This document shows, piece by piece, positions 1 through 64,000 of a stretch of DNA of 64,000 nucleotides. Position numbers and translations under genes: made by a program. The first letter of the stretch is position 1. Every line of letters begins with the position of its first letter. This DNA comes from an uncultured Paracoccaceae bacterium (GTDB lineage: Bacteria; Pseudomonadota; Alphaproteobacteria; Rhodobacterales; Rhodobacteraceae): NCBI GenBank assembly GCA_937895435.1, contig CALAXT010000072.1:1-64000 (forward strand), given 5' to 3'. The notes beneath the pieces are model-generated. The model saw only the letters and a list, made by a program, of their open reading frames with translations. It was not told the origin of the DNA and did not search any database.

Positions 1-345
1 TCCCTTAACTCTCAGCTCAAATCCCTGTGCGCCTTTGGGCAACCGCTGCGGCAACTTCAGCCGGGCCTGAATGAAACCACCATTGTTTTTTGTACTGACA
101 GAGCCGCGCAGATGCAAAACGGTCTGTCGAGCCGTTTCATCGCGCTCCAACGACACGCGGCCCGTTGAGACGCCCCCCATCACCTGATCAGAAATAAATT
201 CCCACCGCAGCGCAGGGGTGCCACTGAAATCTTCAATCATGCGCACATCTCCTTGGGCAATGGATGCCGTGCAAAGCAGTACCCATGCCCAAACAGCCCC
301 CACAAGAAACTGCAGGCACCGCCCAGCTGATGCGTGGCGCTGCAT
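1..345 (-). CDS. CIA30-family exported protein (partial, C-terminus beyond window)
   Basis: The reading frame starts at ATG 345 and runs off the left edge, so only about 115 residues are visible. Residues 1-33 look like a Sec signal peptide (basic start, hydrophobic core ending TASIAQG). The mature part has WEFISDQVMGGVSTG followed by LRGSVSTKNNGGFIQ, the hallmark of the CIA30 family, known in eukaryotes for complex I assembly and found in bacteria as a beta-sandwich of unclear role. The start codon overlaps the stop of the upstream HPF-like gene as TGATG, so the two are probably translationally coupled. The family call rests on these motifs; the cellular role of the bacterial version is not known to me. 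Confidence 0.75.
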   Translation of the reverse strand, partial: MQRHASAGRCLQFLVGAVWAWVLLCTASIAQGDVRMIEDFSGTPALRWEFISDQVMGGVSTGRVSLERDETARQTVLHLRGSVSTKNNGGFIQARLKLPQRLPKGAQGFELRVKG

Positions 346-659
346 CAGCGCCGGCCCAGCTTGCCAAATTCATGGTCGAGCAGCGCACGGCTCTTTTTGG
401 CAGCCCCCCGCAAAGCCGCCTCGACATCGGCATCATTGTGGATGACGGTTTGGGGCTGCATTCCCTCAGGGCGGGTCTCAACAGTGCAGCGAATATCACG
501 CGCACCACCCTTGGTCGCATTTTCATCGGCCAAATGCACCTCAACCCGAGACAAGCGATCGGTCAGATGCCCCAACCCAGCCCGCACAAGCGTTTCGGCA
601 TGTTCAACCAGGCGTTCGTCACCTTGGATGTTGGTGTCCGTGTTCAATTGAAATTGCAT
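345..659 (-). CDS. HPF/RaiA-family ribosome-associated protein
   Basis: A 104-residue protein starting MQFQLNTDTNIQG, preceded by a good AGGAGA ribosome site; longer upstream starts would add an unrelated basic stretch. The pattern (an N-terminal beta strand, an acidic helix, then RVEVHLADEN and CTVETRPEGMQP) fits the sigma-54 modulation / S30EA fold of hibernation factors that bind the 30S decoding region. It lacks the C-terminal dimerisation domain of long HPF and so is a short form. It lies 83 bp downstream of glpK on the same strand and overlaps the CIA30-type gene. A stress role is inferred from the family. Confidence 0.75.
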   Translation of the reverse strand: MQFQLNTDTNIQGDERLVEHAETLVRAGLGHLTDRLSRVEVHLADENATKGGARDIRCTVETRPEGMQPQTVIHNDADVEAALRGAAKKSRALLDHEFGKLGRR

Positions 660-742
660 ATCGGCTCTCCTTTGCACCCGTTTAGCGCGAAAAGCAGAAC
701 AGCGATATGATCTGGCGCAAATTCCACCGATCCGCCCCGCCC

Positions 743-2251
743 TTAGACCGACAGCGTGGCCGCAACCGCGCGTTTCCAAGCCGCGTATTTTGTCTGGCGC
801 TCATCAGCGGGCATCTGCGGGCCAAATGTCCGCTCCAGCGCCCAAGTGGCGGCAAACTCAGCCATATCAGGATAGACGCCAGCACGCTGTCCCGCCAGCC
901 ACGCCGCCCCAAGAGCCGTGGTTTCCAGCCCCTTGGGGCGGTCAACCGGGGCATTCAGAATATCGGATAAAAATTGCATGGTCCAATCGCTGGCGCTCAT
1001 GCCACCATCAACCCGCAACGTAGCCCCTGCCCCATCGCCCCCCTCAGCCTGCCAATCGGCGCGCATCGCATCCAACAAATCTCGGGTTTGAAACCCAACG
1101 CTTTCCAAGGCGGCCCGGGCAAGCTCGGCCGGGCCAGAATTGCGGGTCAGACCAAACACCGCCCCACGACATTCCGCATTCCAATAGGGCGCCCCAAGTC
1201 CGACGAACGCGGGCACCAGCACCACACTTTGATGCGGGTCAGCACTTTCAGCCAATCGCTGGGTTTCAGCGGCTGTGCGGATCACCCCCAACCCATCGCG
1301 CAGCCACTGCACAACAGCCCCCGCTACAAAAATTGACCCCTCAAGCGCATAGGTTGGCGTGCCATTCAATTGATAGGCAATCGTCGTCAGCAACTGATGC
1401 GTTGAACGCACGGCAGTTTTCCCTGTGTTCAACAGCGCAAAACAGCCTGTACCATAGGTGGATTTCAGCATGCCCGGCTGAAAACAAGCCTGTCCGATAG
1501 TGGCGGCCTGCTGATCACCCGCCACGCCCAAAATCGGAACCGGCCGGCCGAAAAGATCGGGCCGGGTAAACCCAAAATCAGCCGCACAATCGCGCACCTC
1601 GGGCAGCATTTCCATCGGGATATCAAACATGTCACAGATCGTGCGGCTCCAACGGCCTTTGTGAATGTCGTAAAGCAGTGTTCGCGCTGCATTGGTGGCA
1701 TCGGTGACATGGCTTTGGCCACCCGTCAGCTTCCAAATCAGATAGCTGTCAACCGTGCCAAACAGCAATTCGCCCCGCATCGCACGCGCACGCGCACCAT
1801 CAACATGATCCAATATCCACTTTAACTTAGTGCCAGAGAAATATGGATCCGCCAGCAGGCCCGTTTTCTGGGTGATCACAACATCAGCGCCCGCGGCACG
1901 CAAACTGCGGCAAAAATCAGCGGTGCGCCGGTCTTGCCAAACGATTGCGTTGTAAACCGGCTGGCCTGTTTTCGCATCCCACACCAAAGTGGTTTCACGC
2001 TGGTTGGTAATGCCAACTGCGGCGATATCTTGCGGGCGCAAACCGGCCTTTTCAATCGCGGCGCGGCAAGTGCCTGCGGTGGTGGACCACAGATCATTCG
2101 GATCATGTTCCACCCAGCCACTGGCCGGAAAATGTTGGGGAAATTCTTCCTGTGCGCTGGCCTTTACCTGCATGCGCTCATCAAAAATGATCGCACGCGA
2201 TGAAGTCGTACCTTGGTCAATGGCAAGGATATAGGTCATGGGTTTGGCCAT
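743..2251 (-). CDS. glpK: Glycerol kinase
   Basis: Phosphorylates glycerol to sn-glycerol 3-phosphate with ATP in the cytoplasm, trapping the substrate delivered by the adjacent ABC importer. The 502-residue length is normal. The N-terminal phosphate loop reads [15 protein letters not shown], and the FGGY-family features [30 protein letters not shown] and GGMSASDW are all present. It is the last gene of the glycerol operon, separated from glpV by 74 bp that include a terminator-like hairpin. No clear ribosome site precedes ATG 2251; an in-frame ATG at 2239 (MTYILA) is an alternative. Confidence 0.96.
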
Positions 2252-2277
2252 AAGCGTTTGTTGGGAAAGATCGTTCG

Positions 2278-2313
2278 AAAAAGCGGCCGGGGCACATGAT
2301 CTGCCCCCCGGCC
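2278..2313 (-). terminator. Hairpin with T-run between glpV and glpK (likely attenuator)
   Basis: On the minus strand GGCCGGGG (2313-2305 side) pairs with CCCCGGCC (2292-2285) around a roughly 11-nt loop and is followed at once by GC and TTTTT (2282-2278). It sits between the binding-protein gene and glpK inside one operon. Partial termination or 3' protection here would give more binding protein than kinase. The hairpin is seen; its function is inferred. Confidence 0.6.
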
Positions 2314-2325
2314 ATTGTCAAAGGC

Positions 2326-4047
2326 TTACTGCCAGGATTTAATCAGCTCGTCATAGCTGACCGTCTTTGGCGTTTCATCCTCATTGGCAAGCTTGGCCAC
2401 CGGCGAGCCGGGCTGGGCATACCAATATTCTGGGTCGCGCGGCTCATTCATGACAGGGCCAAACTCGCCCTGCACACCGGCACGCTCCAGACGTTCCATC
2501 ACTTTTTCCTGTGCGGCACACAACGCATCAAGGGCTTCCTGCGGGGTTTTTGCACCCGACATGGCATCCCCGATGTTTTGCCACCACAGCTGTGCCAGCT
2601 TGGGGTAATCTGGCACGTTTGTCCCAGTGGGTGACCATGCCGTGCGTGCTGGCGAGCGGTAGAATTCAATCAAACCACCCAGTTTATTCGCACGCTCAGA
2701 AAAGTGATCCGAATTGATCGTCGAGGCACGAATAAAGGTCAAACCAACATCCGCCTTTTTCAGATCAACCGTTTTTGACGTGACGAACTGCGCGTAAAGC
2801 CAAGCGGCCTTGGCGCGATCGACTGGGGTCGATTTCATCAACGTCCATGAACCCACATCCTGATAGCCGATCTTTTGGCCATCTTTCCAATAAACGCCGT
2901 GGGGTGAGGGCGCCATGCGCCATTTTGGCGTGCCATCAGCATTCATCACCGGCAGATCAGGCAAAACCGTTGCCGCCGTAAAGGCAGTGTACCAGAACAT
3001 CTGCTGCGCCACATTGCCCTGCGCTGGAATTGGCCCTGCCTCAGAGAAGGTCATACCAGACGCCGCAGGGGGGGAATATTTCTGCAGCCATTCAATCGCT
3101 TTGGTCACAGCATAAACCGCAGCGGCATCATTGGTTGCCCCCCCCCGCGCCACGCAAGAACCGACAGGTTGCGATTTTTCGTTGACGCGAATGCCCCATT
3201 CATCAACCGGCAGGCCGTTGGGCTCACCAACATCGCCCATTCCAGCCATCGACATCCACGCATCGGTATAGCGCCACCCTAGCGAGGGATCTTTTTTACC
3301 ATAATCCATGTTGCCGAAAACTTCGCCCTCAACACCCAAACGCGACAGATCACGGCCCGTAAAGAACTCGGCGATATCTTCATAAGCTGACCAGTTGACC
3401 GGGACGCCCAGATCATAGCCGTATTTCGCTTTGAAATCCGCTTTGTTCTGTTCGTCGTTGAACCAATCATAGCGGAACCAGTAAAGGTTCGCGAACTGCT
3501 GGTCTGGCAGCTGATACAGCTTTCCATCGGGTGCAGTGGTGAACTGAGTGCCGATGAAATCGGCCAGATCCAGCGTCGGGCTGGTGACATCTGCACCTTC
3601 ACCCGCCATCCAGTCTGTCAGGTTGCGTACCTGCTGATAGCGCCAGTGCGTACCGATCAGATCGCTGTCATTGACGTAACCATCATAGATGTTTTCGCCC
3701 GACTGCATTTGGGTTTGCAGCTTTTCAACCACATCGCCTTCGCCAATCAGGTCATGGGTGACCTTGATGCCAGTGATCGCCGAAAAGGCCGGCGCCAGCA
3801 CCTGGCTTTCATATTCATGCGTGGTGATGGTTTCCGAGACAACTTTGATTTCCATGCCAGCAAAAGGCTTTGCGGCATCAATCAAAAACTGCATCTCGGC
3901 TTCTTGTTCGGCCCGCGTCAAAACAGACACACCACCGATTTCATTATCCAAAAACGCCTTTGCCTCATCCATGCCAGCCCAAACCGGGCCTGACATCAGC
4001 GTCACCAAGGCACCAATGGCCGTGGTCGATTTCAGTGAAAAGTTCAT
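2326..4047 (-). CDS. glpV: Glycerol ABC transporter, periplasmic binding protein
   Basis: A 573-residue exported binding protein. ATG 4047 is preceded by GGGGAGGAC at good spacing and opens a Sec signal peptide (MNFSLKSTTAIGALVTLMSGPVWAG), so the longer upstream reading is not used. The protein is long for the family, as expected of the GlpV type in rhizobia. It contains features of extracellular solute-binding family 1, such as KVTHDLIGEGDVVEKLQT near the N-terminus. Position between glpU and glpK matches the glpDSTPQUVK order described in Rhizobium leguminosarum, the basis for calling glycerol as ligand. Confidence 0.88.
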   Translation of the reverse strand: MNFSLKSTTAIGALVTLMSGPVWAGMDEAKAFLDNEIGGVSVLTRAEQEAEMQFLIDAAKPFAGMEIKVVSETITTHEYESQVLAPAFSAITGIKVTHDLIGEGDVVEKLQTQMQSGENIYDGYVNDSDLIGTHWRYQQVRNLTDWMAGEGADVTSPTLDLADFIGTQFTTAPDGKLYQLPDQQFANLYWFRYDWFNDEQNKADFKAKYGYDLGVPVNWSAYEDIAEFFTGRDLSRLGVEGEVFGNMDYGKKDPSLGWRYTDAWMSMAGMGDVGEPNGLPVDEWGIRVNEKSQPVGSCVARGGATNDAAAVYAVTKAIEWLQKYSPPAASGMTFSEAGPIPAQGNVAQQMFWYTAFTAATVLPDLPVMNADGTPKWRMAPSPHGVYWKDGQKIGYQDVGSWTLMKSTPVDRAKAAWLYAQFVTSKTVDLKKADVGLTFIRASTINSDHFSERANKLGGLIEFYRSPARTAWSPTGTNVPDYPKLAQLWWQNIGDAMSGAKTPQEALDALCAAQEKVMERLERAGVQGEFGPVMNEPRDPEYWYAQPGSPVAKLANEDETPKTVSYDELIKSWQ

Positions 4048-4119
4048 CTTGTCCTCCCCAGACTGTGTGAACCACTTTTTGCACGCCGAAACCCATTCCC
4101 GACGCACCTTCGTTCTTGC

Positions 4120-4392
4120 CTAAACCCAGCGAAACACCGCCACTGCGTAGACAAGACATGCCAACAGCGCGTAGGGCTGCGGCGCGACCTCAAGACCCAG
4201 CCAAATCAGATTGATAAAGGCCGAACCAAGAAGCGTGATGAACAAACGGTCACCACGGGTCGTTTCGATCCGAAGAACACCGACGCGCGGCGTCTCGGGA
4301 AATTTGATTGCCAGCACGGTAAAAGTCAGCAAAAGACTGGCGATAACGCCAAAGAAAATTGCGGTCGGTGTTGTCCAAGCCATCCATTCCAT
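4120..4392 (-). CDS. glpU: Small membrane protein of glycerol transporter (DUF2160)
   Basis: A 90-residue protein starting MEWMAWTT, with a G-rich ribosome site upstream. Three hydrophobic segments are visible: about residues 10-30 (AIFFGVIASLLLTFTVLAI), 52-67 and 70-88. A polar stretch with FPETPRVGVLRIETTRGDR lies between the first two. It matches the DUF2160 family encoded between the permease and binding-protein genes of the rhizobial glp operon. It starts 11 bp after the glpQ stop. Its exact function is unknown; an accessory role in the transporter is inferred from conserved position. Confidence 0.82.
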   Translation of the reverse strand: MEWMAWTTPTAIFFGVIASLLLTFTVLAIKFPETPRVGVLRIETTRGDRLFITLLGSAFINLIWLGLEVAPQPYALLACLVYAVAVFRWV

Positions 4393-4403
4393 CTGCGCCC
4401 CCC

Positions 4404-5252
4404 CTAAACCCTGCCGAGGGCAAAGCCCTTGGCGATGTAATTGCGCACAAAGTAAATCACCAATGCCCCCGGCACGATGGTCAGAACGCCCGCTGCCGCC
4501 AGCACGCCCCAATCAATCCCAGCCGCCCCTTGGGTGCGGGTCATGATCGCAGCGATCGGCTTGGCATCCACCGTGGTCAATGTGCGGCTAAGCAGCAATT
4601 CAACCCACGAAAACATAAAGCAAAAGAAAGCCGCGACCCCGATGCCCGAGGCAATCAGGGGCGTGAAAATCTGCAGGAAAAATCGCCCAAAGCTGTAACC
4701 ATCCAGATAGGCCGTTTCATCAATCTCTTTTGGGACACCGCGCATGAACCCCTCTAAGATCCAGACAGCAAGCGGAACGTTAAACAGACAATGCGCCAAA
4801 GCCACCGCAATGTGCGTGTCAAAAAGTCCGACCGAGGAATAAAGCTGAAAGAACGGCAGCGCAAAAACCGCCGGGGGCGCCATACGGTTGGTCAACAGCC
4901 AGAAAAACAGATGCTTGTCACCCATGAACGAATAGCGCGAAAACGCATAGGCCGCAGGCAAGGCCACAACCAATGAAATGGCTGTGTTGCTGACAACATA
5001 AATCAACGAATTGACATAGCCCATGTACCAGCTGGCATCGGTCAGGATCTTTGCGTAATTGGCCAGCGTCAAATCCTTGGGAAACAGCGAAAACGCTCCC
5101 AAAATTTCCGTGTTGGTCTTTAAGCTCATGTTGATCAGCCAATAAATCGGCAACAGCAGAAAAATCAGATAAAGCCCCATAACAATCGCTGAACCACGCA
5201 GCTTGAATGCTGATTTTCGGCGGGTGCTGGCCAATGCGGATGCGTTGGTCAT
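4404..5252 (-). CDS. glpQ: Glycerol ABC transporter, permease subunit 2
   Basis: A 282-residue MalG-type inner-membrane permease with six predicted helices; the first is ALVMGLY-like at about residue 22-42. The cytoplasmic coupling motif that contacts the ATPase is present as EGFMRGVPKEIDETAYLDG, close to the EAA consensus. Its start overlaps the glpP stop as ATGA, so the two permeases are translationally coupled, consistent with a GlpP-GlpQ heterodimer. The C-terminal NYIAKGFALGRV resembles the usual RYFVRGLTAGAVKG tail of sugar permeases. Confidence 0.9.
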   Translation of the reverse strand: MTNASALASTRRKSAFKLRGSAIVMGLYLIFLLLPIYWLINMSLKTNTEILGAFSLFPKDLTLANYAKILTDASWYMGYVNSLIYVVSNTAISLVVALPAAYAFSRYSFMGDKHLFFWLLTNRMAPPAVFALPFFQLYSSVGLFDTHIAVALAHCLFNVPLAVWILEGFMRGVPKEIDETAYLDGYSFGRFFLQIFTPLIASGIGVAAFFCFMFSWVELLLSRTLTTVDAKPIAAIMTRTQGAAGIDWGVLAAAGVLTIVPGALVIYFVRNYIAKGFALGRV

Positions 5253-6124
5253 TTCAGGCCGTCCCTTTTGTCAAGATTGGTCATAACGGTATAAAACACC
5301 CAGGAAATCAACAAGATCACCAAGAAATACATAATTGAGAATGCCGCCGCTGGCCCCAGATCAAACTGGCCCAGCGCCATTTTCACCAAGTCAATCGACA
5401 AAAATGTAGTGGCGTTACCCGGCCCGCCACCCGTCAAAACGAACGGCTCGGTGTAAATCATGAAACTGTCCATAAAGCGCAGCAAAATCGCGATCATCAG
5501 CACACCAGCCATCTTTGGCAGCTCAATAAAGCGAAACACACTCCACTTGCTGGCCTGATCGATTTTGGCAGCCTGGTAATAGGCATCAGGGATTGATTGC
5601 AGCCCCGCATAGGCCAAAAGCGCCACCAGTGATGTCCAGTGCCAGACATCCATCACGATAACCGTCACCCAAGCGGCTATGAAATCTTGGGTGTAGTTGT
5701 AGGAAATGCCCAATTTGGCCAGCGTGTAGCCCAACAACCCAATATCAACCCGGCCAAAAATCTGCCAAATCGTGCCAACCACATTCCACGGGATCAGCAA
5801 TGGCAGCGACATCAGCACCAGACAAAACGAAGCCCAGAACCCTTTTTTGGGCATGTTCATCGCAACAAAGATGCCCAGCGGCACCTCAATTGCCAAAATG
5901 ATTGCTGAAAAAATCAGCTGGCGGCCCAGCGCATCCCACATACGCTCTGAGGCCAGCATGTCCGAAAACCATTCAAGCCCAACCCAGAAAAACACATTGT
6001 TTCCAAAGGTGTCTTGAACCGAATAGTTCACCACCGTCATCAGCGGTATGACCGCCGAAAACGCCACCAAAAGCAAAACCGGCAACACCAGGAACCAGGC
6101 TTTCTGATTGACGGTCTTATTCAT
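5249..6124 (-). CDS. glpP: Glycerol ABC transporter, permease subunit 1
   Basis: A 291-residue MalF/UgpA-type permease beginning MNKTVNQKAWFLVLPVLLLVAF, with an N-terminal helix at about residues 10-30 and five further hydrophobic segments. The EAA-type loop reads AGLQSIPDAYYQAAKIDQASKW and is followed by FRFIELPKM, the usual ATPase contact. Its ATG overlaps the glpT stop by one base (TGATG). Partner of GlpQ. Confidence 0.9.
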   Translation of the reverse strand: MNKTVNQKAWFLVLPVLLLVAFSAVIPLMTVVNYSVQDTFGNNVFFWVGLEWFSDMLASERMWDALGRQLIFSAIILAIEVPLGIFVAMNMPKKGFWASFCLVLMSLPLLIPWNVVGTIWQIFGRVDIGLLGYTLAKLGISYNYTQDFIAAWVTVIVMDVWHWTSLVALLAYAGLQSIPDAYYQAAKIDQASKWSVFRFIELPKMAGVLMIAILLRFMDSFMIYTEPFVLTGGGPGNATTFLSIDLVKMALGQFDLGPAAAFSIMYFLVILLISWVFYTVMTNLDKRDGLK

Positions 6125-7209
6125 CAGACAGCCCCCTTTTCGGCATCAATACGCCAGTCGTTGCAGTAAATGTTAATGCCCTCCGGACGAAAGGTCAGGC
6201 GGGTGGCATCCACAGATACGGCCGACCCTTCTGGCGCAATTGCGCAGATCGGCTGGCCCTGCACGTCAAGCCGAATGATTTTGTGGCGCCCCACGTCTTC
6301 AACGCGCGTAACCCGTGCAGCGACCCCGGCAGGATCATCGCTCAGTTCCACAAATTCTGGCCGCACCCCAAGTTGCATCTTACCACCGTGAGATTTGTAG
6401 GCGGCGCCCAAATTCACCGTGCTGCCAGCAATCAGCGCCTGTGCACCGTCCATCTGTGCGTCAAAGAAATTCATCCCCGGCGAACCGATGAAATAGCCGA
6501 CAAAGGTATGGGCGGGGCGTTCAAACAGTTCTTGCGGCGTGCCAATCTGCACCACGCGGCCATCATGCATCACCACGACCTTATCAGCAAAGGTCAGCGC
6601 CTCGGTCTGGTCGTGGGTGACGTAAATCATCGTGTGACCAAATTCGTAATGCAGGGATTTCAACTGGGTGCGCAATTCCCACTTCATATGTGGGTCAATC
6701 ACGGTCAGCGGCTCATCAAATAACAGCGCATTCACATCTTCACGCACCATACCACGACCGAGCGAGATCTTTTGCTTGGCATCCGCGGTCAAACCGCGGG
6801 CCTTTTGGTTTAAAACAGCCTCCATCCCGATCATCTCAGCAATCTTGCCCACGCGTGCCGCGATATAGGCAGGATCGGCCCCACGATTACGCAACGGAAA
6901 CGCCAGGTTTTCACGCACCGTCATCGTGTCATAGACCACTGGAAACTGAAAGACTTGGGCGATGTTGCGCGCGGCAGTCGGGGCATGGGTGACATCGATA
7001 TCGTCAAACAAAATCCGCCCCTGCGAAGGGTGCAACAAGCCAGAAATGATGTTGAGCAGCGTAGATTTGCCACAACCAGATGCGCCCAACAGCGCATAAG
7101 CCTCGCCATCGACCCAATCATGATTGAGCTCTTTCAGCGCAAAATCAGCCTCGGCCGCCGGATTGGGCAGGTAGGAATGGGCCAGATTGTCGAGGGTGAT
7201 CTTGGCCAT
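6124..7209 (-). CDS. glpT: Glycerol ABC transporter ATPase with degenerate signature motif
   Basis: A 361-residue ABC ATPase with a C-terminal TOBE-like domain. Walker A is GASGCGKST (42-50), the Q-loop is VFQFP, Walker B is ALLFDEP (161-167) and the switch histidine is intact in YVTHDQ (H199). The ABC signature, normally LSGGQ, reads LTADA (140-144) in a stretch that otherwise aligns without gaps (LTADAKQKISLGRG), and the D-loop is VIDP instead of SNLD. The gene is joined to glpS by a one-base TAATG overlap. With GlpS it should form a heterodimer; see the finding on complementary motif loss. Confidence 0.92.
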   Translation of the reverse strand: MAKITLDNLAHSYLPNPAAEADFALKELNHDWVDGEAYALLGASGCGKSTLLNIISGLLHPSQGRILFDDIDVTHAPTAARNIAQVFQFPVVYDTMTVRENLAFPLRNRGADPAYIAARVGKIAEMIGMEAVLNQKARGLTADAKQKISLGRGMVREDVNALLFDEPLTVIDPHMKWELRTQLKSLHYEFGHTMIYVTHDQTEALTFADKVVVMHDGRVVQIGTPQELFERPAHTFVGYFIGSPGMNFFDAQMDGAQALIAGSTVNLGAAYKSHGGKMQLGVRPEFVELSDDPAGVAARVTRVEDVGRHKIIRLDVQGQPICAIAPEGSAVSVDATRLTFRPEGINIYCNDWRIDAEKGAV

Positions 7210-8297
7210 TACGCAGCCTCTGAATAGGGGGCGCTGGCCACCAGCGCACCGTCAAGAGAAAAGACATAGATATGCGCGGGATCAAGATAAACGTTCAGAT
7301 CAGCCCCCGGATCAAGATCGTGGATACCATGGATCAAACCAACCCAACGCGCCCCATGACAATCAAGATGAATAAAGGTTTCAGAGCCAGTAATTTCAGT
7401 GACCGCCAACCGCGCCTGAAAGCAAAGCGCGTGTGCAGCCTTGGCGTGCAGCGCCAAATGGTTGGGGCGAAACCCAGCGGTATAGGTGCCATCGGCCAAG
7501 CCTTGCATCGTTGCAGGCAGGGCCACTGCCGGGTCTGCACCAAAGCTCATGCGATCCCCTTGTTTTGTGATGGGCAGAAAATTCATCGGCGGGTCTGAAA
7601 AAACCCGTGCCGTGGTTGCGTTAATGGGCGTGCGGTAAACGCTGGGCGTCGGGCCAAACTGCGTCACCCGCCCCTGCCAAAGCGTGGCTGTGTTGCCCCC
7701 CAACAGCAGCGCCTCTTCAGGTTCGGTCGTTGCATAAACAAAGATCGCCCCAGATTTTTCAAAAATGCGTGGAATTTCCGCACGCAGTTCTTCGCGCAAT
7801 TTATAGTCAAGATTGGCCAGCGGTTCATCCAGTAACACCAACCCAGCGTTCTTCACCAAGGCCCGCGCAAGCGCGCAGCGCTGTTGCTGGCCACCCGACA
7901 ATTCCAGCGGCTTGCGTGCCAGCATTGGCGTCAGTTGCATCAGATCAGCCGTTTCGCGCACAGCTGCATCAATTTCCGCCCGGCTCTTGCCCATAAGCTT
8001 TAGGGGTGATGCAATGTTGTCATAGACCGACATCGATGGATAGTTGATGAACTGTTGATACACCATCGCCACCTTGCGGTCCTGCACCCGCTGGCCGGTG
8101 ACATCTGTGCCATTCCAAAACACCCGGCCCGTATCAGGAACATCCAACCCCGCCATCAACCGCATCAGCGACGTTTTGCCAGATTGCGTCGGCCCCAGCA
8201 GCACATTCATCGTGCCACGCTGCAACTCAAGATCAGTCGGATGAATATGCACCGAAGCCCCAACGGTCTTTGACACACCCTGTAACAGCAATGTCAT
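7209..8297 (-). CDS. glpS: Glycerol ABC transporter ATPase lacking the switch histidine
   Basis: A 362-residue ABC ATPase. Walker A is GPTQSGKT (35-42), the Q-loop is VYQQF, the signature LSGGQQQR (133-140) is perfect and Walker B is LVLLDEP with its glutamate. The H-loop, normally YVTHDQ, reads YATTEP, so the switch histidine is replaced by Thr191. A TOBE-like domain follows. It begins 16 bp after the glpD stop, with GGGTGGG as ribosome site. Confidence 0.92.
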   Translation of the reverse strand: MTLLLQGVSKTVGASVHIHPTDLELQRGTMNVLLGPTQSGKTSLMRLMAGLDVPDTGRVFWNGTDVTGQRVQDRKVAMVYQQFINYPSMSVYDNIASPLKLMGKSRAEIDAAVRETADLMQLTPMLARKPLELSGGQQQRCALARALVKNAGLVLLDEPLANLDYKLREELRAEIPRIFEKSGAIFVYATTEPEEALLLGGNTATLWQGRVTQFGPTPSVYRTPINATTARVFSDPPMNFLPITKQGDRMSFGADPAVALPATMQGLADGTYTAGFRPNHLALHAKAAHALCFQARLAVTEITGSETFIHLDCHGARWVGLIHGIHDLDPGADLNVYLDPAHIYVFSLDGALVASAPYSEAA

Positions 8298-8313
8298 TGC
8301 GGCCCACCCTTTA

Positions 8314-9921
8314 TCATTGCACGCTCAGCGCGGATATGGGCGCAGCGCCTGCGCGTCTGGCCATGAATTGATCCAATTGTGCGATCTGCTCTGCGCTTAA
8401 CCGTAACCCCAACTTGGTGCGACGCCAAACAACATCCTGCGCCGTCAGCGCATATTCCCGATCCATCAGCCAGATCACTTCGCGTTCGCTCAAGCTTGCC
8501 CCAAAGCTCTGCCCCAGATCTGCCTCGCACGCAGCCCCCGACAACAGCGGCCAAGCATCCGTGCCATAGCCACGGATCAGCCGCTGCGCCCAAAATGGCG
8601 TCAGAAATGGATAATCTTGCACCAGCCGTGTGATCAGGTTCCCCACATCGGACACCGCAAAATCACCGCCCGGCAGTGCCACACCCGCCGTCCAATCGCC
8701 TGGCATTTCCGCAAAGAACGGCGCAATCGCAACCATCGCGTCCTCGGCGAGCTTGCGATAGGTGGTGATTTTGCCACCAAAAATATTCAAGATCGGCGCA
8801 CCAGTGCTGGTATCCACCTTCAAGGTATAGTCGCGCGTCGCAGCGGTGGCGCTGCTGGCGCCATCATCATAAAGTGGCCGCACACCAGAATAAGCCCAGA
8901 CGATATCATCTTGGGTGATTTCATTTCGCAAATATGTGTTGATGAACGCAACCAGATATCCCCGCTCCTCTGGGGTGCATTCTGGGGCCACATCAGGGTC
9001 ACGATGTTCCTCATCGGTGGTGCCGATCAGGGTAAAATCTGTTTCATAAGGAATGGCAAAAATGATGCGGCCATCCGTTCCTTGAAAAAAATAGCATTTA
9101 TCATGGTCAAACAATCGCCGCGTGACAATATGACTGCCACGCACCAACCGCACACCTTCATTCGACGACAACCGCACCTTGTCATGGATGATATCGCCCA
9201 CCCAAGGGCCGGCTGCATTCACCAGCATCCGTGCCGATACAACCTGCACAGCCCCGGTTTGTGTATCTTTCAGATGCACCTGCCACAGCCCATCCACCAC
9301 GCGGGCCGATACGACTTTGGTGCGCGTCATGATCTTTGCGCCGCGGCTTTCCGCATCGCGCCCATTCAGCACAACCAACCGCGAATCTTCAATCCAGCAA
9401 TCCGAATACTCAAAGGCCTTTTCAAATCGCGCTTTCAGTGGCGCACCTTCGGGGCTTCCCTGCAACGCCAACGTCTGCGTGCCAGGCAGGATTTTGCGCC
9501 CCCCAAGATGATCGTAAAGAAACAGCCCAAAGCGGATCAGCCAAGCCGGCCGCCGCCCCTTCATCCAAGGCATCACAAGATTAAGAATACGCGATGTTGG
9601 GGTATCAGCCTCAAAGCGCATATCGCTTGCATAGGGCAGTACAAAGCGCAACGGCCAGCTGATGTGCGGCATGGCGCGCAACAGCGTTTCACGCTCAGCC
9701 AGGGCGTGACGAACCAGATTGATCTCAAAATATTCCAAATAGCGCAGCCCACCGTGAAACAGCTTGGTGGATGCCGATGAAGTGGCTGATGCCAGATCGT
9801 TCATTTCAGCCAAACCAACACGCAGGCCGCGCCCGGCTGCATCACGCGCAATGCCGCAGCCATTGATGCCACCACCAATAACAAACAGGTCATACTCTGC
9901 ATGAACAGCGCGCGACGTCAC
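8314..9921 (-). CDS. glpD: Glycerol-3-phosphate dehydrogenase (FAD)
   Basis: Oxidises sn-glycerol 3-phosphate to dihydroxyacetone phosphate at the membrane and passes electrons to quinone. The FAD fold is at the N-terminus (FVIGGGINGCGIARDAAGRG), followed by LASATSSASTKLFHGGLRYLE, the substrate-domain features FAIPYETDFTLIGTTDEEH and SGVRPLYDDG, and a C-terminal helical domain. About 535 residues, usual for GlpD. I chose GTG 9921 because GAGGGGGG lies just upstream; a GTG at 9939 would place that site inside the gene. It is the first gene of the operon and divergent from glpR. Confidence 0.95.
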   Translation of the reverse strand: MTSRAVHAEYDLFVIGGGINGCGIARDAAGRGLRVGLAEMNDLASATSSASTKLFHGGLRYLEYFEINLVRHALAERETLLRAMPHISWPLRFVLPYASDMRFEADTPTSRILNLVMPWMKGRRPAWLIRFGLFLYDHLGGRKILPGTQTLALQGSPEGAPLKARFEKAFEYSDCWIEDSRLVVLNGRDAESRGAKIMTRTKVVSARVVDGLWQVHLKDTQTGAVQVVSARMLVNAAGPWVGDIIHDKVRLSSNEGVRLVRGSHIVTRRLFDHDKCYFFQGTDGRIIFAIPYETDFTLIGTTDEEHRDPDVAPECTPEERGYLVAFINTYLRNEITQDDIVWAYSGVRPLYDDGASSATAATRDYTLKVDTSTGAPILNIFGGKITTYRKLAEDAMVAIAPFFAEMPGDWTAGVALPGGDFAVSDVGNLITRLVQDYPFLTPFWAQRLIRGYGTDAWPLLSGAACEADLGQSFGASLSEREVIWLMDREYALTAQDVVWRRTKLGLRLSAEQIAQLDQFMARRAGAAPISALSVQ

Positions 9922-9992
9922 GAAATCCCCCCTCGGCACAAGTGCGCCCTGAAGAAACCATAGATTCCGAAAACCCTACCAGCAAGTCTTAT

Positions 9993-10043
9993 TTTCGTTA
10001 CGTTTCGATTTTATAAATTCTACGCATATTTCGCACATTTACG
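9993..10043. promoter_or_regulatory. Putative GlpR operator: two pairs of 10-bp-spaced TTTCG repeats
   Basis: TTTCG occurs at 9993-9997, 10003-10007 and 10029-10033, and TTACG at 10039-10043. Within each pair the copies are exactly 10 bp apart, one helical turn, the arrangement expected for direct-repeat operators of DeoR-family GlpR. They lie 72-122 bp upstream of glpD and 101-151 bp upstream of glpR, so one protein could control both directions. The repeats are visible; the assignment to GlpR is inferred. Confidence 0.5.
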
Positions 10044-10143
10044 ATAATTTATCTGGCGTATCACTTTTTGAATATTCGAATCGGCAGCTTCTTGGTTGAT
10101 TTGAACGCCCCGTCCCGCATAGGATCGCGCCAAGGAGCATCCG

Positions 10144-10902
10144 ATGTCACAGACCATTCGCCACCCCGAAATTCTCGAAGCCGCCCGGCGCCAAGGCAAA
10201 GTCACGGTTGAAGGGCTGGCTGAGCAATTTGGGGTGACCTTGCAAACCATCCGCCGCGACCTGACCGAACTGGCAGACGCGGGTAAGTTAGAGCGGGTGC
10301 ATGGCGGCGCGATCTTACCCTCTGGCACCACCAACATTCTTTACCAAGAACGCCAAACCCTGAACCAAGTCGCAAAACGTGATATTGCGCGGGCCTGTGC
10401 CCGGCATATCCCGGATGGCAGCTCACTTTTTCTAAACATCGGCACCAGCACCGAGGCAGTCGCCCGGGAATTGCTGCACCACCGCGATTTGATGGTGGCA
10501 ACCAACAATCTGAATGTCGCCAACACCTTGCTTGCCAATCAAGACTGTCAAATCATTTTGACTGGCGGTGCCCTGCGTCGTGCCGATGGTGGCCTGATCG
10601 GCCCACTGACCGTTGCAACCGTGTGCCAATTCAAGTTTGATTTTGCTGTCATTGGCTGTTCAGCGATGGATACAGATGGTGACCTGCTCGACTTCGACAT
10701 TCAAGAGGTCGGCGTTAGCCAAGCCATCATTGGACAATCGCGGCGGACCTTTTTGGTGGCAGATTGTTCAAAATTCACCCGTACAGCCCCCGCCAAAATC
10801 GCCTCTTTGTCAGAGCTTGACACGTTCTTCACCGACAAACCTCTGCCAGCGGCACTCTCTCAACGTTGCAAAGAGTGGCAGACCAAGGTTGTGATCAGCT
10901 AG
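10144..10902 (+). CDS. glpR: DeoR-family repressor of glycerol genes
   Basis: A 252-residue regulator with an N-terminal DeoR winged helix-turn-helix (HPEILEAARRQGKVTVEGLAEQFGVTLQTIRRDL, then LERVHGGA) and a C-terminal sugar-phosphate sensor domain with LNIGTSTEAVAR and GGALRRADGGLIGP. Such proteins normally lose DNA binding in the presence of glycerol 3-phosphate. Divergent from glpD with the tandem TTTCG repeats between them. Its 3' end overlaps the convergent ackA by 8 bp. Confidence 0.9.
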   Translation: MSQTIRHPEILEAARRQGKVTVEGLAEQFGVTLQTIRRDLTELADAGKLERVHGGAILPSGTTNILYQERQTLNQVAKRDIARACARHIPDGSSLFLNIGTSTEAVARELLHHRDLMVATNNLNVANTLLANQDCQIILTGGALRRADGGLIGPLTVATVCQFKFDFAVIGCSAMDTDGDLLDFDIQEVGVSQAIIGQSRRTFLVADCSKFTRTAPAKIASLSELDTFFTDKPLPAALSQRCKEWQTKVVIS

Positions 10903-12034
10903 GCATGACAGCCATCACCCCCACAGCCTCTCGCGCGATCTGGGCCTCTTCTTCGGCCGGAATGATCCAGATTGGCTGCTTGGCCGTTGCACGGTGAATG
11001 TGGCGCGCAGCTCTCACATTCGCGTCTTCATCAAGGTCCAATCCCAACCACGCCAACCCCTGAATGATTTGGGCGCGCACATGCGCATCATGTTCGCCGA
11101 TCCCACCGGTAAAGGCCACCGCATCCAGCCCCCCCATCGCCGCAATCATCGAGCCTGCGTGGCGCACCGCCCAATAACAAAAATGCGCAACTGCAAACGC
11201 TGCCTGCGGGGTTTTCGCAGCATGCAGCGCCCGCATGTCACTGTGCCCGCCCAGCGCCAACAACCCGCTTTCTTTGTTCAAGATTTCGCCCGCGCGGGCA
11301 ATGCCATGATCTGCGGCCAAGCGCAGTACGGCATTTCCATCCATCGATCCCGCCCGCGTGCCCATCGTCAGACCATCCAGCGGCGAATAGCCCATTGTTG
11401 TGGCGACAGACCGCCCATCTTTGATCGCACAGATTGAGGCGCCATTGCCCAAATGCAGCGCCAACAAGCGTGCCGGCATCTGGCCCGGACAAAGTTCAGC
11501 CACCCGGGCCACCAGCCCCGCATAGCTAAGCCCGTGAAAGCCAAAACGGCGCAGACCCGTGGCCTCTGCTGAGGCTGGGATGGCGTATCGGCGTGCCACA
11601 TCGGGATTGGTCGCGTGAAACGCGGTATCAAAACTGGCATATTGTGCCAAATTGGGTGCAACTGCGGCCAGCGCACGGATACCTGCCAGATTGGCCGGGT
11701 TGTGCAATGGCGCCAATGGCACGCAGGCCTCAATCGCGGCCTCAATCTGGGGGGTGATGCGGCAGGCCTGCACCAAATCGCCCCCACCATGCACCACCCG
11801 GTGCGCCGCTGCACGAAACGCTTCAACCGGCAGTCCGTTTTGTGCCAAGACGTCAAGCGCCAGTTGCAAAGCGGCCCGGTGATCACGAACGGCACAGGTC
11901 TGGCGATAAGGCCCAATCTCAACCCTGCCCAACCCACCGATTTCGCTGACCTGCCCCGAAAGCCGCGGCCGCAAATCGGCATCAAACACCGCCAGCTTGA
12001 CCGAGGACGATCCAGAATTCAGAACCAAAAGCAT
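10895..12034 (-). CDS. ackA: Acetate kinase
   Basis: Interconverts acetyl phosphate plus ADP with acetate plus ATP. The acetokinase signatures are clear: LVLNSGSSSVK at the N-terminus, HRVVHGG, SFDTAFHATNP, GFHGLSY, LHLGNGAS and TMGTRAGSMDGN. The length of 379 residues is slightly short but complete. Its ATG directly abuts the stop of the TSUP exporter gene, so it belongs to the taurine operon, where Xsc makes acetyl phosphate. A phosphotransacetylase is the usual partner of xsc and none is seen in this window. Confidence 0.93.
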   Translation of the reverse strand: MLLVLNSGSSSVKLAVFDADLRPRLSGQVSEIGGLGRVEIGPYRQTCAVRDHRAALQLALDVLAQNGLPVEAFRAAAHRVVHGGGDLVQACRITPQIEAAIEACVPLAPLHNPANLAGIRALAAVAPNLAQYASFDTAFHATNPDVARRYAIPASAEATGLRRFGFHGLSYAGLVARVAELCPGQMPARLLALHLGNGASICAIKDGRSVATTMGYSPLDGLTMGTRAGSMDGNAVLRLAADHGIARAGEILNKESGLLALGGHSDMRALHAAKTPQAAFAVAHFCYWAVRHAGSMIAAMGGLDAVAFTGGIGEHDAHVRAQIIQGLAWLGLDLDEDANVRAARHIHRATAKQPIWIIPAEEEAQIAREAVGVMAVMPS

Positions 12035-12793
12035 CTAAACCACCGATTTAATCAAACCCATCACCGCCAACCCCGCCAATAAGATCAGCGCAAGACGGCG
12101 AAACTCTTGTGGGTCTGTTTTCAAAAAATGGCGCCCACCCAGCGCGATCCCAGCCCCGATAAACGGCAACGACAGCCCCACTGCATAAAGCGTGTCCCAC
12201 GTCACCATTCCATGCAACCACATCACCGGTGCCGAATACAGATCAAGCAGGGCAAAGTACAAAATCAACGTCGCCCGAAAGACAACAGCCGGGATGCGCT
12301 GCGCTGCAAAAAATGTGGCCACAGGCAATCCCCCCATGCCGGGCGCATTGGCCAAACCTGATAAAAGCCCTGTCAGCACATGCGCGCCCCGCCCAACCTG
12401 CCCGCGCAATGTCCAGCCTGCCAATAAAACCCCACACATAACCAACACATAAATGGCAATAACGCCGCGCGCAGCATCTGCGCTGATCCCCGTCAATGCC
12501 CAAAGGCCCAACGGCAGCCCCACCACCGCCCCAACCATCAACAGCCCGACACGCCGCCACGCAACATCGCGCCAGACGCCTGACCATTGCTGCGCTGTCA
12601 TCAAGAATTCGCAGAACATGACAACGGCCACAAAATTCAGCGGGTTCGTGACCAAGGATGACGCGCTCACAATCAGCGCCGAAAAACCAAAGCCCGAATA
12701 CCCGCGCACAAAGGCCGCCACAAAAAATGCAAACGCCATATAGCCCGCCGCCAGCGGTGACATTTCAAACGGCAGAACAACAGCCAGCGTCAT
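12035..12793 (-). CDS. tauE: TSUP-family membrane transporter, probable sulfite exporter
   Basis: A 252-residue protein of the TauE/SafE (TSUP) family with about seven or eight hydrophobic segments, starting around residues 14-30 (AAGYMAFAFFVAAFVRG), with the family-like YSGFGFSALIVS near the N-terminus and NAPGMGGLPVATFF in the second half. It lies between xsc, which releases sulfite, and ackA, so export of sulfite is the likely role. The family is certain; the substrate is inferred from context. Confidence 0.78.
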   Translation of the reverse strand: MTLAVVLPFEMSPLAAGYMAFAFFVAAFVRGYSGFGFSALIVSASSLVTNPLNFVAVVMFCEFLMTAQQWSGVWRDVAWRRVGLLMVGAVVGLPLGLWALTGISADAARGVIAIYVLVMCGVLLAGWTLRGQVGRGAHVLTGLLSGLANAPGMGGLPVATFFAAQRIPAVVFRATLILYFALLDLYSAPVMWLHGMVTWDTLYAVGLSLPFIGAGIALGGRHFLKTDPQEFRRLALILLAGLAVMGLIKSVV

Positions 12794-12857
12794 GACCGCC
12801 TGTCAGAAAAATGGGCCTGCAGCCGCCACTTTGGCCAATACCGCAGACCCCCAACCA

Positions 12858-14633
12858 TCAGACGACCTGCTCACGCATATCAGCGGCTGAAATTCCGGCA
12901 ACAGCCACCGGCTTTTTCATCGCATCGCGGCGGAAGGGCTCGCCCAGTTCTTGATTGATCATCGCCTCAATCAAGGTCGTTTTGCCGTGGGTCATCTGAT
13001 CATCAATGGCTTTGGCCAGCGCCTCGCGCAGCTCATCCATCGTGTGAACCACGACACCTTGCAACCCGCACGCCTGCGCCATCTTGGCATAAGACACGCT
13101 GGTATCCAGTTCGGTTCCCACAAAATTGTCGTCATACCAAAGCGTTGAGTTGCGCTTTTCCGCACCCCATTGATAGTTGCGGAACACAACTTGGGTGACA
13201 GCTGGCCATTCAAGGCGACCAATTGCCGTCAATTCGGTCACAGCAATCCCAAAAGCACCATCGCCTGAAAACCCAACCACAGGCACATCTGGGCAGCCAA
13301 TTTTAGCCCCCACCACTGACGGCAGACCGTATCCACAGGGGCCAAACAGCCCAGGCGCCAAATATTTGCGCCCCTCATCAAAGGTTGGATAGGCATTGCC
13401 GATGGCGCAGTTATTCCCAATATCAGACGAAATAATGGCATTGCGCGGCAGCGCTGATTGAATGGCACGCCACGCCATGCGCGGGCTCATCCAATCTGGC
13501 TTGGCATCACGGGCGCGCTGATTCCAGCTGGTGCCGGGGTCGTCATCTTCGTGATCCATGCTGGACAGTTGCTGGGCCCAGGCTGATTTGGTCTGCGCAA
13601 TCGTCGCACGCCGCGCATCACGCCCAGCATCGCCCGCGGTGTCTGACAGTCGCGCCAACAGCGCCTCAGCCACTTTGCGGGCATCTCCGATGATTCCGAC
13701 TGATACCTTTTTGGTCAAGCCAATCCGATCAGGATTGATATCAACTTGAATGATTTTGGCGGTCTTGGGCCAGTAATCCAACCCATAACCCGGCAGCGTT
13801 GAGAATGGGTTGAGCCGGGTGCCCAGACACAGCACCACATCGGCCTGTGCAATCAACTGCATCCCAGCCTTTGATCCGTTATACCCCAGCGGCCCCGCAA
13901 ACAACGGATGGGTGCCGGGAAATGCGTCATTGTGCTGATAGCCGACACACACCGGCGCATCCAGCCGCTCAGCCAGCGCCATCGTGGCCGGGATCGCACC
14001 GCCCAAAACAACCCCAGCCCCATTCAAAATCACCGGGAATTTCGCCGAAGACAACAGATCAGCCGCAGCCGACAGCGCCGCATCGCCCCCCGATGGGCGT
14101 TCGAACGCCACGATTTCGGGCAGATCGATATCAATCACCTGCGTCCAGAAATCACGCGGCATGTTGATCTGTGCCGGGGCCGAGGCGCGGCGGGCGTTCA
14201 TGATGACGCGATTAAGAACCTCGGCCACGCGCGCCGGGTCGCGCACTTCTTCTTGATAGGCCACCATGTCTTTGAACAGCGCCATCTGTTCCACTTCTTG
14301 AAACCCGCCCTGACCAATCGTTTTGTTTGCAGCCTGCGGCGTAACCAAGAGCAGCGGCGTATGGTTCCAATAGGCCGTTTTGACGGCGGTCACGAAATTG
14401 GTGATTCCGGGGCCATTTTGCGCAATCATCATGCTCATTTTGCCCGAGGCACGGGTATAGCCATCAGCCATCATCCCGCCCGATCCTTCGTGGGCACAAT
14501 CCCAAAAAGTAATGCCAGCTTTGGGAAACAAATCAGAAATTGGCATAAAGGCAGAACCGATGATGCCAAAGGCATGGCAAATCCCATGCATCTGCAAAAC
14601 TTTGACAAAGGCTTCTTCGGTGGTCATTCGCAT
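12858..14633 (-). CDS. xsc: Sulfoacetaldehyde acetyltransferase
   Basis: A thiamine-diphosphate enzyme that cleaves sulfoacetaldehyde with phosphate into sulfite and acetyl phosphate. The 591-residue protein has the N-terminal pyrimidine-binding domain (FGIIGSAFMPISDLFPKAG with the catalytic Glu region AHEGSGGMMADGYTR), a central domain, and the C-terminal diphosphate domain with SDIGNNCAIGNAYPTF and GDGAFGIAVTELTAIGRLEWP. ATG 14633 was chosen because AAGGAG precedes it by 8 nt; an upstream start adds residues not expected in Xsc. It follows tauR, and two ATAGGGCCAG repeats lie in the upstream gap. Confidence 0.95.
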   Translation of the reverse strand: MRMTTEEAFVKVLQMHGICHAFGIIGSAFMPISDLFPKAGITFWDCAHEGSGGMMADGYTRASGKMSMMIAQNGPGITNFVTAVKTAYWNHTPLLLVTPQAANKTIGQGGFQEVEQMALFKDMVAYQEEVRDPARVAEVLNRVIMNARRASAPAQINMPRDFWTQVIDIDLPEIVAFERPSGGDAALSAAADLLSSAKFPVILNGAGVVLGGAIPATMALAERLDAPVCVGYQHNDAFPGTHPLFAGPLGYNGSKAGMQLIAQADVVLCLGTRLNPFSTLPGYGLDYWPKTAKIIQVDINPDRIGLTKKVSVGIIGDARKVAEALLARLSDTAGDAGRDARRATIAQTKSAWAQQLSSMDHEDDDPGTSWNQRARDAKPDWMSPRMAWRAIQSALPRNAIISSDIGNNCAIGNAYPTFDEGRKYLAPGLFGPCGYGLPSVVGAKIGCPDVPVVGFSGDGAFGIAVTELTAIGRLEWPAVTQVVFRNYQWGAEKRNSTLWYDDNFVGTELDTSVSYAKMAQACGLQGVVVHTMDELREALAKAIDDQMTHGKTTLIEAMINQELGEPFRRDAMKKPVAVAGISAADMREQVV

Positions 14634-14718
14634 GGCGCAGGCTCCTTGATGTCTGGTCTCGCCGCATCGCAAAAATGGGGCGGTTGCGTCAAACCTTAGG
14701 GCCAAGCGCTGCGGGGCG

Positions 14719-14751
14719 ATAGGGCCAGCACCCTGACTGGAATAGGGCCAG
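14719..14751. promoter_or_regulatory. Two ATAGGGCCAG direct repeats upstream of xsc (putative TauR site)
   Basis: Identical copies lie at 14719-14728 and 14742-14751, 23 bp apart, immediately after the tauR stop and 86-118 bp upstream of xsc. Read on the coding strand they are CTGGCCCTAT, close to the CTGGACYTAA repeats that I recall being reported for TauR of Rhodobacter capsulatus. This suggests xsc has its own TauR-dependent promoter besides read-through from tpa. Confidence 0.6.
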
Positions 14752-16275
14752 TTACAAACCCGCAGATCCGGCCTTTTGGCCCTCGTGCGCGCGCAAGCCG
14801 CGCGCGATCAGCGCGATACCTTCGGCGATGCGATTGGCCGGGATTGAAGAATAAGCCAATCTATAAAATTCACACCCCACCCTACTGCTGCCAGAATCAC
14901 TGCTGCCAGAACCACTGGGGCCAAAAAACACCCGCCCCGGTTCAATCAGCACCCCCTGCTCGCGCAAGCGCAGCGCCAATTTTTCGGAATCACCGCCATC
15001 AGGCATCCGCATCCAAAAACTTGATCCGCCAAATTCTCCTTTTCCCGCAATCATCAGCCCTTCGGCGCGTATCGCCTCATCCATAATTGTGCGACGACGG
15101 CGATAGGCGGCTTTCATACGGTTGATCAGCGCATCATGATGGCCAAGCGACAAAAAATAAGCGGCGGTGCGCTGAATATGGCCGGGGGGGTGGCGCAACA
15201 CAGTGGCGCGCAGGGCGCGGGCCTCGTCAATAAACGCGGCTGGCCCGACAATGTAACCCAGTCGCAATCCCGGAAAAAGCGATTTGGAAAACGATCCCAA
15301 GTGGACAACCCGCCCATTGCGATCAAGCGACTTTAGCGACGGCGATACCGGCCGCAGAAACGACATTTCAAATTCGTAATCATCCTCGACGATCACCATA
15401 TCTTCTCTCTCCGCCCGCGCCAGCAAATCATGGCGACGCCCAAGCGGCAGGGTGGCATTGGTTGGGCATTGATGGCTGGGGGTGGTAAAAACCACATTCA
15501 CCCCGGCTGGTACCGCATCGGGGGGCAACCCCTCTTCGTCAACATCGACAAAGTGCATCTGCGCACCCGTTTGCGCCAAAATAGCGTGCAAGCCGGGATA
15601 GCTCGGGTTTTCCAATGCGCACACACGCCCCGGCCCCAACAACACCTCGGCCGCTAACCAAAGCGCGTTTTGTGCCCCCATCGTCAACAAAACCTCTTCG
15701 GGGCGTGCTTCAATGCCGCGGCGCGGCAAGATCGTGCGCAGAATATATTGGATCAAAAGCGGGTCATCACGTTCATAATAATCGCGGGTCAGCGCCTCAA
15801 AATCTTTGCGACCCAGCGCACGCAGCGCACATGCCCGCCAATTCTGGTGATCAAAAAGCGTCGGATCGGTCTGGCCATAAATAAAGGCAAACGGGTAATC
15901 GCGCCAATCTTCAGGGCGGGAGATGCGCGCGGGCGCAGAAAACCGACGCCCTGTTAGGGTTGCAAAATCAACCGCTTCACGTTTTGGGCCCATCTCAATC
16001 GGAAAAGCCGGGCCAGACGGCGCGCTTTGTGACACGAAATAGCCCGATCGCCCACGCGATACTAAATAATCATCAGATAAAAGCTCGGTATAGGCCAGGG
16101 TGACGGTAATCCGCGCAACCCCCAAATGTTGCGCCAAGCCCCGGGTTGAGGGCAGCTTTTCGCCTAATGGGAATCGCCCCGAAACAATTCCTTCGGCGAC
16201 CATCTGGCGAATACGCTGTTGCAGTGTGCCAGCCCCGGTTTCCGTCAATCGGAACGCTTCAACAGGGATCGCCAC
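14752..16275 (-). CDS. tauR: MocR/GntR-family taurine regulator
   Basis: An N-terminal GntR winged helix (LPSTRGLAQHLGVARITVTLAYTELLSDDYL) is fused to a class I aminotransferase-like PLP domain with VEDDYEFEMSF and the Schiff-base region HLGSFSKSLFPGLRLGY. This is the MocR architecture of TauR, which activates taurine genes. I place the start at GTG 16275 (507 residues) because GAGG sits just upstream; a GTG at 16317 is the alternative but would make the coding region overlap two CTGGCC-type repeats. The C-terminal part includes a local serine-rich insertion (GPSGSGSSDSGSSR). The order tpa-tauR-xsc is that known from Rhodobacter capsulatus. Confidence 0.88.
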   Translation of the reverse strand: MAIPVEAFRLTETGAGTLQQRIRQMVAEGIVSGRFPLGEKLPSTRGLAQHLGVARITVTLAYTELLSDDYLVSRGRSGYFVSQSAPSGPAFPIEMGPKREAVDFATLTGRRFSAPARISRPEDWRDYPFAFIYGQTDPTLFDHQNWRACALRALGRKDFEALTRDYYERDDPLLIQYILRTILPRRGIEARPEEVLLTMGAQNALWLAAEVLLGPGRVCALENPSYPGLHAILAQTGAQMHFVDVDEEGLPPDAVPAGVNVVFTTPSHQCPTNATLPLGRRHDLLARAEREDMVIVEDDYEFEMSFLRPVSPSLKSLDRNGRVVHLGSFSKSLFPGLRLGYIVGPAAFIDEARALRATVLRHPPGHIQRTAAYFLSLGHHDALINRMKAAYRRRRTIMDEAIRAEGLMIAGKGEFGGSSFWMRMPDGGDSEKLALRLREQGVLIEPGRVFFGPSGSGSSDSGSSRVGCEFYRLAYSSIPANRIAEGIALIARGLRAHEGQKAGSAGL

Positions 16276-16276
16276 A

Positions 16277-16308
16277 CTGGCCTCATCATGTTGGAAAACT
16301 GGCCCTAT
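16277..16308. promoter_or_regulatory. CTGGCC-type repeat pair before tauR (putative TauR site)
   Basis: CTGGCCCTAT at 16299-16308 and the related CTGGCCTCAT at 16277-16286 lie 22 bp apart, nearly the spacing of the pair before xsc but in the opposite orientation. They are just upstream of the chosen tauR start and suggest autoregulation. The second copy is imperfect and partly overlaps the ribosome site. Confidence 0.45.
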
Positions 16309-16319
16309 CAGCACCACAA

Positions 16320-16349
16320 ACAGGCGTCACCTGTCAAGGTGGCGCCTGT
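16320..16349 (-). terminator. Strong hairpin between tpa and tauR
   Basis: ACAGGCGTCACC (16320-16331) and GGTGGCGCCTGT (16338-16349) form a 12-bp stem with one mismatch around TGTCAA, starting 26 bp after the tpa stop. On the minus strand only TTTG follows, so it is a weak intrinsic terminator at best and may instead attenuate or stabilise the tpa transcript. Confidence 0.5.
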
Positions 16350-16374
16350 GCATCTTTCAAAGCCCGGCGTGAGA

Positions 16375-17769
16375 TCAGGAAAACACGCGGGTCAGCGCCT
16401 TGTCGATGGCCGCTGTGATTTCATCAATGTCATCAGGCGTGGCAATCAGCGCAGGTGACAGGCACAGCGTGTTATTAAGCCCCGGCAGACTGCGATTTGT
16501 CATGCCGATAATCACACCCTGTGCCATGCAATCGGCAACAACAGCAGCCACTTTCTTTTCATCAGCAGGCTCTCGGGTGGTGCGGTCAGCCACCAATTCG
16601 GCACCACAAAACAGCCCCTTGCCCCGCACCTGACCGATCACCCGATGCTTGTCTTGCAGCGCACGCAGGTTATCCAAAACGCGGGCCCCCATCAGGTTAG
16701 TGTTTTCAATCAAGCCCTCATCTTCGATGATCCGCATGTTTTCCAACGCCGCTGCCGGCCCCGAGGTGCAGCCACCAAATGTTGAAATATCACGGAAATA
16801 GCTCATTGGATCAGTGGGATCATCTTTGAACATCTCAAACACTGCCTCGGTGGTGACGGTGCAAGAAATCGCAGCATAGCCAGAGGCCACACCCTTTGCC
16901 ATCGTAACAAAATCAGGTTCAACCCCGTAATGCTGATAGCCAAACCAAGCCCCCGTGCGGCCGACGCCGCACACGACCTCATCAATATGAAGCAAAATAT
17001 TATATTTGCGGCAGATTTCCTGCACCCGCGGCCAATAGCCTTCGGGGGGAACAATCACACCACCACCCGCGGTGATCGGCTCCAGACATAGCGCACCGAT
17101 TGTGTCGGGGCCTTCGCGCAAGATAACCTCTTCAATCGCATCAGCGGCCCGCAGCCCATAATCGGGGCCGTCCCACTGTTTGCGATATTCCAGACAATGC
17201 GGCACTTCGACAAACCCTGGTGTCAGGGGGCCATATTGCATCACGCGTTGCGGCTGACCACCCGCGGACAATGTGGTGATGGTGGTGCCGTGATAATCGC
17301 GTTCGCGATACAATATCTTTGACTTACGCCCACCATGGTGGCGGTGCGAAATCTGCCGCACCATCTTAAAGACTTTTTCATTCGCCTCTGAGCCCGAATT
17401 TGAATAGTAAACCCGCGACATCCCAGGCATTTTGCTGATCAGACGTTCGGCGAATTGCGCGCCGGGCACCGAACCTGCGGAATTGGCGAAATAGTTCATT
17501 TTGATCAGCTGATCGCGCACCGCATCAGCAATCGACACCCGGCCATAGCCTACGTTAACGGTCCAAACCCCACCAGACACCGCATCCAGATGCTCTTTGC
17601 CAGTCGCATCCCAAACCCGCATCCCCTTGCCCTCAACAATGATACGCGGATCAATCGTTTCGAACGGTTTGTGCTGAATAAGATGATGCCAAACATGGGC
17701 GCGATCAGCCTCGATCACGGCGCTCATGTCATTTGAACGGTCGGCAGTCAGAGACGAGGACGAGGACAT
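16375..17769 (-). CDS. tpa: Taurine-pyruvate aminotransferase
   Basis: A class III PLP aminotransferase of 464 residues that converts taurine and pyruvate into sulfoacetaldehyde and alanine. After a serine-rich start it has ADRAHVWHHLIQHKPFE, typical of Tpa, then YYSNSGSEANEKVFKMVRQ, the PLP-binding LLHIDEVVCGVGRTGAWF and the Schiff-base lysine in DFVTMAKGVASGY. AAAGG precedes ATG 17769 at suitable distance. First gene of the tpa-tauR-xsc-tauE-ackA order and divergent from a Pot-type ABC importer. Confidence 0.93.
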   Translation of the reverse strand: MSSSSSLTADRSNDMSAVIEADRAHVWHHLIQHKPFETIDPRIIVEGKGMRVWDATGKEHLDAVSGGVWTVNVGYGRVSIADAVRDQLIKMNYFANSAGSVPGAQFAERLISKMPGMSRVYYSNSGSEANEKVFKMVRQISHRHHGGRKSKILYRERDYHGTTITTLSAGGQPQRVMQYGPLTPGFVEVPHCLEYRKQWDGPDYGLRAADAIEEVILREGPDTIGALCLEPITAGGGVIVPPEGYWPRVQEICRKYNILLHIDEVVCGVGRTGAWFGYQHYGVEPDFVTMAKGVASGYAAISCTVTTEAVFEMFKDDPTDPMSYFRDISTFGGCTSGPAAALENMRIIEDEGLIENTNLMGARVLDNLRALQDKHRVIGQVRGKGLFCGAELVADRTTREPADEKKVAAVVADCMAQGVIIGMTNRSLPGLNNTLCLSPALIATPDDIDEITAAIDKALTRVFS

Positions 17770-18175
17770 GGGGGTGCCTTTCTGGAAACCTTATTCTTCC
17801 TTCAACACCTGCCACCGCTCTGGCGATAGGGCCAGAGCGGTGATGTTCTTAATGCCAGTTAGGCCAGCGCACGGCTTAGTTTTGTCGTGGTGCTGACCCA
17901 TGCGTTATAATTGTGCTGCGAAAACGGGCGTTGAACCTTGATTGGGGGCGCCAACGCCCCTCAGGATCCCCCCAACCGCCCCATTGTTGCGAAATGATTG
18001 ACAGGTAACAAGAATCAGAGAACAAAAGATGGGCGATCAGACGGGTTTCAATCTTTTGACGAGGTTGCAGGGCTTGCTGAACGCACATGACGTTCGGCCG
18101 CAAGGCAGATCACAAAAACTGTGCCGCCCAGCCAGTGTTTGGTCAAAGGGCAGGCCTTCCAACGGGAGCTACCAG
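17770..18175. promoter_or_regulatory. 406-bp divergent control region, tpa / Pot-type importer
   Basis: No gene is seen here. ATAGGGCCAG at 17826-17835 lies within a longer inverted sequence (CTCTGGCGATAGGGCCAGAG), and a related GTTAGGCCAG is at 17858-17867. On the plus strand TTGTCG (17882-17887) and TATAAT (17906-17911), 18 bp apart, form a good sigma-70-like promoter pointing to the importer genes and placed 15 bp after the second repeat. On the minus strand the repeats end 57 bp before tpa. Binding of TauR here could drive both directions. Confidence 0.55.
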
Positions 18176-19312
18176 GTGACAAACGATACACTTTCTTTCA
18201 CGCGCCGCCGCTTTTTGCAAAGCACGGCCATCGGGGCCGGGGTTCTGGCCGCGCCCGCAATTATTTCCAGCGATGCACTTGCCTCATCAGGCGAAATGAA
18301 TTTGCTGATGTGGTCAGATGAATTCCCGGGCGATGTCGTGCCGAATTTCGAAAAGGCCACCGGCATTCGCGTCAACATGACACCATTCTCACAAAACGAA
18401 GAGCAGCTAAACAAGCTGCAAGCCACCGGTGGCGAAGGCTTTGATATTTGCTCGCCTACCGTAAACCGTGCGCCACAATACATGGAACTGGACGTTCTGG
18501 CCCCCTATGACATGGGGCGGTTGAAAAATATCGGAAACGTGCTGCCCTCTATGCTGAAAAGCTCAACCGATCTTTGGACGCACAACGGTGGCGTTTATCA
18601 TCTGCCACATTGCTGGGGATCTGAGGCGATTTCGTACCGCACCGACCGATACAGCGGCGATATGTCAAAGCTGTCTTACGGCACGCTCTGGTCCGAAGAA
18701 TTGAAGGGCCACACCCAAGGCCGCCCACATTCATGGCTGTTGTCGATCGGTCTTTGGATGGATCATACCGGCCAGATGCCGTCAAACCGCATGTTGGATG
18801 GCTATAAGGACCCGGACACTTTCAAAAAGCTTTGGGATCCGATTTTGGCCTTTGCGATTGATCATAAGTCATGGGTCAAACAGTTTTGGGATTCCGCTGA
18901 CAACACCAAATCAGGCCTGATGGAAAACGACGTAATCATGGGTCTGACATGGGATGGCCCGGCCCTGTCATTGAAAAAAGACGGCAAGCCGGTCAACTAT
19001 ACTGCACCAGTTGAGGGTGCGATCACATGGGTTGACGGTCTGTCAATGATGCGCAGTGCGCGCAACGTTGATGCGGTTTATGAATTCCTCAACTATCTGC
19101 ACACACCCGAAGTATCCGGCGCGGTGGCAGATGGTTCGGGCTATAACCCCGTTGTCAAAGGCGCCGACGGCTTTACCTCGGATGTGTTTAAGAAAAACTT
19201 CCAAGAGGCCTTCCCAGGCGACGCCTTGGACAATCTTTGGGCATGGCCACCAGAGGCTCCATGGTATGCGGAAATCCGCAGCCAATACGCCGATAAGTTC
19301 AAAGCGGCCTAA
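18176..19312 (+). CDS. ABC transporter binding protein, PotD-like, Tat signal
   Basis: A 378-residue extracellular solute-binding protein of the spermidine/putrescine class. GTG 18176 follows GGGAG by 7 nt and gives a twin-arginine signal (SFTRRRFLQSTAIGAGVLAAP, then ALASS); earlier in-frame ATGs would bury that signal. The mature start LLMWSDEFPGDVVPNFEKATG and the C-terminal Asp/Trp-rich region are PotD-like. First gene of a binding protein - ATPase - permease - permease set. Ligand unknown: polyamine by family, but the divergent tpa and TauR-like repeats make taurine or a related amine possible. Confidence 0.82.
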   Translation: MTNDTLSFTRRRFLQSTAIGAGVLAAPAIISSDALASSGEMNLLMWSDEFPGDVVPNFEKATGIRVNMTPFSQNEEQLNKLQATGGEGFDICSPTVNRAPQYMELDVLAPYDMGRLKNIGNVLPSMLKSSTDLWTHNGGVYHLPHCWGSEAISYRTDRYSGDMSKLSYGTLWSEELKGHTQGRPHSWLLSIGLWMDHTGQMPSNRMLDGYKDPDTFKKLWDPILAFAIDHKSWVKQFWDSADNTKSGLMENDVIMGLTWDGPALSLKKDGKPVNYTAPVEGAITWVDGLSMMRSARNVDAVYEFLNYLHTPEVSGAVADGSGYNPVVKGADGFTSDVFKKNFQEAFPGDALDNLWAWPPEAPWYAEIRSQYADKFKAA

Positions 19313-19338
19313 GGGCCGAGCTTTGCAAACTTTTATCA

Positions 19339-19367
19339 CCAGCCCCATTCTTGGGGCTGGTTTCCCT
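19339..19367 (+). terminator. Hairpin after the PotD-like gene (likely attenuator)
   Basis: CCAGCCCCA (19339-19347) pairs perfectly with TGGGGCTGG (19352-19360) around TTCT and is followed by TTTCCCTT. It lies 26 bp after the binding-protein stop and before the ATPase gene, where partial termination would favour the binding protein. Confidence 0.6.
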
Positions 19368-19525
19368 TGAAACGATTGCATTTGGCAAAGCCCCGGGTGC
19401 CAATTCCGGCACGTTTACGTTTTGTCCAAACGCAATTAATGCTTGGCCCAAACCCGCCCTTGTTGTGGTTTTCACCACGATAAGATGGCGCAAAATGGTT
19501 TTGGGTTGGTGCAAATAACAAAGGT

Positions 19526-20620
19526 ATGGGACGCATGAGTGCCAGCGTGGAACTTGATCACGTCACGGTAAAGTTTGGCCAATTCACCGCTGTGAAAGAC
19601 GCCGCTTTGGAAATCAGGGGCGGGGAATTCTTTTCCTTTCTGGGGCCGTCGGGCTGTGGAAAAACAACCATTTTGCGCACTGTGTCAGGTTTTTTAGAGC
19701 CCACCGACGGGGCTGTGCGCATTGCAGGCCAAGACATGGCAGGCATCGGCCCAAACAAACGCCCCACCGCACTGATCTTTCAGAATTTGGCGCTTTTTCC
19801 GCTGATGTCGGTGGCCGACAACATTACCTATGGGCTGCGCGTGCGCGGCATGTCATCAGGTGAACGGGCACGCAAAGCCGATGAGTTGCTGGAACTGATC
19901 GCCCTGCCCGGTCAGGGCAAAAAGCTTGTCTCTGAACTTTCGGGTGGCCAAAAACAGCGCGTGGCCATCGCCCGCGCGCTGGCGGTGCAGCCCAAAGTTT
20001 TGCTGCTGGACGAGCCGCTCTCCGCGTTAGATTTGAAACTGCGCCAACACATGCGCGCCGAATTGCGCGCCATTCAGCAGCAGGTTGGCATTACCTTTAT
20101 TTATATCACCCATGATCAGGGCGAGGCGCTGACAATGTCAGACCGTATCGCCGTGATGAGTGACGGCGTAATCCAGCAAATCGGTGATGGCCGCAGCGTC
20201 TATGACGCGCCTGACACCGCATTTGTTGCGTCTTTTGTTGGCGAGAACAACGCCTTTGCGGGGCAAATCACCCATGCTGATGCAGACAGTGCCGTGGTGC
20301 AGACCGACTTTGGCCCCCTGCGCGGGCGTAACCCCAAAGCGCTGAAACCCGGCGATCGCGCGGTGCTGTTCATTCGCCCCGAAGATCTGATCCCAGTGAC
20401 CGGCGCGGCCGACAGCACACTGTCCTCTTATGTTACCAACGTGTCGTTTGAGGGCAATATGACCCATGTTTACCTGAATGGTCAGGGGGCGCGTGAAATA
20501 TCGATGTCAATCGGGCGCCAGGGTGGCACAGACGTGCCGCAAAAAGGTACTGTGACCCCGCTCAGCTATCATGCGTCCAACGCCATCGTCTTGCCCGAAG
20601 GAACCATGGCCCGTGAGTAG
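19526..20620 (+). CDS. ABC transporter ATPase, PotA-like
   Basis: A 364-residue ATPase with canonical motifs: Walker A GPSGCGKTT, signature LSGGQKQRVAIARAL, Walker B VLLLDEPLSALD and switch histidine in YITHDQGEAL, followed by a TOBE domain (FIRPEDLIPV). ATG 19526 and ATG 19535 (MSASVE) are both possible starts; AAAGG is just upstream of the first. The 213-bp gap before it contains the hairpin but no other gene. Operon partner of the two downstream permeases. Confidence 0.9.
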   Translation: MGRMSASVELDHVTVKFGQFTAVKDAALEIRGGEFFSFLGPSGCGKTTILRTVSGFLEPTDGAVRIAGQDMAGIGPNKRPTALIFQNLALFPLMSVADNITYGLRVRGMSSGERARKADELLELIALPGQGKKLVSELSGGQKQRVAIARALAVQPKVLLLDEPLSALDLKLRQHMRAELRAIQQQVGITFIYITHDQGEALTMSDRIAVMSDGVIQQIGDGRSVYDAPDTAFVASFVGENNAFAGQITHADADSAVVQTDFGPLRGRNPKALKPGDRAVLFIRPEDLIPVTGAADSTLSSYVTNVSFEGNMTHVYLNGQGAREISMSIGRQGGTDVPQKGTVTPLSYHASNAIVLPEGTMARE

Positions 20621-21617
20621 CCGTCTTTTTGTCATTCTGATCCCGCTGATCGTCATTGCAATCTTCGCAATCTTGTCTTGGCGCGACACCCGCAACAATC
20701 CAGACCCAACCCGCAAAGGTTTCTTTGACCGCAATGGCACCGTCCTTGGGCTGGTCTTTATTGCGCTGGTGGGCTTTTGGATGCTGTTTTTGGTGGTTCT
20801 GCCCTATCTTTACATGGTCGTGGAGAGCTTTCACCCGAAACTCTCGCCCTCAAAACGCGGCGGGCCGGATGATGTGCTCACCCTGATGCAGTATAAATCG
20901 TTTTTCATCGAACCGCTGAGCGGCGATATGAACACGATCCACATGTGGGCCTTTGGCTATACCATTGTAATTTCACTGATTGTTACCGCTTTGAACTTTG
21001 CCATCTGCTATCCACTGGCGTATTACATGGCCCAGACAGGCACCGCGCGCAAAGTGCGTCTTTTGATGCTGGCGTTGATTATACCCTATTGGGTAAACGA
21101 AATTTTGCGCGCCTTTTCGCTGAGGCTTTTGCTCGCCTCAAAAGGGTTGATCAACCAAATGCTGATGGGCGTTGGTCTGACTGATGCGCCGATTGATTTT
21201 CTGGGCAATAATGTTGGGCTGTTTGTTGGCCTGTCTTATGCGTATCTGCTGATCATGGTCTTTCCGCTTTATAATGCAATCGAAAGCCTCGACCGCAACC
21301 AGATTGAGGCTGCGCATGATCTGGGCGCGCCTTGGTGGAAAATTCACCGCGACGTCGTGATCCCTTATGCAAAACCAGGCATCGCTTCGGGCTGTACGAT
21401 GGTGTTCATGCTGTCAGCCGGTTCACTGGCCGCACCACAGTTCTTGGGCGGGCCAAACACGCTGTGGTTTACCTCAGTTGTTTATGATTTCTTCTTTCAA
21501 TCGTTCAACTGGCCACGCGGGGCGGCCTATGCCTTTGTGTTGCTGTCAGCCTGTATCGCTTTTGTCATGATTGTGCTGCGGTTGTTCAAAGTCTCGCTGG
21601 GGGAAACAATCAAATGA
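20613..21617 (+). CDS. ABC transporter permease, PotB-like
   Basis: A 334-residue inner-membrane permease. GTG 20613 is chosen because GAAGGA lies about 9 nt upstream and the overlap with the ATPase gene is then only 8 bp. Two hydrophobic segments precede the core (about residues 4-22 and 45-70), with YPLAYYMAQTG and the coupling motif AIESLDRNQIEAAHDLGAPWW characteristic of the PotB/PotC type. Overlaps the next permease by ATGA. Confidence 0.88.
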   Translation: MSSRLFVILIPLIVIAIFAILSWRDTRNNPDPTRKGFFDRNGTVLGLVFIALVGFWMLFLVVLPYLYMVVESFHPKLSPSKRGGPDDVLTLMQYKSFFIEPLSGDMNTIHMWAFGYTIVISLIVTALNFAICYPLAYYMAQTGTARKVRLLMLALIIPYWVNEILRAFSLRLLLASKGLINQMLMGVGLTDAPIDFLGNNVGLFVGLSYAYLLIMVFPLYNAIESLDRNQIEAAHDLGAPWWKIHRDVVIPYAKPGIASGCTMVFMLSAGSLAAPQFLGGPNTLWFTSVVYDFFFQSFNWPRGAAYAFVLLSACIAFVMIVLRLFKVSLGETIK

Positions 21618-22486
21618 GCGCGCGTTTTGTGTTTAAGGCGATGATTGGCTTTTATATCGCGTTGTTTTTCCTCTATCTCTTTGGGCCGCTGATGGTCATG
21701 GCGGTCACGGCATTCAACACGCCCAACTATCCGCAGGCCTACCCGTTTGAAGCCTTTACACTGGATTGGTTCGTCAAACTTTGGAACCATCGTTCAATGA
21801 TGGCTGGGTTGCGCAATTCGGTCATTATTGGGATTGGGGTAGTGTTGCTGTCGGTGCCAGTCGGCTTGGCGGCCGCGATCATCATGGGCCAAATTTCATC
21901 GCGCGCCCGCGGGCTTTATTATCTGGTGACCGTCTCACCCGTTCTGACACCCGGGGTGATCATTGGGATTTCCACAGTGATTTTCTGGAAAGACGCGCTA
22001 AGCCTGACAGATGTCACCCGAGCAACATTTTACAACGGCACCATGCTGTCTATCTTTGGCCAATCCAGCTTTATCTCAGCCTACTGTTTGCTGATCATCA
22101 TGGCCCGCCTGCAACGATTTGATCGCACCCAAGAAGAGGCCGCACTGGATCTGGGTGCCAGCTATCCGCAGGTGTTTTGGCACATACTGCTGCCTTTTTT
22201 GCGCCCAGCACTGATCTCGGCATCTGTCATCGCCTTTTTGTCGTCGTTTGAAAACTATAACACCACCACCTTTGCCATTCTGGCCGACAAGACATTGGTG
22301 ACCGTGTTGGCAGGCGAGGTGCGCCAAGGCACGACCCCTGCCCTCTCAGCGCTGGCCGTTGTGATCATATCGATCTCTATTTTTGGCGCCGTGCTTTATG
22401 AGGTTTTAAAACGCCGTGAAGAAAACAAAACCACCCGCACCATGCGAAACGCCAAAGAGGCTGAGCGCAACGAAACCTATGCCTGA
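21614..22486 (+). CDS. ABC transporter permease, PotC-like
   Basis: A 290-residue permease with an N-terminal helix (about residues 8-30), VPVGLAAAIIMG, and the coupling loop RLQRFDRTQEEAALDLGASYPQVFW. ATG overlaps the stop of the upstream permease. The tail is unusually charged (KRREENKTTRTMRNAKEAERNE). Last gene of this importer; 285 bp without a recognisable gene follow before dusA, containing only a small inverted repeat GTTGCA/TGCAAC at about 22649-22665. Confidence 0.88.
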   Translation: MSARFVFKAMIGFYIALFFLYLFGPLMVMAVTAFNTPNYPQAYPFEAFTLDWFVKLWNHRSMMAGLRNSVIIGIGVVLLSVPVGLAAAIIMGQISSRARGLYYLVTVSPVLTPGVIIGISTVIFWKDALSLTDVTRATFYNGTMLSIFGQSSFISAYCLLIIMARLQRFDRTQEEAALDLGASYPQVFWHILLPFLRPALISASVIAFLSSFENYNTTTFAILADKTLVTVLAGEVRQGTTPALSALAVVIISISIFGAVLYEVLKRREENKTTRTMRNAKEAERNETYA

Positions 22487-22771
22487 AACCCAACGCAGCA
22501 CGTCTGACCAGTGGGGGTCACCCTGCTGAGAAATGGACAACGATGCCGTTGTGGCAACGTGCGCGACTGGGTTATGGGTTTCAATTAACCGGCGGGCTTG
22601 CTAATTTGTTATGTGTCTTGACGATGGGCCTGTGTGGCAGCCCGCTTGTTGCATATTTTGCAACGAAGCGGTGGCCTTGAAACATCAGGCGCAAGGGAAT
22701 ACCGCCGCACTTTTCCACCGTTACGGCGCAGCATAAACTGGCGGGCCGTTATGGGGTATCTGCGGATAACA

Positions 22772-23845
22772 ATGACCAACAGACAAAGGCCCGACGTGGA
22801 ACACAAAACGATCAGCGCCCAAGCGGCATCGCGCCTGTCTGTTGCCCCGATGATGGATTGGACAGACCGTCATTGCCGCGTCTTTCACCGCATGATGTCA
22901 CACCATGCACTGCTTTACACGGAAATGGTCACAGCGCAGGCTGTGCTGCATGGCCCACGCGATCGTTTGTTGGGGTTTGATGCGCGCGAACATCCTGTGG
23001 CCTTGCAGTTGGGCGGTTCAGATCCGCGCGATTTGGCGGCAGCGGCGGCAATTGGGGCCGATTATGGCTATGATGAGATCAACCTGAATTGCGGCTGCCC
23101 ATCTGACAGGGTGCAATCAGGCGCGTTTGGTGCGGTGTTGATGAAGTCCCCCGCCCTTGTTGCCGATTGCGTCGCAGCCATGCAGGCCACAAGCCACGTT
23201 GAGGTGACTGTGAAATGTCGCATTGGTGTTGATGATCAAGAACCGGCTGAGGGTCTGCCTGCGTTTTTGGAAACCCTGCAGGCTGCAGGTGTGCGGCGCG
23301 TGCAGATCCATGCACGAAAGGCGTGGCTTAAGGGTTTAAGCCCACATGAAAACCGCACAATCCCACCGCTCGATCACGACTTGGTTGTTGCAATGAAACA
23401 GGCATTTCCAGATTTGTATGTGTCGATCAACGGCGGCATTACGACATTGGCAGATGTGACAGCCTTGCTTGCACGCGGGCTGGATGGGGTGATGATTGGG
23501 CGGGCGGCGTACCATGCGCCAAATACCGTGCTGATCGGGGCAGATGCGGCGATCTTTGGGGCAGCCCCTGGCCGGGATGCCTTTGACACCCTGGCAGCCA
23601 TGCGGCCCTATATTGCGGATCATTTGGCCCAAGGTGGGCGGCTGCACACAATCACACGCCATATGCTCGGGCTTTTCACAGGCCAACCGGGGGCCCGCGC
23701 ATGGCGGCGGGTGCTCTCAACCGAGGCCGGTGGACAATCCGCCGGTCTTGAAGTGCTTGATCGCGCCGAGGAGCGCGTGCGCGCGGCCCTCGATATCGCG
23801 CAACAGCCCGAACCTTGGCCCACCGAAAGGGCCGCACATGTCTAG
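22772..23845 (+). CDS. dusA: tRNA-dihydrouridine(20/20a) synthase
   Basis: FMN enzyme that reduces uridine in the tRNA D-loop. The N-terminal RLSVAPMMDWTDRHCRVFHRM, the catalytic cysteine region INLNCGCPSDRVQSGAFGAVLM, VKCRIGVDD and INGGITTLADV identify the DusA subfamily. The start is uncertain: ATG 22772 gives 357 residues and no strong ribosome site; ATG 22751 is possible and longer readings have no family similarity. Its last 8 bp overlap the next gene. Confidence 0.92.
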   Translation: MTNRQRPDVEHKTISAQAASRLSVAPMMDWTDRHCRVFHRMMSHHALLYTEMVTAQAVLHGPRDRLLGFDAREHPVALQLGGSDPRDLAAAAAIGADYGYDEINLNCGCPSDRVQSGAFGAVLMKSPALVADCVAAMQATSHVEVTVKCRIGVDDQEPAEGLPAFLETLQAAGVRRVQIHARKAWLKGLSPHENRTIPPLDHDLVVAMKQAFPDLYVSINGGITTLADVTALLARGLDGVMIGRAAYHAPNTVLIGADAAIFGAAPGRDAFDTLAAMRPYIADHLAQGGRLHTITRHMLGLFTGQPGARAWRRVLSTEAGGQSAGLEVLDRAEERVRAALDIAQQPEPWPTERAAHV

Positions 23846-24641
23846 CGCCACGTTCCTGCGCGATGGGTATCTGCGCTTTGATGCAAGGGCCGACAGCCTT
23901 GCTTGGGCAAAGGTGGCCCATGCGGCCGGGTTGGCGGCCCTGCAAGACCCGGAAAAGGCCGACTGGCGCTGTGGCGCTACGTGGTTTGTCGGCGTTGATG
24001 CATTGGGCAATGACGCCTTGGGCCGATGCCCAAGCCCAGAGGGACGCCTTGGCCCAAAGCTGGGCGGCCCGGCGATTGATTTTCTGCAAGAGTGCCAGAT
24101 GGTTCCGATCTCTTGGCACAGTGCGCAGCTGTCGGTGATCCGGCCCGGATATCCGCAGCCTTCCGGCGACGAAAGCGAAACCGCCTTTGCCTTTCGCCGC
24201 AACCGCGATGCAGCCCATGTGGATGGCCTGCTGCCCGAAGGCCCCGAACGTCGCCGCAAAATCCGCGAGCCGCATGCCTTTGTGCTGGGTCTGCCACTAA
24301 ACCTGACCGATCAGGGCGCATCGCCCATGGTGGTGTGGCAAGGCAGCCATCAGGTGATGCGTGCAGCCTTTGCCAAAGCGCTCGCGCCCTTTCCCATCCA
24401 GCATTGGCCCGACGTGGATGTGACCGAGGCCTATCAAGCCGCCCGGCGTACTGTTTTTTCCCAATGTCCGCGCGTCGTGATGCATGCGCAACCCGGGCAG
24501 GCCTATCTGATGCATCGCTTAACGGTGCATGGTGTGGCCCCGTGGCAGCCCGGTGCCCTCTGCCCAGCGGAGGGCCGCATGATCGCCTATTTCCGCCCAG
24601 AAACGCAGGGCGGGCTGCAAGATTGGCTAAATGCACCCTAG
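23838..24641 (+). CDS. Putative Fe(II)/2-oxoglutarate oxygenase-like protein
   Basis: A 267-residue protein whose ATG 23838 overlaps the dusA stop. A candidate iron-binding triad is visible: H127-x-D129 in RDAAHVDGL and a distal histidine in YLMHRLTVHGVAPW (H226 or H231), as in phytanoyl-CoA dioxygenase-like cupins, with GRMIAYFRPE after it. Overall similarity to named families is weak to my eye. The overlap suggests co-expression with dusA, so action on tRNA or another RNA-linked substrate is possible but unproven. Confidence 0.55.
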   Translation: MSSATFLRDGYLRFDARADSLAWAKVAHAAGLAALQDPEKADWRCGATWFVGVDALGNDALGRCPSPEGRLGPKLGGPAIDFLQECQMVPISWHSAQLSVIRPGYPQPSGDESETAFAFRRNRDAAHVDGLLPEGPERRRKIREPHAFVLGLPLNLTDQGASPMVVWQGSHQVMRAAFAKALAPFPIQHWPDVDVTEAYQAARRTVFSQCPRVVMHAQPGQAYLMHRLTVHGVAPWQPGALCPAEGRMIAYFRPETQGGLQDWLNAP

Positions 24642-24892
24642 CTCAGCACAAAAACCTTATCACGCGCGGCCGCGCCGCGGCGCAGATCAAGCCGCGATTT
24701 GGCAACCCCAAGCGCTTTGGCCAGCAAAGCCACCACAGCAGCATTGGCGCGGCCATCTTCGGGAACTGTGGTCACCAAAACCCTGATCACACCCTCTTCC
24801 AGCCAGACCTCGTTGCGACTGGCGCGTGGGGTAACGCGTACGCGCAACTCGGCCCCCGGAACGGCCAGATGACTGAGATTATTCTTGGCCAA
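24638..24892 (-). CDS. DUF167 (YggU/UPF0235) family protein
   Basis: The conserved core LRVRVTPRASRNEV, VTTVPEDGRANAAVVALLAKALGVAKSRLDLRRG identifies the DUF167 family of small alpha/beta proteins of unknown function. The only upstream ATG would give a long unrelated extension overlapping the neighbouring divergent gene, so I place the start at TTG 24892, preceded by AAGG, for 84 residues. The stop overlaps the convergent oxygenase-like gene by a few bases. Confidence 0.75.
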   Translation of the reverse strand: MAKNNLSHLAVPGAELRVRVTPRASRNEVWLEEGVIRVLVTTVPEDGRANAAVVALLAKALGVAKSRLDLRRGAAARDKVFVLS

Positions 24893-25002
24893 TGCGGTTT
24901 GCCTTGTGTCTGCGCGGGTGGGTGCCTGCACGTTTACCCCTGCCCCCTTGACCCTGCCCCCAGCAACAGGCCAGATCAAGGCATAACCGAAAGGATCCCC
25001 CA

Positions 25003-25581
25003 ATGCCCGCGATAAACCCGGCTGCTGTTGAATTTCTGACAACCCGGCGATCTGTGCCCGCCAAAGCCCTGCGTGCGCCGCTGCCAGACCGCGCACAGGT
25101 GCTGGCGCTGCTGACCGGGGCCGCGCGCAGCCCGGACCACGGAAAATTAGAGCCTTGGCGTTTCATCGTATTGCAAGGGGAAGCCCTGATCCGGCTGGCC
25201 GATCTGGCCGAACAGCGCGGGCAGGTATTGGGGTTAGAACCCGAGCGGGTGGAAAAGGTGGCAGCACAATACCGCCAGGCCGGGCTGTGCGTCGCTGTCA
25301 TTTCCAGCCCCAAAGAGGCCCTAAAAATTCCACAGATCGAACAGGTTTTATCAGCCGGTGCGGTTTGTCTGGCCTTGGTCAATATGGCGCTTGCCTCAGG
25401 TTGGGGGGCCGTCTGGTTGACCGGATGGGCCAGCCACGATCGCGGCTTTGTCACCGATGGCCTTGGGCTGGATGACAGCGAAACCGTGGCGGGCATCATT
25501 CATATTGGCACCGCAACTGCGACCCCACCAGAGCGCCCTCGCCCTGATGTCGAAAAACTGACCACATGGATTGGTGCATGA
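25003..25581 (+). CDS. Nitroreductase-family FMN protein (YdjA-like)
   Basis: A 192-residue single-domain nitroreductase. The FMN-phosphate region TTRRSVPAKAL is at the N-terminus, followed by ARSPDHGKLEPWRFIVL, typical of the YdjA subgroup, and GWGAVWLTGWASHD. ATG 25003 follows AAGGATCCCC. It is translationally coupled (ATGA) to the EI24-type gene downstream. The physiological substrate is unknown. Confidence 0.85.
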   Translation: MPAINPAAVEFLTTRRSVPAKALRAPLPDRAQVLALLTGAARSPDHGKLEPWRFIVLQGEALIRLADLAEQRGQVLGLEPERVEKVAAQYRQAGLCVAVISSPKEALKIPQIEQVLSAGAVCLALVNMALASGWGAVWLTGWASHDRGFVTDGLGLDDSETVAGIIHIGTATATPPERPRPDVEKLTTWIGA

Positions 25582-26315
25582 TTTTTTCTGATTTTCTAAA
25601 AGCCCTGGGCCAAGTCAGTGATCCGCGCTTTCGCCGGGTTTTATGGCTGGGCTTGGCGCTGACACTGGCCCTGCTGATTGTGCTTTATGCCGTAATTATG
25701 GCCAGCATCACCGCCTTTGTGCCCGACAGCGTTACCCTGCCGCTGATTGGCGTGGTGGGTGGGATTGACACGCTGGTGTCGCTGGCCTCATTTGGCGTGC
25801 TGTTGGTTTTGTCGATGGTGCTGATGATCCCGGTTGCCTCGGCATTCAGTGGGCTGTTTTTGGATGATATCGCCCGCGCGGTTGAGGCACGACACTACCC
25901 CAACCTGCCGCCCGCCACGGCCGCAACCTTGGGTCAGGCGTTGATTGATACCATCAATTTCTTTGGCCTGATGGTGGTCGTGAACCTGTTTGGGCTGATA
26001 TTTTACATACTGGCTGGCCCATTCATGCCATTGATTTTCATCGCGCTAAACGGGCTTTTGTTGGGGCGCGAATATTTCCAGATTGCCGCCTTGCGCCGAA
26101 TGTCGGGCAAAGATGCCCGCGCCCTGCGGCGGCGGCATTTCTTTCAGATTTGGCTCGCTGGCATGTTAATGGCGGCGCCGTTGACAGTGCCGCTGGTCAA
26201 TTTGATCGTACCCATATTGGGTGCGGCCACATTCACCCATTTGTTCCATCGGGTGCGGAATGCTGACCGCGGCCAAAGTAATCAAAATCATCCACCGTCA
26301 CCCAACCTGATGTAA
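25578..26315 (+). CDS. EI24-domain membrane protein (CysZ-like)
   Basis: A 245-residue inner-membrane protein with four or more hydrophobic segments (about residues 22-45, 55-80, 130-160 and 190-215) and FSGLFLDDIARAVEARHYP between the second and third, as in the EI24/CysZ family; E. coli CysZ moves sulfate. ATG 25578 overlaps the nitroreductase stop. The 3' end overlaps the convergent DUF1467 gene by 83 bp, an unusually long convergent overlap. Confidence 0.78.
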   Translation: MIFSDFLKALGQVSDPRFRRVLWLGLALTLALLIVLYAVIMASITAFVPDSVTLPLIGVVGGIDTLVSLASFGVLLVLSMVLMIPVASAFSGLFLDDIARAVEARHYPNLPPATAATLGQALIDTINFFGLMVVVNLFGLIFYILAGPFMPLIFIALNGLLLGREYFQIAALRRMSGKDARALRRRHFFQIWLAGMLMAAPLTVPLVNLIVPILGAATFTHLFHRVRNADRGQSNQNHPPSPNLM

Positions 26316-26526
26316 TGATCCCGGCAATCACAACCCAAAGACCCAACGCAATCATGGTGGTCAGCTTTGCTTTGCGTTTGATCTGGGCATCAGCGGGGGC
26401 CGAACGCGGGGTGCCCGGCACAACCGATCCAGCCTCTTCTTGCGATACAAAGCGTTGGGGCAAAACGATAAAAAACACCATGAACCAGATCATGGCAAAC
26501 AAAACGATCGCGGCGGTGATATTCAT
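26233..26526 (-). CDS. DUF1467 family membrane protein
   Basis: A 97-residue protein with two transmembrane segments (about 5-23 and 57-76). The N-terminal ITAAIVLFAMIWFMVFFIVLPQR and VVPGTPRSAPADAQIKRKAK are the DUF1467 pattern common in alphaproteobacteria. ATG overlaps the stop of the epimerase gene (ATGA), a frequent pairing in this group. The last 83 bp also encode the end of the EI24 protein on the other strand. Function unknown. Confidence 0.8.
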   Translation of the reverse strand: MNITAAIVLFAMIWFMVFFIVLPQRFVSQEEAGSVVPGTPRSAPADAQIKRKAKLTTMIALGLWVVIAGIITSGWVTVDDFDYFGRGQHSAPDGTNG

Positions 26527-26927
26527 GCCTGCTCCAATTCGATCAAGGTTCCAGTGAAATCTTTCGGGTGTAAAAACAACACCGGCTTGCCATGTGCGCC
26601 AATTTTTGGTGTGCCATCGCCCAAAATGCGCGCACCAGCCGCCTGTAGCTGATCGCGTGCCGCAAGAAGATCAACCACTTCATAACAAATGTGATGAATG
26701 CCACCCGCTGGGTTCTTTTCTAAAAACCCGGCGATGGGGCTGTTATCGCCCAAGGTTGCCAACAGTTCAATTTTGGTATTGGGCAGTTCAATAAAAACCA
26801 CGCGCACGCCATGATCGGGCTCATCTTGCGGGGTGCCAACAACGGCACCAAGCGCGCTTTGATATTGCGCGCAGGCCGCCACCAAATCCGGCACGGCGAT
26901 CGCGACATGATTGAGACGACCGATCAT
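26523..26927 (-). CDS. mce: Methylmalonyl-CoA epimerase
   Basis: A VOC-fold metalloenzyme of 134 residues that interconverts (2S)- and (2R)-methylmalonyl-CoA in propionyl-CoA catabolism. Metal ligands of the family are visible: the histidine in RLNHVAIAV, GGIHHICYEV and the C-terminal glutamate in GTLIELEQA; IGAHGKPVLFLHPKDF is also typical. ATG 26927 is preceded by GGAGGG at 6 nt. Confidence 0.92.
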   Translation of the reverse strand: MIGRLNHVAIAVPDLVAACAQYQSALGAVVGTPQDEPDHGVRVVFIELPNTKIELLATLGDNSPIAGFLEKNPAGGIHHICYEVVDLLAARDQLQAAGARILGDGTPKIGAHGKPVLFLHPKDFTGTLIELEQA

Positions 26928-27059
26928 CACAAACCCTCCAACTACCCCGCCACGTTATGGGCATTGCCGCCCCAGGCTGCAAGGGGCGCAATGTCACTGG
27001 AAGTGGCGCGTGGGCGGTGTATGCTAACCCCGACACATCAGACAAAGGCGCAGATCGCT

Positions 27060-27779
27060 ATGGCAGAAAAACGTTTTGGGGCGCCCCTGCACGATTGGGT
27101 TGCCCCTGCCTTTCCCACCGCTGACACCCTAAAAGGGCGCTTTGTCACCCTGGCCCCCTTGTCACCCGAGACGCATGCGGCCCCCCTTTTTGCAGCAAAT
27201 GCTGCCCAACCTGCAATGTGGGATTATTTGCCCTATGGGCCGTTTGATACGCTAAACGCCTATGAAACATGGATGCGCACAGCCACAGCCGGGCATGACC
27301 CGCAGTTTTATGCGCTCAGCGATCATCAAAGCCAACCGGGACAATGGGGCGGGGTTGCAAGCTATCTGCGTATCACACCTGAAATCGGTTCCATTGAGGT
27401 GGGACATATCGCACTGTCGGCCCAAATGCAGCGCCGCCCCGCCGCAACCGAGGCCATGTGTCTGATGATGGCGCGCGCCTTTGCCGCAGGCTATCGGCGC
27501 TATGAATGGAAATGTGACGCGCTAAACCTGCCATCTCGGCGTGCAGCGCAGCGGCTGGGCTTTTCATATGAGGGCACATTCCGGCAAGCCACAATCGTCA
27601 AAGGCCGCAATCGCGACACCGCATGGTTTGCCGTAACCGATCAGGAGTGGCCCGCACTTTCAGCCGCCCATGCTGCGTGGCTTGCGCCCGAAAACTTTAC
27701 CCCCGACGGCCAACAACGCCTGCGCCTGTCTGACCTGACCACCCCATGCCGCGTCAGCTCTGATCCGGCGCTTGGCTGA
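27060..27779 (+). CDS. GNAT-family N-acetyltransferase (RimJ/RimL type)
   Basis: A 239-residue acetyltransferase. The N-terminal half (GRFVTLAPLSPETHAAPLF) and the acetyl-CoA region with AATEAMCLMMARAFAAGYRRYEWKCDALNLPSRRAAQRLGFSYEGTFRQ fit the RimJ/RimL subgroup, which acetylates protein N-termini or small molecules. ATG 27060 is chosen because further upstream the frame runs across the opposite-strand epimerase gene. The 3' end overlaps the convergent MBL gene by 26 bp. Substrate unknown. Confidence 0.85.
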   Translation: MAEKRFGAPLHDWVAPAFPTADTLKGRFVTLAPLSPETHAAPLFAANAAQPAMWDYLPYGPFDTLNAYETWMRTATAGHDPQFYALSDHQSQPGQWGGVASYLRITPEIGSIEVGHIALSAQMQRRPAATEAMCLMMARAFAAGYRRYEWKCDALNLPSRRAAQRLGFSYEGTFRQATIVKGRNRDTAWFAVTDQEWPALSAAHAAWLAPENFTPDGQQRLRLSDLTTPCRVSSDPALG

Positions 27780-28707
27780 GGGACACCAGCGCCCCCGGTT
27801 CCGGGCGACGACAAAACCGTGTGTTGGGGTCCAGAAGGCCCTCGGGTTCAATCAAACCGCGTTCATGCAGATCAATCACATGCGCAAAAAGATTGCGCAG
27901 CGCAGCCCCCTGCAGCGCAGTTGGAACATCGGCATAAACTTGGGCGCAAAGATCTGGCAATGTGACAAAATTTGGCCCAAGGGCTGCCAAAATCTCAGCC
28001 TCGCGCGCTTGGCGATGCGCCATTAGCGCCAGAATACGGGCGCGTGGCTGGGCAAAGGGCGCGCCATGTCCGGGCAGGCACAGCCCTGCCCGCAGCCGCG
28101 ACAGCCGCCGCAGCGATGCCATGTAATCGCCCATATCCCCATCGGGTGGTGAAACCAGCGAACTGGCCCACCCCATCACATGATCACCGCTGAAAAGCCG
28201 CCCCCCCCCGACAAAGCACATGTGGTTGCCAAAATGCCCCGGCGTCCAAACCGCGCGCAGCTGCCACCCTTGCCCACGCAGCCTCTGCCCGTCGCGCAAC
28301 ATCCGGTCAGGGCAAAAACTGGGGTCTGCGCCCTCGCCGCCCCCCAGCACCGCGCCACGGGCCGCCAATCTGGCCATCACCGCGCTGCGCCCACTGCCCG
28401 ATACGCCAAACCCAAAGACCGGCGCGCCAGTTTCCCGCGCCAAATCGGGGGCAAGGGCACTGTGATCAAGATGGCTGTGGGTCACCAATATATGGCTGAC
28501 ACGCCCGCCAGCTGGCACCGCCTGTAAAATCGCAGACAAATGCACACCAATCGCGGGGCCGGGATCAATCACCACCACATCGTGTGTGCCCAAAACATAG
28601 GTATTCGTCCCCGGCCCCGTCATGGCTGAGGGGTTTGGGGCGCGCAACAATTGCAGATCGTGCGCCAACATTTGGTGCGGGGGGTAAGATAGGTCTGGTG
28701 ACGCCAT
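27754..28707 (-). CDS. MBL-fold metallo-hydrolase (LACTB2-like)
   Basis: A 317-residue protein with the metal site THSHLDHSA, further ligands in TPGHFGNHMCFV and SGDHVMG, and a C-terminal winged-helix-like tail (LPDLCAQVYADVPTALQGAALRNLFAHVIDLHERG). That combination is the LACTB2 / GLX2-like group, whose mammalian member has endoribonuclease activity; the bacterial role is not certain. Divergent from the EnvZ-like kinase with a 41-bp gap. Confidence 0.85.
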   Translation of the reverse strand: MASPDLSYPPHQMLAHDLQLLRAPNPSAMTGPGTNTYVLGTHDVVVIDPGPAIGVHLSAILQAVPAGGRVSHILVTHSHLDHSALAPDLARETGAPVFGFGVSGSGRSAVMARLAARGAVLGGGEGADPSFCPDRMLRDGQRLRGQGWQLRAVWTPGHFGNHMCFVGGGRLFSGDHVMGWASSLVSPPDGDMGDYMASLRRLSRLRAGLCLPGHGAPFAQPRARILALMAHRQAREAEILAALGPNFVTLPDLCAQVYADVPTALQGAALRNLFAHVIDLHERGLIEPEGLLDPNTRFCRRPEPGALVSLSQAPDQS

Positions 28708-28748
28708 CTGGCTCTTTTCCTCTGGCTGCGGCCAAGCTAGGATGCGCT

Positions 28749-30107
28749 ATGTCATTTGAACTGCGCCGTTTCTTGCCCCGCAGCCTTTATGGGCGGGCCG
28801 CCCTGATCCTGATCGTGCCGATTGTCACGATTCAATTGGTCGTGTCTATCGTCTTTATTCAACGCCATTTTGAGCGTGTCACCCAACAAATGACTGGCAA
28901 TATCGCGCTTGAGGTCGAATATATGCTGCGGCAAGTCAATGCCGCCCCTGATTTGGCTGCAGCCCAACAGGTTGTGGCAGGTTTGGTGGCGCCGCTGGCG
29001 CTGCGGGTTGAGCTGCCAAGCAATCGTGCCCTCTCCGACACCCGCGACTTTGTCGACCTGACCGGGGCGTTTGTGATTGAAGCACTTTACCAATCTTTGG
29101 GCGCAGCCGCAGCCACCGCCGGGCAACCCTCAAACCCCGTGTTGGGCGTCGATCTGGTGGCCGAACGTGGGCAGGTGCTTTTGCTGCTGGCCAGCGACAA
29201 AGGGCCGATGCTGGTCACAATGGATCGTGGTCGGGTTTCAACATCAAACGCGCATCAGCTTTTGGTATTGATGGTGGTCACCTCAGTTCTGATGACGCTG
29301 ATTGCGTTTGGGTTTTTGCGCAACCAACTCCGCCCTATAGCCCAGCTGGCTCGCGCAGCCGAGGCCTTTGGCAAGGGCCGCGCGCTGCCTTATCGCCCCC
29401 GTGGCGCGACCGAAGTGCGCGCGGCAGGGGCTGCATTTTTGGATATGCGTAACCGCCTGGAACGACAGATTGAACAGCGCACACTGATGCTTTCAGGCGT
29501 CAGCCATGACCTGCGCACGCCACTGACGCGGTTAAAGCTCGGCCTGGCGATGTTGCCCGATGATGATGAGGTTGAGGCCCTGCGCCGCGATGTTTCGGAC
29601 ATGGAAAAGCTTCTGGATGGTTTTTTAGCCTTTGCGCGTGGCGATGCCTTGGAAACCCCGCAGCCAACAGATGCGGTGCAGCTGGCGCAGCAAGCGGTTG
29701 AAAATGCCCATCGCGCAGGCCGCAATGCCTCTTTTGATCCCCCTGTGCCCCCGCTGGCCAATCCCCAAGTGTTGCTGCGCCCCGAGGCCATCGCGCGCGC
29801 CTTGGAAAACCTGTTAAACAACGCAGATCGCCATGCCAGCCAAGTGGTTTTATCGCTGAGCCTCAGCCCCAAAAACCTGATTTTCACCGTACAAGATGAC
29901 GGTCCTGGAATTCCCGAAGACCTGCGTGCCGAAGCCGTGCGCCCCTTTGCCCGCCTTGATCCCGCCCGCAGCCAAAACCGCGGCATGTCGGTGGGATTGG
30001 GGCTGTCGATCACGGCGGATATCGCGCGCAGTCACGGCGGCACGCTGCGACTGGGACACAGCGAACGGCTGGGGGGGCTAAAGGCCGAACTGGTCTTGGC
30101 CCGATAA
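28749..30107 (+). CDS. EnvZ-like sensor histidine kinase
   Basis: A 452-residue membrane kinase: transmembrane helices at about 16-37 and 171-190, a periplasmic sensor between them, a HAMP region, the phosphoacceptor helix SGVSHDLRTPLTRLKLGL (His253), N-box ALENLLNNADRH, G1 DDGPGIP and G2 GMSVGLGLSI. ATG 28749 begins MSFELRRFLPRSLYGRAAL as in alphaproteobacterial EnvZ-type proteins. No response regulator gene is adjacent, so its partner is probably encoded elsewhere. Confidence 0.9.
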   Translation: MSFELRRFLPRSLYGRAALILIVPIVTIQLVVSIVFIQRHFERVTQQMTGNIALEVEYMLRQVNAAPDLAAAQQVVAGLVAPLALRVELPSNRALSDTRDFVDLTGAFVIEALYQSLGAAAATAGQPSNPVLGVDLVAERGQVLLLLASDKGPMLVTMDRGRVSTSNAHQLLVLMVVTSVLMTLIAFGFLRNQLRPIAQLARAAEAFGKGRALPYRPRGATEVRAAGAAFLDMRNRLERQIEQRTLMLSGVSHDLRTPLTRLKLGLAMLPDDDEVEALRRDVSDMEKLLDGFLAFARGDALETPQPTDAVQLAQQAVENAHRAGRNASFDPPVPPLANPQVLLRPEAIARALENLLNNADRHASQVVLSLSLSPKNLIFTVQDDGPGIPEDLRAEAVRPFARLDPARSQNRGMSVGLGLSITADIARSHGGTLRLGHSERLGGLKAELVLAR

Positions 30108-30178
30108 TCCCCAACCACCCCCTTGCCGACGGCCGCGCGCCATCGCAAGATATTACATAAAAGGCAAAGGGGCATCAC

Positions 30179-31564
30179 ATGCTGACACGCAGGCGCGGGG
30201 ATATTTCGTTTTGGTATGCCGATATTGGTGGCCTGCCGCAGCCACGCGCAGCGCTGCAGGGGGATACGACCGCAGACATCTGCATAATCGGCGCCGGCTA
30301 TACCGGGCTTTGGACCGCCTATTACCTGAAAAAGGCCGACCCTGGCCTGAGGATTGTGGTGCTTGAGCGCGAATTTGCAGGATTTGGCGCCTCAGGGCGC
30401 AATGGCGGCTGGCTGACCGGTGGCTTTGCGTGGGCGCATGAGAAATATCTGTCACACGGCACCCCCGAGGGCGTGCGCGCACTGGTGGCTGCGATGAACG
30501 GCACGGTAGATGAGGTGATATCCGTTGCACAAACCGAAGGGATTGATGCTGACATTCTGCGCACAGATGAGCTGATGGTGGCCACCTGCCCCGCACAACT
30601 GGCCCGGATGCAGGCTGATGTGGCCCAGCGCAATTTTTGGGGCGAAGGCCCCGATAAGGTCTGGGAAATCAGCCAAGATGAAATCCGCGCCCGTGTCGAT
30701 GTGCCAAACGCCTTGGGTGCGATGGTTGTGGGGAATGTTGCGCGTATTCAACCCGCCAAACTGGTGCAAGGTCTGGCGCGCGTTGTTTCAGACATGGGGG
30801 TGCATATCGCCGAAGGCACCGCCGTGACAGACCTGTCGCCCGGCATTGTGTCCACCGATCACGGGCAAGTGCGCGCGCCCATCATTTTGCGTGCCACCGA
30901 AGGCTTTACCGCAGGTCTGCCCGGCGCGCGCCGGGAATGGTTGCCGATGAATTCCGCCCAGATTGTCACAGCACCTTTGTCGCAATCGACATGGGATAAA
31001 ATTGGCTGGCAAGGCCATGAAATATTGGGCGATTTTGCCAATGCCTATTGCTATTGCCAGCGCACCCGTGAAGGCCGGATTGCCGTGGGGGGGCGGGGCG
31101 TGCCCTATCTTATGGGCTCGCGCACCGATCATCGTGGCACGCCCGATGATGAGACCATTCGCCGGTTGATTGACATTTTGCATCGTCACTTTCCCGCCAC
31201 CCGTGATGCGACGATTGACCACGCATGGTGCGGTGTTTTGGGTGTGCCAAGGGATTTTTGCGCCACTGTTGGGCTGGATCGTAAGACAGGTATTGGCTGG
31301 GCCGGGGGCTATGTGGGGGTTGGGGTATCCACCTCAAACCTGGCCGGGCGCACGCTGGCCGATCTGGCCTTGGGGACCGACAGCGATTTGGTGCATCTGC
31401 CATGGGTTAACCGCCGTGTGCGCCAATGGGAGCCAGAACCCCTGCGCTGGTTGGGGGTGCATGGGATGTATGGGCTGCTGAACCTGGCAGATCGGCGCGA
31501 AATGCGCTTGGGTGGCCCACCTTCGGCTGTAGCCCGCTTTGCAAACTGGGCTATGGGGCGTTAA
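30179..31564 (+). CDS. FAD-dependent amine oxidoreductase (DAO family, PuuB/OrdL-like)
   Basis: A 461-residue flavoprotein with an N-terminal FAD-binding fold (DICIIGAGYTGLWTAYYLKKADPGLRIVVLE), GFGASGRNGGWLTGG, and a C-terminal DAO motif GWAGGYVGVGVSTSNLAGRTLADL. The closest functional type is gamma-glutamylputrescine oxidase (PuuB) and related amine oxidases. It stands alone between the EnvZ-like kinase and a lipoprotein gene, so the substrate cannot be read from context. Confidence 0.82.
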   Translation: MLTRRRGDISFWYADIGGLPQPRAALQGDTTADICIIGAGYTGLWTAYYLKKADPGLRIVVLEREFAGFGASGRNGGWLTGGFAWAHEKYLSHGTPEGVRALVAAMNGTVDEVISVAQTEGIDADILRTDELMVATCPAQLARMQADVAQRNFWGEGPDKVWEISQDEIRARVDVPNALGAMVVGNVARIQPAKLVQGLARVVSDMGVHIAEGTAVTDLSPGIVSTDHGQVRAPIILRATEGFTAGLPGARREWLPMNSAQIVTAPLSQSTWDKIGWQGHEILGDFANAYCYCQRTREGRIAVGGRGVPYLMGSRTDHRGTPDDETIRRLIDILHRHFPATRDATIDHAWCGVLGVPRDFCATVGLDRKTGIGWAGGYVGVGVSTSNLAGRTLADLALGTDSDLVHLPWVNRRVRQWEPEPLRWLGVHGMYGLLNLADRREMRLGGPPSAVARFANWAMGR

Positions 31565-31661
31565 GGGCGCTGACTGGACAGCCCAAGCTTTACGTTTTAT
31601 TAAATCTTTCAGGGCCCAATATGGCCCAATCTCGATCTCATTTCAGAAGGACCCGACCAAC

Positions 31662-32102
31662 ATGATCGCACGGTTTAAACCCCTCTGCGCCAGCGCGATG
31701 ATCGCGCTGATGCTTGCAGGCTGCGCGGTCGAACCGCTCAGCGATTACCGCCCCGTGGTTGATCCAGCCCGCACCAGCCCCGCCAAATATGAAACCGATC
31801 TGACCGCCTGCCGCGCAATCGCCCTGCAGGTTGAGGCTGATTACAAACAGCGCCAAAAAGACCAAATGGGCAAAAACCTGATTGTCGGTCTGTTGGCTGG
31901 GGCCGCAATTGGGGCGGTGGCTGGCACCAATTCACGCTATCAGGGCGATTTGATGGCCTATGGGGCGGTGACCGGCATGGCCTCTGGGGCGGCCAACAAT
32001 GATTATTCGCATGATCTGGTGAAATACGGCCCACGCCGTGTGATTGACCGCTGCATGGCAGACCGCGGCCACCGGATCTTAAGCGATCTGGGCCGCGCCT
32101 GA
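31662..32102 (+). CDS. Glycine-zipper lipoprotein
   Basis: A 146-residue exported lipoprotein. After a short basic start (MIARFKPLCASAMIALMLAGCAV) the lipobox LAGC marks Cys22 or so as the lipidation site. The middle contains GLLAGAAIGAVAGTNSRYQGDLMAYGAVTGMASGAA, a glycine-zipper segment as in outer-membrane proteins that insert or oligomerise. AGAAGGA lies upstream of ATG 31662. Specific function unknown. Confidence 0.8.
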   Translation: MIARFKPLCASAMIALMLAGCAVEPLSDYRPVVDPARTSPAKYETDLTACRAIALQVEADYKQRQKDQMGKNLIVGLLAGAAIGAVAGTNSRYQGDLMAYGAVTGMASGAANNDYSHDLVKYGPRRVIDRCMADRGHRILSDLGRA

Positions 32103-32114
32103 CATCAAAACGGG

Positions 32115-32136
32115 GCTGGACGATTAAATCGCCCAG
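32115..32136 (+). terminator. Imperfect hairpin after the lipoprotein gene
   Basis: CTGGACGAT and ATCGCCCAG pair with one mismatch around a small AT loop shortly after the lipoprotein stop. There is no U-run, so this is a weak terminator candidate for the convergent lipoprotein/phnM junction. Confidence 0.35.
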
Positions 32137-32137
32137 T

Positions 32138-32185
32138 CCTTAACGCATTTGGCCCTTAACGCATTTGGTCCTTAACGCATCAGGC
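32138..32185. repeat. Three tandem 16-bp repeats at the phnM 3' end
   Basis: CCTTAACGCATTTGGC (32138-32153), CCTTAACGCATTTGGT (32154-32169) and CCTTAACGCATCAGGC (32170-32185) are head to tail. The third copy includes the last codons and stop of phnM; the first two lie in the convergent spacer. The arrangement looks like a small slippage-derived minisatellite that began from the phnM end. Confidence 0.85.
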
Positions 32186-33322
32186 CACACGCGCGCCACC
32201 CACCCAAAGCCCACGCACAATCGCAGCCTCATCGATTTGCTGAACCCGCACCAGATCAGCGCGCAGGCCCAGGCCAATTTCGCCACGGTCATTTAATCCA
32301 CAGGCGCGGGCTGGGGCCGATGTCACGCTGGCAAAACCCCGCGCCACTGAGCCATACAGATCGCCCAGCATCAGCGCCGCCGACAAAAGCGCCCCCGGCA
32401 CATAATCGGATGACACAATATCCAACAGCCCTGCCCGCGCCAAATCTTGGGCGGCCACGTTGCCCGAATGCGATCCCCCCCGCATCAGGTTGGGCGCCCC
32501 CATCATCACAGCAATCCCATGATCACGGCAGGCAGAGGCTGCCTCAACCGTGGTTGGGAATTCCGCCAATCGAATGCCATAGCCGGCCGAGGTCGCCACC
32601 TGCGGCGCAGTCGTGTCATCGTGGCTGGCCAAAACCGCCCCAAAACGCGCAGCAGCCGCCACGGCCGCGGCTTCATGTGCCGCCCCCAGCCGTGCATGCA
32701 GCGCCACCAACTGCGCCACATGATCATCAAAACCCGCATCCGACAGGCCATGCTTGCCGCAGACATAATCTTTCAGTTTGCTCAGATCGCGAAACTGGCG
32801 CTGGCCGGGGGTATGATCCATCAGGCTGACAATGCCCACGCTGTCATCCGGGCCAAAGGCCGCCAACTCATCCAGCAGGGTTTCCGAACACACTTCGGCA
32901 CGCAGATGCAACAAATGGTTTATCCGCAGTGCCCCCTTGGCCCGCAGCGCCAGAATTTCATCGGCCACGCCCCGAGCATAGGGGGTATAATTCGTCTTGC
33001 CATCACTGATGATCGACCCCACACGCAGCGCATCGAACACGGTGGTGATGCCAACGCCCGCCAATTCCGCATCATGCGCAATAATCGCTGGGCCATGCGG
33101 CCATTTCACCTTGGGACGCGGTTCCATATGGCGTTCAAGATTGTCGGTATGCAGTTCAATCAGCCCCGGGGCCAACAGATCCCCGCCACAATCAATCGCC
33201 CCTTTGGGCACCATAGAACCGGGCAAAATTTCAGCAATCCGACCCGCCCGGAATACCAGCGCCCCCAGCATAACCTCTTGTGGCAACACGAGGCGGGCAT
33301 TGGCAAGAATTGTGTCTGTCAT
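32180..33322 (-). CDS. phnM: Alpha-D-ribose 1-methylphosphonate 5-triphosphate diphosphatase
   Basis: Removes diphosphate from the nucleoside-derived intermediate before C-P cleavage. A 380-residue amidohydrolase with GLIELHTDNLERHMEPRPKVKWP, the PhnM form of the metal-binding HxD region, SLMDHTPGQRQFRD, ASHDDTT and SSDYVPGALLSAA. It is separated from phnGHIJKLN by the convergent DUF1045 gene and so needs its own promoter in the 88-bp gap at 33323-33410. Confidence 0.93.
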   Translation of the reverse strand: MTDTILANARLVLPQEVMLGALVFRAGRIAEILPGSMVPKGAIDCGGDLLAPGLIELHTDNLERHMEPRPKVKWPHGPAIIAHDAELAGVGITTVFDALRVGSIISDGKTNYTPYARGVADEILALRAKGALRINHLLHLRAEVCSETLLDELAAFGPDDSVGIVSLMDHTPGQRQFRDLSKLKDYVCGKHGLSDAGFDDHVAQLVALHARLGAAHEAAAVAAAARFGAVLASHDDTTAPQVATSAGYGIRLAEFPTTVEAASACRDHGIAVMMGAPNLMRGGSHSGNVAAQDLARAGLLDIVSSDYVPGALLSAALMLGDLYGSVARGFASVTSAPARACGLNDRGEIGLGLRADLVRVQQIDEAAIVRGLWVGGARVA

Positions 33323-33410
33323 CTCTTCGTCTTTTCTGCACGAGGCACTATGATGGCGTGGTGATAAGCGATGTCACAAATCTGCGACGGGAAAAAGCTA
33401 GGACGGGGCC

Positions 33411-34103
33411 ATGGAAGAATTTGAACGATATGCCCTTTATTACGCGCCTGAACCGGGCATGTTTGCCGATTTCTGCGCTGACTGGCTTGGCTGGGATGCC
33501 GCAAATGGCACTGCGCGCGCGCATCCCTCTCTTGCAGGGCTCGATATTGCACACCTGACCCAAACACCACGCAAATACGGCTTTCACGGCACGCTTAAGC
33601 CACCATTTCGGCTGGCCCCCGGCACCAAACGCGCTGACCTGCACGCAGCCCTGCCTGATTTCGCCGCGCGCCACGCACCCGTCACGCTGGACGGGCTTGC
33701 CCTGCAGCAATTGGGTGGGTTTTTGGCGCTGACGCCGATTGGCACGCCTGCCCAGCAGGGCCTGTTGGCGGATTTGGCCGCCGATTTGGTGCGTGATTTT
33801 GATGTCTTTCGCGCCCCCCCCAGCCCGCAAGAGCTTGAGCGGCGCAAAGCCGCCCCCCTTACCCCCCGTCAAAATGCGTTGCTGGCGCAATGGGGCTATC
33901 CCTATGTGTTGGAGCAGTTTCGTTTTCATCTGACGCTCACCGGCAATCTTGGCGCAGAGCAGGCGCAAAGCGTTGCAGACCGGCTGGCCCCCTTGATCGA
34001 ACCGCTGTTGCCCAAACCGTTTGTGATCCGCACGATCTGTCTGTTTGGCCAAGGCCAAGATGGTATGTTTCGCATTTTGCACCGCTATGCGCTGTCTGGC
34101 TGA
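33411..34103 (+). CDS. DUF1045 phosphonate-cluster protein, 2H-phosphoesterase-like
   Basis: A 230-residue protein of the DUF1045 family found in phosphonate gene clusters. It has two H-x-T/S-like motifs, FHGTLKPPF and FHLTLTG, spaced as in 2H phosphoesterases. The known C-P lyase pathway needs a cyclic phosphodiesterase (PhnP in E. coli) to open ribose 1,2-cyclic phosphate 5-phosphate, and no phnP is visible here, so this protein may do that step; this is inference. Divergent from phnM, and its 3' end overlaps phnN by 19 bp. Confidence 0.8.
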   Translation: MEEFERYALYYAPEPGMFADFCADWLGWDAANGTARAHPSLAGLDIAHLTQTPRKYGFHGTLKPPFRLAPGTKRADLHAALPDFAARHAPVTLDGLALQQLGGFLALTPIGTPAQQGLLADLAADLVRDFDVFRAPPSPQELERRKAAPLTPRQNALLAQWGYPYVLEQFRFHLTLTGNLGAEQAQSVADRLAPLIEPLLPKPFVIRTICLFGQGQDGMFRILHRYALSG

Positions 34104-34645
34104 GGCTGCAGGGCTGCCAAAAACATCGCCACAGCATCCTCCAGCGCGCCACTATTGTCGATTTGGCTGATATTTAGCCCCTCTGGCAGTGCAAAACCCG
34201 CACGTTCCAAACGCGCTGCAATGTCTTGCGCCGTTTCGCGACCACGCGCGGCCAAACGTGCGGCTAAAACTGGCACCGGCGCGGTTACCAAAATCACCCG
34301 CAGGTCAGGAAACTGTCGACACGCCTCTGTCAGCATCCCACGTGAGCCGTTAAAGATAACATCATGCCCAGCGTCCAGATCGGCATGGATACCGACCGGA
34401 ACACCATAGCAAAGCCCATGCGCCTGCCAGTGCAGCGCGAACAATCCAGCGGCATTGCGTCGGGCAAATTCTGCGGGCGTGACACCTTCAAACGGCTCTC
34501 CACCAGCGGATTCAGGGCGGGTTATCACACGTTGTACAATCACCAAATCTGGGCGCGCGGCACTGGCTGCGGCCAGCAACGTATCTTTGCCCGCCCCCGA
34601 CGGCCCGACCAGCGCAAAAAGCCGCCCCCCCATCCCAGATCTCAC
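34085..34645 (-). CDS. phnN: Ribose 1,5-bisphosphate phosphokinase
   Basis: Makes PRPP from ribose 1,5-bisphosphate and ATP. A 186-residue guanylate-kinase-like protein with Walker A LVGPSGAGKDTLL, RVITRPESAGGEPFEGV, and HGLCYGVP. The GTG start at 34645 overlaps the phnL stop (GTGA); an in-frame ATG at 34633 is the alternative. Last gene of the phnGHIJKLN operon. Confidence 0.9.
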   Translation of the reverse strand: MRSGMGGRLFALVGPSGAGKDTLLAAASAARPDLVIVQRVITRPESAGGEPFEGVTPAEFARRNAAGLFALHWQAHGLCYGVPVGIHADLDAGHDVIFNGSRGMLTEACRQFPDLRVILVTAPVPVLAARLAARGRETAQDIAARLERAGFALPEGLNISQIDNSGALEDAVAMFLAALQPQPDSA

Positions 34646-35322
34646 GCCGCAACAGGGGTGAAAGCCGTCACATCAACCTCGCGATCACACACCTGATGGC
34701 GGGCGGCCTCATCATGGAAAATGCCCAAAATGGCGGCCCCACTGGCCTTGGCCTCTTCAATCAAGCCCAGAACTGTGGCGCGATTGGCGGCATCAAGGCT
34801 GGCGGTTGGCTCATCTAGCAGCAGCGCAGGATAGGTGTGGGCAAAGCCGCGCGCAATGTTGACGCGCTGTTGTTCGCCACCCGAAAATGTAGTGGGCGAC
34901 AAACCCCAAAGCCGCTCAGGAATGCGCAGGCGCGCCAACAGATCTTCGGCCCGCGCGCGCGCCACCGCATCCTCAACCCCAAGCGCCAACAAAGGTTCGG
35001 CAACAACATCACGCGTGGCCACCCGTGGCACCACCCGCAAGAACTGGCTGACATAGCCCAATGTTTCACGCCGCAACCGCAAAATATCGCGGGGCGCGGC
35101 CCGGGCCACATCAACCCCACCCACCACAATCGCGCCATGATCGGCAAGATAATTGCCATAAATCATCCGCATCAGGGTGGATTTTCCGGCCCCTGATGCC
35201 CCAATCAGCGCGACACATTCACCGGGCGCAACGTGTAAATGTGCGTCCTGCATGACTGGAATGACGGTGCCACCCTGATTGTGCAGCGTGAAATGTTTTG
35301 ACAGATCTGAAACCGTGATCAT
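34642..35322 (-). CDS. phnL: C-P lyase system ABC-type ATPase PhnL
   Basis: A 226-residue ABC protein: Walker A GASGAGKSTLM, signature FSGGEQQRVNIARGF, Walker B ALLLDEPTASLD and FHDEAAR in the switch region. The N-terminal SDLSKHFTLHNQGG and YVSQFLRVVPRV are PhnL-like. PhnL associates with the PhnGHIJK core instead of a membrane permease. Follows phnK by 15 bp. Confidence 0.92.
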   Translation of the reverse strand: MITVSDLSKHFTLHNQGGTVIPVMQDAHLHVAPGECVALIGASGAGKSTLMRMIYGNYLADHGAIVVGGVDVARAAPRDILRLRRETLGYVSQFLRVVPRVATRDVVAEPLLALGVEDAVARARAEDLLARLRIPERLWGLSPTTFSGGEQQRVNIARGFAHTYPALLLDEPTASLDAANRATVLGLIEEAKASGAAILGIFHDEAARHQVCDREVDVTAFTPVAA

Positions 35323-35337
35323 GCGTTTACCCCTTTG

Positions 35338-36144
35338 TCAGACCTGAAGAACCGAAGAGACCAGCAGTTGGGTGTAGCCGTGCTGGGGGTCATCAAGCAC
35401 CTGATCGGTCAGACCTGCTTCGACCACCCGGCCATCTTTCATCACCATCAGCCGGTCGGCAAGCAGCCGCACAACCGCCAAATCATGGGTGACAATCACC
35501 GCAGAAAGCCCCATGCGGCGCACCAGCCCACGCAACAAATCCAACAGCCGTGCCTGCACGCTGACATCCAGCCCACCGGTGGGTTCATCCATGAACACAA
35601 GCCTTGGCCCCGTCACAAGATTGCGCGCAATTTGCAATCGCTGCTGCATGCCCCCCGAAAAAGCAGACGGCCTGTCGTCAATCCGTTCGGCGGCAATTTC
35701 CACCCGGCTCAGCCAATCCAGCGCCTGGTCGCGAATATTGCCGTAATGACGCGCACCAACCGCCATCAAGCGCTCGCCAACATTGCCCCCTGCAGATACC
35801 CCCATTCGCAAGCCATCACGCGGGTTTTGGTGCACAAAGGCCCAATCCGTACGCGACAACATCCGGCGTTCCGGCTCTCCCATCGTGACCGTGTCACAGG
35901 GGCCTGCGGTGCGGGTGTCAAAAATCACCTGACCGCAGTCAGGCGTCAGATGCCCCGCCAAGCAATTGAGCAATGTCGATTTGCCCGACCCACTTTCACC
36001 GACAATCCCCATCACCTCACCGGGGAACAGATCAAAGCTGACATCCGTACAGCCAATCCGTGAGCCATATCGCTTTTCCAGCCCGCGCACTTGCAAAAGT
36101 GGACCCGGCGCCGTTTGCGGCTTGGGGGTGCTGTGAAGGGTCAT
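35338..36144 (-). CDS. phnK: C-P lyase system ABC-type ATPase PhnK
   Basis: A 268-residue ABC protein with Walker A GESGSGKSTLLN, signature FSGGMQQRLQIARNLV, Walker B LVFMDEPTGGLDVSVQARLLDLLR and VTHDLAVVR, close to dipeptide-transporter ATPases as is usual for PhnK. It docks on PhnJ in the known complex. ATG 36144 overlaps the phnJ stop (ATGA), which excludes the longer upstream reading. Confidence 0.93.
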   Translation of the reverse strand: MTLHSTPKPQTAPGPLLQVRGLEKRYGSRIGCTDVSFDLFPGEVMGIVGESGSGKSTLLNCLAGHLTPDCGQVIFDTRTAGPCDTVTMGEPERRMLSRTDWAFVHQNPRDGLRMGVSAGGNVGERLMAVGARHYGNIRDQALDWLSRVEIAAERIDDRPSAFSGGMQQRLQIARNLVTGPRLVFMDEPTGGLDVSVQARLLDLLRGLVRRMGLSAVIVTHDLAVVRLLADRLMVMKDGRVVEAGLTDQVLDDPQHGYTQLLVSSVLQV

Positions 36145-37076
36145 GCCACATGCTCCTGTGCGGTGCCAAGCCGGCCCACATGGCCTTGGGCGCGGCGGGT
36201 GCTGCAATAATCGGTGTCAGAACACACAAACATCCGCCCCCCGGCATCATCAATGATTACCTCATCGAGATAGGCAGTGTTTGAGCCGCAGAGATCACAG
36301 GCATGATCCGCCTTTGAGGCCTGAAACGGATGATCTTCAAAATCCAGACTGACGACATCGGTATAGGGGGGCAGCGCATAAATGCGCTGCTCTCGGCCCG
36401 CACCAAACAGCTGAATAGCGGCGTTTTGTGAAAGTTTTGGGTTATCAAATTTTGGAATGGGCGAAGGGTCCATGACATACCGCCCCTCAACCTTGACCGG
36501 ATAGGCATAAGAAGTGGCAATCTGGCCGTGGCGCGCAATGTCTTCGTAAAGCCGGACATGCATCAGCCCATATTCTTCCAAACTGTGCATCTTACGTGTC
36601 TCGGTTTCGCGCGGCTCTAAAAACCGCAACGGCTCAGGGATTGGCACCTGATAAACCAAAATCTGTCCCTCACTCAGATCCGTTTCGGGGATGCGGTGGC
36701 GGGTTTGAATAACCGTGGCGACGGTGGTTTGTTCGGTGGTGGCCACGCCCGCGGTGCGCTGAAAGAACTTACGGATTGAAACCGCATTGGTGGTGTCATC
36801 GGCACCTTGGTCAATGACTTTCAACACATCATCGGGCGTCAAACAGGCCGCCGTTACCTGCACACCGCCCGTGCCCCAGCCATATGGCATTGGCATTTCG
36901 CGACTGGCAAAGGGCACCTGATACCCCGGAACTGCAAGCCCTTTGAGCAGCGCGCGACGGATCATCCGTTTGGTTTCTTCATCAAGATAGGCGAAATTGT
37001 AGGCCTGATCGGTATGGATGGGCGCAATTTGACCTTGCGCTATCTGGCCTGACGCAGGGTGGGTCTGGGCGCTCAT
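36141..37076 (-). CDS. phnJ: C-P lyase catalytic subunit PhnJ
   Basis: The radical SAM subunit that breaks the carbon-phosphorus bond. In this 311-residue protein Cys260, Cys263, Cys285 and Cys291 have spacings 3, 22 and 6, the same as the four cysteines of E. coli PhnJ (three cluster ligands and the radical cysteine). FAYLDEETKRMIRRALLKGLAVPGYQVPF-like N-terminal sequence is also typical. The N-terminus is extended by a Gln/Ala-rich stretch of about 20 residues. ATG overlaps the phnI stop. Confidence 0.96.
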   Translation of the reverse strand: MSAQTHPASGQIAQGQIAPIHTDQAYNFAYLDEETKRMIRRALLKGLAVPGYQVPFASREMPMPYGWGTGGVQVTAACLTPDDVLKVIDQGADDTTNAVSIRKFFQRTAGVATTEQTTVATVIQTRHRIPETDLSEGQILVYQVPIPEPLRFLEPRETETRKMHSLEEYGLMHVRLYEDIARHGQIATSYAYPVKVEGRYVMDPSPIPKFDNPKLSQNAAIQLFGAGREQRIYALPPYTDVVSLDFEDHPFQASKADHACDLCGSNTAYLDEVIIDDAGGRMFVCSDTDYCSTRRAQGHVGRLGTAQEHVA

Positions 37077-38200
37077 TCTGCGGCCTCATTCATGTCAGTG
37101 GATGCCAAAGCTGTGGCTGTGGCGTTGGCTGTGGCATTGGCTGTAGCTTCGGCCCGCAAACGGCGGATCAGTTCCAATTCAGCCTGAAAATCAACGTAAT
37201 GGGGCAATTTGATATGTTCCAAAAAGCCGGTCGCCTGAATGTTATCGCAGTGATAAAGTACAAACTCAGCATCCTGTGCCGGGGCCCCCACATTGTCTTC
37301 GCCCAACTCGCGCCAGCGCAATGCGCGATCAACCAGCGACATTGATATTGCTTTGCGTTCAGATTGGCCAAAGACCAGCCCATAGCCACGGGTGAATTGC
37401 GGGGGTTCGGTTTTTGATCCTTTGAACTGGTTCACCGTCTCGCATTCTGTCAGCTCAACCTCGCCCAGCTCAATCGCAAAACCCAGTTCGGGGATATCAA
37501 GGGACACAGGGCACAGCCCAATTCGCAGCTCACCCACAAACGCATGGGTGCGGCCATAGCCTCGCTGGGTTGAATAGGCCATGCCCAGCACAAAGCCCTC
37601 ATCGCCACGCGTCAAGGCCTGCAACCGCAAGGCCCGATCGGCGGGCAGCTCTAGCGGCTCACGCGTTAAATCGTTGGGCTGTGTGTCATCATGGGGTTGA
37701 TCCTCGATCAGCCCGTCTTTGTTCAAAAACTCGGTGATATGGGGCACGGGGCCTGGGGTGGCTTGGGCGACCGGTGCCGGCGCCACATCGCCCTCGGCCA
37801 GCAGTTTGAAATCCAACAGGCGGTGGGTGTAATCAAACGTCGGGCCCAAAACCTGCCCGCCCGGCGCATCTTTGAATGTGGCTGAAATGCGCCGGATACA
37901 GGCCATCTCGCCCGTGTCTACGGGGCGCGAGCTGCCAAACCGCGGCAAAGTGGTGCGATACGCCCGGATCAGAAAGATCGCCTCAATCAAATCGCCACGC
38001 GATTGCTTTATGGCCAAGGCTGCCAATTCACGGTCATAAAGCGACCCTTCGGCCATTACACGATTGACCGCCAGCGTCAGCTGTTCTTCTATCTGGCGGG
38101 TTGACAGCTCATCCACCGACAGATCGCCACGACGTTCTTCAGCAAGCCAGGCATGGGCGGCATCAATCGCGCGCTCTCCCCCTTTGACGGCGACATACAT
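37073..38200 (-). CDS. phnI: C-P lyase core subunit PhnI with low-complexity tail
   Basis: PhnI catalyses displacement of adenine from ATP by phosphonate with help of PhnGHL. ATG 38200 (MYVAVKGGERAIDAAH) overlaps the phnH stop as TGATG, so this start is preferred to 38206; 375 residues. RQIEEQLTLAVNRVMAEGSLYD and RRISATFKDAPGGQVLGPTFDYTHRLLDFKL are characteristic. The C-terminal 25 residues are an Ala/Thr/Asn-rich repeat (ATANATANATATA) encoded by near-identical 12-bp units, absent from the E. coli protein as I know it. Confidence 0.94.
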   Translation of the reverse strand: MYVAVKGGERAIDAAHAWLAEERRGDLSVDELSTRQIEEQLTLAVNRVMAEGSLYDRELAALAIKQSRGDLIEAIFLIRAYRTTLPRFGSSRPVDTGEMACIRRISATFKDAPGGQVLGPTFDYTHRLLDFKLLAEGDVAPAPVAQATPGPVPHITEFLNKDGLIEDQPHDDTQPNDLTREPLELPADRALRLQALTRGDEGFVLGMAYSTQRGYGRTHAFVGELRIGLCPVSLDIPELGFAIELGEVELTECETVNQFKGSKTEPPQFTRGYGLVFGQSERKAISMSLVDRALRWRELGEDNVGAPAQDAEFVLYHCDNIQATGFLEHIKLPHYVDFQAELELIRRLRAEATANATANATATALASTDMNEAAE

Positions 38201-38772
38201 CAGCAAGCCTCCAATTTGGTGCTGCGCGGCAGGGCCATCAGATCGGCGCCTGCGGTGAAAAAGAAATCACACCCCAGCGGGAACAGCGCGGCATTTGCCT
38301 GCAATGCGGGGACATCTGGCAGCGTCGTCTGGACATGATCGCGGATGCCCGGCCCGCGCAGACGCACAGCCATACCACGCTCTAGACCGGGCTGCTCTAC
38401 AATCAGCGTGGCGGAACGGTCAGGATATTCCGGGGTGCCAATGGCGAATTGCCCAAGCGGTGACAGGCCCAGCCAATCGCCAATTGCAAACACCGCCCGA
38501 TCAGCGGCCACAAGTGGCGCACCTGTGTGAAAGGTCAACCAATCACGCACCATAGCCACATCATGGCTGGGCGCCAAAAAAACGGGCGTGCTGCGATCCA
38601 TCAATGTCAGCACCAACACGCCCGCCGCCACCGACAGCGGTGCGGGCGGCTGCGCGCCCGTCACGCGCTGCACCAAACCCGGGCGCGCCATGGCCTGAAG
38701 GGCCGCACGAAACGCATGCGCGGCATCGATGGGGGCATGTGCAAACCCCCCTTGCAAGGCTGCGCTTTGCAT
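38200..38772 (-). CDS. phnH: C-P lyase core subunit PhnH
   Basis: A 190-residue structural subunit of the PhnGHIJ complex. FRAALQAMARPGLVQ, LLTLMDRSTPVFL-like and FAIGTPEYPDRSATLIVE match the family. ATG 38772 overlaps the phnG stop (TGATG) and is preferred to a TTG one codon upstream. Confidence 0.93.
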   Translation of the reverse strand: MQSAALQGGFAHAPIDAAHAFRAALQAMARPGLVQRVTGAQPPAPLSVAAGVLVLTLMDRSTPVFLAPSHDVAMVRDWLTFHTGAPLVAADRAVFAIGDWLGLSPLGQFAIGTPEYPDRSATLIVEQPGLERGMAVRLRGPGIRDHVQTTLPDVPALQANAALFPLGCDFFFTAGADLMALPRSTKLEAC

Positions 38773-39221
38773 CAATCTTCTCCCCGCGCCAAAGTAAAAA
38801 ACGACACTTTCGTCGCAGCAGCCTTGGCCGCGCGGGCCGCGGCTGTTGCCGTGGCATGCGCCTGCAGCGGGGCCAAAACGTCAGCACGCACACAATCTGC
38901 GCGCGCGGTTTGCATCAGGGCATCCACCAACGCCACCCGCGTCGCATGCGCCCCATCGCGCCCCTGAACATAGCCATGGCCAACGGTCCCGTCAGCCAGC
39001 CGCAGCGCACAGCGCGTCACAGTCATTTCACCCAAATTAAACGGAGAACCCGTGGCTCCGGTGCGGCCCTGCACCATAACGGCCCCCACCTCGGGGCGGC
39101 GCAACCATTCATGTGCGGGCAGATCTGGGGGCATTAATTCCGCCAAACGCACAGCCGGTGCTTTGGCCAAAAGCGAAAGCCAGCTTTGTCGCGCTGCCGT
39201 ATCGGGGGACAATTCATCCAT
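38772..39221 (-). CDS. phnG: C-P lyase core subunit PhnG
   Basis: A 149-residue subunit with RQSWLSLLAKAP, VMVQGRTGATGSPFNLGEMTVTRCALRL and GYVQGRD, the conserved PhnG core. The C-terminus is Ala-rich and basic (AARAAKAAATK). ATG 39221 follows AAGG; a GTG at 39227 is an alternative. First gene of the phnGHIJKLN operon, directly downstream of the putative PhnF operator. Confidence 0.93.
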   Translation of the reverse strand: MDELSPDTAARQSWLSLLAKAPAVRLAELMPPDLPAHEWLRRPEVGAVMVQGRTGATGSPFNLGEMTVTRCALRLADGTVGHGYVQGRDGAHATRVALVDALMQTARADCVRADVLAPLQAHATATAAARAAKAAATKVSFFTLARGED

Positions 39222-39250
39222 AATCACAGACCTTGCCGAGAGATGAGAAC

Positions 39251-39270
39251 TTATCTATACAACTAGACAA
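39251..39270. promoter_or_regulatory. Putative PhnF operator between phnG and phnF
   Basis: TTATCTATACAACTAGACAA is an inverted repeat: TTATCTA and TAGACAA match in 6 of 7 positions around a 6-bp centre. It lies 30 bp upstream of phnG and 54 bp upstream of phnF, in the only gap between the regulator and the operon. The sequence resembles the (G)TATAGAC-type sites of HutC-class GntR regulators. Assignment to PhnF is inferred. Confidence 0.6.
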
Positions 39271-39323
39271 ATCCATAAGCCATTCGCCCACAGTATGGCA
39301 AGCACCCAAGATATGAATTTTTC

Positions 39324-40082
39324 ATGACACCCACCGCCACCCCGCCCCCATCAGACAACCGCCCGCGCAGCCCGGTATGGGCAGCGATCGCCACCGCACT
39401 GTCAGGCGAGATCGCCAGTGGGCATTACAGCCCCGGCGACAAACTGCCGACCGAAGCGCAACTGGCCACCCGGTTTGGCGTCAACCGTCACACGGTGCGC
39501 CATGCGCTGGCGCGGCTGGCTGAAGACGGTTTGGTGCATGCGCGGCGCGGGGCTGGGGTGTTTGTTTCAGCCGCACCGCTGGATTACCCCATCGGACGGC
39601 GCACACGCTTTCACCAAAACCTGTCGGCGGCGGGGCAGCTGCCGGGGCGCGCGCATCTGCACATCGAAACCCGGCCCTGCGATCAACGCGAAGCGCAGGC
39701 CCTTGGCCTGTCCGAGGGCACATTGGTTCACGTATGTGAGGGTCTTTCGCTGGCGGGCGCGGTGCCACTGGCGCTGTTTCGGTCAGTTTTTCCAGCGGCG
39801 CGCTTTTCAAATCTGCCCCAGCGGCTGGCAGAGCTTGCATCCGTCACCCAAGCCCTGGCTGCCGAAGGTCTGGCCGATTACACCCGCGCCTCAACCCGGA
39901 TCGTGGCAAAAACTGCCACAGCCATGCAGGCCAATCTGCTGCATATCGCCCAAGGCGCACCACTGCTGCGCACAGATGCCATCAATCAAGATGCCACAGG
40001 TGTGCCAGTGGAATATGGCCGCACATGGTTTTCAGGCGACCGCGTCACACTGAGCGTGACCCCAGACGAAATCGATAGGTAA
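39324..40082 (+). CDS. phnF: GntR/HutC-family regulator of phosphonate genes
   Basis: A 252-residue repressor-type protein with an N-terminal winged helix (SGHYSPGDKLPTEAQLATRFGVNRHTVRHALARLAEDGLVHARRGAGVFV) and a C-terminal UTRA ligand domain (YPIGRRTRFHQNLSAAGQLPG, VPVEYGRTWFSGDRVTL). Divergent from phnG. Ligand not known. Confidence 0.9.
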   Translation: MTPTATPPPSDNRPRSPVWAAIATALSGEIASGHYSPGDKLPTEAQLATRFGVNRHTVRHALARLAEDGLVHARRGAGVFVSAAPLDYPIGRRTRFHQNLSAAGQLPGRAHLHIETRPCDQREAQALGLSEGTLVHVCEGLSLAGAVPLALFRSVFPAARFSNLPQRLAELASVTQALAAEGLADYTRASTRIVAKTATAMQANLLHIAQGAPLLRTDAINQDATGVPVEYGRTWFSGDRVTLSVTPDEIDR

Positions 40083-40120
40083 GCGCCACATTTCCACCCA
40101 TTGCACCCAGCATTTCCCCA

Positions 40121-41701
40121 TTAAATCTGGCCAAATGCGGCCTCAGGGCCTTGGGGCTGCCGTGTTATGCGCAACACCGCGCGCAGGCCTTGGCGGCCCA
40201 GCTCAAAGCGCAGATCACCGCCGTGGCTTTCTGCAATGGATTGCACAATGCTAAGCCCCAAGCCAACACCGGGCACCTGGCCTGCGTTGGCGCCGCGCTG
40301 AAACGGCGCGGTCAGCCCTGCGATCTGATCGGCCGTCAACGCGCTGCCCTCATCTTCAACGCTCAGCCACGCAGTTTCGGCATCTGCGCCGCAGGAAATC
40401 ACTGCGCGTTTGCCATATTTCAGCGCATTGTCGATCAGGTTTGTCAGTGCCCGGTGCAGCGCCTGAGGCCGGGCGCTGACGATGATTTGATGCGGGGCCG
40501 CGGGCGCAATATGCCCCACCCCTGCGCGGCCCTGAAACAAGGACCGGCTGCGCCCAATCGACAGGGGCACGGGCGGCGCCATGCTGACGGGGCGGCCCAT
40601 ATCTTGGTAATCATCCACCACCGCTTCGGCCAAAGCGCTCAAAGACAGCGGCCGGGGGGGTTCATCGCTCATTTCAGCGCGCGTGTATGTCAAAACACTG
40701 TCGATCATGCCGGTCATTCGATCAATATCAGTCTCAATCCGGGCGCGCAGATCAGGGTCTTCGATCAAGGCGCTGCGCAAACGCAGGCGGGTGGCCGGCG
40801 TGCCCAGATCATGGCTGACGCCTGACAACACCATGACGCGATTATCCAATGCGACACGTTCAGCGGCCAAATGCGTATTCACGGCCATGATGATGTCGTG
40901 CAGCTCTGCCGGGCCATCGGCATCATAGGCCATTGGGGCATCAACACGGCGGCGGGTGGCCAGCGCGCGGGCAAAGCTGCGGAAACCTGATACGGTGTCT
41001 TGCACCTGCACCAACACCAACCCAAGCATCACAACCAGCACAAACAGCGCTGGCAGTCGCAGATCACGCGGCGCAGCATCACACCCCCAAACATTGGGCG
41101 CACTGACCTGCCACCAGCCCACAGAACTTTGACGCCCGGCCAATGGCTGCGCCAAGATATTGGCCGGTATATGGGCAAAAACAACCGGGTCAGAGCAATA
41201 GCTGGCCATGATCCGGGCAACGCCCCCCGCCAAACTGGCGGGGGCTGCCGGAATTTCAGGCCGGCTGCGCAAATCGGCCAGCGGATAAACCAGATCAGAT
41301 GACGCAATGACCAGCCCGATCCGCGCACCCTCTAACCGGTCAGCACCCGCAGGATAAAGCGAAATGCGCGTCAAATAGACCGGTGGGCCCAAGCCCGATA
41401 TTGCCCCAAAGGCGCCTGCCTCGGCCAGCACCACATCAGCGGCATTCAGCCGTGTCATCACCACCCCCGGTGGCAATGGCGCGCCATGGGCCAAGGTATC
41501 AAACACCCCCATTCCGGTCAGCTGCGCTTGTGTCAAATGGGCCTGCCAGCGCGCTTGCGATTGCACCCACACACCACCACAGAGCGCGCCAACAATCGCG
41601 GCCGCCAGCACCCAAACCCGTCCGCGCGCCGCCAATGACAAGCGGCCAGTTTTGAACGATGTGGCGCCCAGATGCGCGCGCAGCCCCCCCCAATTGGCCA
41701 T
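40121..41701 (-). CDS. Sensor histidine kinase, probably glucose-transport related
   Basis: A 526-residue kinase with transmembrane segments at about 28-46 and 216-233, a periplasmic domain, and a catalytic core: SGVSHDLGTPATRLRLRS (His297), N-box TNLIDNALKYG, G2 GVGLGLSIVQSIAESHGG. Two key places deviate: HDLGTP replaces the usual HDLRTP and the G1 box reads DEGSA where DxGxG is usual. It follows the response regulator gene by 3 bp. Together they are divergent from a glucose-type importer, the arrangement of GltR/GltS in pseudomonads. Confidence 0.85.
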   Translation of the reverse strand: MANWGGLRAHLGATSFKTGRLSLAARGRVWVLAAAIVGALCGGVWVQSQARWQAHLTQAQLTGMGVFDTLAHGAPLPPGVVMTRLNAADVVLAEAGAFGAISGLGPPVYLTRISLYPAGADRLEGARIGLVIASSDLVYPLADLRSRPEIPAAPASLAGGVARIMASYCSDPVVFAHIPANILAQPLAGRQSSVGWWQVSAPNVWGCDAAPRDLRLPALFVLVVMLGLVLVQVQDTVSGFRSFARALATRRRVDAPMAYDADGPAELHDIIMAVNTHLAAERVALDNRVMVLSGVSHDLGTPATRLRLRSALIEDPDLRARIETDIDRMTGMIDSVLTYTRAEMSDEPPRPLSLSALAEAVVDDYQDMGRPVSMAPPVPLSIGRSRSLFQGRAGVGHIAPAAPHQIIVSARPQALHRALTNLIDNALKYGKRAVISCGADAETAWLSVEDEGSALTADQIAGLTAPFQRGANAGQVPGVGLGLSIVQSIAESHGGDLRFELGRQGLRAVLRITRQPQGPEAAFGQI

Positions 41702-41704
41702 CCG

Positions 41705-42442
41705 CTACCCCTCGTCGCGCGTCACATCAACAGCCAGCACATACCCCAGGCCACGTTCGGTCCGCAGCAACTGCGGGTCTTTGGGATTGGGCTCAATCTT
41801 GCTGCGCAACCGCCCCACCAGCACATCAATCGCACGGCCCGTGGCCTCAGGGGTTTGGGCCGGATCTGGGGCGGTTTCCAGCGTCTGGGCAATTTCATCG
41901 CGGGTCAACGGGATATGCGGATTGGCCAGCAACGCGCGCAACAGTCCCGTTTCACGCCGCGACAATGTCACCTGAAACCCCTGCGGCGAAGTGACCTCAT
42001 CACGTTTGGCATCATAGCGCCAGCCAGCGAAGTGGTAGCACCCCGTGTTGCGCCGATAACTGAGCGAGGCTGCCCGCCGCACCCGGCGCAGAACGGCGCG
42101 CACCCGCGCCAGCAACAAATCGGGGTTAAAGGGCTTGGCGATGTAATCATCAGCACCCACCTCATACCCCGCCATGCGCTGATGATCAGCCGATAGTGCA
42201 GACACCAGAATGATGGGGACATCATGCTGGCTGCGCAGATTTTGGCAAATGCGCACGCCATTTTCATCGCCCAGCATCACATCCAGCAAAATCAGATCAA
42301 CCCGCCCCTGATCAAGCTCGGTCAAAATCTCAGCCTCGGTCGCAGCATTGGCCACCATAAAGCCACTGCGTTGCAAGAAATGCGTCATCATCTCGCGCAT
42401 CTCAGCGTCATCATCCACGACCAAAAGCCTGAGTATCGACAT
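41705..42442 (-). CDS. OmpR-family response regulator
   Basis: A 245-residue regulator: receiver with LLVVDDDAEM, phosphoacceptor LILLDVMLGDENG and AKPFNPD switch lysine, then a winged-helix DNA-binding domain (LSRRETGLLRALLANPHIPLTRDEIAQ, RAIDVLVGRLRSKIE, LLRTERGLGYVL). ATG 42442 is preferred; a GTG at 42454 is possible. Divergent from the importer operon, with a tandem GTAACAG repeat in the shared gap. Confidence 0.9.
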   Translation of the reverse strand: MSILRLLVVDDDAEMREMMTHFLQRSGFMVANAATEAEILTELDQGRVDLILLDVMLGDENGVRICQNLRSQHDVPIILVSALSADHQRMAGYEVGADDYIAKPFNPDLLLARVRAVLRRVRRAASLSYRRNTGCYHFAGWRYDAKRDEVTSPQGFQVTLSRRETGLLRALLANPHIPLTRDEIAQTLETAPDPAQTPEATGRAIDVLVGRLRSKIEPNPKDPQLLRTERGLGYVLAVDVTRDEG

Positions 42443-42536
42443 GGCATTTTGCACCCCACCGCCGTGGCAGGCTGCCCCCCGTTTGCGCCGTTGTGGGGGT
42501 TGTTATGGGCGATGGCGGGCAAAATTCCAACGTAAA

Positions 42537-42553
42537 GTAACAGCCTGTAACAG
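42537..42553. promoter_or_regulatory. Tandem GTAACAG repeat, candidate response-regulator site
   Basis: GTAACAG at 42537-42543 and 42547-42553 are direct repeats exactly 10 bp apart, the normal spacing for two head-to-tail OmpR-family subunits. They are in the 231-bp gap between the regulator gene and the binding-protein gene. Confidence 0.55.
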
Positions 42554-42673
42554 AAAGACGAAAATTCACACAATCCGCTGCCGGAAATCGTCATGCAGCT
42601 GTTGCATAGCGGCTTTGCTTTGCGGGAAAGTGCCACACCAACAAAATTCCACGTTGGCTTTGGGGAGGAAACC

Positions 42674-43921
42674 ATGACTTTTAGATTTGCACTCGCCGCT
42701 AGCACGGCACTTTCGGTTCTTGGCTCTGCCGCAGCCTTTGCCGGCCCGCAGGCAGAGGTTCTGCATTGGTGGACCTCGGGCGGTGAGGCGAAATCGGTCG
42801 CTGTGCTGCAACAGGAATTTGCCGAGAATGGTGGCACATGGACCGATATGCCAGTGGCCGGTGGCGGCGGTGATGCGGCCATGACCGCGCTGCGCGCCCG
42901 CGTTTTGTCGGGCAACGCGCCCACCGCCGTTCAGTTAAAGGGCCCCGCCATTCAAGAATGGTATGACGAAGGCGTGCTGGCCGATATTTCTGGTGTTGCC
43001 AAGGCAGAGGGCTGGGAAAACCTGCTGCCAGCCTCAATCGCAGGTCATATGAAATGTGGTGACACATGGTGTGCGGCGCCCGTAAACGTGCACCGCGTCG
43101 ACTGGATTTGGGCCAATGCCAGTATTCTGGCGCAAAATGGCATTGAAATGCCAACCACTTGGGACGAATTCAACGCGGCAGCTGAAAAGCTGCAAGCCGC
43201 AGGCATCATCCCACTGGCCCATGGTGGACAGGCTTGGCAAGATGCCACATTGTTTGAAACCGTCGTATTGGGCATTGGCGGACCGGCCTTTTTCCAAAAA
43301 GCGTTGGTGGATCTGGACGAAAGCGCCCTGAAATCGGACACGATGGTCGCAGCCTTTGACCAGATGCGCACCCTGCGTGGCTATGTGGATGCCAATTTTT
43401 CAGGGCGCGATTGGAACCTGGCCACCGCCATGGTGATGAATGGCGAGGCGGCATTTCAGGTAATGGGCGATTGGGCCAAAGGTGAATTTTTGGCAGCGGG
43501 CAAAGTGCCGGGCCAAGATTTCCTTTGCGCATCAACGCCGGGCGAGGGCTATCTTTATAACGTCGACAGCTTTGCCATGTTCAAAGTTGCCGGCGATGAC
43601 AATGTGGCCGGCCAAGATCTGCTGGCCAAGCTGATCATGGGGAAGAACTTTCAAAAGGTCTTTAACATGAACAAAGGCTCAATCCCGGCCCGCACCGATG
43701 TGGCTTTGGATGCGTTCGACAGCTGCGCGCAACTGTCAGCCGCAGACATGGCCGCAAGCTCTGCCTCGGGGTCGCTGTTGCCCAGCTATGCCCATGGCAT
43801 GGCACTTTATGGCCCGCAGTCGGGGGCGATCACCGATGTTGTGACAGCACATTTTAACTCGGAAATGTCGTCAGCTGATGCCGTGGCCATGCTGGTGGCC
43901 GCTGTTGCCAACAGCCGCTGA
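42674..43921 (+). CDS. gtsA: Glucose-type ABC transporter binding protein (GtsA-like)
   Basis: A 415-residue periplasmic protein. ATG 42674 follows GGGGAGGAAACC and starts a Sec signal (MTFRFALAASTALSVLGSAAAFAGP). The mature start AEVLHWWTSGGEAKSVAVLQQEF, AMTALRARVLSGNAPTAVQLKGP and VNVHRVDWIWANASIL match the glucose/mannose binding proteins of the GtsA type. Substrate is inferred from family and from glk in the same cluster. Confidence 0.87.
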   Translation: MTFRFALAASTALSVLGSAAAFAGPQAEVLHWWTSGGEAKSVAVLQQEFAENGGTWTDMPVAGGGGDAAMTALRARVLSGNAPTAVQLKGPAIQEWYDEGVLADISGVAKAEGWENLLPASIAGHMKCGDTWCAAPVNVHRVDWIWANASILAQNGIEMPTTWDEFNAAAEKLQAAGIIPLAHGGQAWQDATLFETVVLGIGGPAFFQKALVDLDESALKSDTMVAAFDQMRTLRGYVDANFSGRDWNLATAMVMNGEAAFQVMGDWAKGEFLAAGKVPGQDFLCASTPGEGYLYNVDSFAMFKVAGDDNVAGQDLLAKLIMGKNFQKVFNMNKGSIPARTDVALDAFDSCAQLSAADMAASSASGSLLPSYAHGMALYGPQSGAITDVVTAHFNSEMSSADAVAMLVAAVANSR

Positions 43922-43934
43922 TCATCAGATCACA

Positions 43935-43967
43935 CACCCCGCCAGAGCCATTCTGGCGGGGTGATTT
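43935..43967 (+). terminator. Perfect 12-bp hairpin after gtsA (likely attenuator)
   Basis: CACCCCGCCAGA (43935-43946) pairs perfectly with TCTGGCGGGGTG (43952-43963) around GCCAT, followed by ATTTTC. It lies between the binding-protein and first permease genes of one operon. Confidence 0.75.
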
Positions 43968-43994
43968 TCATCTTGATTTCTTGCGGGGCCGCGC

Positions 43995-44867
43995 ATGACC
44001 AGATGGCTTGAACATCACCTGCCAAAAGCTGTTTTGGCACCCTCATTTCTGGCGGTGCTTGTATTTGTCTATGGCTTTATTGGCTGGACGGCTTGGGTGT
44101 CGCTGACGCGATCAAAGCTGATGCCACGCTATGAAATTGACGGATTTGGCCAGTTTGTGCGGCTGTTTGCCAGCCCAAGGTGGGATACAGCCTTTGGCAA
44201 TCTGTTCATCTTTGGCCTGCTTTTTGTGGTGATTTCACTGGTTTTGGGCCTGTTGCTGGCAATTTTACTGGATCAGCGCATCCGGGTTGAGGGCGTCATC
44301 CGCACCATTTATCTCTACCCGATGGCGCTGTCGCTGATTGTCACCGGCACCGCTTGGAAGTGGGTGCTAAACCCCGGCCTTGGGCTTGAGGCGGTTGTGC
44401 GCGGCTGGGGGTTTGAGAATTTTCGCTTTGATTGGTTGGTCAACAGCGACATGGCCATTTATACGGTCGTTATCGCCGGTGTCTGGCAGGCGTCTGGCTT
44501 TGTGATGGCGCTCTTTTTGGCAGGTCTGCGCTCGGTTGATCAAGAGATCATTCGCGCAGCCGAGGTGGACGGCATTCCGACCTATCGGATTTATTCAGCA
44601 ATCATCATCCCATCGATGGCGCCCATTTTCATGTCTGCCTTTATCGTGCTGACCCATCTGGCCATCAAAAGCTTTGATCTGGTGATTGCGCTGACAGGTG
44701 GTGGGCCCGGATATGCAACCGATCTGCCTGCCACCTATATGTATGCAATGGCATTTTCGCGCGGCGATATTGGGCAAGCGGCAGCGTCGGCCATGGTGAT
44801 GATGGCAGTCGTCTTTGCGATTGTGGTGCCCTATCTTTATTCAGAGCTAAGGCCACGCCATGACTGA
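43995..44867 (+). CDS. gtsB: Glucose-type ABC transporter permease 1
   Basis: A 290-residue MalF-type permease with six hydrophobic segments; the first is LAVLVFVYGFIGWTAWVSL. The coupling loop is AGLRSVDQEIIRAAEVDGIPTYRIYSAIIIP and ALTGGGPGYATDLPATYMY is typical of sugar permeases. Overlaps the next permease gene by 8 bp. Confidence 0.9.
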   Translation: MTRWLEHHLPKAVLAPSFLAVLVFVYGFIGWTAWVSLTRSKLMPRYEIDGFGQFVRLFASPRWDTAFGNLFIFGLLFVVISLVLGLLLAILLDQRIRVEGVIRTIYLYPMALSLIVTGTAWKWVLNPGLGLEAVVRGWGFENFRFDWLVNSDMAIYTVVIAGVWQASGFVMALFLAGLRSVDQEIIRAAEVDGIPTYRIYSAIIIPSMAPIFMSAFIVLTHLAIKSFDLVIALTGGGPGYATDLPATYMYAMAFSRGDIGQAAASAMVMMAVVFAIVVPYLYSELRPRHD

Positions 44868-45780
44868 TTTTTCAACGGCCAATCGTTCGATGCCACCGCC
44901 ACCAAGCCGCATGCGCCGCACCGGCGGGGTGAAACGCGCGCTGTTGCGCTGGTTGTTGTTTGCCGGGCTTGGGGTCTTTGCGCTGTTTTATCTGATGCCA
45001 CTTTTTGTCATGCTGACCACCTCATTAAAAAGTCTTGAGGAAATCCGCACCGGCAGTCTTGTGGCCCTGCCCCGCACCGTGACGTTTGACGCGTGGCATA
45101 CCGCATGGTCACAGGCCTGCAGCGGTATAAAATGTGAAGGCTTGCGGCCCTATTTCATGAACTCGGTTCTGATTGCGGTGCCGGCTGTGGCGATTTCAAC
45201 CATGATTGGCGCACTCAACGGCTATGTCGTGGCACATTGGCGGTTTCGTGGTGCGAACATCATCTTTTCACTGATGCTGTTTGGCTGTTTCATTCCGTTT
45301 CAGGTGGTTTTGCTGCCGATGGCGCGCATGTTGGGGTTGATGGGGCTGGCGGGCACGATCCCGGGCTTGATCTTTGTGCATGTGATCTATGGCATTGGCT
45401 TTACGACGCTATTTTTCCGAAACTATTACGTCAGCGTCCCCGGCGAATTGGTCAAAGCCGCAAAGGTGGATGGCGCAGGGTTTTTGCGGATCTTTTGGTC
45501 AATTTTTCTGCCACTTTCGCTGCCGATCTTTGTGGTGACGATCATCTGGCAATTCACCCAAATCTGGAATGATTTTCTGTTTGGGGTATCATTTAGCCAA
45601 GCAGGCACCCAGCCGGTGACGGTGGCGTTAAACAATATCGTGAATTCCACCACCGGGGTCAAAGAATACAATGTGGATATGGCCGCAGCCATCATCGCAG
45701 CCCTGCCCACGCTGCTGGTCTATGTGGTGGCAGGCAAATATTTCATCCGCGGTCTGACCGCCGGATCGGTCAAGGGTTAG
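44860..45780 (+). CDS. gtsC: Glucose-type ABC transporter permease 2
   Basis: A 306-residue MalG-type permease. It has an extra polar N-terminal stretch of about 28 residues before the first helix (RWLLFAGLGVFALFYLMPLFVML), the coupling loop VPGELVKAAKVDGAGFLRIFWSIFLP and the usual C-terminus YFIRGLTAGSVKG. The SQACSGIKCEGLRPYFMNS stretch after the first helix is typical of the GtsC group. Confidence 0.9.
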   Translation: MTDFSTANRSMPPPPSRMRRTGGVKRALLRWLLFAGLGVFALFYLMPLFVMLTTSLKSLEEIRTGSLVALPRTVTFDAWHTAWSQACSGIKCEGLRPYFMNSVLIAVPAVAISTMIGALNGYVVAHWRFRGANIIFSLMLFGCFIPFQVVLLPMARMLGLMGLAGTIPGLIFVHVIYGIGFTTLFFRNYYVSVPGELVKAAKVDGAGFLRIFWSIFLPLSLPIFVVTIIWQFTQIWNDFLFGVSFSQAGTQPVTVALNNIVNSTTGVKEYNVDMAAAIIAALPTLLVYVVAGKYFIRGLTAGSVKG

Positions 45781-45874
45781 GCGATGCAGCCCAGCCCCAT
45801 CATGCCACGCGCCGGGGGCGCATTGGCCAACCCATCAGGCGCACATTGCCGCCTTTGCACGAAAGGGATCTAAG

Positions 45875-46972
45875 ATGCCCCCCATTCTTGATATCCGCAA
45901 TCTATACAAAAGCTATGGCACGACCGAGATTTTGAAAGACATCAATGTCACCATTGAGCCGGGCGATTTTCTGGTGTTGGTGGGCCCCTCTGGCTGCGGA
46001 AAATCAACGCTGCTCAACTGTATCGCCGGGCTCGAAGATATTTCTGGCGGTGCCATCCACATTGGCGGGCAAGACATGACCGATGTGGCACCCAAAGATC
46101 GCAACATCGCAATGGTGTTCCAATCCTACGCGCTTTACCCCACGATGACGGTGGCCAAAAACATCACCTTTGGCATGAAGGTACGCGGCGTTGATCAGGC
46201 CACCCAAGATCACAAATTGGCCGAGGTCGCCCGACAATTGCAAATTGAACCGCTGCTGTCGCGCAAACCCGCCCAGCTGTCAGGGGGCCAGCGCCAACGC
46301 GTGGCGATGGGGCGGGCGCTTGTGCGGGATCCTAAGCTGTTTTTGTTCGACGAACCGCTGTCGAACCTCGATGCAAAGCTGCGCGTTGAAATGCGCACTG
46401 AAATCAAAAAACTGCACCACAATCTTGGGGCCTCAATGGTTTATGTCACACATGACCAGATTGAGGCGCTGACGCTTGCCACCAAAATTGTGGTGATGAA
46501 GGGCGGTGTCATTCAGCAAATTGGCACCCCATCTGAAATCTACAATCGCCCTGCAAATCTTTTTGTGGCTGATTTCATGGGCTCACCCTCGATGAACCTG
46601 ATCCCCGCGCGCACGCAGCGCATGGGCGAGACCACACAGATTGAAATCGCCCGCCCGGATGGCCCGCCGCTGGTGCTGCAAGACACCCGCCGCCCCGATT
46701 TGCCCGCCGATATCATTTTGGGCCTGCGCCCCGAAGACATCGGTGCGCCCGGCTTTCGCCAGGGTCCTTTGGTTCAAACCTCTCCGTGCCGGGTTGATGT
46801 CGTCGAGCCCGCAGGCGCAGATACCTATATTGTCGCGCATCTGGGCGGCAAAGAAGTCACAGCCCGGTTTCATGCCGAAACCGAGGCGCAGCCCGGCAGC
46901 CCGCTTGAATTTGCGTTTGATTTGACCAAAGCGGCCTATTTCGCCCCCAACTCTGGTGAACGGCTGAACTGA
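45875..46972 (+). CDS. gtsD: Glucose-type ABC transporter ATPase (MalK/UgpC family)
   Basis: A 365-residue ATPase with canonical Walker A GPSGCGKSTLLN, Q-loop VFQSYALYP, signature LSGGQRQRVAMGRAL, Walker B LFLFDEPLSNLD and YVTHDQIEAL, followed by a TOBE domain with LGLRPEDIG. It follows gtsC by 94 bp and precedes glk by 95 bp on the same strand. Confidence 0.92.
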   Translation: MPPILDIRNLYKSYGTTEILKDINVTIEPGDFLVLVGPSGCGKSTLLNCIAGLEDISGGAIHIGGQDMTDVAPKDRNIAMVFQSYALYPTMTVAKNITFGMKVRGVDQATQDHKLAEVARQLQIEPLLSRKPAQLSGGQRQRVAMGRALVRDPKLFLFDEPLSNLDAKLRVEMRTEIKKLHHNLGASMVYVTHDQIEALTLATKIVVMKGGVIQQIGTPSEIYNRPANLFVADFMGSPSMNLIPARTQRMGETTQIEIARPDGPPLVLQDTRRPDLPADIILGLRPEDIGAPGFRQGPLVQTSPCRVDVVEPAGADTYIVAHLGGKEVTARFHAETEAQPGSPLEFAFDLTKAAYFAPNSGERLN

Positions 46973-47067
46973 CCCAAACACCCCCCGCAAACATCCCCCT
47001 TGTCGGTGCCAGCAATGCCCCCGATAAAGGGGCTTCACAGGTCTCACCCCCAACAAAGGACCCCTGC

Positions 47068-48039
47068 ATGCTTTCGGTTGTGGCCGATGTCGGTGGCACC
47101 AATACAAGGCTGGCGCTGGCGCGTGACGGCCGGGTGCTGACAGATACCCTGCGCAAGCGTCAAAACACCCGCTTTGCTGATTTGGCTGCGGTGCTGCGCG
47201 ATTATTTGGCCGAACTTGCCGCCAGCCCGCAAGCCGCCGCGATCGCGATCGCGGGACCAGTGCGTCACGGTGTGGGGCGTCTGACCAATCTGAACTGGGA
47301 AATGGACAGTGCGGGCCTGCGTGCGGCAACGGGCGCTGAACGGGTCATGATTTTAAATGATCTTCAGGCCCATGGACACGCCCTTGGGCATCTGGAAACC
47401 GACATGGTCGATCTGATCACAGCAGGCACGGGCTCCGAGCCAGGCGGAGCACGGCTGGTTGTTGGGGTTGGCACCGGCTTTAACGCCGCCGTCGCCCATG
47501 ACACGCCGAGCGGTGTTCAGGTGGCCGCGTCTGAATGCGGGCATATCACGCTGCCCCTGTGCCCCCCAAAGCACGGCGCATTGGGTCAGGCCTTGGCCCA
47601 GCCGGATGGGTTCATTGGGGTGGAAGACGCGCTGTCGGGCCGTGGTCTTGAACGCATTTATGGATTTGTCGGACCGGGTGCCACCATGCCTGCGGATCAG
47701 ATCATGGCAGCCTTGGCCGCGGGCGCACCACAGGCACAGACCACGGCGGGGCTCTTTTTAGATTTGTTGGGCCGGGTGGTGGGGGATCTGGCGCTGGTCC
47801 ATTTGCCCTTTGGCGGCATTTTTCTGTGCGGTGGGGTGGCACGGGCGTTTGGCGGATTGATCGCGCCCAATGCCCCTAATTTCAGACCAGAATTTGGCCA
47901 AGGATTTGCTGCAAAAGGCAGGTTTTCCGACTTTATGACCGCGTTCCCCATTCACATGATCACCGATGATTTTGCCGCCCTGTTGGGCTGCGCGGCCAGC
48001 CTGCAGGCCCCCAACGCACCAACATCCACCCGGATTTGA
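47068..48039 (+). CDS. glk: Glucokinase
   Basis: Phosphorylates glucose with ATP. A 323-residue ROK-unrelated Glk-family protein with the phosphate loop VVADVGGTNTRLALA, LNDLQAHGHALGHL, VGVGTGFNAAV, SECGHITLPL and GIFLCGGVARA. An AAAGGA site precedes ATG 47068. Its place after gtsABCD supports glucose as the transported sugar. Confidence 0.93.
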   Translation: MLSVVADVGGTNTRLALARDGRVLTDTLRKRQNTRFADLAAVLRDYLAELAASPQAAAIAIAGPVRHGVGRLTNLNWEMDSAGLRAATGAERVMILNDLQAHGHALGHLETDMVDLITAGTGSEPGGARLVVGVGTGFNAAVAHDTPSGVQVAASECGHITLPLCPPKHGALGQALAQPDGFIGVEDALSGRGLERIYGFVGPGATMPADQIMAALAAGAPQAQTTAGLFLDLLGRVVGDLALVHLPFGGIFLCGGVARAFGGLIAPNAPNFRPEFGQGFAAKGRFSDFMTAFPIHMITDDFAALLGCAASLQAPNAPTSTRI

Positions 48040-48127
48040 CGCAAAAATTCTACAACTGTCGCATTTCGCACGCGCCCAGCTCTGCCCCCCCCGTTAGGCT
48101 TCTTGAAAACCAAAGATGAGGGGCACC

Positions 48128-50167
48128 ATGGCCAGCACAGATCCGCTTTTGCAACCCTATCAGCTCAAACACCTGACGCTGCGCAACCGGATCATGACAA
48201 CCAGCCATGAACCAGCCTATCCCGTTGATGGCATGCCAAAAGAGCGCTATCGCGCCTATCACGTCGAACGCGCCCGCGCCGGTGTGGCGCTGACAATGAC
48301 GGCTGGGTCGGCGGCAGTTTCACGCGACAGCCCGCCGGTTTTCAACAACATTCTGGCATATCGGGATGAGGTCGTGCCGTGGATGCGCGCGCTCAGCGAC
48401 GAATGCCATGAACATGGCTGCGCGGTGATGATCCAGCTGACGCACTTGGGCCGACGCACGACATGGAACAAGGGCGATTGGCTGCCCTCGGTGTCGGCCG
48501 GGCCCTTTCGCGAACCCTCGCACCGGGCCTTTCCCAAAGTTGTCGAAGATTGGGATATCGCCCGCATCATCGAAGATTACGCAGATGCTGCGCAACGAAT
48601 GCAGGCCGCCGGGCTCGATGGGATTGAGCTGGAATGCTATGGCCATCTGATGGATCAGTTCTGCTCGCCGCTGACCAACACGCTTGATGCCCCCTATGGC
48701 GGCAGTTTTGACAACCGCATGCGCTTTAGCATGGATGTGTTGGACGCCATTCGCAAACGGGTCGGTGCTGGATTTTTGGTGGGTGTACGCTACACGGCCG
48801 ATGAAACCGCCCCCGGTGGTATTTGCGTGGAGGACGGATTGGAAATGGGCCGCCGCTTTCGTGACAGCGGCATGGTCGATTTTCTCAACATCATCCGCGG
48901 TCAGATCCACACAGACCCGGCCATGACCGATGTGATCCCGATTCAGGGCATGGCCTCTGCACCGCATCTGGACTTTGCAGGACAAATCAGGGCCGAGATT
49001 GGCATGCCCACCTTTCATGCCGCGCGCATCCCAGATGTGGCGACCGCCCGCCATGCCGTGGCCAGCGGCAAGCTGGATATGGTAGGGATGACCCGTGCCC
49101 ATATGGCCGATCCGCACATCGTGCAAAAGATCATTGAGGGCCGCGAAGACGATATTCGCCCCTGTGTCGGTGCCACCTACTGTCTGGATCGGATCTATGG
49201 CGCAGGTGAGGCGCTTTGCATCCACAATGCCGCAACCGGGCGTGAACTGACGATGCCCCACAACATCCCCGCGGCCGATATGCACAAACGCGTGGTGGTG
49301 GTGGGTGCAGGCCCCGCCGGGCTCGAGGCTGCACGCGTGGCCGCAGAGCGGGGCCACGCCGTCACCGTATTTGAGGCGGCACCCGAGCCGGGCGGCCAGA
49401 TCCGTCTGACCGCCCAAACTCCCCGCCGCCGTGAAATGATCGGCATTGTGGATTGGCGCATGGCGCAATGCGCGGCGCGCGATGTGGTGTTTCATTTTAA
49501 CACCTATGCCGAACCCGAAGACGTGCGGGCACTGAACCCCGATCTGGTGATCATTGCTACGGGCGGGTTGCCGCAAACGGCGGTGTTGGAGGCGGGCAAT
49601 GATCTGGTGGTGTCCAGCTGGGATATTCTGTCGGGCGATGTGAAACCGGGCAGCAACGTGCTGATTTTTGATGACGCAGGCGACCACCCCGCCCTGCAAG
49701 CCGCCCAGATGATCGCGCAAACCGGCGCACAGGTTGAAATCATGACCCCTGATCGCAGTTTTGTCCCCGATGTGATGGCGATGAACTTGGTGCCCTATAT
49801 GCGCGCGCTCCAAGATAAAAACGTTACCTTTACTGTGACCTATCGGCTGCGCTCAGTGACACGCGATGGCAACCAGCTGTGCGCCACGATTGGCAGTGAC
49901 TACATGGCTCTGGCACGTCAGGCGCACTATGATCAGATCGTTGTCAATCACGGCACCTTGCCGCTTGATGATCTGTATTTTGCACTTAAACCGCTGTCAC
50001 GAAACCTGGGCGCGGTGGATCAGGGCGCACTTTTGGCAGGCCAGCCCCAAGACCGCAATGGCGGGCCAGCAGACGGATTTCAACTGTTTCGCATTGGGGA
50101 TGCCGTTTCATCGCGCAACACTCACGCCGCAATCTATGACGCGTTGCGGCTTATGAAAGATCTTTGA
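48128..50167 (+). CDS. DgcA-like NADH:flavin oxidoreductase (putative N-demethylase)
   Basis: A 679-residue protein with an N-terminal old-yellow-enzyme TIM barrel (FMN), an iron-sulfur linker and a C-terminal dinucleotide-binding half (VVVVGAGPAGLEAARVAAERG), the trimethylamine-dehydrogenase layout. It resembles dimethylglycine/stachydrine demethylases (DgcA, StcD). In the cluster region C346, C352 and C364 are present but the position expected to hold the second ligand is Ala349. ATG 48128 follows AGGGG at 5 nt. Followed after 30 bp by an MttB homologue. Substrate class (N-methylated amine) is inferred. Confidence 0.82.
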   Translation: MASTDPLLQPYQLKHLTLRNRIMTTSHEPAYPVDGMPKERYRAYHVERARAGVALTMTAGSAAVSRDSPPVFNNILAYRDEVVPWMRALSDECHEHGCAVMIQLTHLGRRTTWNKGDWLPSVSAGPFREPSHRAFPKVVEDWDIARIIEDYADAAQRMQAAGLDGIELECYGHLMDQFCSPLTNTLDAPYGGSFDNRMRFSMDVLDAIRKRVGAGFLVGVRYTADETAPGGICVEDGLEMGRRFRDSGMVDFLNIIRGQIHTDPAMTDVIPIQGMASAPHLDFAGQIRAEIGMPTFHAARIPDVATARHAVASGKLDMVGMTRAHMADPHIVQKIIEGREDDIRPCVGATYCLDRIYGAGEALCIHNAATGRELTMPHNIPAADMHKRVVVVGAGPAGLEAARVAAERGHAVTVFEAAPEPGGQIRLTAQTPRRREMIGIVDWRMAQCAARDVVFHFNTYAEPEDVRALNPDLVIIATGGLPQTAVLEAGNDLVVSSWDILSGDVKPGSNVLIFDDAGDHPALQAAQMIAQTGAQVEIMTPDRSFVPDVMAMNLVPYMRALQDKNVTFTVTYRLRSVTRDGNQLCATIGSDYMALARQAHYDQIVVNHGTLPLDDLYFALKPLSRNLGAVDQGALLAGQPQDRNGGPADGFQLFRIGDAVSSRNTHAAIYDALRLMKDL

Positions 50168-50197
50168 CACACAGCTTTGGCACAGGGAATGACATCG

Positions 50198-51754
50198 ATG
50201 GATACGCCCACAGACACAACCACCCCCCGTCGCAGCCGCAGCGGCGGCCGTCAGGCCCGCCAAGATGCCGCCAGCCAGGCAACCCCTAGCTTGGCGCGCC
50301 CCTATATCCAACGGGCCATTCCCCCCTATGACATCGTGGGCGAAGAAGGCTTGGCCAAGATTGAAGCCGCCGCCGACCGCATTCTGGCCGAAACCGGCAT
50401 CGAATTTCGGGATGATCCGGTTGCGCTTGCCCATTGGCGGCGCGCCGGTGCGCATGTGACGGGCGATCTTGTTCGCTTTCCACCGGGCCTGCTGCGTGAG
50501 CTGTTAAAAACCGCACCGCGTGAATTCACCCAACATGCGCGCAACCCAGCCAATTCGGTGCAGATCGGCGGTAAAAACGTCGTGTTTGCACCGGCTTATG
50601 GCTCGCCATTTGTGATGGATCTGGATCGGGGGCGCCGCTACGGCACGATTGAGGACTTCCGCAATTTTATCAAACTGGCGCAATCCTCGCCTTGGTTGCA
50701 TCATTCAGGTGGCACGATTTGTGAGCCGACCGATGTTCCGGTCAACAAACGCCATCTTGACATGGTCTATTCCCACATTCGCTATTCTGACCGTCCCTTT
50801 ATGGGATCGGTCACCGCTGAAGATCGCGCTGGAGATAATATTGAAATGAGCCGCATCCTGTTTGGGGCTGATTTTGTTGACCAAAACTGTGTGATCTTAG
50901 GCAATGTCAATGTAAACTCGCCGCTGGTTTGGGATGGCACCATGACACGGTCGTTGCGCGCCTATGCCCGCGCCAATCAGGCAGCGGTGATTGTGCCATT
51001 TATTCTGGGCGGCGCGATGGGGCCCGTTACAACGGCGGGTGGAATTGCGCAATCTTTGGCTGAAACGATGGCCGGTTGTGCGTTGACACAACTAGAGCGG
51101 CCAGGCGCACCAGTGATCTTTGGCAATTTCCTCAGTTCCATGAGCCTGCGATCAGGCTCGCCCACCTTTGGAACCCCCGAACCGGCAGCGGGCTCGCTGA
51201 TCATCGGGCAATTGGCCAGACGATTGGGCTTACCCCTGCGCTGTGCAGGCAATTTCACCACATCAAAAGTGCCAGATGCCCAAGCGATGATGGAAGGCGT
51301 GATGTCGATGATGTCGGCTGTCCATTGCGGGGCGAACTTTATTCTGCATTCGGCCGGATTTTTGGACGGTTTGCTGTCAATGTCTTATGAAAAGTTCATG
51401 TTGGATGCCGATTTCTGTGGTGCGCTGCATTCCTATCTGGATGGCGTGGTGATTGATGACAACACGCTGGCGGTTGATGCTTTTGCAGAAGTTGGGCCGG
51501 GAAATCACTTTTTTGGCTGCGCACACACAATGGAAAATTACAAAACCGCGTTTTTCGATGCCAGCCTTTCCAATAATGAGCCGTTTGAAAAATGGGAACT
51601 GGGCGGATCAGTTGCATCGCCTGAACGCGCAAATGCCGCATGGAAGCGCAGTTTGGCTGAATATGAAGCCCCCGCCTTGGACAGCAGCATTGATGCCGCA
51701 CTTCAAGCTTTCATGGATCGGCGCAAGTCTGAGATGGAGGATGCTTGGTATTAA
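50198..51754 (+). CDS. Trimethylamine methyltransferase-family protein (non-pyrrolysine MttB homologue)
   Basis: A 518-residue COG5598-type protein with ERILAETGIEFRDDP-like N-terminus, VQIGGKNVVFAPAYGSPFV, and the barrel core GGAMGPVTTAGGIAQSLAETMAGC. There is no in-frame TAG, so it is not a pyrrolysine enzyme; related non-Pyl proteins demethylate glycine betaine, proline betaine or carnitine using a corrinoid protein. No corrinoid-protein gene is in the window. ATG 50198 has AGGGA 9 nt upstream; ATG 50189 is possible. The N-terminal 30 residues are Arg/Thr-rich. Confidence 0.83.
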   Translation: MDTPTDTTTPRRSRSGGRQARQDAASQATPSLARPYIQRAIPPYDIVGEEGLAKIEAAADRILAETGIEFRDDPVALAHWRRAGAHVTGDLVRFPPGLLRELLKTAPREFTQHARNPANSVQIGGKNVVFAPAYGSPFVMDLDRGRRYGTIEDFRNFIKLAQSSPWLHHSGGTICEPTDVPVNKRHLDMVYSHIRYSDRPFMGSVTAEDRAGDNIEMSRILFGADFVDQNCVILGNVNVNSPLVWDGTMTRSLRAYARANQAAVIVPFILGGAMGPVTTAGGIAQSLAETMAGCALTQLERPGAPVIFGNFLSSMSLRSGSPTFGTPEPAAGSLIIGQLARRLGLPLRCAGNFTTSKVPDAQAMMEGVMSMMSAVHCGANFILHSAGFLDGLLSMSYEKFMLDADFCGALHSYLDGVVIDDNTLAVDAFAEVGPGNHFFGCAHTMENYKTAFFDASLSNNEPFEKWELGGSVASPERANAAWKRSLAEYEAPALDSSIDAALQAFMDRRKSEMEDAWY

Positions 51755-52024
51755 CACTGAGCACACACAAAACTATACTTTCGTATATTGAAAATATACT
51801 TTTGCGTTTTCTTATATTCAAATGAATATCCAAATTAACCGAATGACAACATGCCCTAGACTTCGGAATTTATAATATAAATTTAATTCAGGTATGTGTG
51901 TTTTTGTAAGGTTAAGGTTTGACGCCGCGATACATCGTTGTCTTCTTATGAACCTCACTCAGACCGCAGAAAAAATTAATAGAATGCCCGAAAACTGGGT
52001 ATGACAGGGAAGTTGGAAGATCAT
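51755..52024. promoter_or_regulatory. AT-rich gap with three palindromes upstream of the CtrA-like gene
   Basis: No gene is seen in these 270 bp. Three perfect inverted repeats lie within 100 bp: TATATT-GAA-AATATA (51784-51798), ATATTCA-AA-TGAATAT (51814-51829) and AATTTAT-AAT-ATAAATT (51867-51883); the last contains a TATAAT (51871-51876). The stretch is strikingly AT-rich compared with the rest of the window. Confidence 0.6.
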
Positions 52025-52720
52025 ATGCGCATTCTACTGGTTGATGATAAAGCAAACCATGACGCGCTTAATGCTACAATGCGGTTGGAAAAATTCTCAG
52101 TCAAACGGGTGCCAAACGGGGCGGCCATGATAGTGGCTGCACAGTCCGAGAGCTTTGATATCATTTTGTTTGACGTTTTGATGCCAGACATGTCGGGCTT
52201 TGATGCCATAAGCCAAATGCGCGCCAATTTGATTGAGGCACCGATTTGCATTTTGTCTGAGGTTGGCAACGCTGCCAGCAAGATCCGTGCATTGGAACTG
52301 GGCGCGGATGATTACATTCAGCTGCCGATCAAAGCCGAAGAACTGACCGCCCGAATTGAAGCGATTATCCGCCGCGCCTCGGGACATATCGCGTCGCATC
52401 TTGATATCGGGGATATCCGGATCGACAATCGGGCGCGCGTTGTATTTTTTGCGGGCAATCTGGTGCCGCTGACGAACAAAGAATTTACCGTGTTGGAACT
52501 GCTGGCCAACCGCCGTGGTCGCACGATCAGCAAAGAAGGCATCATGTCACAGATCTATTCTGGCCATGATGAACCAAATGGCAAAATTATTGACGTGTTC
52601 ATCTGCAAAATTCGCAAGAAATTAGCAAAAATTCGCGGTGACGGCGGTGATTACATCGCAACCGTTTGGGGCAAGGGCTATATGCTGCGCGCCCCACACG
52701 CTGAACAGTCAGCGGCCTGA
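52025..52720 (+). CDS. CtrA-like response regulator with altered receiver
   Basis: A 231-residue OmpR-family regulator whose C-terminal half is clearly CtrA-like (LTNKEFTVLELLANRRGRTISKEG, DEPNGKIIDVFICKIRKKLA, YIATVWGKGYMLR). In the receiver the acidic pair DD and phosphoacceptor Asp50 (LFDVLMPDMSG) are kept, but the conserved switch lysine of the KP motif is Leu100 (YIQLP). Much of the receiver outside the motifs differs from CtrA. GGAAG precedes ATG 52025. Base composition is more AT-rich than in neighbouring genes. A paralogue, not the cell-cycle CtrA itself, is the likeliest identity. Confidence 0.82.
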   Translation: MRILLVDDKANHDALNATMRLEKFSVKRVPNGAAMIVAAQSESFDIILFDVLMPDMSGFDAISQMRANLIEAPICILSEVGNAASKIRALELGADDYIQLPIKAEELTARIEAIIRRASGHIASHLDIGDIRIDNRARVVFFAGNLVPLTNKEFTVLELLANRRGRTISKEGIMSQIYSGHDEPNGKIIDVFICKIRKKLAKIRGDGGDYIATVWGKGYMLRAPHAEQSAA

Positions 52721-52758
52721 TTTCAGGCCAGCCTTCACACAGGCTATCACTGAATTTT

Positions 52759-53412
52759 CTAAAGAATCTGCTGGTCGCGGGCGATCATCGCGGCATGTGT
52801 GCGATTGCGCGCGCCCAGTTTGCGGCTGAGCGTTTTAACGTGCAACTTTACCGTGACTTCTTGAACGTCACAGTCACGCGCGATTTCCTTGTTTGATTTA
52901 CCTTCGCACAGCCCCGCCAGCACCTGACGTTCGCGCTCACTTAAAACAATGCGGTTTTCAGCGCTGCTGGTCTCACCCTGAAGAAAGCGAAAGGGCGCGA
53001 ACACTTCACCCGCAGCCATAAACTTTACCGCCACCGCCATCGAGCGCAGCGAAATCGTTTTAGGCACAAATCCCGCAGCCCCTGCCGCCAGCACCTTTTC
53101 TGCGACCTCGCGCGAAGCAGTGCCCGAAATCACTGCAACCGCACGCCCCCCATTGGCCGCCAGCGCCCGCCCCAAGCCCAAGAGACCATCCATGCCAGGC
53201 ATTGAATAATCAAGCAGCACCAAATCATAAGGCCCCGCACGCCCAATCGCATCCATCGCAGATGCAAGATCAGCCGCAACATCCACAGAAATGTCTTTAT
53301 CGGCGCTAAGCGAGGCCGAAATTGCCTCGCGTACCAGATCATGATCATCTGCTAACAATATCCGAATGCGTGCATCTGACATGCGTTCAGCCGCAACCTT
53401 TCCAATATGCAT
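52759..53412 (-). CDS. NarL/LuxR-family response regulator
   Basis: A 217-residue regulator: receiver with ILLADDHDLVRE, phosphoacceptor LVLLDYSMPGMDG and the switch lysine in GFVPKTIS, then a LuxR helix-turn-helix (LSERERQVLAGLCEGKSNKEIARDCDVQEVTVKLHVKTLSRKLG). ATG 53382 (MSDARIR) is an equally possible start. Convergent with the CtrA-like gene and divergent from the hybrid kinase, which is its plausible partner. Confidence 0.87.
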   Translation of the reverse strand: MHIGKVAAERMSDARIRILLADDHDLVREAISASLSADKDISVDVAADLASAMDAIGRAGPYDLVLLDYSMPGMDGLLGLGRALAANGGRAVAVISGTASREVAEKVLAAGAAGFVPKTISLRSMAVAVKFMAAGEVFAPFRFLQGETSSAENRIVLSERERQVLAGLCEGKSNKEIARDCDVQEVTVKLHVKTLSRKLGARNRTHAAMIARDQQIL

Positions 53413-53732
53413 CAGATCCGACCGATGCCGCCCCTATCATCCGCCCAATCAGCCGGAACATCACAGCCAGTCTGGGCATTCATATTTTGGCCAATCCTAT
53501 TTAGCCCCAGTGAATTCGCCAGAAATCTGGCACAACAACCTTCAATTAACATTCGTTATAGGCATTTCATTTATTTGTCATTACCCTTTTGATTGCAAAG
53601 CTGCGTTTTGACAGGCTAAATTTGGGCCTGTGCTATAATTGCAAAGAAGCCACAAGTGTTGACACATCCCAGCAAGATTTCCGCCAGCGCCATGCAGACG
53701 CTGCCAATGCGCATCGCGCGTAACCTGCAGCC
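53413..53732. promoter_or_regulatory. 320-bp gap, LuxR-type regulator / hybrid kinase
   Basis: No coding sequence recognised. TTGACA (53608-53613) and TATAAT (53634-53639) lie on the plus strand but 20 bp apart, longer than ideal; GACAGG in place of the -35 gives 18 bp. This is the most promoter-like site ahead of the hybrid kinase. The middle of the gap (about 53530-53600) is AT-rich. Confidence 0.4.
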
Positions 53733-56396
53733 ATGCGCGCTGCAATGATGGCGCATTCGTTTTTCAGCAAGATTAAGCGGTTTGCGCCAGTCGTCGGTCC
53801 AGCGATTGCACCAGCCTTGGCAAATATCAGCTTTTTGATGGTGGGCATTAGCTTTGCCTTGGCCGTAGGGGCGGTTGGCTATATCGGCTCAGATGTTCTA
53901 CGCAGGGTTGAGGCCTTTGGGTCAGACAGAGCTGATACCGCACAATGGGCGATCAATAAGATTGATGGCGATCTGTTGCTTTTTCAAAACACGTTACTTT
54001 TGGCCAGATCAGCACCGCAGATTGGGCTGGACCCGCTGCGCCAACGCTTTGCAACGCTCAACGGCCAGATTACCGATGATCTGGGCGTCAAGGTGCTGAC
54101 AACGGCCGTACCAATTCCGCAAACTGGGGCGGCGGTGCGAGGGTTGCAAGCTTGGGCCGCTGAAACCAGGCCGCTGATGGATGGGCCAGATGGGTTGTTG
54201 CGGGCCAATTTGGCGCAGCTTTATCTGCGCACTGAGGCCCTGCACGACACAACCCACGCCATCGCCAAAAAAGCCAACACAGCCTTTGCCGAACAAACGC
54301 GAAACGAACGGCGAGAAATCACCAACAGCCTGCAAAACATCGCTTATCTGACGCTTGCGCTGATTGCTGATTTGCTTTTGCTGTCGGTGGGCGTGTTTCG
54401 GCTTTACCGCCGATCAGAAAGCCAATCTGATCAGATCAAAAGCACCACCGCCCGACTTGAAACTATGGTGACAGCGTCATTTGATGCCATTCTGGCCTTG
54501 GACGACGCAGGTCGGACTTTAGCATTTAACCCTGCAGCTGAGCGGATTTTTGGCTATGATGCTGCAAGTGTCATGGACAGATGTGCGGCCGATTTTCTGG
54601 TGCCTGATGACGTGCGCGACACCCATCCCTTAGTGCGGATCACCGCGGGAAAGGGCATGGACCAGCCACCGATCAAACGTGGGCGGCTGCGCACGCGGGC
54701 ACTGCGGCGCAGCGGTGAAAGCTTTGCCGCCGAATTTTCGATCGATCTGGCCCCAAGCCCGGCGGGGGCCGTATGGGTGATTTTTGCGCGTGATATTTCC
54801 GACAGCATTGCCCGCGAACAGCAGCTTAAACAGGCCCGCGACACTGCGTTGGCCGGAGACAGGGCTAAGGCGCGTTTTTTGGCCGTGATGAGCCATGAAA
54901 TTCGCACGCCACTAAACGGTCTGCTAGGCTCGCTTGATCTTTTGGCTGATACCAATCTCAGCCCCGAACAGGCCCGGCATCTGACGGTTTTACAAACCTC
55001 GGGGCAATTGTTGATGCAGCATGTCAACGATGTGCTCGACCTCTCACAGGTGGAATCGGGACGGTTGCAGCTTGAATTGGTGCCTGTTGATCTTCAACAG
55101 TTGATGGAAGATCTGGTAGACGGGCAGCTGCCCGTGGCGCGAGCGGGCGGCAACCGCCTTGATTTCCGCATCCTGGGCCCTGCCCCGGATTTGGTTGAGG
55201 CCGATCCCCGCCGGATTGGTCAGATTGTGCTTAACCTTTTAAGCAATGCGCTGAAATTCACCCGCGGCGGATCGATCCGGGTTGAGCTAGAGCAGCTGCC
55301 CGCCAGCCCAGATCAGGCCACCGATCAGCAGCTGTTTGAAATACGCGTGGCCGATACGGGCCAAGGCATTTCTGACGCTGATCAGGAACGCATTTTTGAA
55401 GATTTCGTGACGCTTGACACCTCATACGGGCGCAAGGCGGGTGGCACGGGGCTGGGTTTGGGGATCGCGCGCAACATGGCCCGGCTGATGGGGGGTGATA
55501 TCGATTTGCAAAGTGAGCCCGGTGAGGGCAGCCTGTTTTCATTGCGCTTACCGCTGCACAGCGCCAAACCGCGCGCGCCGCGCAAAACAGCCCGCCCCAG
55601 CGACAGTGCTGATATGTTGCCACAAGACTTGGCTGATCTGTTCACGTCCGCCAATCTGCCATCGCTTGATATTTTGGTCATTGAAGACAATGAGATCAGC
55701 CGCAATGTGCTTTGCGCCATGTTAAAAAAGGCCGGTCACCGCCCAGCCGAAGCCGAAGATGGGTTGATCGGCATGCAAATGGCCGCTGAGACCCGCTATG
55801 ATCTGATCTTCACCGATATTTCCATGCCGCGATTGGATGGGATGGCAGCGACCAAACTGATCCGAAATGGTGGTCTGTCACGACATGCCATTATCATCGC
55901 GGTGACCGCCCATGCCATGCCCGAAGAAATTGATCGGTTCAAACAGGCGCAAATTGATGACTTTTTGCTAAAACCTGTTCGGATCAGCAGCCTGCAACAG
56001 TGTTTGCTTCGCCATTTTCAGGCCCAACCCCAAGCGGCAGCACCTGCCCCCGCTCTGCCCCCAGGCCTGCTTGACCCCGAAACCGCACACCAATTGCGCG
56101 ATCTGCTTACCATTGAGGAATATGGCGAAACCCTCGACCAATTTGAGGCAGAGATGGGAACACTGATCGACGCGATACAAAACCCAGACACCACGGGCCT
56201 GCAATCCAAAGTTCATCATGCGGCCGGTTCTGCGGCCACGTTTGGGGCCCTGGCCCTGCGTCAGACATTGTCGCATTTAGAGGCGGCGCTGAAATCTGGC
56301 GATGCAGCCGCCCAACACATGGCCATGCAAGCATTGCCAGCCTTGTGGCAAGACACCGTGCCCCACTTGGCCCTGCCCAAAACGCTTGAAACCTAG
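53733..56396 (+). CDS. Hybrid sensor kinase: TM-PAS-HisKA-HATPase-REC-HPt
   Basis: An 887-residue tripartite kinase. Transmembrane helices at about 30-50 and 203-223 flank a periplasmic domain; a PAS domain covers about 240-355; phosphoacceptor His388 is in AVMSHEIRTPLNGLLGS; N-box VLNLLSNALKFT, G1 DTGQGIS, G2 GGTGLGLGIA; receiver with VIEDN, Asp695 in LIFTDISMPRLDG and LLKPVR; and a C-terminal HPt with His828 in VHHAAGSA. The HPt lacks the usual Lys two residues after the His region. Built for a phosphorelay, probably to the LuxR-type regulator next door. Confidence 0.9.
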   Translation: MRAAMMAHSFFSKIKRFAPVVGPAIAPALANISFLMVGISFALAVGAVGYIGSDVLRRVEAFGSDRADTAQWAINKIDGDLLLFQNTLLLARSAPQIGLDPLRQRFATLNGQITDDLGVKVLTTAVPIPQTGAAVRGLQAWAAETRPLMDGPDGLLRANLAQLYLRTEALHDTTHAIAKKANTAFAEQTRNERREITNSLQNIAYLTLALIADLLLLSVGVFRLYRRSESQSDQIKSTTARLETMVTASFDAILALDDAGRTLAFNPAAERIFGYDAASVMDRCAADFLVPDDVRDTHPLVRITAGKGMDQPPIKRGRLRTRALRRSGESFAAEFSIDLAPSPAGAVWVIFARDISDSIAREQQLKQARDTALAGDRAKARFLAVMSHEIRTPLNGLLGSLDLLADTNLSPEQARHLTVLQTSGQLLMQHVNDVLDLSQVESGRLQLELVPVDLQQLMEDLVDGQLPVARAGGNRLDFRILGPAPDLVEADPRRIGQIVLNLLSNALKFTRGGSIRVELEQLPASPDQATDQQLFEIRVADTGQGISDADQERIFEDFVTLDTSYGRKAGGTGLGLGIARNMARLMGGDIDLQSEPGEGSLFSLRLPLHSAKPRAPRKTARPSDSADMLPQDLADLFTSANLPSLDILVIEDNEISRNVLCAMLKKAGHRPAEAEDGLIGMQMAAETRYDLIFTDISMPRLDGMAATKLIRNGGLSRHAIIIAVTAHAMPEEIDRFKQAQIDDFLLKPVRISSLQQCLLRHFQAQPQAAAPAPALPPGLLDPETAHQLRDLLTIEEYGETLDQFEAEMGTLIDAIQNPDTTGLQSKVHHAAGSAATFGALALRQTLSHLEAALKSGDAAAQHMAMQALPALWQDTVPHLALPKTLET

Positions 56397-56404
56397 CCCA
56401 CCCG

Positions 56405-57094
56405 TCAATCGCCATCGGCACCGCCAGCGCCCATTCGGCGCGAGGCATCAGATGCGGGCACCAACGTTTCATCGGCAAAGCGGCGCAAAATTTCCAGCCC
56501 TGTCGGCGCATAGGCGCACGCCGGGGGTGATCTGGGCCACACGCCAGCCTCAAACTCGGCCCTCTGCGGTGGAACACGCACGATAATTTCAGCCTCTGAC
56601 AAACCGATCAGCTCGGCCCCCGCTGGGCTTTGGGCAAAAGAAAGGCCGCCACCCGCCGGGACAACCAATCGTTTCGTCCCCGCATTGCGCCAAGACAGCT
56701 CAATATCAGTGCTCAGCCGCGTGGCGGTTTGGGCCAGATGTGGCAGCAAAAACCCCGGCCATGCCACAGGCCTAATCTGCACGGCGCGTGCCGTGCTCAC
56801 ACCCTGATCCATCCCACAAAAATCGACAAGCGCCACCCCAACATGCAGCGCGCAAAGCAGCAGGTTGGGCGCATGAGCGCGCCATTGACCTGCAGCAACC
56901 TGTAAAGATGCGCAGCCCCGCCACCCCACCAGCACACGCGCCAAAAGACCTGCGCCATCTTGCCCCCCGGCGTGCAGCAGCGCCGCAGCCCATCCGGCCT
57001 CTTCCGCAAGGCCCCACTCAAGCCCCGCCCCACGCGCGGCCTTGCCCGCCAAAGCCCGCATTTCAGGCACAGACAGACCCCCAACGTCAGCCAT
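56405..57094 (-). CDS. DUF3726 family protein
   Basis: A 229-residue protein starting MADVGGLSVPEMRALAGKAARGAGLEWGLAEEAGWAAALL-like sequence, the usual DUF3726 opening. No membrane segment or catalytic motif is obvious. Its ATG overlaps the end of the upstream 567-residue gene by 8 bp, so the two and the M19-like gene form one operon. Function unknown. Confidence 0.7.
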   Translation of the reverse strand: MADVGGLSVPEMRALAGKAARGAGLEWGLAEEAGWAAALLHAGGQDGAGLLARVLVGWRGCASLQVAAGQWRAHAPNLLLCALHVGVALVDFCGMDQGVSTARAVQIRPVAWPGFLLPHLAQTATRLSTDIELSWRNAGTKRLVVPAGGGLSFAQSPAGAELIGLSEAEIIVRVPPQRAEFEAGVWPRSPPACAYAPTGLEILRRFADETLVPASDASRRMGAGGADGD

Positions 57095-58790
57095 AATGGT
57101 GCTGCCCGCTGGGATTTAATGCAGCCCCAACCATCTCATCTGGGAATGGCGCGCCCTGAAACAGGCTGATCCGCACCCATCGGTCTGATCGGGGATCAAA
57201 CCGCGATGCACCGAAAAATGCCAGTTTACTGCGCAAAAGGTCAATCGGCAGCATATCTTCGGCCAAGAGATTGGCCTGAATTTCGGCGTAAGGGTGTCGC
57301 GCCGATATCTGCGCGCGGCGGATCATCATGCGATGCTGCGGATAGAGCAGTGCGAATTCTGCAACCGTTTCCACGCACGCCCCACACAGATCAGCCGCCA
57401 ACGCTTGTGCTTGGCGTGCGATATCCAATGGCTCTTCGCGCGCGGCCCCCTCTTCGGTCTGGCGCTGCCCCAGACGCGGCTCGTGCTTTTCCTCAGATAC
57501 ATACCAAAACCGGGCCGAGACGGCAGGATCCGTGAAATCAAACGCCTGCGCCCATCCATAATGTTTAACCAAGATCGCGTGCAGATCGGCCAAAGACATT
57601 GCCCCCTGCACGGCAAAACCCGCATCTTCGTCAGCCTGCATGCAATCGCCCAGCCCATCAACCAAGGCGCCCTGTGGCTCTAACAGCAGCGCAAGCAGTG
57701 CCTCTTGCCCTTCGGTCTGCAGGTGCTCTTGGCCCCACCGCCACAGGCGATCCCAAGGATGGGGCGCCGACAAAACATCAGGTTCTTGGGCCAGATGATC
57801 GGCTATGGCTGACAAATCAGCGCGCAACCCAGCCAAACGGGTGACTTGCAGCGGATGGCCACTTTGCCAATGCGCGGCATTGCCACGCGCCTCTGACAGC
57901 GCCTGCGCAAACGCCGTTTGGCTGTCATTGCACGCGATGGGCAAAGCGCGCACACGGGCCAGCGCCTCTTCCCGGGCCATGATCCAATTATTCAACAAAA
58001 TAGGATGGCGGATCAAAAAGGGGGCCATCCCCAGACCTGTGGAATTGCCCACCCCCAGCCCACGCCGAAGCTCTGGGTTCAGCCGCACCGCCACGCCCCC
58101 CCCGCGCATTTGCGCCAGATGTTCAACCAAATCCACACTAAACGCTCGGATGAACCAAACTGTCAGCATTTCCGCCTGAAACGGCGCCGCCAGTTCTGGC
58201 CGGGTGGCAACGGTGCAACGATCAGCCGCGCCAAACTTGCCCGAGCCATAGACCGCCGTGGTGCGCATCAAATATCCAGTTTGCTCAAGCAATGCCGCAT
58301 CGGGCTGCTGGCCCAATGCAAGCTTGTCGATCACATGATCAAAAAGCCGCACAGATCTGTTGGCGCGGCTGAGCGTGAGTTCGCGCGGGCTGATCCGACC
58401 GGCTTCCTGCAAGGGCACATTGGCGGCCAATCGGTCCAGATCATCTTGGGTGGGCGTGCCGTCATAAAGCGCGAATGTCGCATCCCAAGCCGTCGCAATC
58501 ACCCGATCAGAGCGTTGATCGGCGGGCAGATCATGGGCAAAGGCCACAAGCGTATAGCTGCGCTCACGCCCAACTGCGCGGTAAGTGGCCCGCCCAACCC
58601 CGCGCGCATCGATCTGCCAAACGGGGCGGTCAAACACCCAAGCCTCAGACTGCAACCGCCGCAGCATCTGGCGCAGGAATGACAGCCGCGTCGGATGAGA
58701 CACGCCAAGACGTGGCAACTGCATCACCTGATCAGCCGGGCGGCGAAAGGCTGCAGCACCGGGCATCGGGTTCAGCGTGTCACAGGTCAT
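57087..58790 (-). CDS. Conserved-looking 567-residue protein, function unknown
   Basis: I do not recognise a named domain. ATG 58790 overlaps the stop of the M19-like gene (ATGA) and is preferred to a start 19 codons upstream. The protein appears soluble, with no signal peptide or membrane helix. Notable local features are WQIDARGVGRATYRAVGRERSYTLVAFAHDLPADQRSDRVIATAWDATFALYDG-like sequence near the N-terminus (a possible alpha/beta sensor-like fold) and RTTAVYGSGKFGAADR in the middle. Encoded between DUF3726 and M19-like genes, so probably works with them. Confidence 0.7.
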   Translation of the reverse strand: MTCDTLNPMPGAAAFRRPADQVMQLPRLGVSHPTRLSFLRQMLRRLQSEAWVFDRPVWQIDARGVGRATYRAVGRERSYTLVAFAHDLPADQRSDRVIATAWDATFALYDGTPTQDDLDRLAANVPLQEAGRISPRELTLSRANRSVRLFDHVIDKLALGQQPDAALLEQTGYLMRTTAVYGSGKFGAADRCTVATRPELAAPFQAEMLTVWFIRAFSVDLVEHLAQMRGGGVAVRLNPELRRGLGVGNSTGLGMAPFLIRHPILLNNWIMAREEALARVRALPIACNDSQTAFAQALSEARGNAAHWQSGHPLQVTRLAGLRADLSAIADHLAQEPDVLSAPHPWDRLWRWGQEHLQTEGQEALLALLLEPQGALVDGLGDCMQADEDAGFAVQGAMSLADLHAILVKHYGWAQAFDFTDPAVSARFWYVSEEKHEPRLGQRQTEEGAAREEPLDIARQAQALAADLCGACVETVAEFALLYPQHRMMIRRAQISARHPYAEIQANLLAEDMLPIDLLRSKLAFFGASRFDPRSDRWVRISLFQGAPFPDEMVGAALNPSGQHHYG

Positions 58791-59797
58791 TTTGGCGCGC
58801 CTGTGTGGGGGATTGGCGCAAAACTTTCGGCAAAAAAGCGCTGCCAATTGCCCCCCATGATGGCGGCAACCTCGTCGCCATTCATCCCAACATCCGCCAA
58901 ACCTTGGGCAATCGCACCAAAATGGCGATTGTCAGAAAACCAATCAGGCATCGGCGGAAACCCGGCTGATGTAGCGCTGCCCTCACCAAAATCAATGCCC
59001 TTTGTCCAACGCCCCACCCGCATCCATTCCACCACACTGTCGGGGTGATCTTGGCACAAATCACTGCCCAACCCCAACGAAGAAACGCCATAGCGCTCGG
59101 CCGCGCGTGCAATCATCGTGCAAAAATCGCCTAAGGTGCAGCCACTGCCCGCCGCCAAATGATGCGGATAAAGCGAAAACCCCAACATGCCACCGCTTTC
59201 ACTCAGCGCGCGCAACACGCTGTCTGATTTGTTGCGCAACGCCGGGTGCCACTGGGCCGGATTGGCGTGCGTGATGGCAATGGGGCGGGTTGAATGCGCG
59301 ATTGCTTGCAGGGTTGAGCGTTCGGCAGAATGGCTCATATCAATGACCATGCCCACACGGTTCATCTCAGAAATCACACCGCACCCCATCCGCGTCAGCC
59401 CAGGGTCTTCGGCTTCATAGCAGCCAGTGGCCAGCAATGATTGGTTATTATAACTTAACTGCATAAACCGCAGGCCCAATTGGTGCAGCACAGCGACCAA
59501 CCCAATGTCATCTTCGATACAGCTTGGGTTTTGTGCGCCAAAAAAGATGGCTGTGCGGCCACTTTCACGCGCATGCGCAATGTCGTCAGCAGTAAACCCT
59601 TGAAAGATCAGGTCACTATGGCGTTCAAACCAACGGTTCCACTGTGCGATATTGGCGACTGTTTCGCGGAAATTTTCGTGATAGGTGATGGTGGCATGCA
59701 CCGCATCCACACCACCCTGGCGCATTTCACGAAAGATCTTTTCCGACCAATTGGCATATTGCAGCCCATCAATCAGCGGTGCCGAAACCCGTTGCAT
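58787..59797 (-). CDS. Peptidase M19-like (membrane dipeptidase family) with altered metal site
   Basis: A 336-residue protein of the renal dipeptidase family. Histidines His156 (VIDMSHSAERS) and His177 (PIAITHANP) and Asp246 (LGLGSDLCQD) are where expected. The N-terminal HxD metal pair is missing: the expected DGHND reads DGLQYAN (10-16), and the bridging glutamate segment is FFGAQNPS. I recall a similar protein next to dgcA in Pseudomonas aeruginosa, which links it to methylated-amine catabolism. No signal peptide is seen. Peptidase activity is doubtful. Confidence 0.78.
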   Translation of the reverse strand: MQRVSAPLIDGLQYANWSEKIFREMRQGGVDAVHATITYHENFRETVANIAQWNRWFERHSDLIFQGFTADDIAHARESGRTAIFFGAQNPSCIEDDIGLVAVLHQLGLRFMQLSYNNQSLLATGCYEAEDPGLTRMGCGVISEMNRVGMVIDMSHSAERSTLQAIAHSTRPIAITHANPAQWHPALRNKSDSVLRALSESGGMLGFSLYPHHLAAGSGCTLGDFCTMIARAAERYGVSSLGLGSDLCQDHPDSVVEWMRVGRWTKGIDFGEGSATSAGFPPMPDWFSDNRHFGAIAQGLADVGMNGDEVAAIMGGNWQRFFAESFAPIPHTGAPK

Positions 59798-59891
59798 CGC
59801 GCGCGCCTTTATTGCGGCGGCCCATCGTTAACCACCCAAGACAGCTTGGAAAAAATTACAGCTTAGAGCAATGGTAAAAGCGCATGACCCG

Positions 59892-60617
59892 CTATAGCTG
59901 AATTTGGCCAAACCCTTCGCGCAAGATCGTGCTCCATCCCTCAGACATTCGGGCAAATTGGGTGTCACCCGCATCAATCCGGCGACGCAGATCCACCCGA
60001 CAGGTATCGCGTTTGACCACCATCAAATCCAGCGGCATGCCAACCGACAGGTTTGAACGCAGCGTGGAATCCATCGACAGCAGCGCAGCCTTTTGCGCAT
60101 CTTCCAGCGAGGTTTCCGGCTTTACGACCCGATCAAGGATTGGCTTGCCATATTTGTGCTCACCAATTTGTAAAAAGGGGGTGTCTTCGGTGGCCTCAAT
60201 GAAATTGCCCTCGGGATAGATCAGAAACATCCGCATATCGCCACCACGCCGCTGGCCTGCCACAATCATACTGGCGCTGGCAGATTGCTTCATGCGCTGC
60301 AGCTTATCGGCCACTTGGGTACTGACATCGGCCAGCGTGGCCCCAACAATTTCAGCCACCGCCAGCATTGTGGGGGCCAGCATGATCGAATTGGTATCAC
60401 TTGCCTCGGGATGGGCAATGGCATCCGTGATCCGCGCGATTGTGGTTTGCGTCACCGACAGGCTGCCCGCGGTCAGAATGCTGATCACGCGCTCACCTGC
60501 ATCTTCGAACACAAACATCTTGCGATAGGTTGCAATGTTATCAAGCCCGGCATTGGTGCGCGTGTCCGACAGCATGACAAAGCCCGCCCGCAGCATCAAA
60601 CCAACACAGTATGTCAT
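59892..60617 (-). CDS. Anbu proteasome-type protease
   Basis: A 241-residue N-terminal nucleophile hydrolase. The sequence begins MTYCVGLMLRAGFVMLSDTRTNAG, so Thr2 becomes the N-terminal nucleophile after Met removal; Asp18 and Lys33 match the catalytic Asp/Lys of proteasome beta subunits, and the TAGSLSVTQ loop is also typical. Anbu proteins assemble into open or helical rings; their substrates are unknown. Last gene of a four-gene operon with ATP-grasp, alpha-E and transglutaminase proteins, the usual Anbu neighbourhood. Confidence 0.9.
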   Translation of the reverse strand: MTYCVGLMLRAGFVMLSDTRTNAGLDNIATYRKMFVFEDAGERVISILTAGSLSVTQTTIARITDAIAHPEASDTNSIMLAPTMLAVAEIVGATLADVSTQVADKLQRMKQSASASMIVAGQRRGGDMRMFLIYPEGNFIEATEDTPFLQIGEHKYGKPILDRVVKPETSLEDAQKAALLSMDSTLRSNLSVGMPLDLMVVKRDTCRVDLRRRIDAGDTQFARMSEGWSTILREGFGQIQL

Positions 60618-60650
60618 CGTCTGTCTTCCCCGGCCCTTTTGGCGCTGACC

Positions 60651-61457
60651 CTATTGCTGCACGGACTGAATCGCAACGCTGACATCCATTGTTTCTGCAC
60701 CCATACCGCGCGCAATGCCACGGATGGGGGCGGCATCACGCGCATCCATGCCCGAACCCAGACGGATATAGCGCGCATCAGGGCAGCAACGGTTGGCCGG
60801 GTCAAACCCCACCCAGCCCAGACCCGCCACCCAAAGTTCAGCCCACGCATGCGCCGCCTCGCCCCGGTCTTGGCCCACCAACAAATATCCCGAAACATAA
60901 CGTGCGGGGATATCCGCACTGCGCGCCGATGCAATCAGCGCATGCGCGTGATCTTGGCACACGCCTTCGCCCAAGGCCAAAGCCTCGGCAGCCGTGGTAT
61001 GGGCGGCCGTAACACCCGGGCGGTAAACAATAGCGTCCGAGATCGCCCCCGATAACCGATGCGCTTGTTCCAACAGATCGGGGGTCGAACCTTTGGCCGC
61101 ACGCCCCAATTCAATCAACGTGCGATCTGCTCGAGTGGCGGGTGTTTCGACCAAATAGGCCTCGGGCGGGATGCTTTCACGGTGGCCCGATAAAACCCCC
61201 GCCAAGTCGCGGGTTTCCACCTGCCCGGTGACCGTCACACTCAGCGCATCCACCGGACCTTGAACACTGTAGCCTTGGATCCAATCGCCGGCTGCATCGC
61301 GAAACCCGCCGCCTGCAATGCCATCTGAAAGTGTGACATCCCACACAATCACACGCTGGCCATCAAAGCACGACGGATACAGGCGGTGGCTTTGCACAAC
61401 CCCACGCACCGGCTGATCATAGCGGTAATGCGTGATATGGTTGACCGTTAAAATCAT
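60651..61457 (-). CDS. Transglutaminase-like cysteine peptidase family protein
   Basis: A 268-residue protein with a bacterial transglutaminase N-terminal domain (TVNHITHYRYDQPVRGVVQSHRLYPS) and the catalytic core: Cys in LGEGVCQDHAHALI, His in AAHAWAELWV and Asp in VGFDPANR. ATG overlaps the alpha-E gene stop (ATGA). Cytoplasmic location is suggested by the lack of a signal peptide. Presumed partner of Anbu. Confidence 0.9.
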   Translation of the reverse strand: MILTVNHITHYRYDQPVRGVVQSHRLYPSCFDGQRVIVWDVTLSDGIAGGGFRDAAGDWIQGYSVQGPVDALSVTVTGQVETRDLAGVLSGHRESIPPEAYLVETPATRADRTLIELGRAAKGSTPDLLEQAHRLSGAISDAIVYRPGVTAAHTTAAEALALGEGVCQDHAHALIASARSADIPARYVSGYLLVGQDRGEAAHAWAELWVAGLGWVGFDPANRCCPDARYIRLGSGMDARDAAPIRGIARGMGAETMDVSVAIQSVQQ

Positions 61458-62407
61458 CGCACATCCCCACTAAGATAGCATTCATGGATCAGACCGCCCA
61501 GATCAGCGACATCGGCAATGAACCGGGTCAAAAAGTTGTGCAACCCTTCGTCAAACACCGCATCGATGCTCAAGGCCTGCAATTCATCCACCATGGCTTG
61601 GGCGCGGGTTTGGGTGGCATTTGCACTGCCATAAAACACCGCCAATCGCTCCAAATGATCTGACACACCCGCGATAGCGGTCAAAAGCGCACGTGGGCAT
61701 TGCCGGTTCAAAACCAGAAAATGCACAATTTTTGCGGCGGTCAGCTCACCTCCATAGGCCCAGTGAAACGCCCGATGCGCCGACATCGCACGCAACAATG
61801 TGCTCCATTGATATGTATCCAGCCCGGTGCCCACATAATCGACCTGCGGCAACAGCACATAATATTTCACATCCATCAGCCGCGCAGTGCTGTCAGCGCG
61901 TTCAAGCAGGTAGCCAAGATTTAGAAAATCATAGCCATCATTGCGCAATTGCGTGGCATCAATCGCACCGCGCACCATGGCAGTGTGGCGCATTGTCCAA
62001 TCGGTCAGCCTGCTCATTTCAAGCTGCGATCGGGGCAGCCGTTCAAGCCCGCGCAGTTCTTGAAAAGCGGTGTTCAGTGCATCCCAAACCTGCGAAGTCA
62101 GGGCTGTGCGCACAATGCGGCCATTTTCACGCGCCGCTGTAATACATGACGCGATCGACGATGGGTTATCGCGGTCAAAAAACAAATAGCTCTCAATATT
62201 GCGCTGCACAGGGTCATCATATTTGCGGGCAAAGCCCTCGGCCGTGCCACTGGCCTGCAAGATCGAATCCCATTCGCTGCGAAACCCAGCACCCGCACTG
62301 GGCAACAGGGAAATACGCGCGCCCACATCCAAAAGCCGCGCGGCGGTTTCAGCGCGTTCCATGTAACGCGCAATCCAAAACAGGTGATCGGCTGTGCGAC
62401 TTAACAT
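61454..62407 (-). CDS. Alpha-E domain protein (DUF403)
   Basis: A 317-residue, largely helical protein. ATG 62407 (MLSRTADHLFWIARYMERAETAARLLDV) follows GGAG at 8 nt and is the standard start of this family; an upstream start 14 codons earlier is rejected. FDRDNPSSIASCITAARENGRIVR and DFLNLGYLLERADSTARLMDVKY are the conserved helices. Always linked to ATP-grasp and transglutaminase genes; role unknown. Confidence 0.9.
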   Translation of the reverse strand: MLSRTADHLFWIARYMERAETAARLLDVGARISLLPSAGAGFRSEWDSILQASGTAEGFARKYDDPVQRNIESYLFFDRDNPSSIASCITAARENGRIVRTALTSQVWDALNTAFQELRGLERLPRSQLEMSRLTDWTMRHTAMVRGAIDATQLRNDGYDFLNLGYLLERADSTARLMDVKYYVLLPQVDYVGTGLDTYQWSTLLRAMSAHRAFHWAYGGELTAAKIVHFLVLNRQCPRALLTAIAGVSDHLERLAVFYGSANATQTRAQAMVDELQALSIDAVFDEGLHNFLTRFIADVADLGGLIHECYLSGDVR

Positions 62408-62411
62408 ATCA

Positions 62412-63827
62412 TCACTCCGCCAAAACCCATGTGTCTTTGACACCGCCACCCTGCGACGAATTTACAACCAAACTTCCCTCGGTCAGGGCAACACGCGTCA
62501 GCCCACCCGGCACCAGTTCAATGCGTTCGCCCACCAAACAAAAGGGCCGCAAATCGACATGACGCGGCGCGATACCCTGATCAACAAAGGTGGGTGTGGT
62601 TGACAGTGCCAAGGTAGGCTGTGCGATATACTTGCCAGGATCTGCGCGCAACCTTTCGGCAAAGGATGCAAGTTGGTCACGGCTGGCCTTGGGGCCCACC
62701 AACATGCCATAGCCCCCCGACCCATGCACCTCTTTGACGACCAATTCAGCCAGATTATCCAACACATAGCGCAGATCATCAGACTTGGCGCATTGCCACG
62801 TCGGCACGTTTTGCAACACTGGCTCTTCGCCCAGATAAAACCTTATCATATCAGGGACATAGGTATAAACCGCCTTGTCATCGGCCACCCCCGCCCCCGG
62901 CGCTGACGCAATGGCCACACCACCAGACCGATAGACATCCATCAACCCCGGCACGCCCAGCATGGAATCAGGGCGAAAACACAGCGGGTCAATAAATGCG
63001 TCATCCAAGCGGCGATAAATCACATCGACCTTCTTCGGGCCCTCTGTGGTGCGCATCCACACAAACGGCCCCTCTACAAACAAATCCGCACCTTCAACCA
63101 GTTCGATACCCATCAAATCGGCCAAAAAGCTGTGTTCGTAATAGGCCGAATTAAAATGGCCGGGTGTCAGCAACACCACGACCGGGTCGCTGCTGGTGCA
63201 TTTTTCCGGGGCGACTGAGGCCAGCGTGCGGCGCAACAGCGTAGAATACGAATCGATCGGCTCAATCCGGTTTTCGCGAAACAGGCCGGGAAACAGCCGC
63301 ATCATGATTTCGCGGTTTTCCAACATATAGCTGACACCAGAGGGCGTGCGGCAGTTGTCCTCTAACACATAAAATGTATCAGGCCCGGTGCGCACGATGT
63401 CGATGCCAACAATATGGCTGTAGACCCCCCGTGGTGGCACAATTCCGGCGGCGGCCTTTTCATAGGCGGCATTGCGATACACAAGCGCGGCTGGGATTTT
63501 ACCCGCCCGGACAATCTCGCCCCTGCCATAAATATCAACCAAAAACGCATTCAACGCGCGGGCACGCTGCTTCACGCCCCGCTCTAATTTGCGCCATTCG
63601 GCTTGGGTAAACACACGCGGAAACATATCAAACGGGATCAAGCGATCCGGGTCGCCGCCCTCACCATAAACGGCAAAGGTGATCCCAATTCTGCGAAAAA
63701 ACGCCTCTGCCTCGGCCTGTTTCAGGCAGCGCAGCTCATCAGGCATTTGCTGGGTCCAATCGGCCAGCCGGGCATAGGGCGGGCGAACCTGATCGGCGTG
63801 AAACATCTCATTAAAGGCTGTGCTCAC
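62412..63827 (-). CDS. Circularly permuted ATP-grasp protein
   Basis: A 471-residue protein of the circularly permuted type-2 ATP-grasp family (DUF404/DUF407). GIDIVRTGPDTFYVLEDNCRTPSGVSYMLENR, LTPGHFNSAYYEHSFLA, DVIYRRLDDAFIDPL and VVKEVHGSGGYGMLVGP are the nucleotide and metal-binding segments. The start is GTG 63827 with GGGGA upstream. Such enzymes are thought to form amide bonds on a peptide-like substrate; together with the transglutaminase and Anbu this suggests making and breaking of a peptide tag or metabolite, which is inference. First gene of the operon. Confidence 0.9.
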   Translation of the reverse strand: MSTAFNEMFHADQVRPPYARLADWTQQMPDELRCLKQAEAEAFFRRIGITFAVYGEGGDPDRLIPFDMFPRVFTQAEWRKLERGVKQRARALNAFLVDIYGRGEIVRAGKIPAALVYRNAAYEKAAAGIVPPRGVYSHIVGIDIVRTGPDTFYVLEDNCRTPSGVSYMLENREIMMRLFPGLFRENRIEPIDSYSTLLRRTLASVAPEKCTSSDPVVVLLTPGHFNSAYYEHSFLADLMGIELVEGADLFVEGPFVWMRTTEGPKKVDVIYRRLDDAFIDPLCFRPDSMLGVPGLMDVYRSGGVAIASAPGAGVADDKAVYTYVPDMIRFYLGEEPVLQNVPTWQCAKSDDLRYVLDNLAELVVKEVHGSGGYGMLVGPKASRDQLASFAERLRADPGKYIAQPTLALSTTPTFVDQGIAPRHVDLRPFCLVGERIELVPGGLTRVALTEGSLVVNSSQGGGVKDTWVLAE

Positions 63828-63900
63828 TCTTTCCCCGCATTGCTAAACGGCCGCTGTTGCTTGCGCAAACACTACGCCCAGCCACCAACCCAAGGAAAGC

Positions 63901-63912
63901 AATCACGTGATT
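63901..63912. promoter_or_regulatory. 12-bp palindrome AATCACGTGATT upstream of the Anbu operon
   Basis: A perfect palindrome 74-85 bp upstream of the GTG start of the ATP-grasp gene, in the likely promoter region of the operon. A dimeric regulator site is possible; no regulator gene is adjacent within the window. Confidence 0.35.
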
Positions 63913-63919
63913 TAACGAA

Positions 63920-63990
63920 CAGGCCCCGGGATGATTTGCCCAAAATTAAAGCATTTCGCCTAATTTTATAGCAAATAAACCCGGGGCCTG
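63920..63990. repeat. 11-bp inverted repeat flanking a 49-bp AT-rich core
   Basis: CAGGCCCCGGG (63920-63930) and CCCGGGGCCTG (63980-63990) are perfect inverted copies; the 49 bp between them are AT-rich. No gene is seen from 63828 to the window end. The structure could be a long-loop terminator of a gene outside the window, a cruciform-type site or part of an operator. Confidence 0.6.
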
Positions 63991-64000
63991 CCCCAAATTC

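Follow-up and report, generated by a model that had tools for sequence, protein, structure and literature searches.

Sense and reversed operator pairs of a predicted TauR regulon in the taurine cluster of an uncultured Paracoccaceae bacterium

The short repeats found upstream of tpa, tauR and xsc in the genome of an uncultured Paracoccaceae bacterium are very probably operators of the adjacent MocR-family regulator TauR, which is predicted to activate tpa and xsc and to repress its own gene. These genes lie in the order tpa - tauR - xsc - tauE-like - ackA on the minus strand of the window, i.e. the whole stretch of 64,000 nucleotides that was analysed, with tauR adjoining the taurine-dissimilation genes tpa and xsc (Table 1). 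The proposal rests on the sequence of the repeats, their spacing and orientation, their conservation, their specificity across the genome, their co-occurrence with TauR and a conserved -10 position at xsc; from these we infer the binding of the protein, its effector and the direction of each effect.

Table 1. Features of the taurine cluster and its upstream regions, in order of position in the window.
Feature	Position	Strand	Remarks
ackA, acetate/propionate kinase	10895..12034	-	TIGR00016, PF00871; end of putative xsc-tauE-ackA unit
TauE/SafE-family exporter	12035..12793	-	Pfam PF01925; downstream of xsc
xsc, sulfoacetaldehyde acetyltransferase	12858..14636	-	NCBIfam TIGR03457, 924 bits against a cut-off of 676; ATG at 14636
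Box C, third repeat, TTGGCCCTAA	14696..14705	-	23 bp from box B, in register
xsc operator box B, CTGGCCCTAT	14719..14728	-	92 bp upstream of the xsc ATG
xsc operator box A, CTGGCCCTAT	14742..14751	-	adjoins the tauR stop codon; A/B pair conserved
tauR, MocR-type regulator (GntR wHTH and aminotransferase domain)	14752..16275	-	Pfam domains; revised, probable start
tauR operator proximal box, CTGGCCTCAT	16277..16286	+	ends 1 base before the likely GTG start, overlaps the ribosome-binding region
tauR operator distal box, CTGGCCCTAT	16299..16308	+	antisense to tauR; antisense 22-bp pair conserved
13-nt inverted repeat, possible tpa terminator	16320..16349	-	between tpa and tauR
tpa, class-III aminotransferase (taurine:pyruvate aminotransferase)	16375..17769	-	profile matches
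Perfect 12-bp inverted repeat, 6-nt loop	17813..17842	.	encloses tpa box 2
tpa operator box 2, CTGGCCCTAT	17826..17835	-	sequence search, alignment with relatives
tpa operator box 1, CTGGCATTAA	17849..17858	-	true partner, 23 bp from box 2
Extra box-like sequence, CTGGCCTAAC	17858..17867	-	out of register, 32 bp from 17826
Promoter-like TTGTCG-18-TATAAT	17882..17911	+	faces the divergent ABC cassette, at a distance of ~24 bp from tpa box 1
Polyamine-type (PotD/PotABC-like) ABC importer with binding protein, ATPase and two permeases	18029..22486	+	divergent from tpa; profile matches

A search of the window for CTGGCCCTAT on either strand returned exact copies just where the earlier note on this DNA had placed them, at 14719(-), 14742(-), 16299(+) and 17826(-), along with the weaker copy, CTGGCCTCAT (+), that it had reported at 16277; its spacings of 23 bp (14719/14742) and 22 bp (16277/16299) were likewise reproduced. 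The genome as a whole (2.66 Mb in 81 contigs) contains nine exact copies, four of which fall within the 3.15 kb stretch of the cluster, and the genome-wide count that had been proposed as a check thus bears out an enrichment at taurine genes. The five copies elsewhere are all situated inside open frames of 157-505 codons, and none of them has a partner box at 22 or 23 bp. At the density of these five, a stretch of 3.15 kb should contain 0.006 copies (Poisson P ~5e-11), a figure that is post hoc in that the motif had been picked from these very sites. The predicted functional unit is a tandem of boxes of the form YTGGNCYTAW placed 22-23 bp apart, and not the single 10-mer. When the whole genome was scanned for this unit (two YTGGNCYTAW boxes at a spacing of 23 or 22 bp, with ≤2 mismatches), tandem pairs with ≤1 mismatch were restricted to the taurine cluster, i.e. 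the sites are specific to the target promoters genome-wide. Pairs with 2 mismatches (4 and 5) were about as numerous as those of a reversed-pattern control (3 and 3), and no further genomic target of TauR is accepted, given that none appears at ≤1 mismatch.

The same operators recur across ~25 related genera. Homologues of TauR are present in 28 of 81 related genomes, and we compared 27 loci of relatives, scanning every spacing from 12 to 44 bp for box pairs with ≤1 mismatch: 35 such pairs were recovered in the 13.9 kb of tauR, tpa and xsc promoters as against 2 in the other 366.5 kb, and those in the promoters show spacings of 21-24 and 32-33 bp only. The orientation too is shared, with the pairs at xsc and tpa mostly in the sense direction at 23 bp and those at tauR antisense, mostly at 22 bp. 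Strict tandems occur in 10 of the 28 genomes with a TauR homologue versus none of the 53 without one (Fisher P ~7e-6; common ancestry of the genomes means that conserved sites are not fully independent), and the reversed-pattern control yielded none. The xsc operator at 23 bp extends to Dongia and other Rhodospirillaceae-type genomes, which are distant members of the Alphaproteobacteria, and lies 84-122 bp before xsc. The genome-wide specificity, a position, spacing and orientation that are conserved in these genera, and the co-occurrence with TauR together support the control of tpa, tauR and xsc by TauR that had been suggested earlier.

The regulator itself shows a GntR wHTH fused to a fold-type-I aminotransferase domain (Pfam PF00392 at residues 32-95 and PF00155 at 198-464), and its segment GSFSKS.FPGLRLG, which is conserved in an alignment of 14 homologues, presumably contains the PLP lysine. 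The closest named MocR model in NCBIfam is PdxR (324.5 bits against a cut-off of 320) and no TauR-specific model is found among the best 25 of 65 hits; hence, the name TauR rests on context and on homologues. In the C-terminal part of the protein, encoded near 14870-14930, there is a Ser/Gly-rich insertion, SGSGSSDSGSSRVG, that is absent from the aligned homologues and is encoded by the short DNA repeat ctgccagaatcactgctgccagaaccact. Residue 54 of the revised protein, within the DNA-binding domain, is an Ala (GVARITV) where all aligned homologues have a Ser (GVSRITV or GISRITV), a substitution that could relate to the variant of the box found here. As for the other genes, tpa is 73-85% identical to genes situated near tauR or xsc in relatives. 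The missing pta does not constitute a defect of the pathway, given that PTA-domain proteins are encoded elsewhere in the genome and that alternation of ackA and pta has been described (PMC5320631).

Upstream of tpa, the earlier note had reported a weak copy at 17858, and a box-like sequence, CTGGCCTAAC, is indeed present there, but the partner of 17826 is CTGGCATTAA at 17849, with which the sequence at 17858 shares one base. The combination of 17826 and 17858 (32 bp) was therefore discarded as the tpa operator, since 17849 occupies the conserved 23-bp register. No -10 of tpa is evident in this window from the promoter alignment. The perfect inverted repeat that encloses tpa box 2 is the sole perfect copy in the genome, which speaks against a dispersed repeat, and Rfam gave no match that would make the hairpin a known RNA; no counterpart was seen by eye at the tpa promoters of relatives. 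Promoter-like matches of the kind listed upstream of the divergent cassette are no more frequent in the region than expected by chance.

At xsc the repeats at 14742, 14719 and 14696 form a triplet in exact 23/23-bp register; the 23-bp pair described earlier is thus real, but an in-register third copy, TTGGCCCTAA, had been overlooked. Alignment of 16 xsc promoters on box 2 revealed, in 15 of them, a TA dinucleotide 29-31 bases downstream of the first base of that box, with no position beyond the neighbouring offsets reaching 5 of 16, and we read this conserved TA as the probable -10 of the promoter. In the window the final part of box C (CCTAAG) occupies this position; the box may accordingly be the -10 element, a genuine third box that would cover the -10, or both. 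We lean slightly towards the first of these, i.e. that box C is not a TauR site and the xsc -10 (CCTAA) happens to resemble the end of a TauR box one repeat further on, a reading to which we give marginal preference on account of the conserved TA and the coincidence with the -10 of the partial box-3 matches in three relatives (L041, L051 and L053). Against it, box C fits 10 of 10 positions of YTGGNCYTAW, beyond what a -10 needs, in exact 23-bp register, and MocR motifs with three direct boxes are known (PMC5320631, Table 2). The question is limited to box C, and either answer is compatible with the repeats being TauR operators.

The pair before tauR (16299/16277, 22 bp) is oriented opposite to the gene. 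The start of tauR is probably the GTG at 16275 (VAIPVEAF...) and not the GTG at 16317 of the longest open reading frame, since a MAIPVE-like beginning, which matches VAIPVE, is shared by most of the aligned homologues. With this start both tauR boxes would be intergenic, ending one base before the start codon; the earlier statement that all sites lie in gene-free gaps thus holds for the start at 16275, but not for the longest frame, inside which the tauR pair falls. The reversal of the site suggests autorepression rather than activation. Alternatively, the pair could be a relic operator of a divergent gene still present in relatives, such as a transport or catabolic tau gene: in some relatives tpa is not directly before tauR (the gap between the two is 1.9 kb in L040), and there the antisense boxes could serve such a gene. 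We consider this unlikely, for the pair stays at the tauR start codon in several loci where tpa, on the same strand, immediately precedes the gene, namely the window, L044, L047, L064 and L066 (it is degenerate in L042), and is therefore not merely the operator of a divergent gene. Far less probable still is that the repeats as a whole belong to another regulator, or to a dispersed repeat with no relation to TauR; the binding of TauR to them is a prediction, which leaves some room for such a reading, but the repeats are confined to the cluster, co-occur with TauR and match the published TauR consensus (PMC5320631).

Under the favored interpretation, namely that the repeats are TauR operators, TauR, together with PLP and with taurine as its probable effector, would bind the tandem 10-bp YTGGNCYTAW boxes, which are two helical turns apart. 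The boxes before xsc and tpa face the gene at a spacing of 23 bp. At xsc, where the boxes would be centred near -38 and -61, box B should reach into the -35 at its upstream edge, so that TauR would activate through contact with polymerase. At tauR the reversed 22-bp pair, predicted to sit on the ribosome-binding region and the start codon, should let TauR shut its own gene down; MocR proteins are described as often autorepressing (PMC5320631). This layout, with sense 23-bp pairs for activation and a fixed -10 at xsc on the one hand and, on the other, a reversed pair with 22-bp spacing at the start of the regulator, makes orientation-dependent activation versus repression by a single MocR protein directly testable. 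The rules of spacing and orientation and the correction of the tauR start go beyond the earlier note. Taken as a prediction, its notion of control at three points instead of one is right, but multi-operon control is already usual in reconstructed TauR regulons and the site at tauR is reversed.

By its sequence the cluster appears to belong to the known type of TauR regulon, with a box variant that is within the range seen among relatives. In Rhodobacter capsulatus, where a MocR-type protein likewise regulates taurine utilisation, TauR binds direct repeats CTGGACYTAA (PMC5320631, citing Wiethaus 2008), nearly the same 10-mer as here, and the likeness pointed out in the earlier note agrees with the published consensus. 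In the window tandem direct repeats resembling CTGGACYTAA lie about two helical turns apart at the target promoters; the main box, CTGGCCCTAT, differs at positions 5 and 10, both of which vary among relatives. Further differences from R. capsulatus are the triplet at xsc and the polyamine-type ABC cassette beside tpa, where that organism has tauABC. In reconstructed TauR regulons tpa and xsc are accompanied by tauE and by ackA or pta (PMC5320631), and the alphaproteobacterial regulogs share with the present cluster tpa, xsc, tauE, ackA (ackA for pta being described) and a direct-repeat motif, whereas the PotABC-type importer present here is not among the TauR targets in the text of that paper, supplementary tables aside. 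The TauR of Sinorhizobium meliloti is the taurine-dependent activator of a catabolic promoter, PtauA (PMC4254191), a role that is predicted for the present TauR as well; S. meliloti uses TauABC and the taurine dehydrogenase TauXY in contrast to Tpa here, and operator boxes are not described in the passages of PMC4254191 on its TauR.

The least expected element of the cluster is the divergent polyamine-type ABC cassette. Within the family only 3 of 395 genomes, this one included, carry a close version of it (E≤1e-120), and TauA (TIGR01729) has no match in this genome at E≤0.001. Among 32 loci with relatives of the cassette in other Alphaproteobacteria, some on short contigs, a TauR-like gene adjoins in 12 and an xsc-like gene in 9; other loci with relatives of the cassette have no sulfonate genes in their vicinity. 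Given that TauA was not detected and that relatives of the cassette adjoin xsc-like and TauR-like genes, it may import C2 sulfonates, and this uncharacterised transporter family is a candidate for such importers. We further propose, tentatively and as somewhat short of probable, that this TauR-associated cassette takes the place of TauABC and imports taurine or some other C2 sulfonate, with the tpa operator and the inverted repeat wrapped around it controlling both directions. Control of the cassette by TauR is purely hypothetical: no strict box pair precedes the binding protein in the xsc-linked cassette clusters of relatives, and just two other loci, L127 and L147, have antisense pairs at the cassette. 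The locus represented by L109/L128, from a groundwater proteobacterial MAG, has the order xsc - TauR-like gene - GMC-type oxidoreductase - Pot-type ABC cassette, where the oxidoreductase is assigned to the GMC family from our reading of its sequence; this is possibly an isethionate locus, with isethionate and not taurine as the potential substrate. In L059 a TauR-like gene (51% identity) is followed by a related Pot-type cassette that is divergent from an aminotransferase gene, and the box-like repeats CTGGATATAC and CTGGACATAT are found upstream of this cassette.
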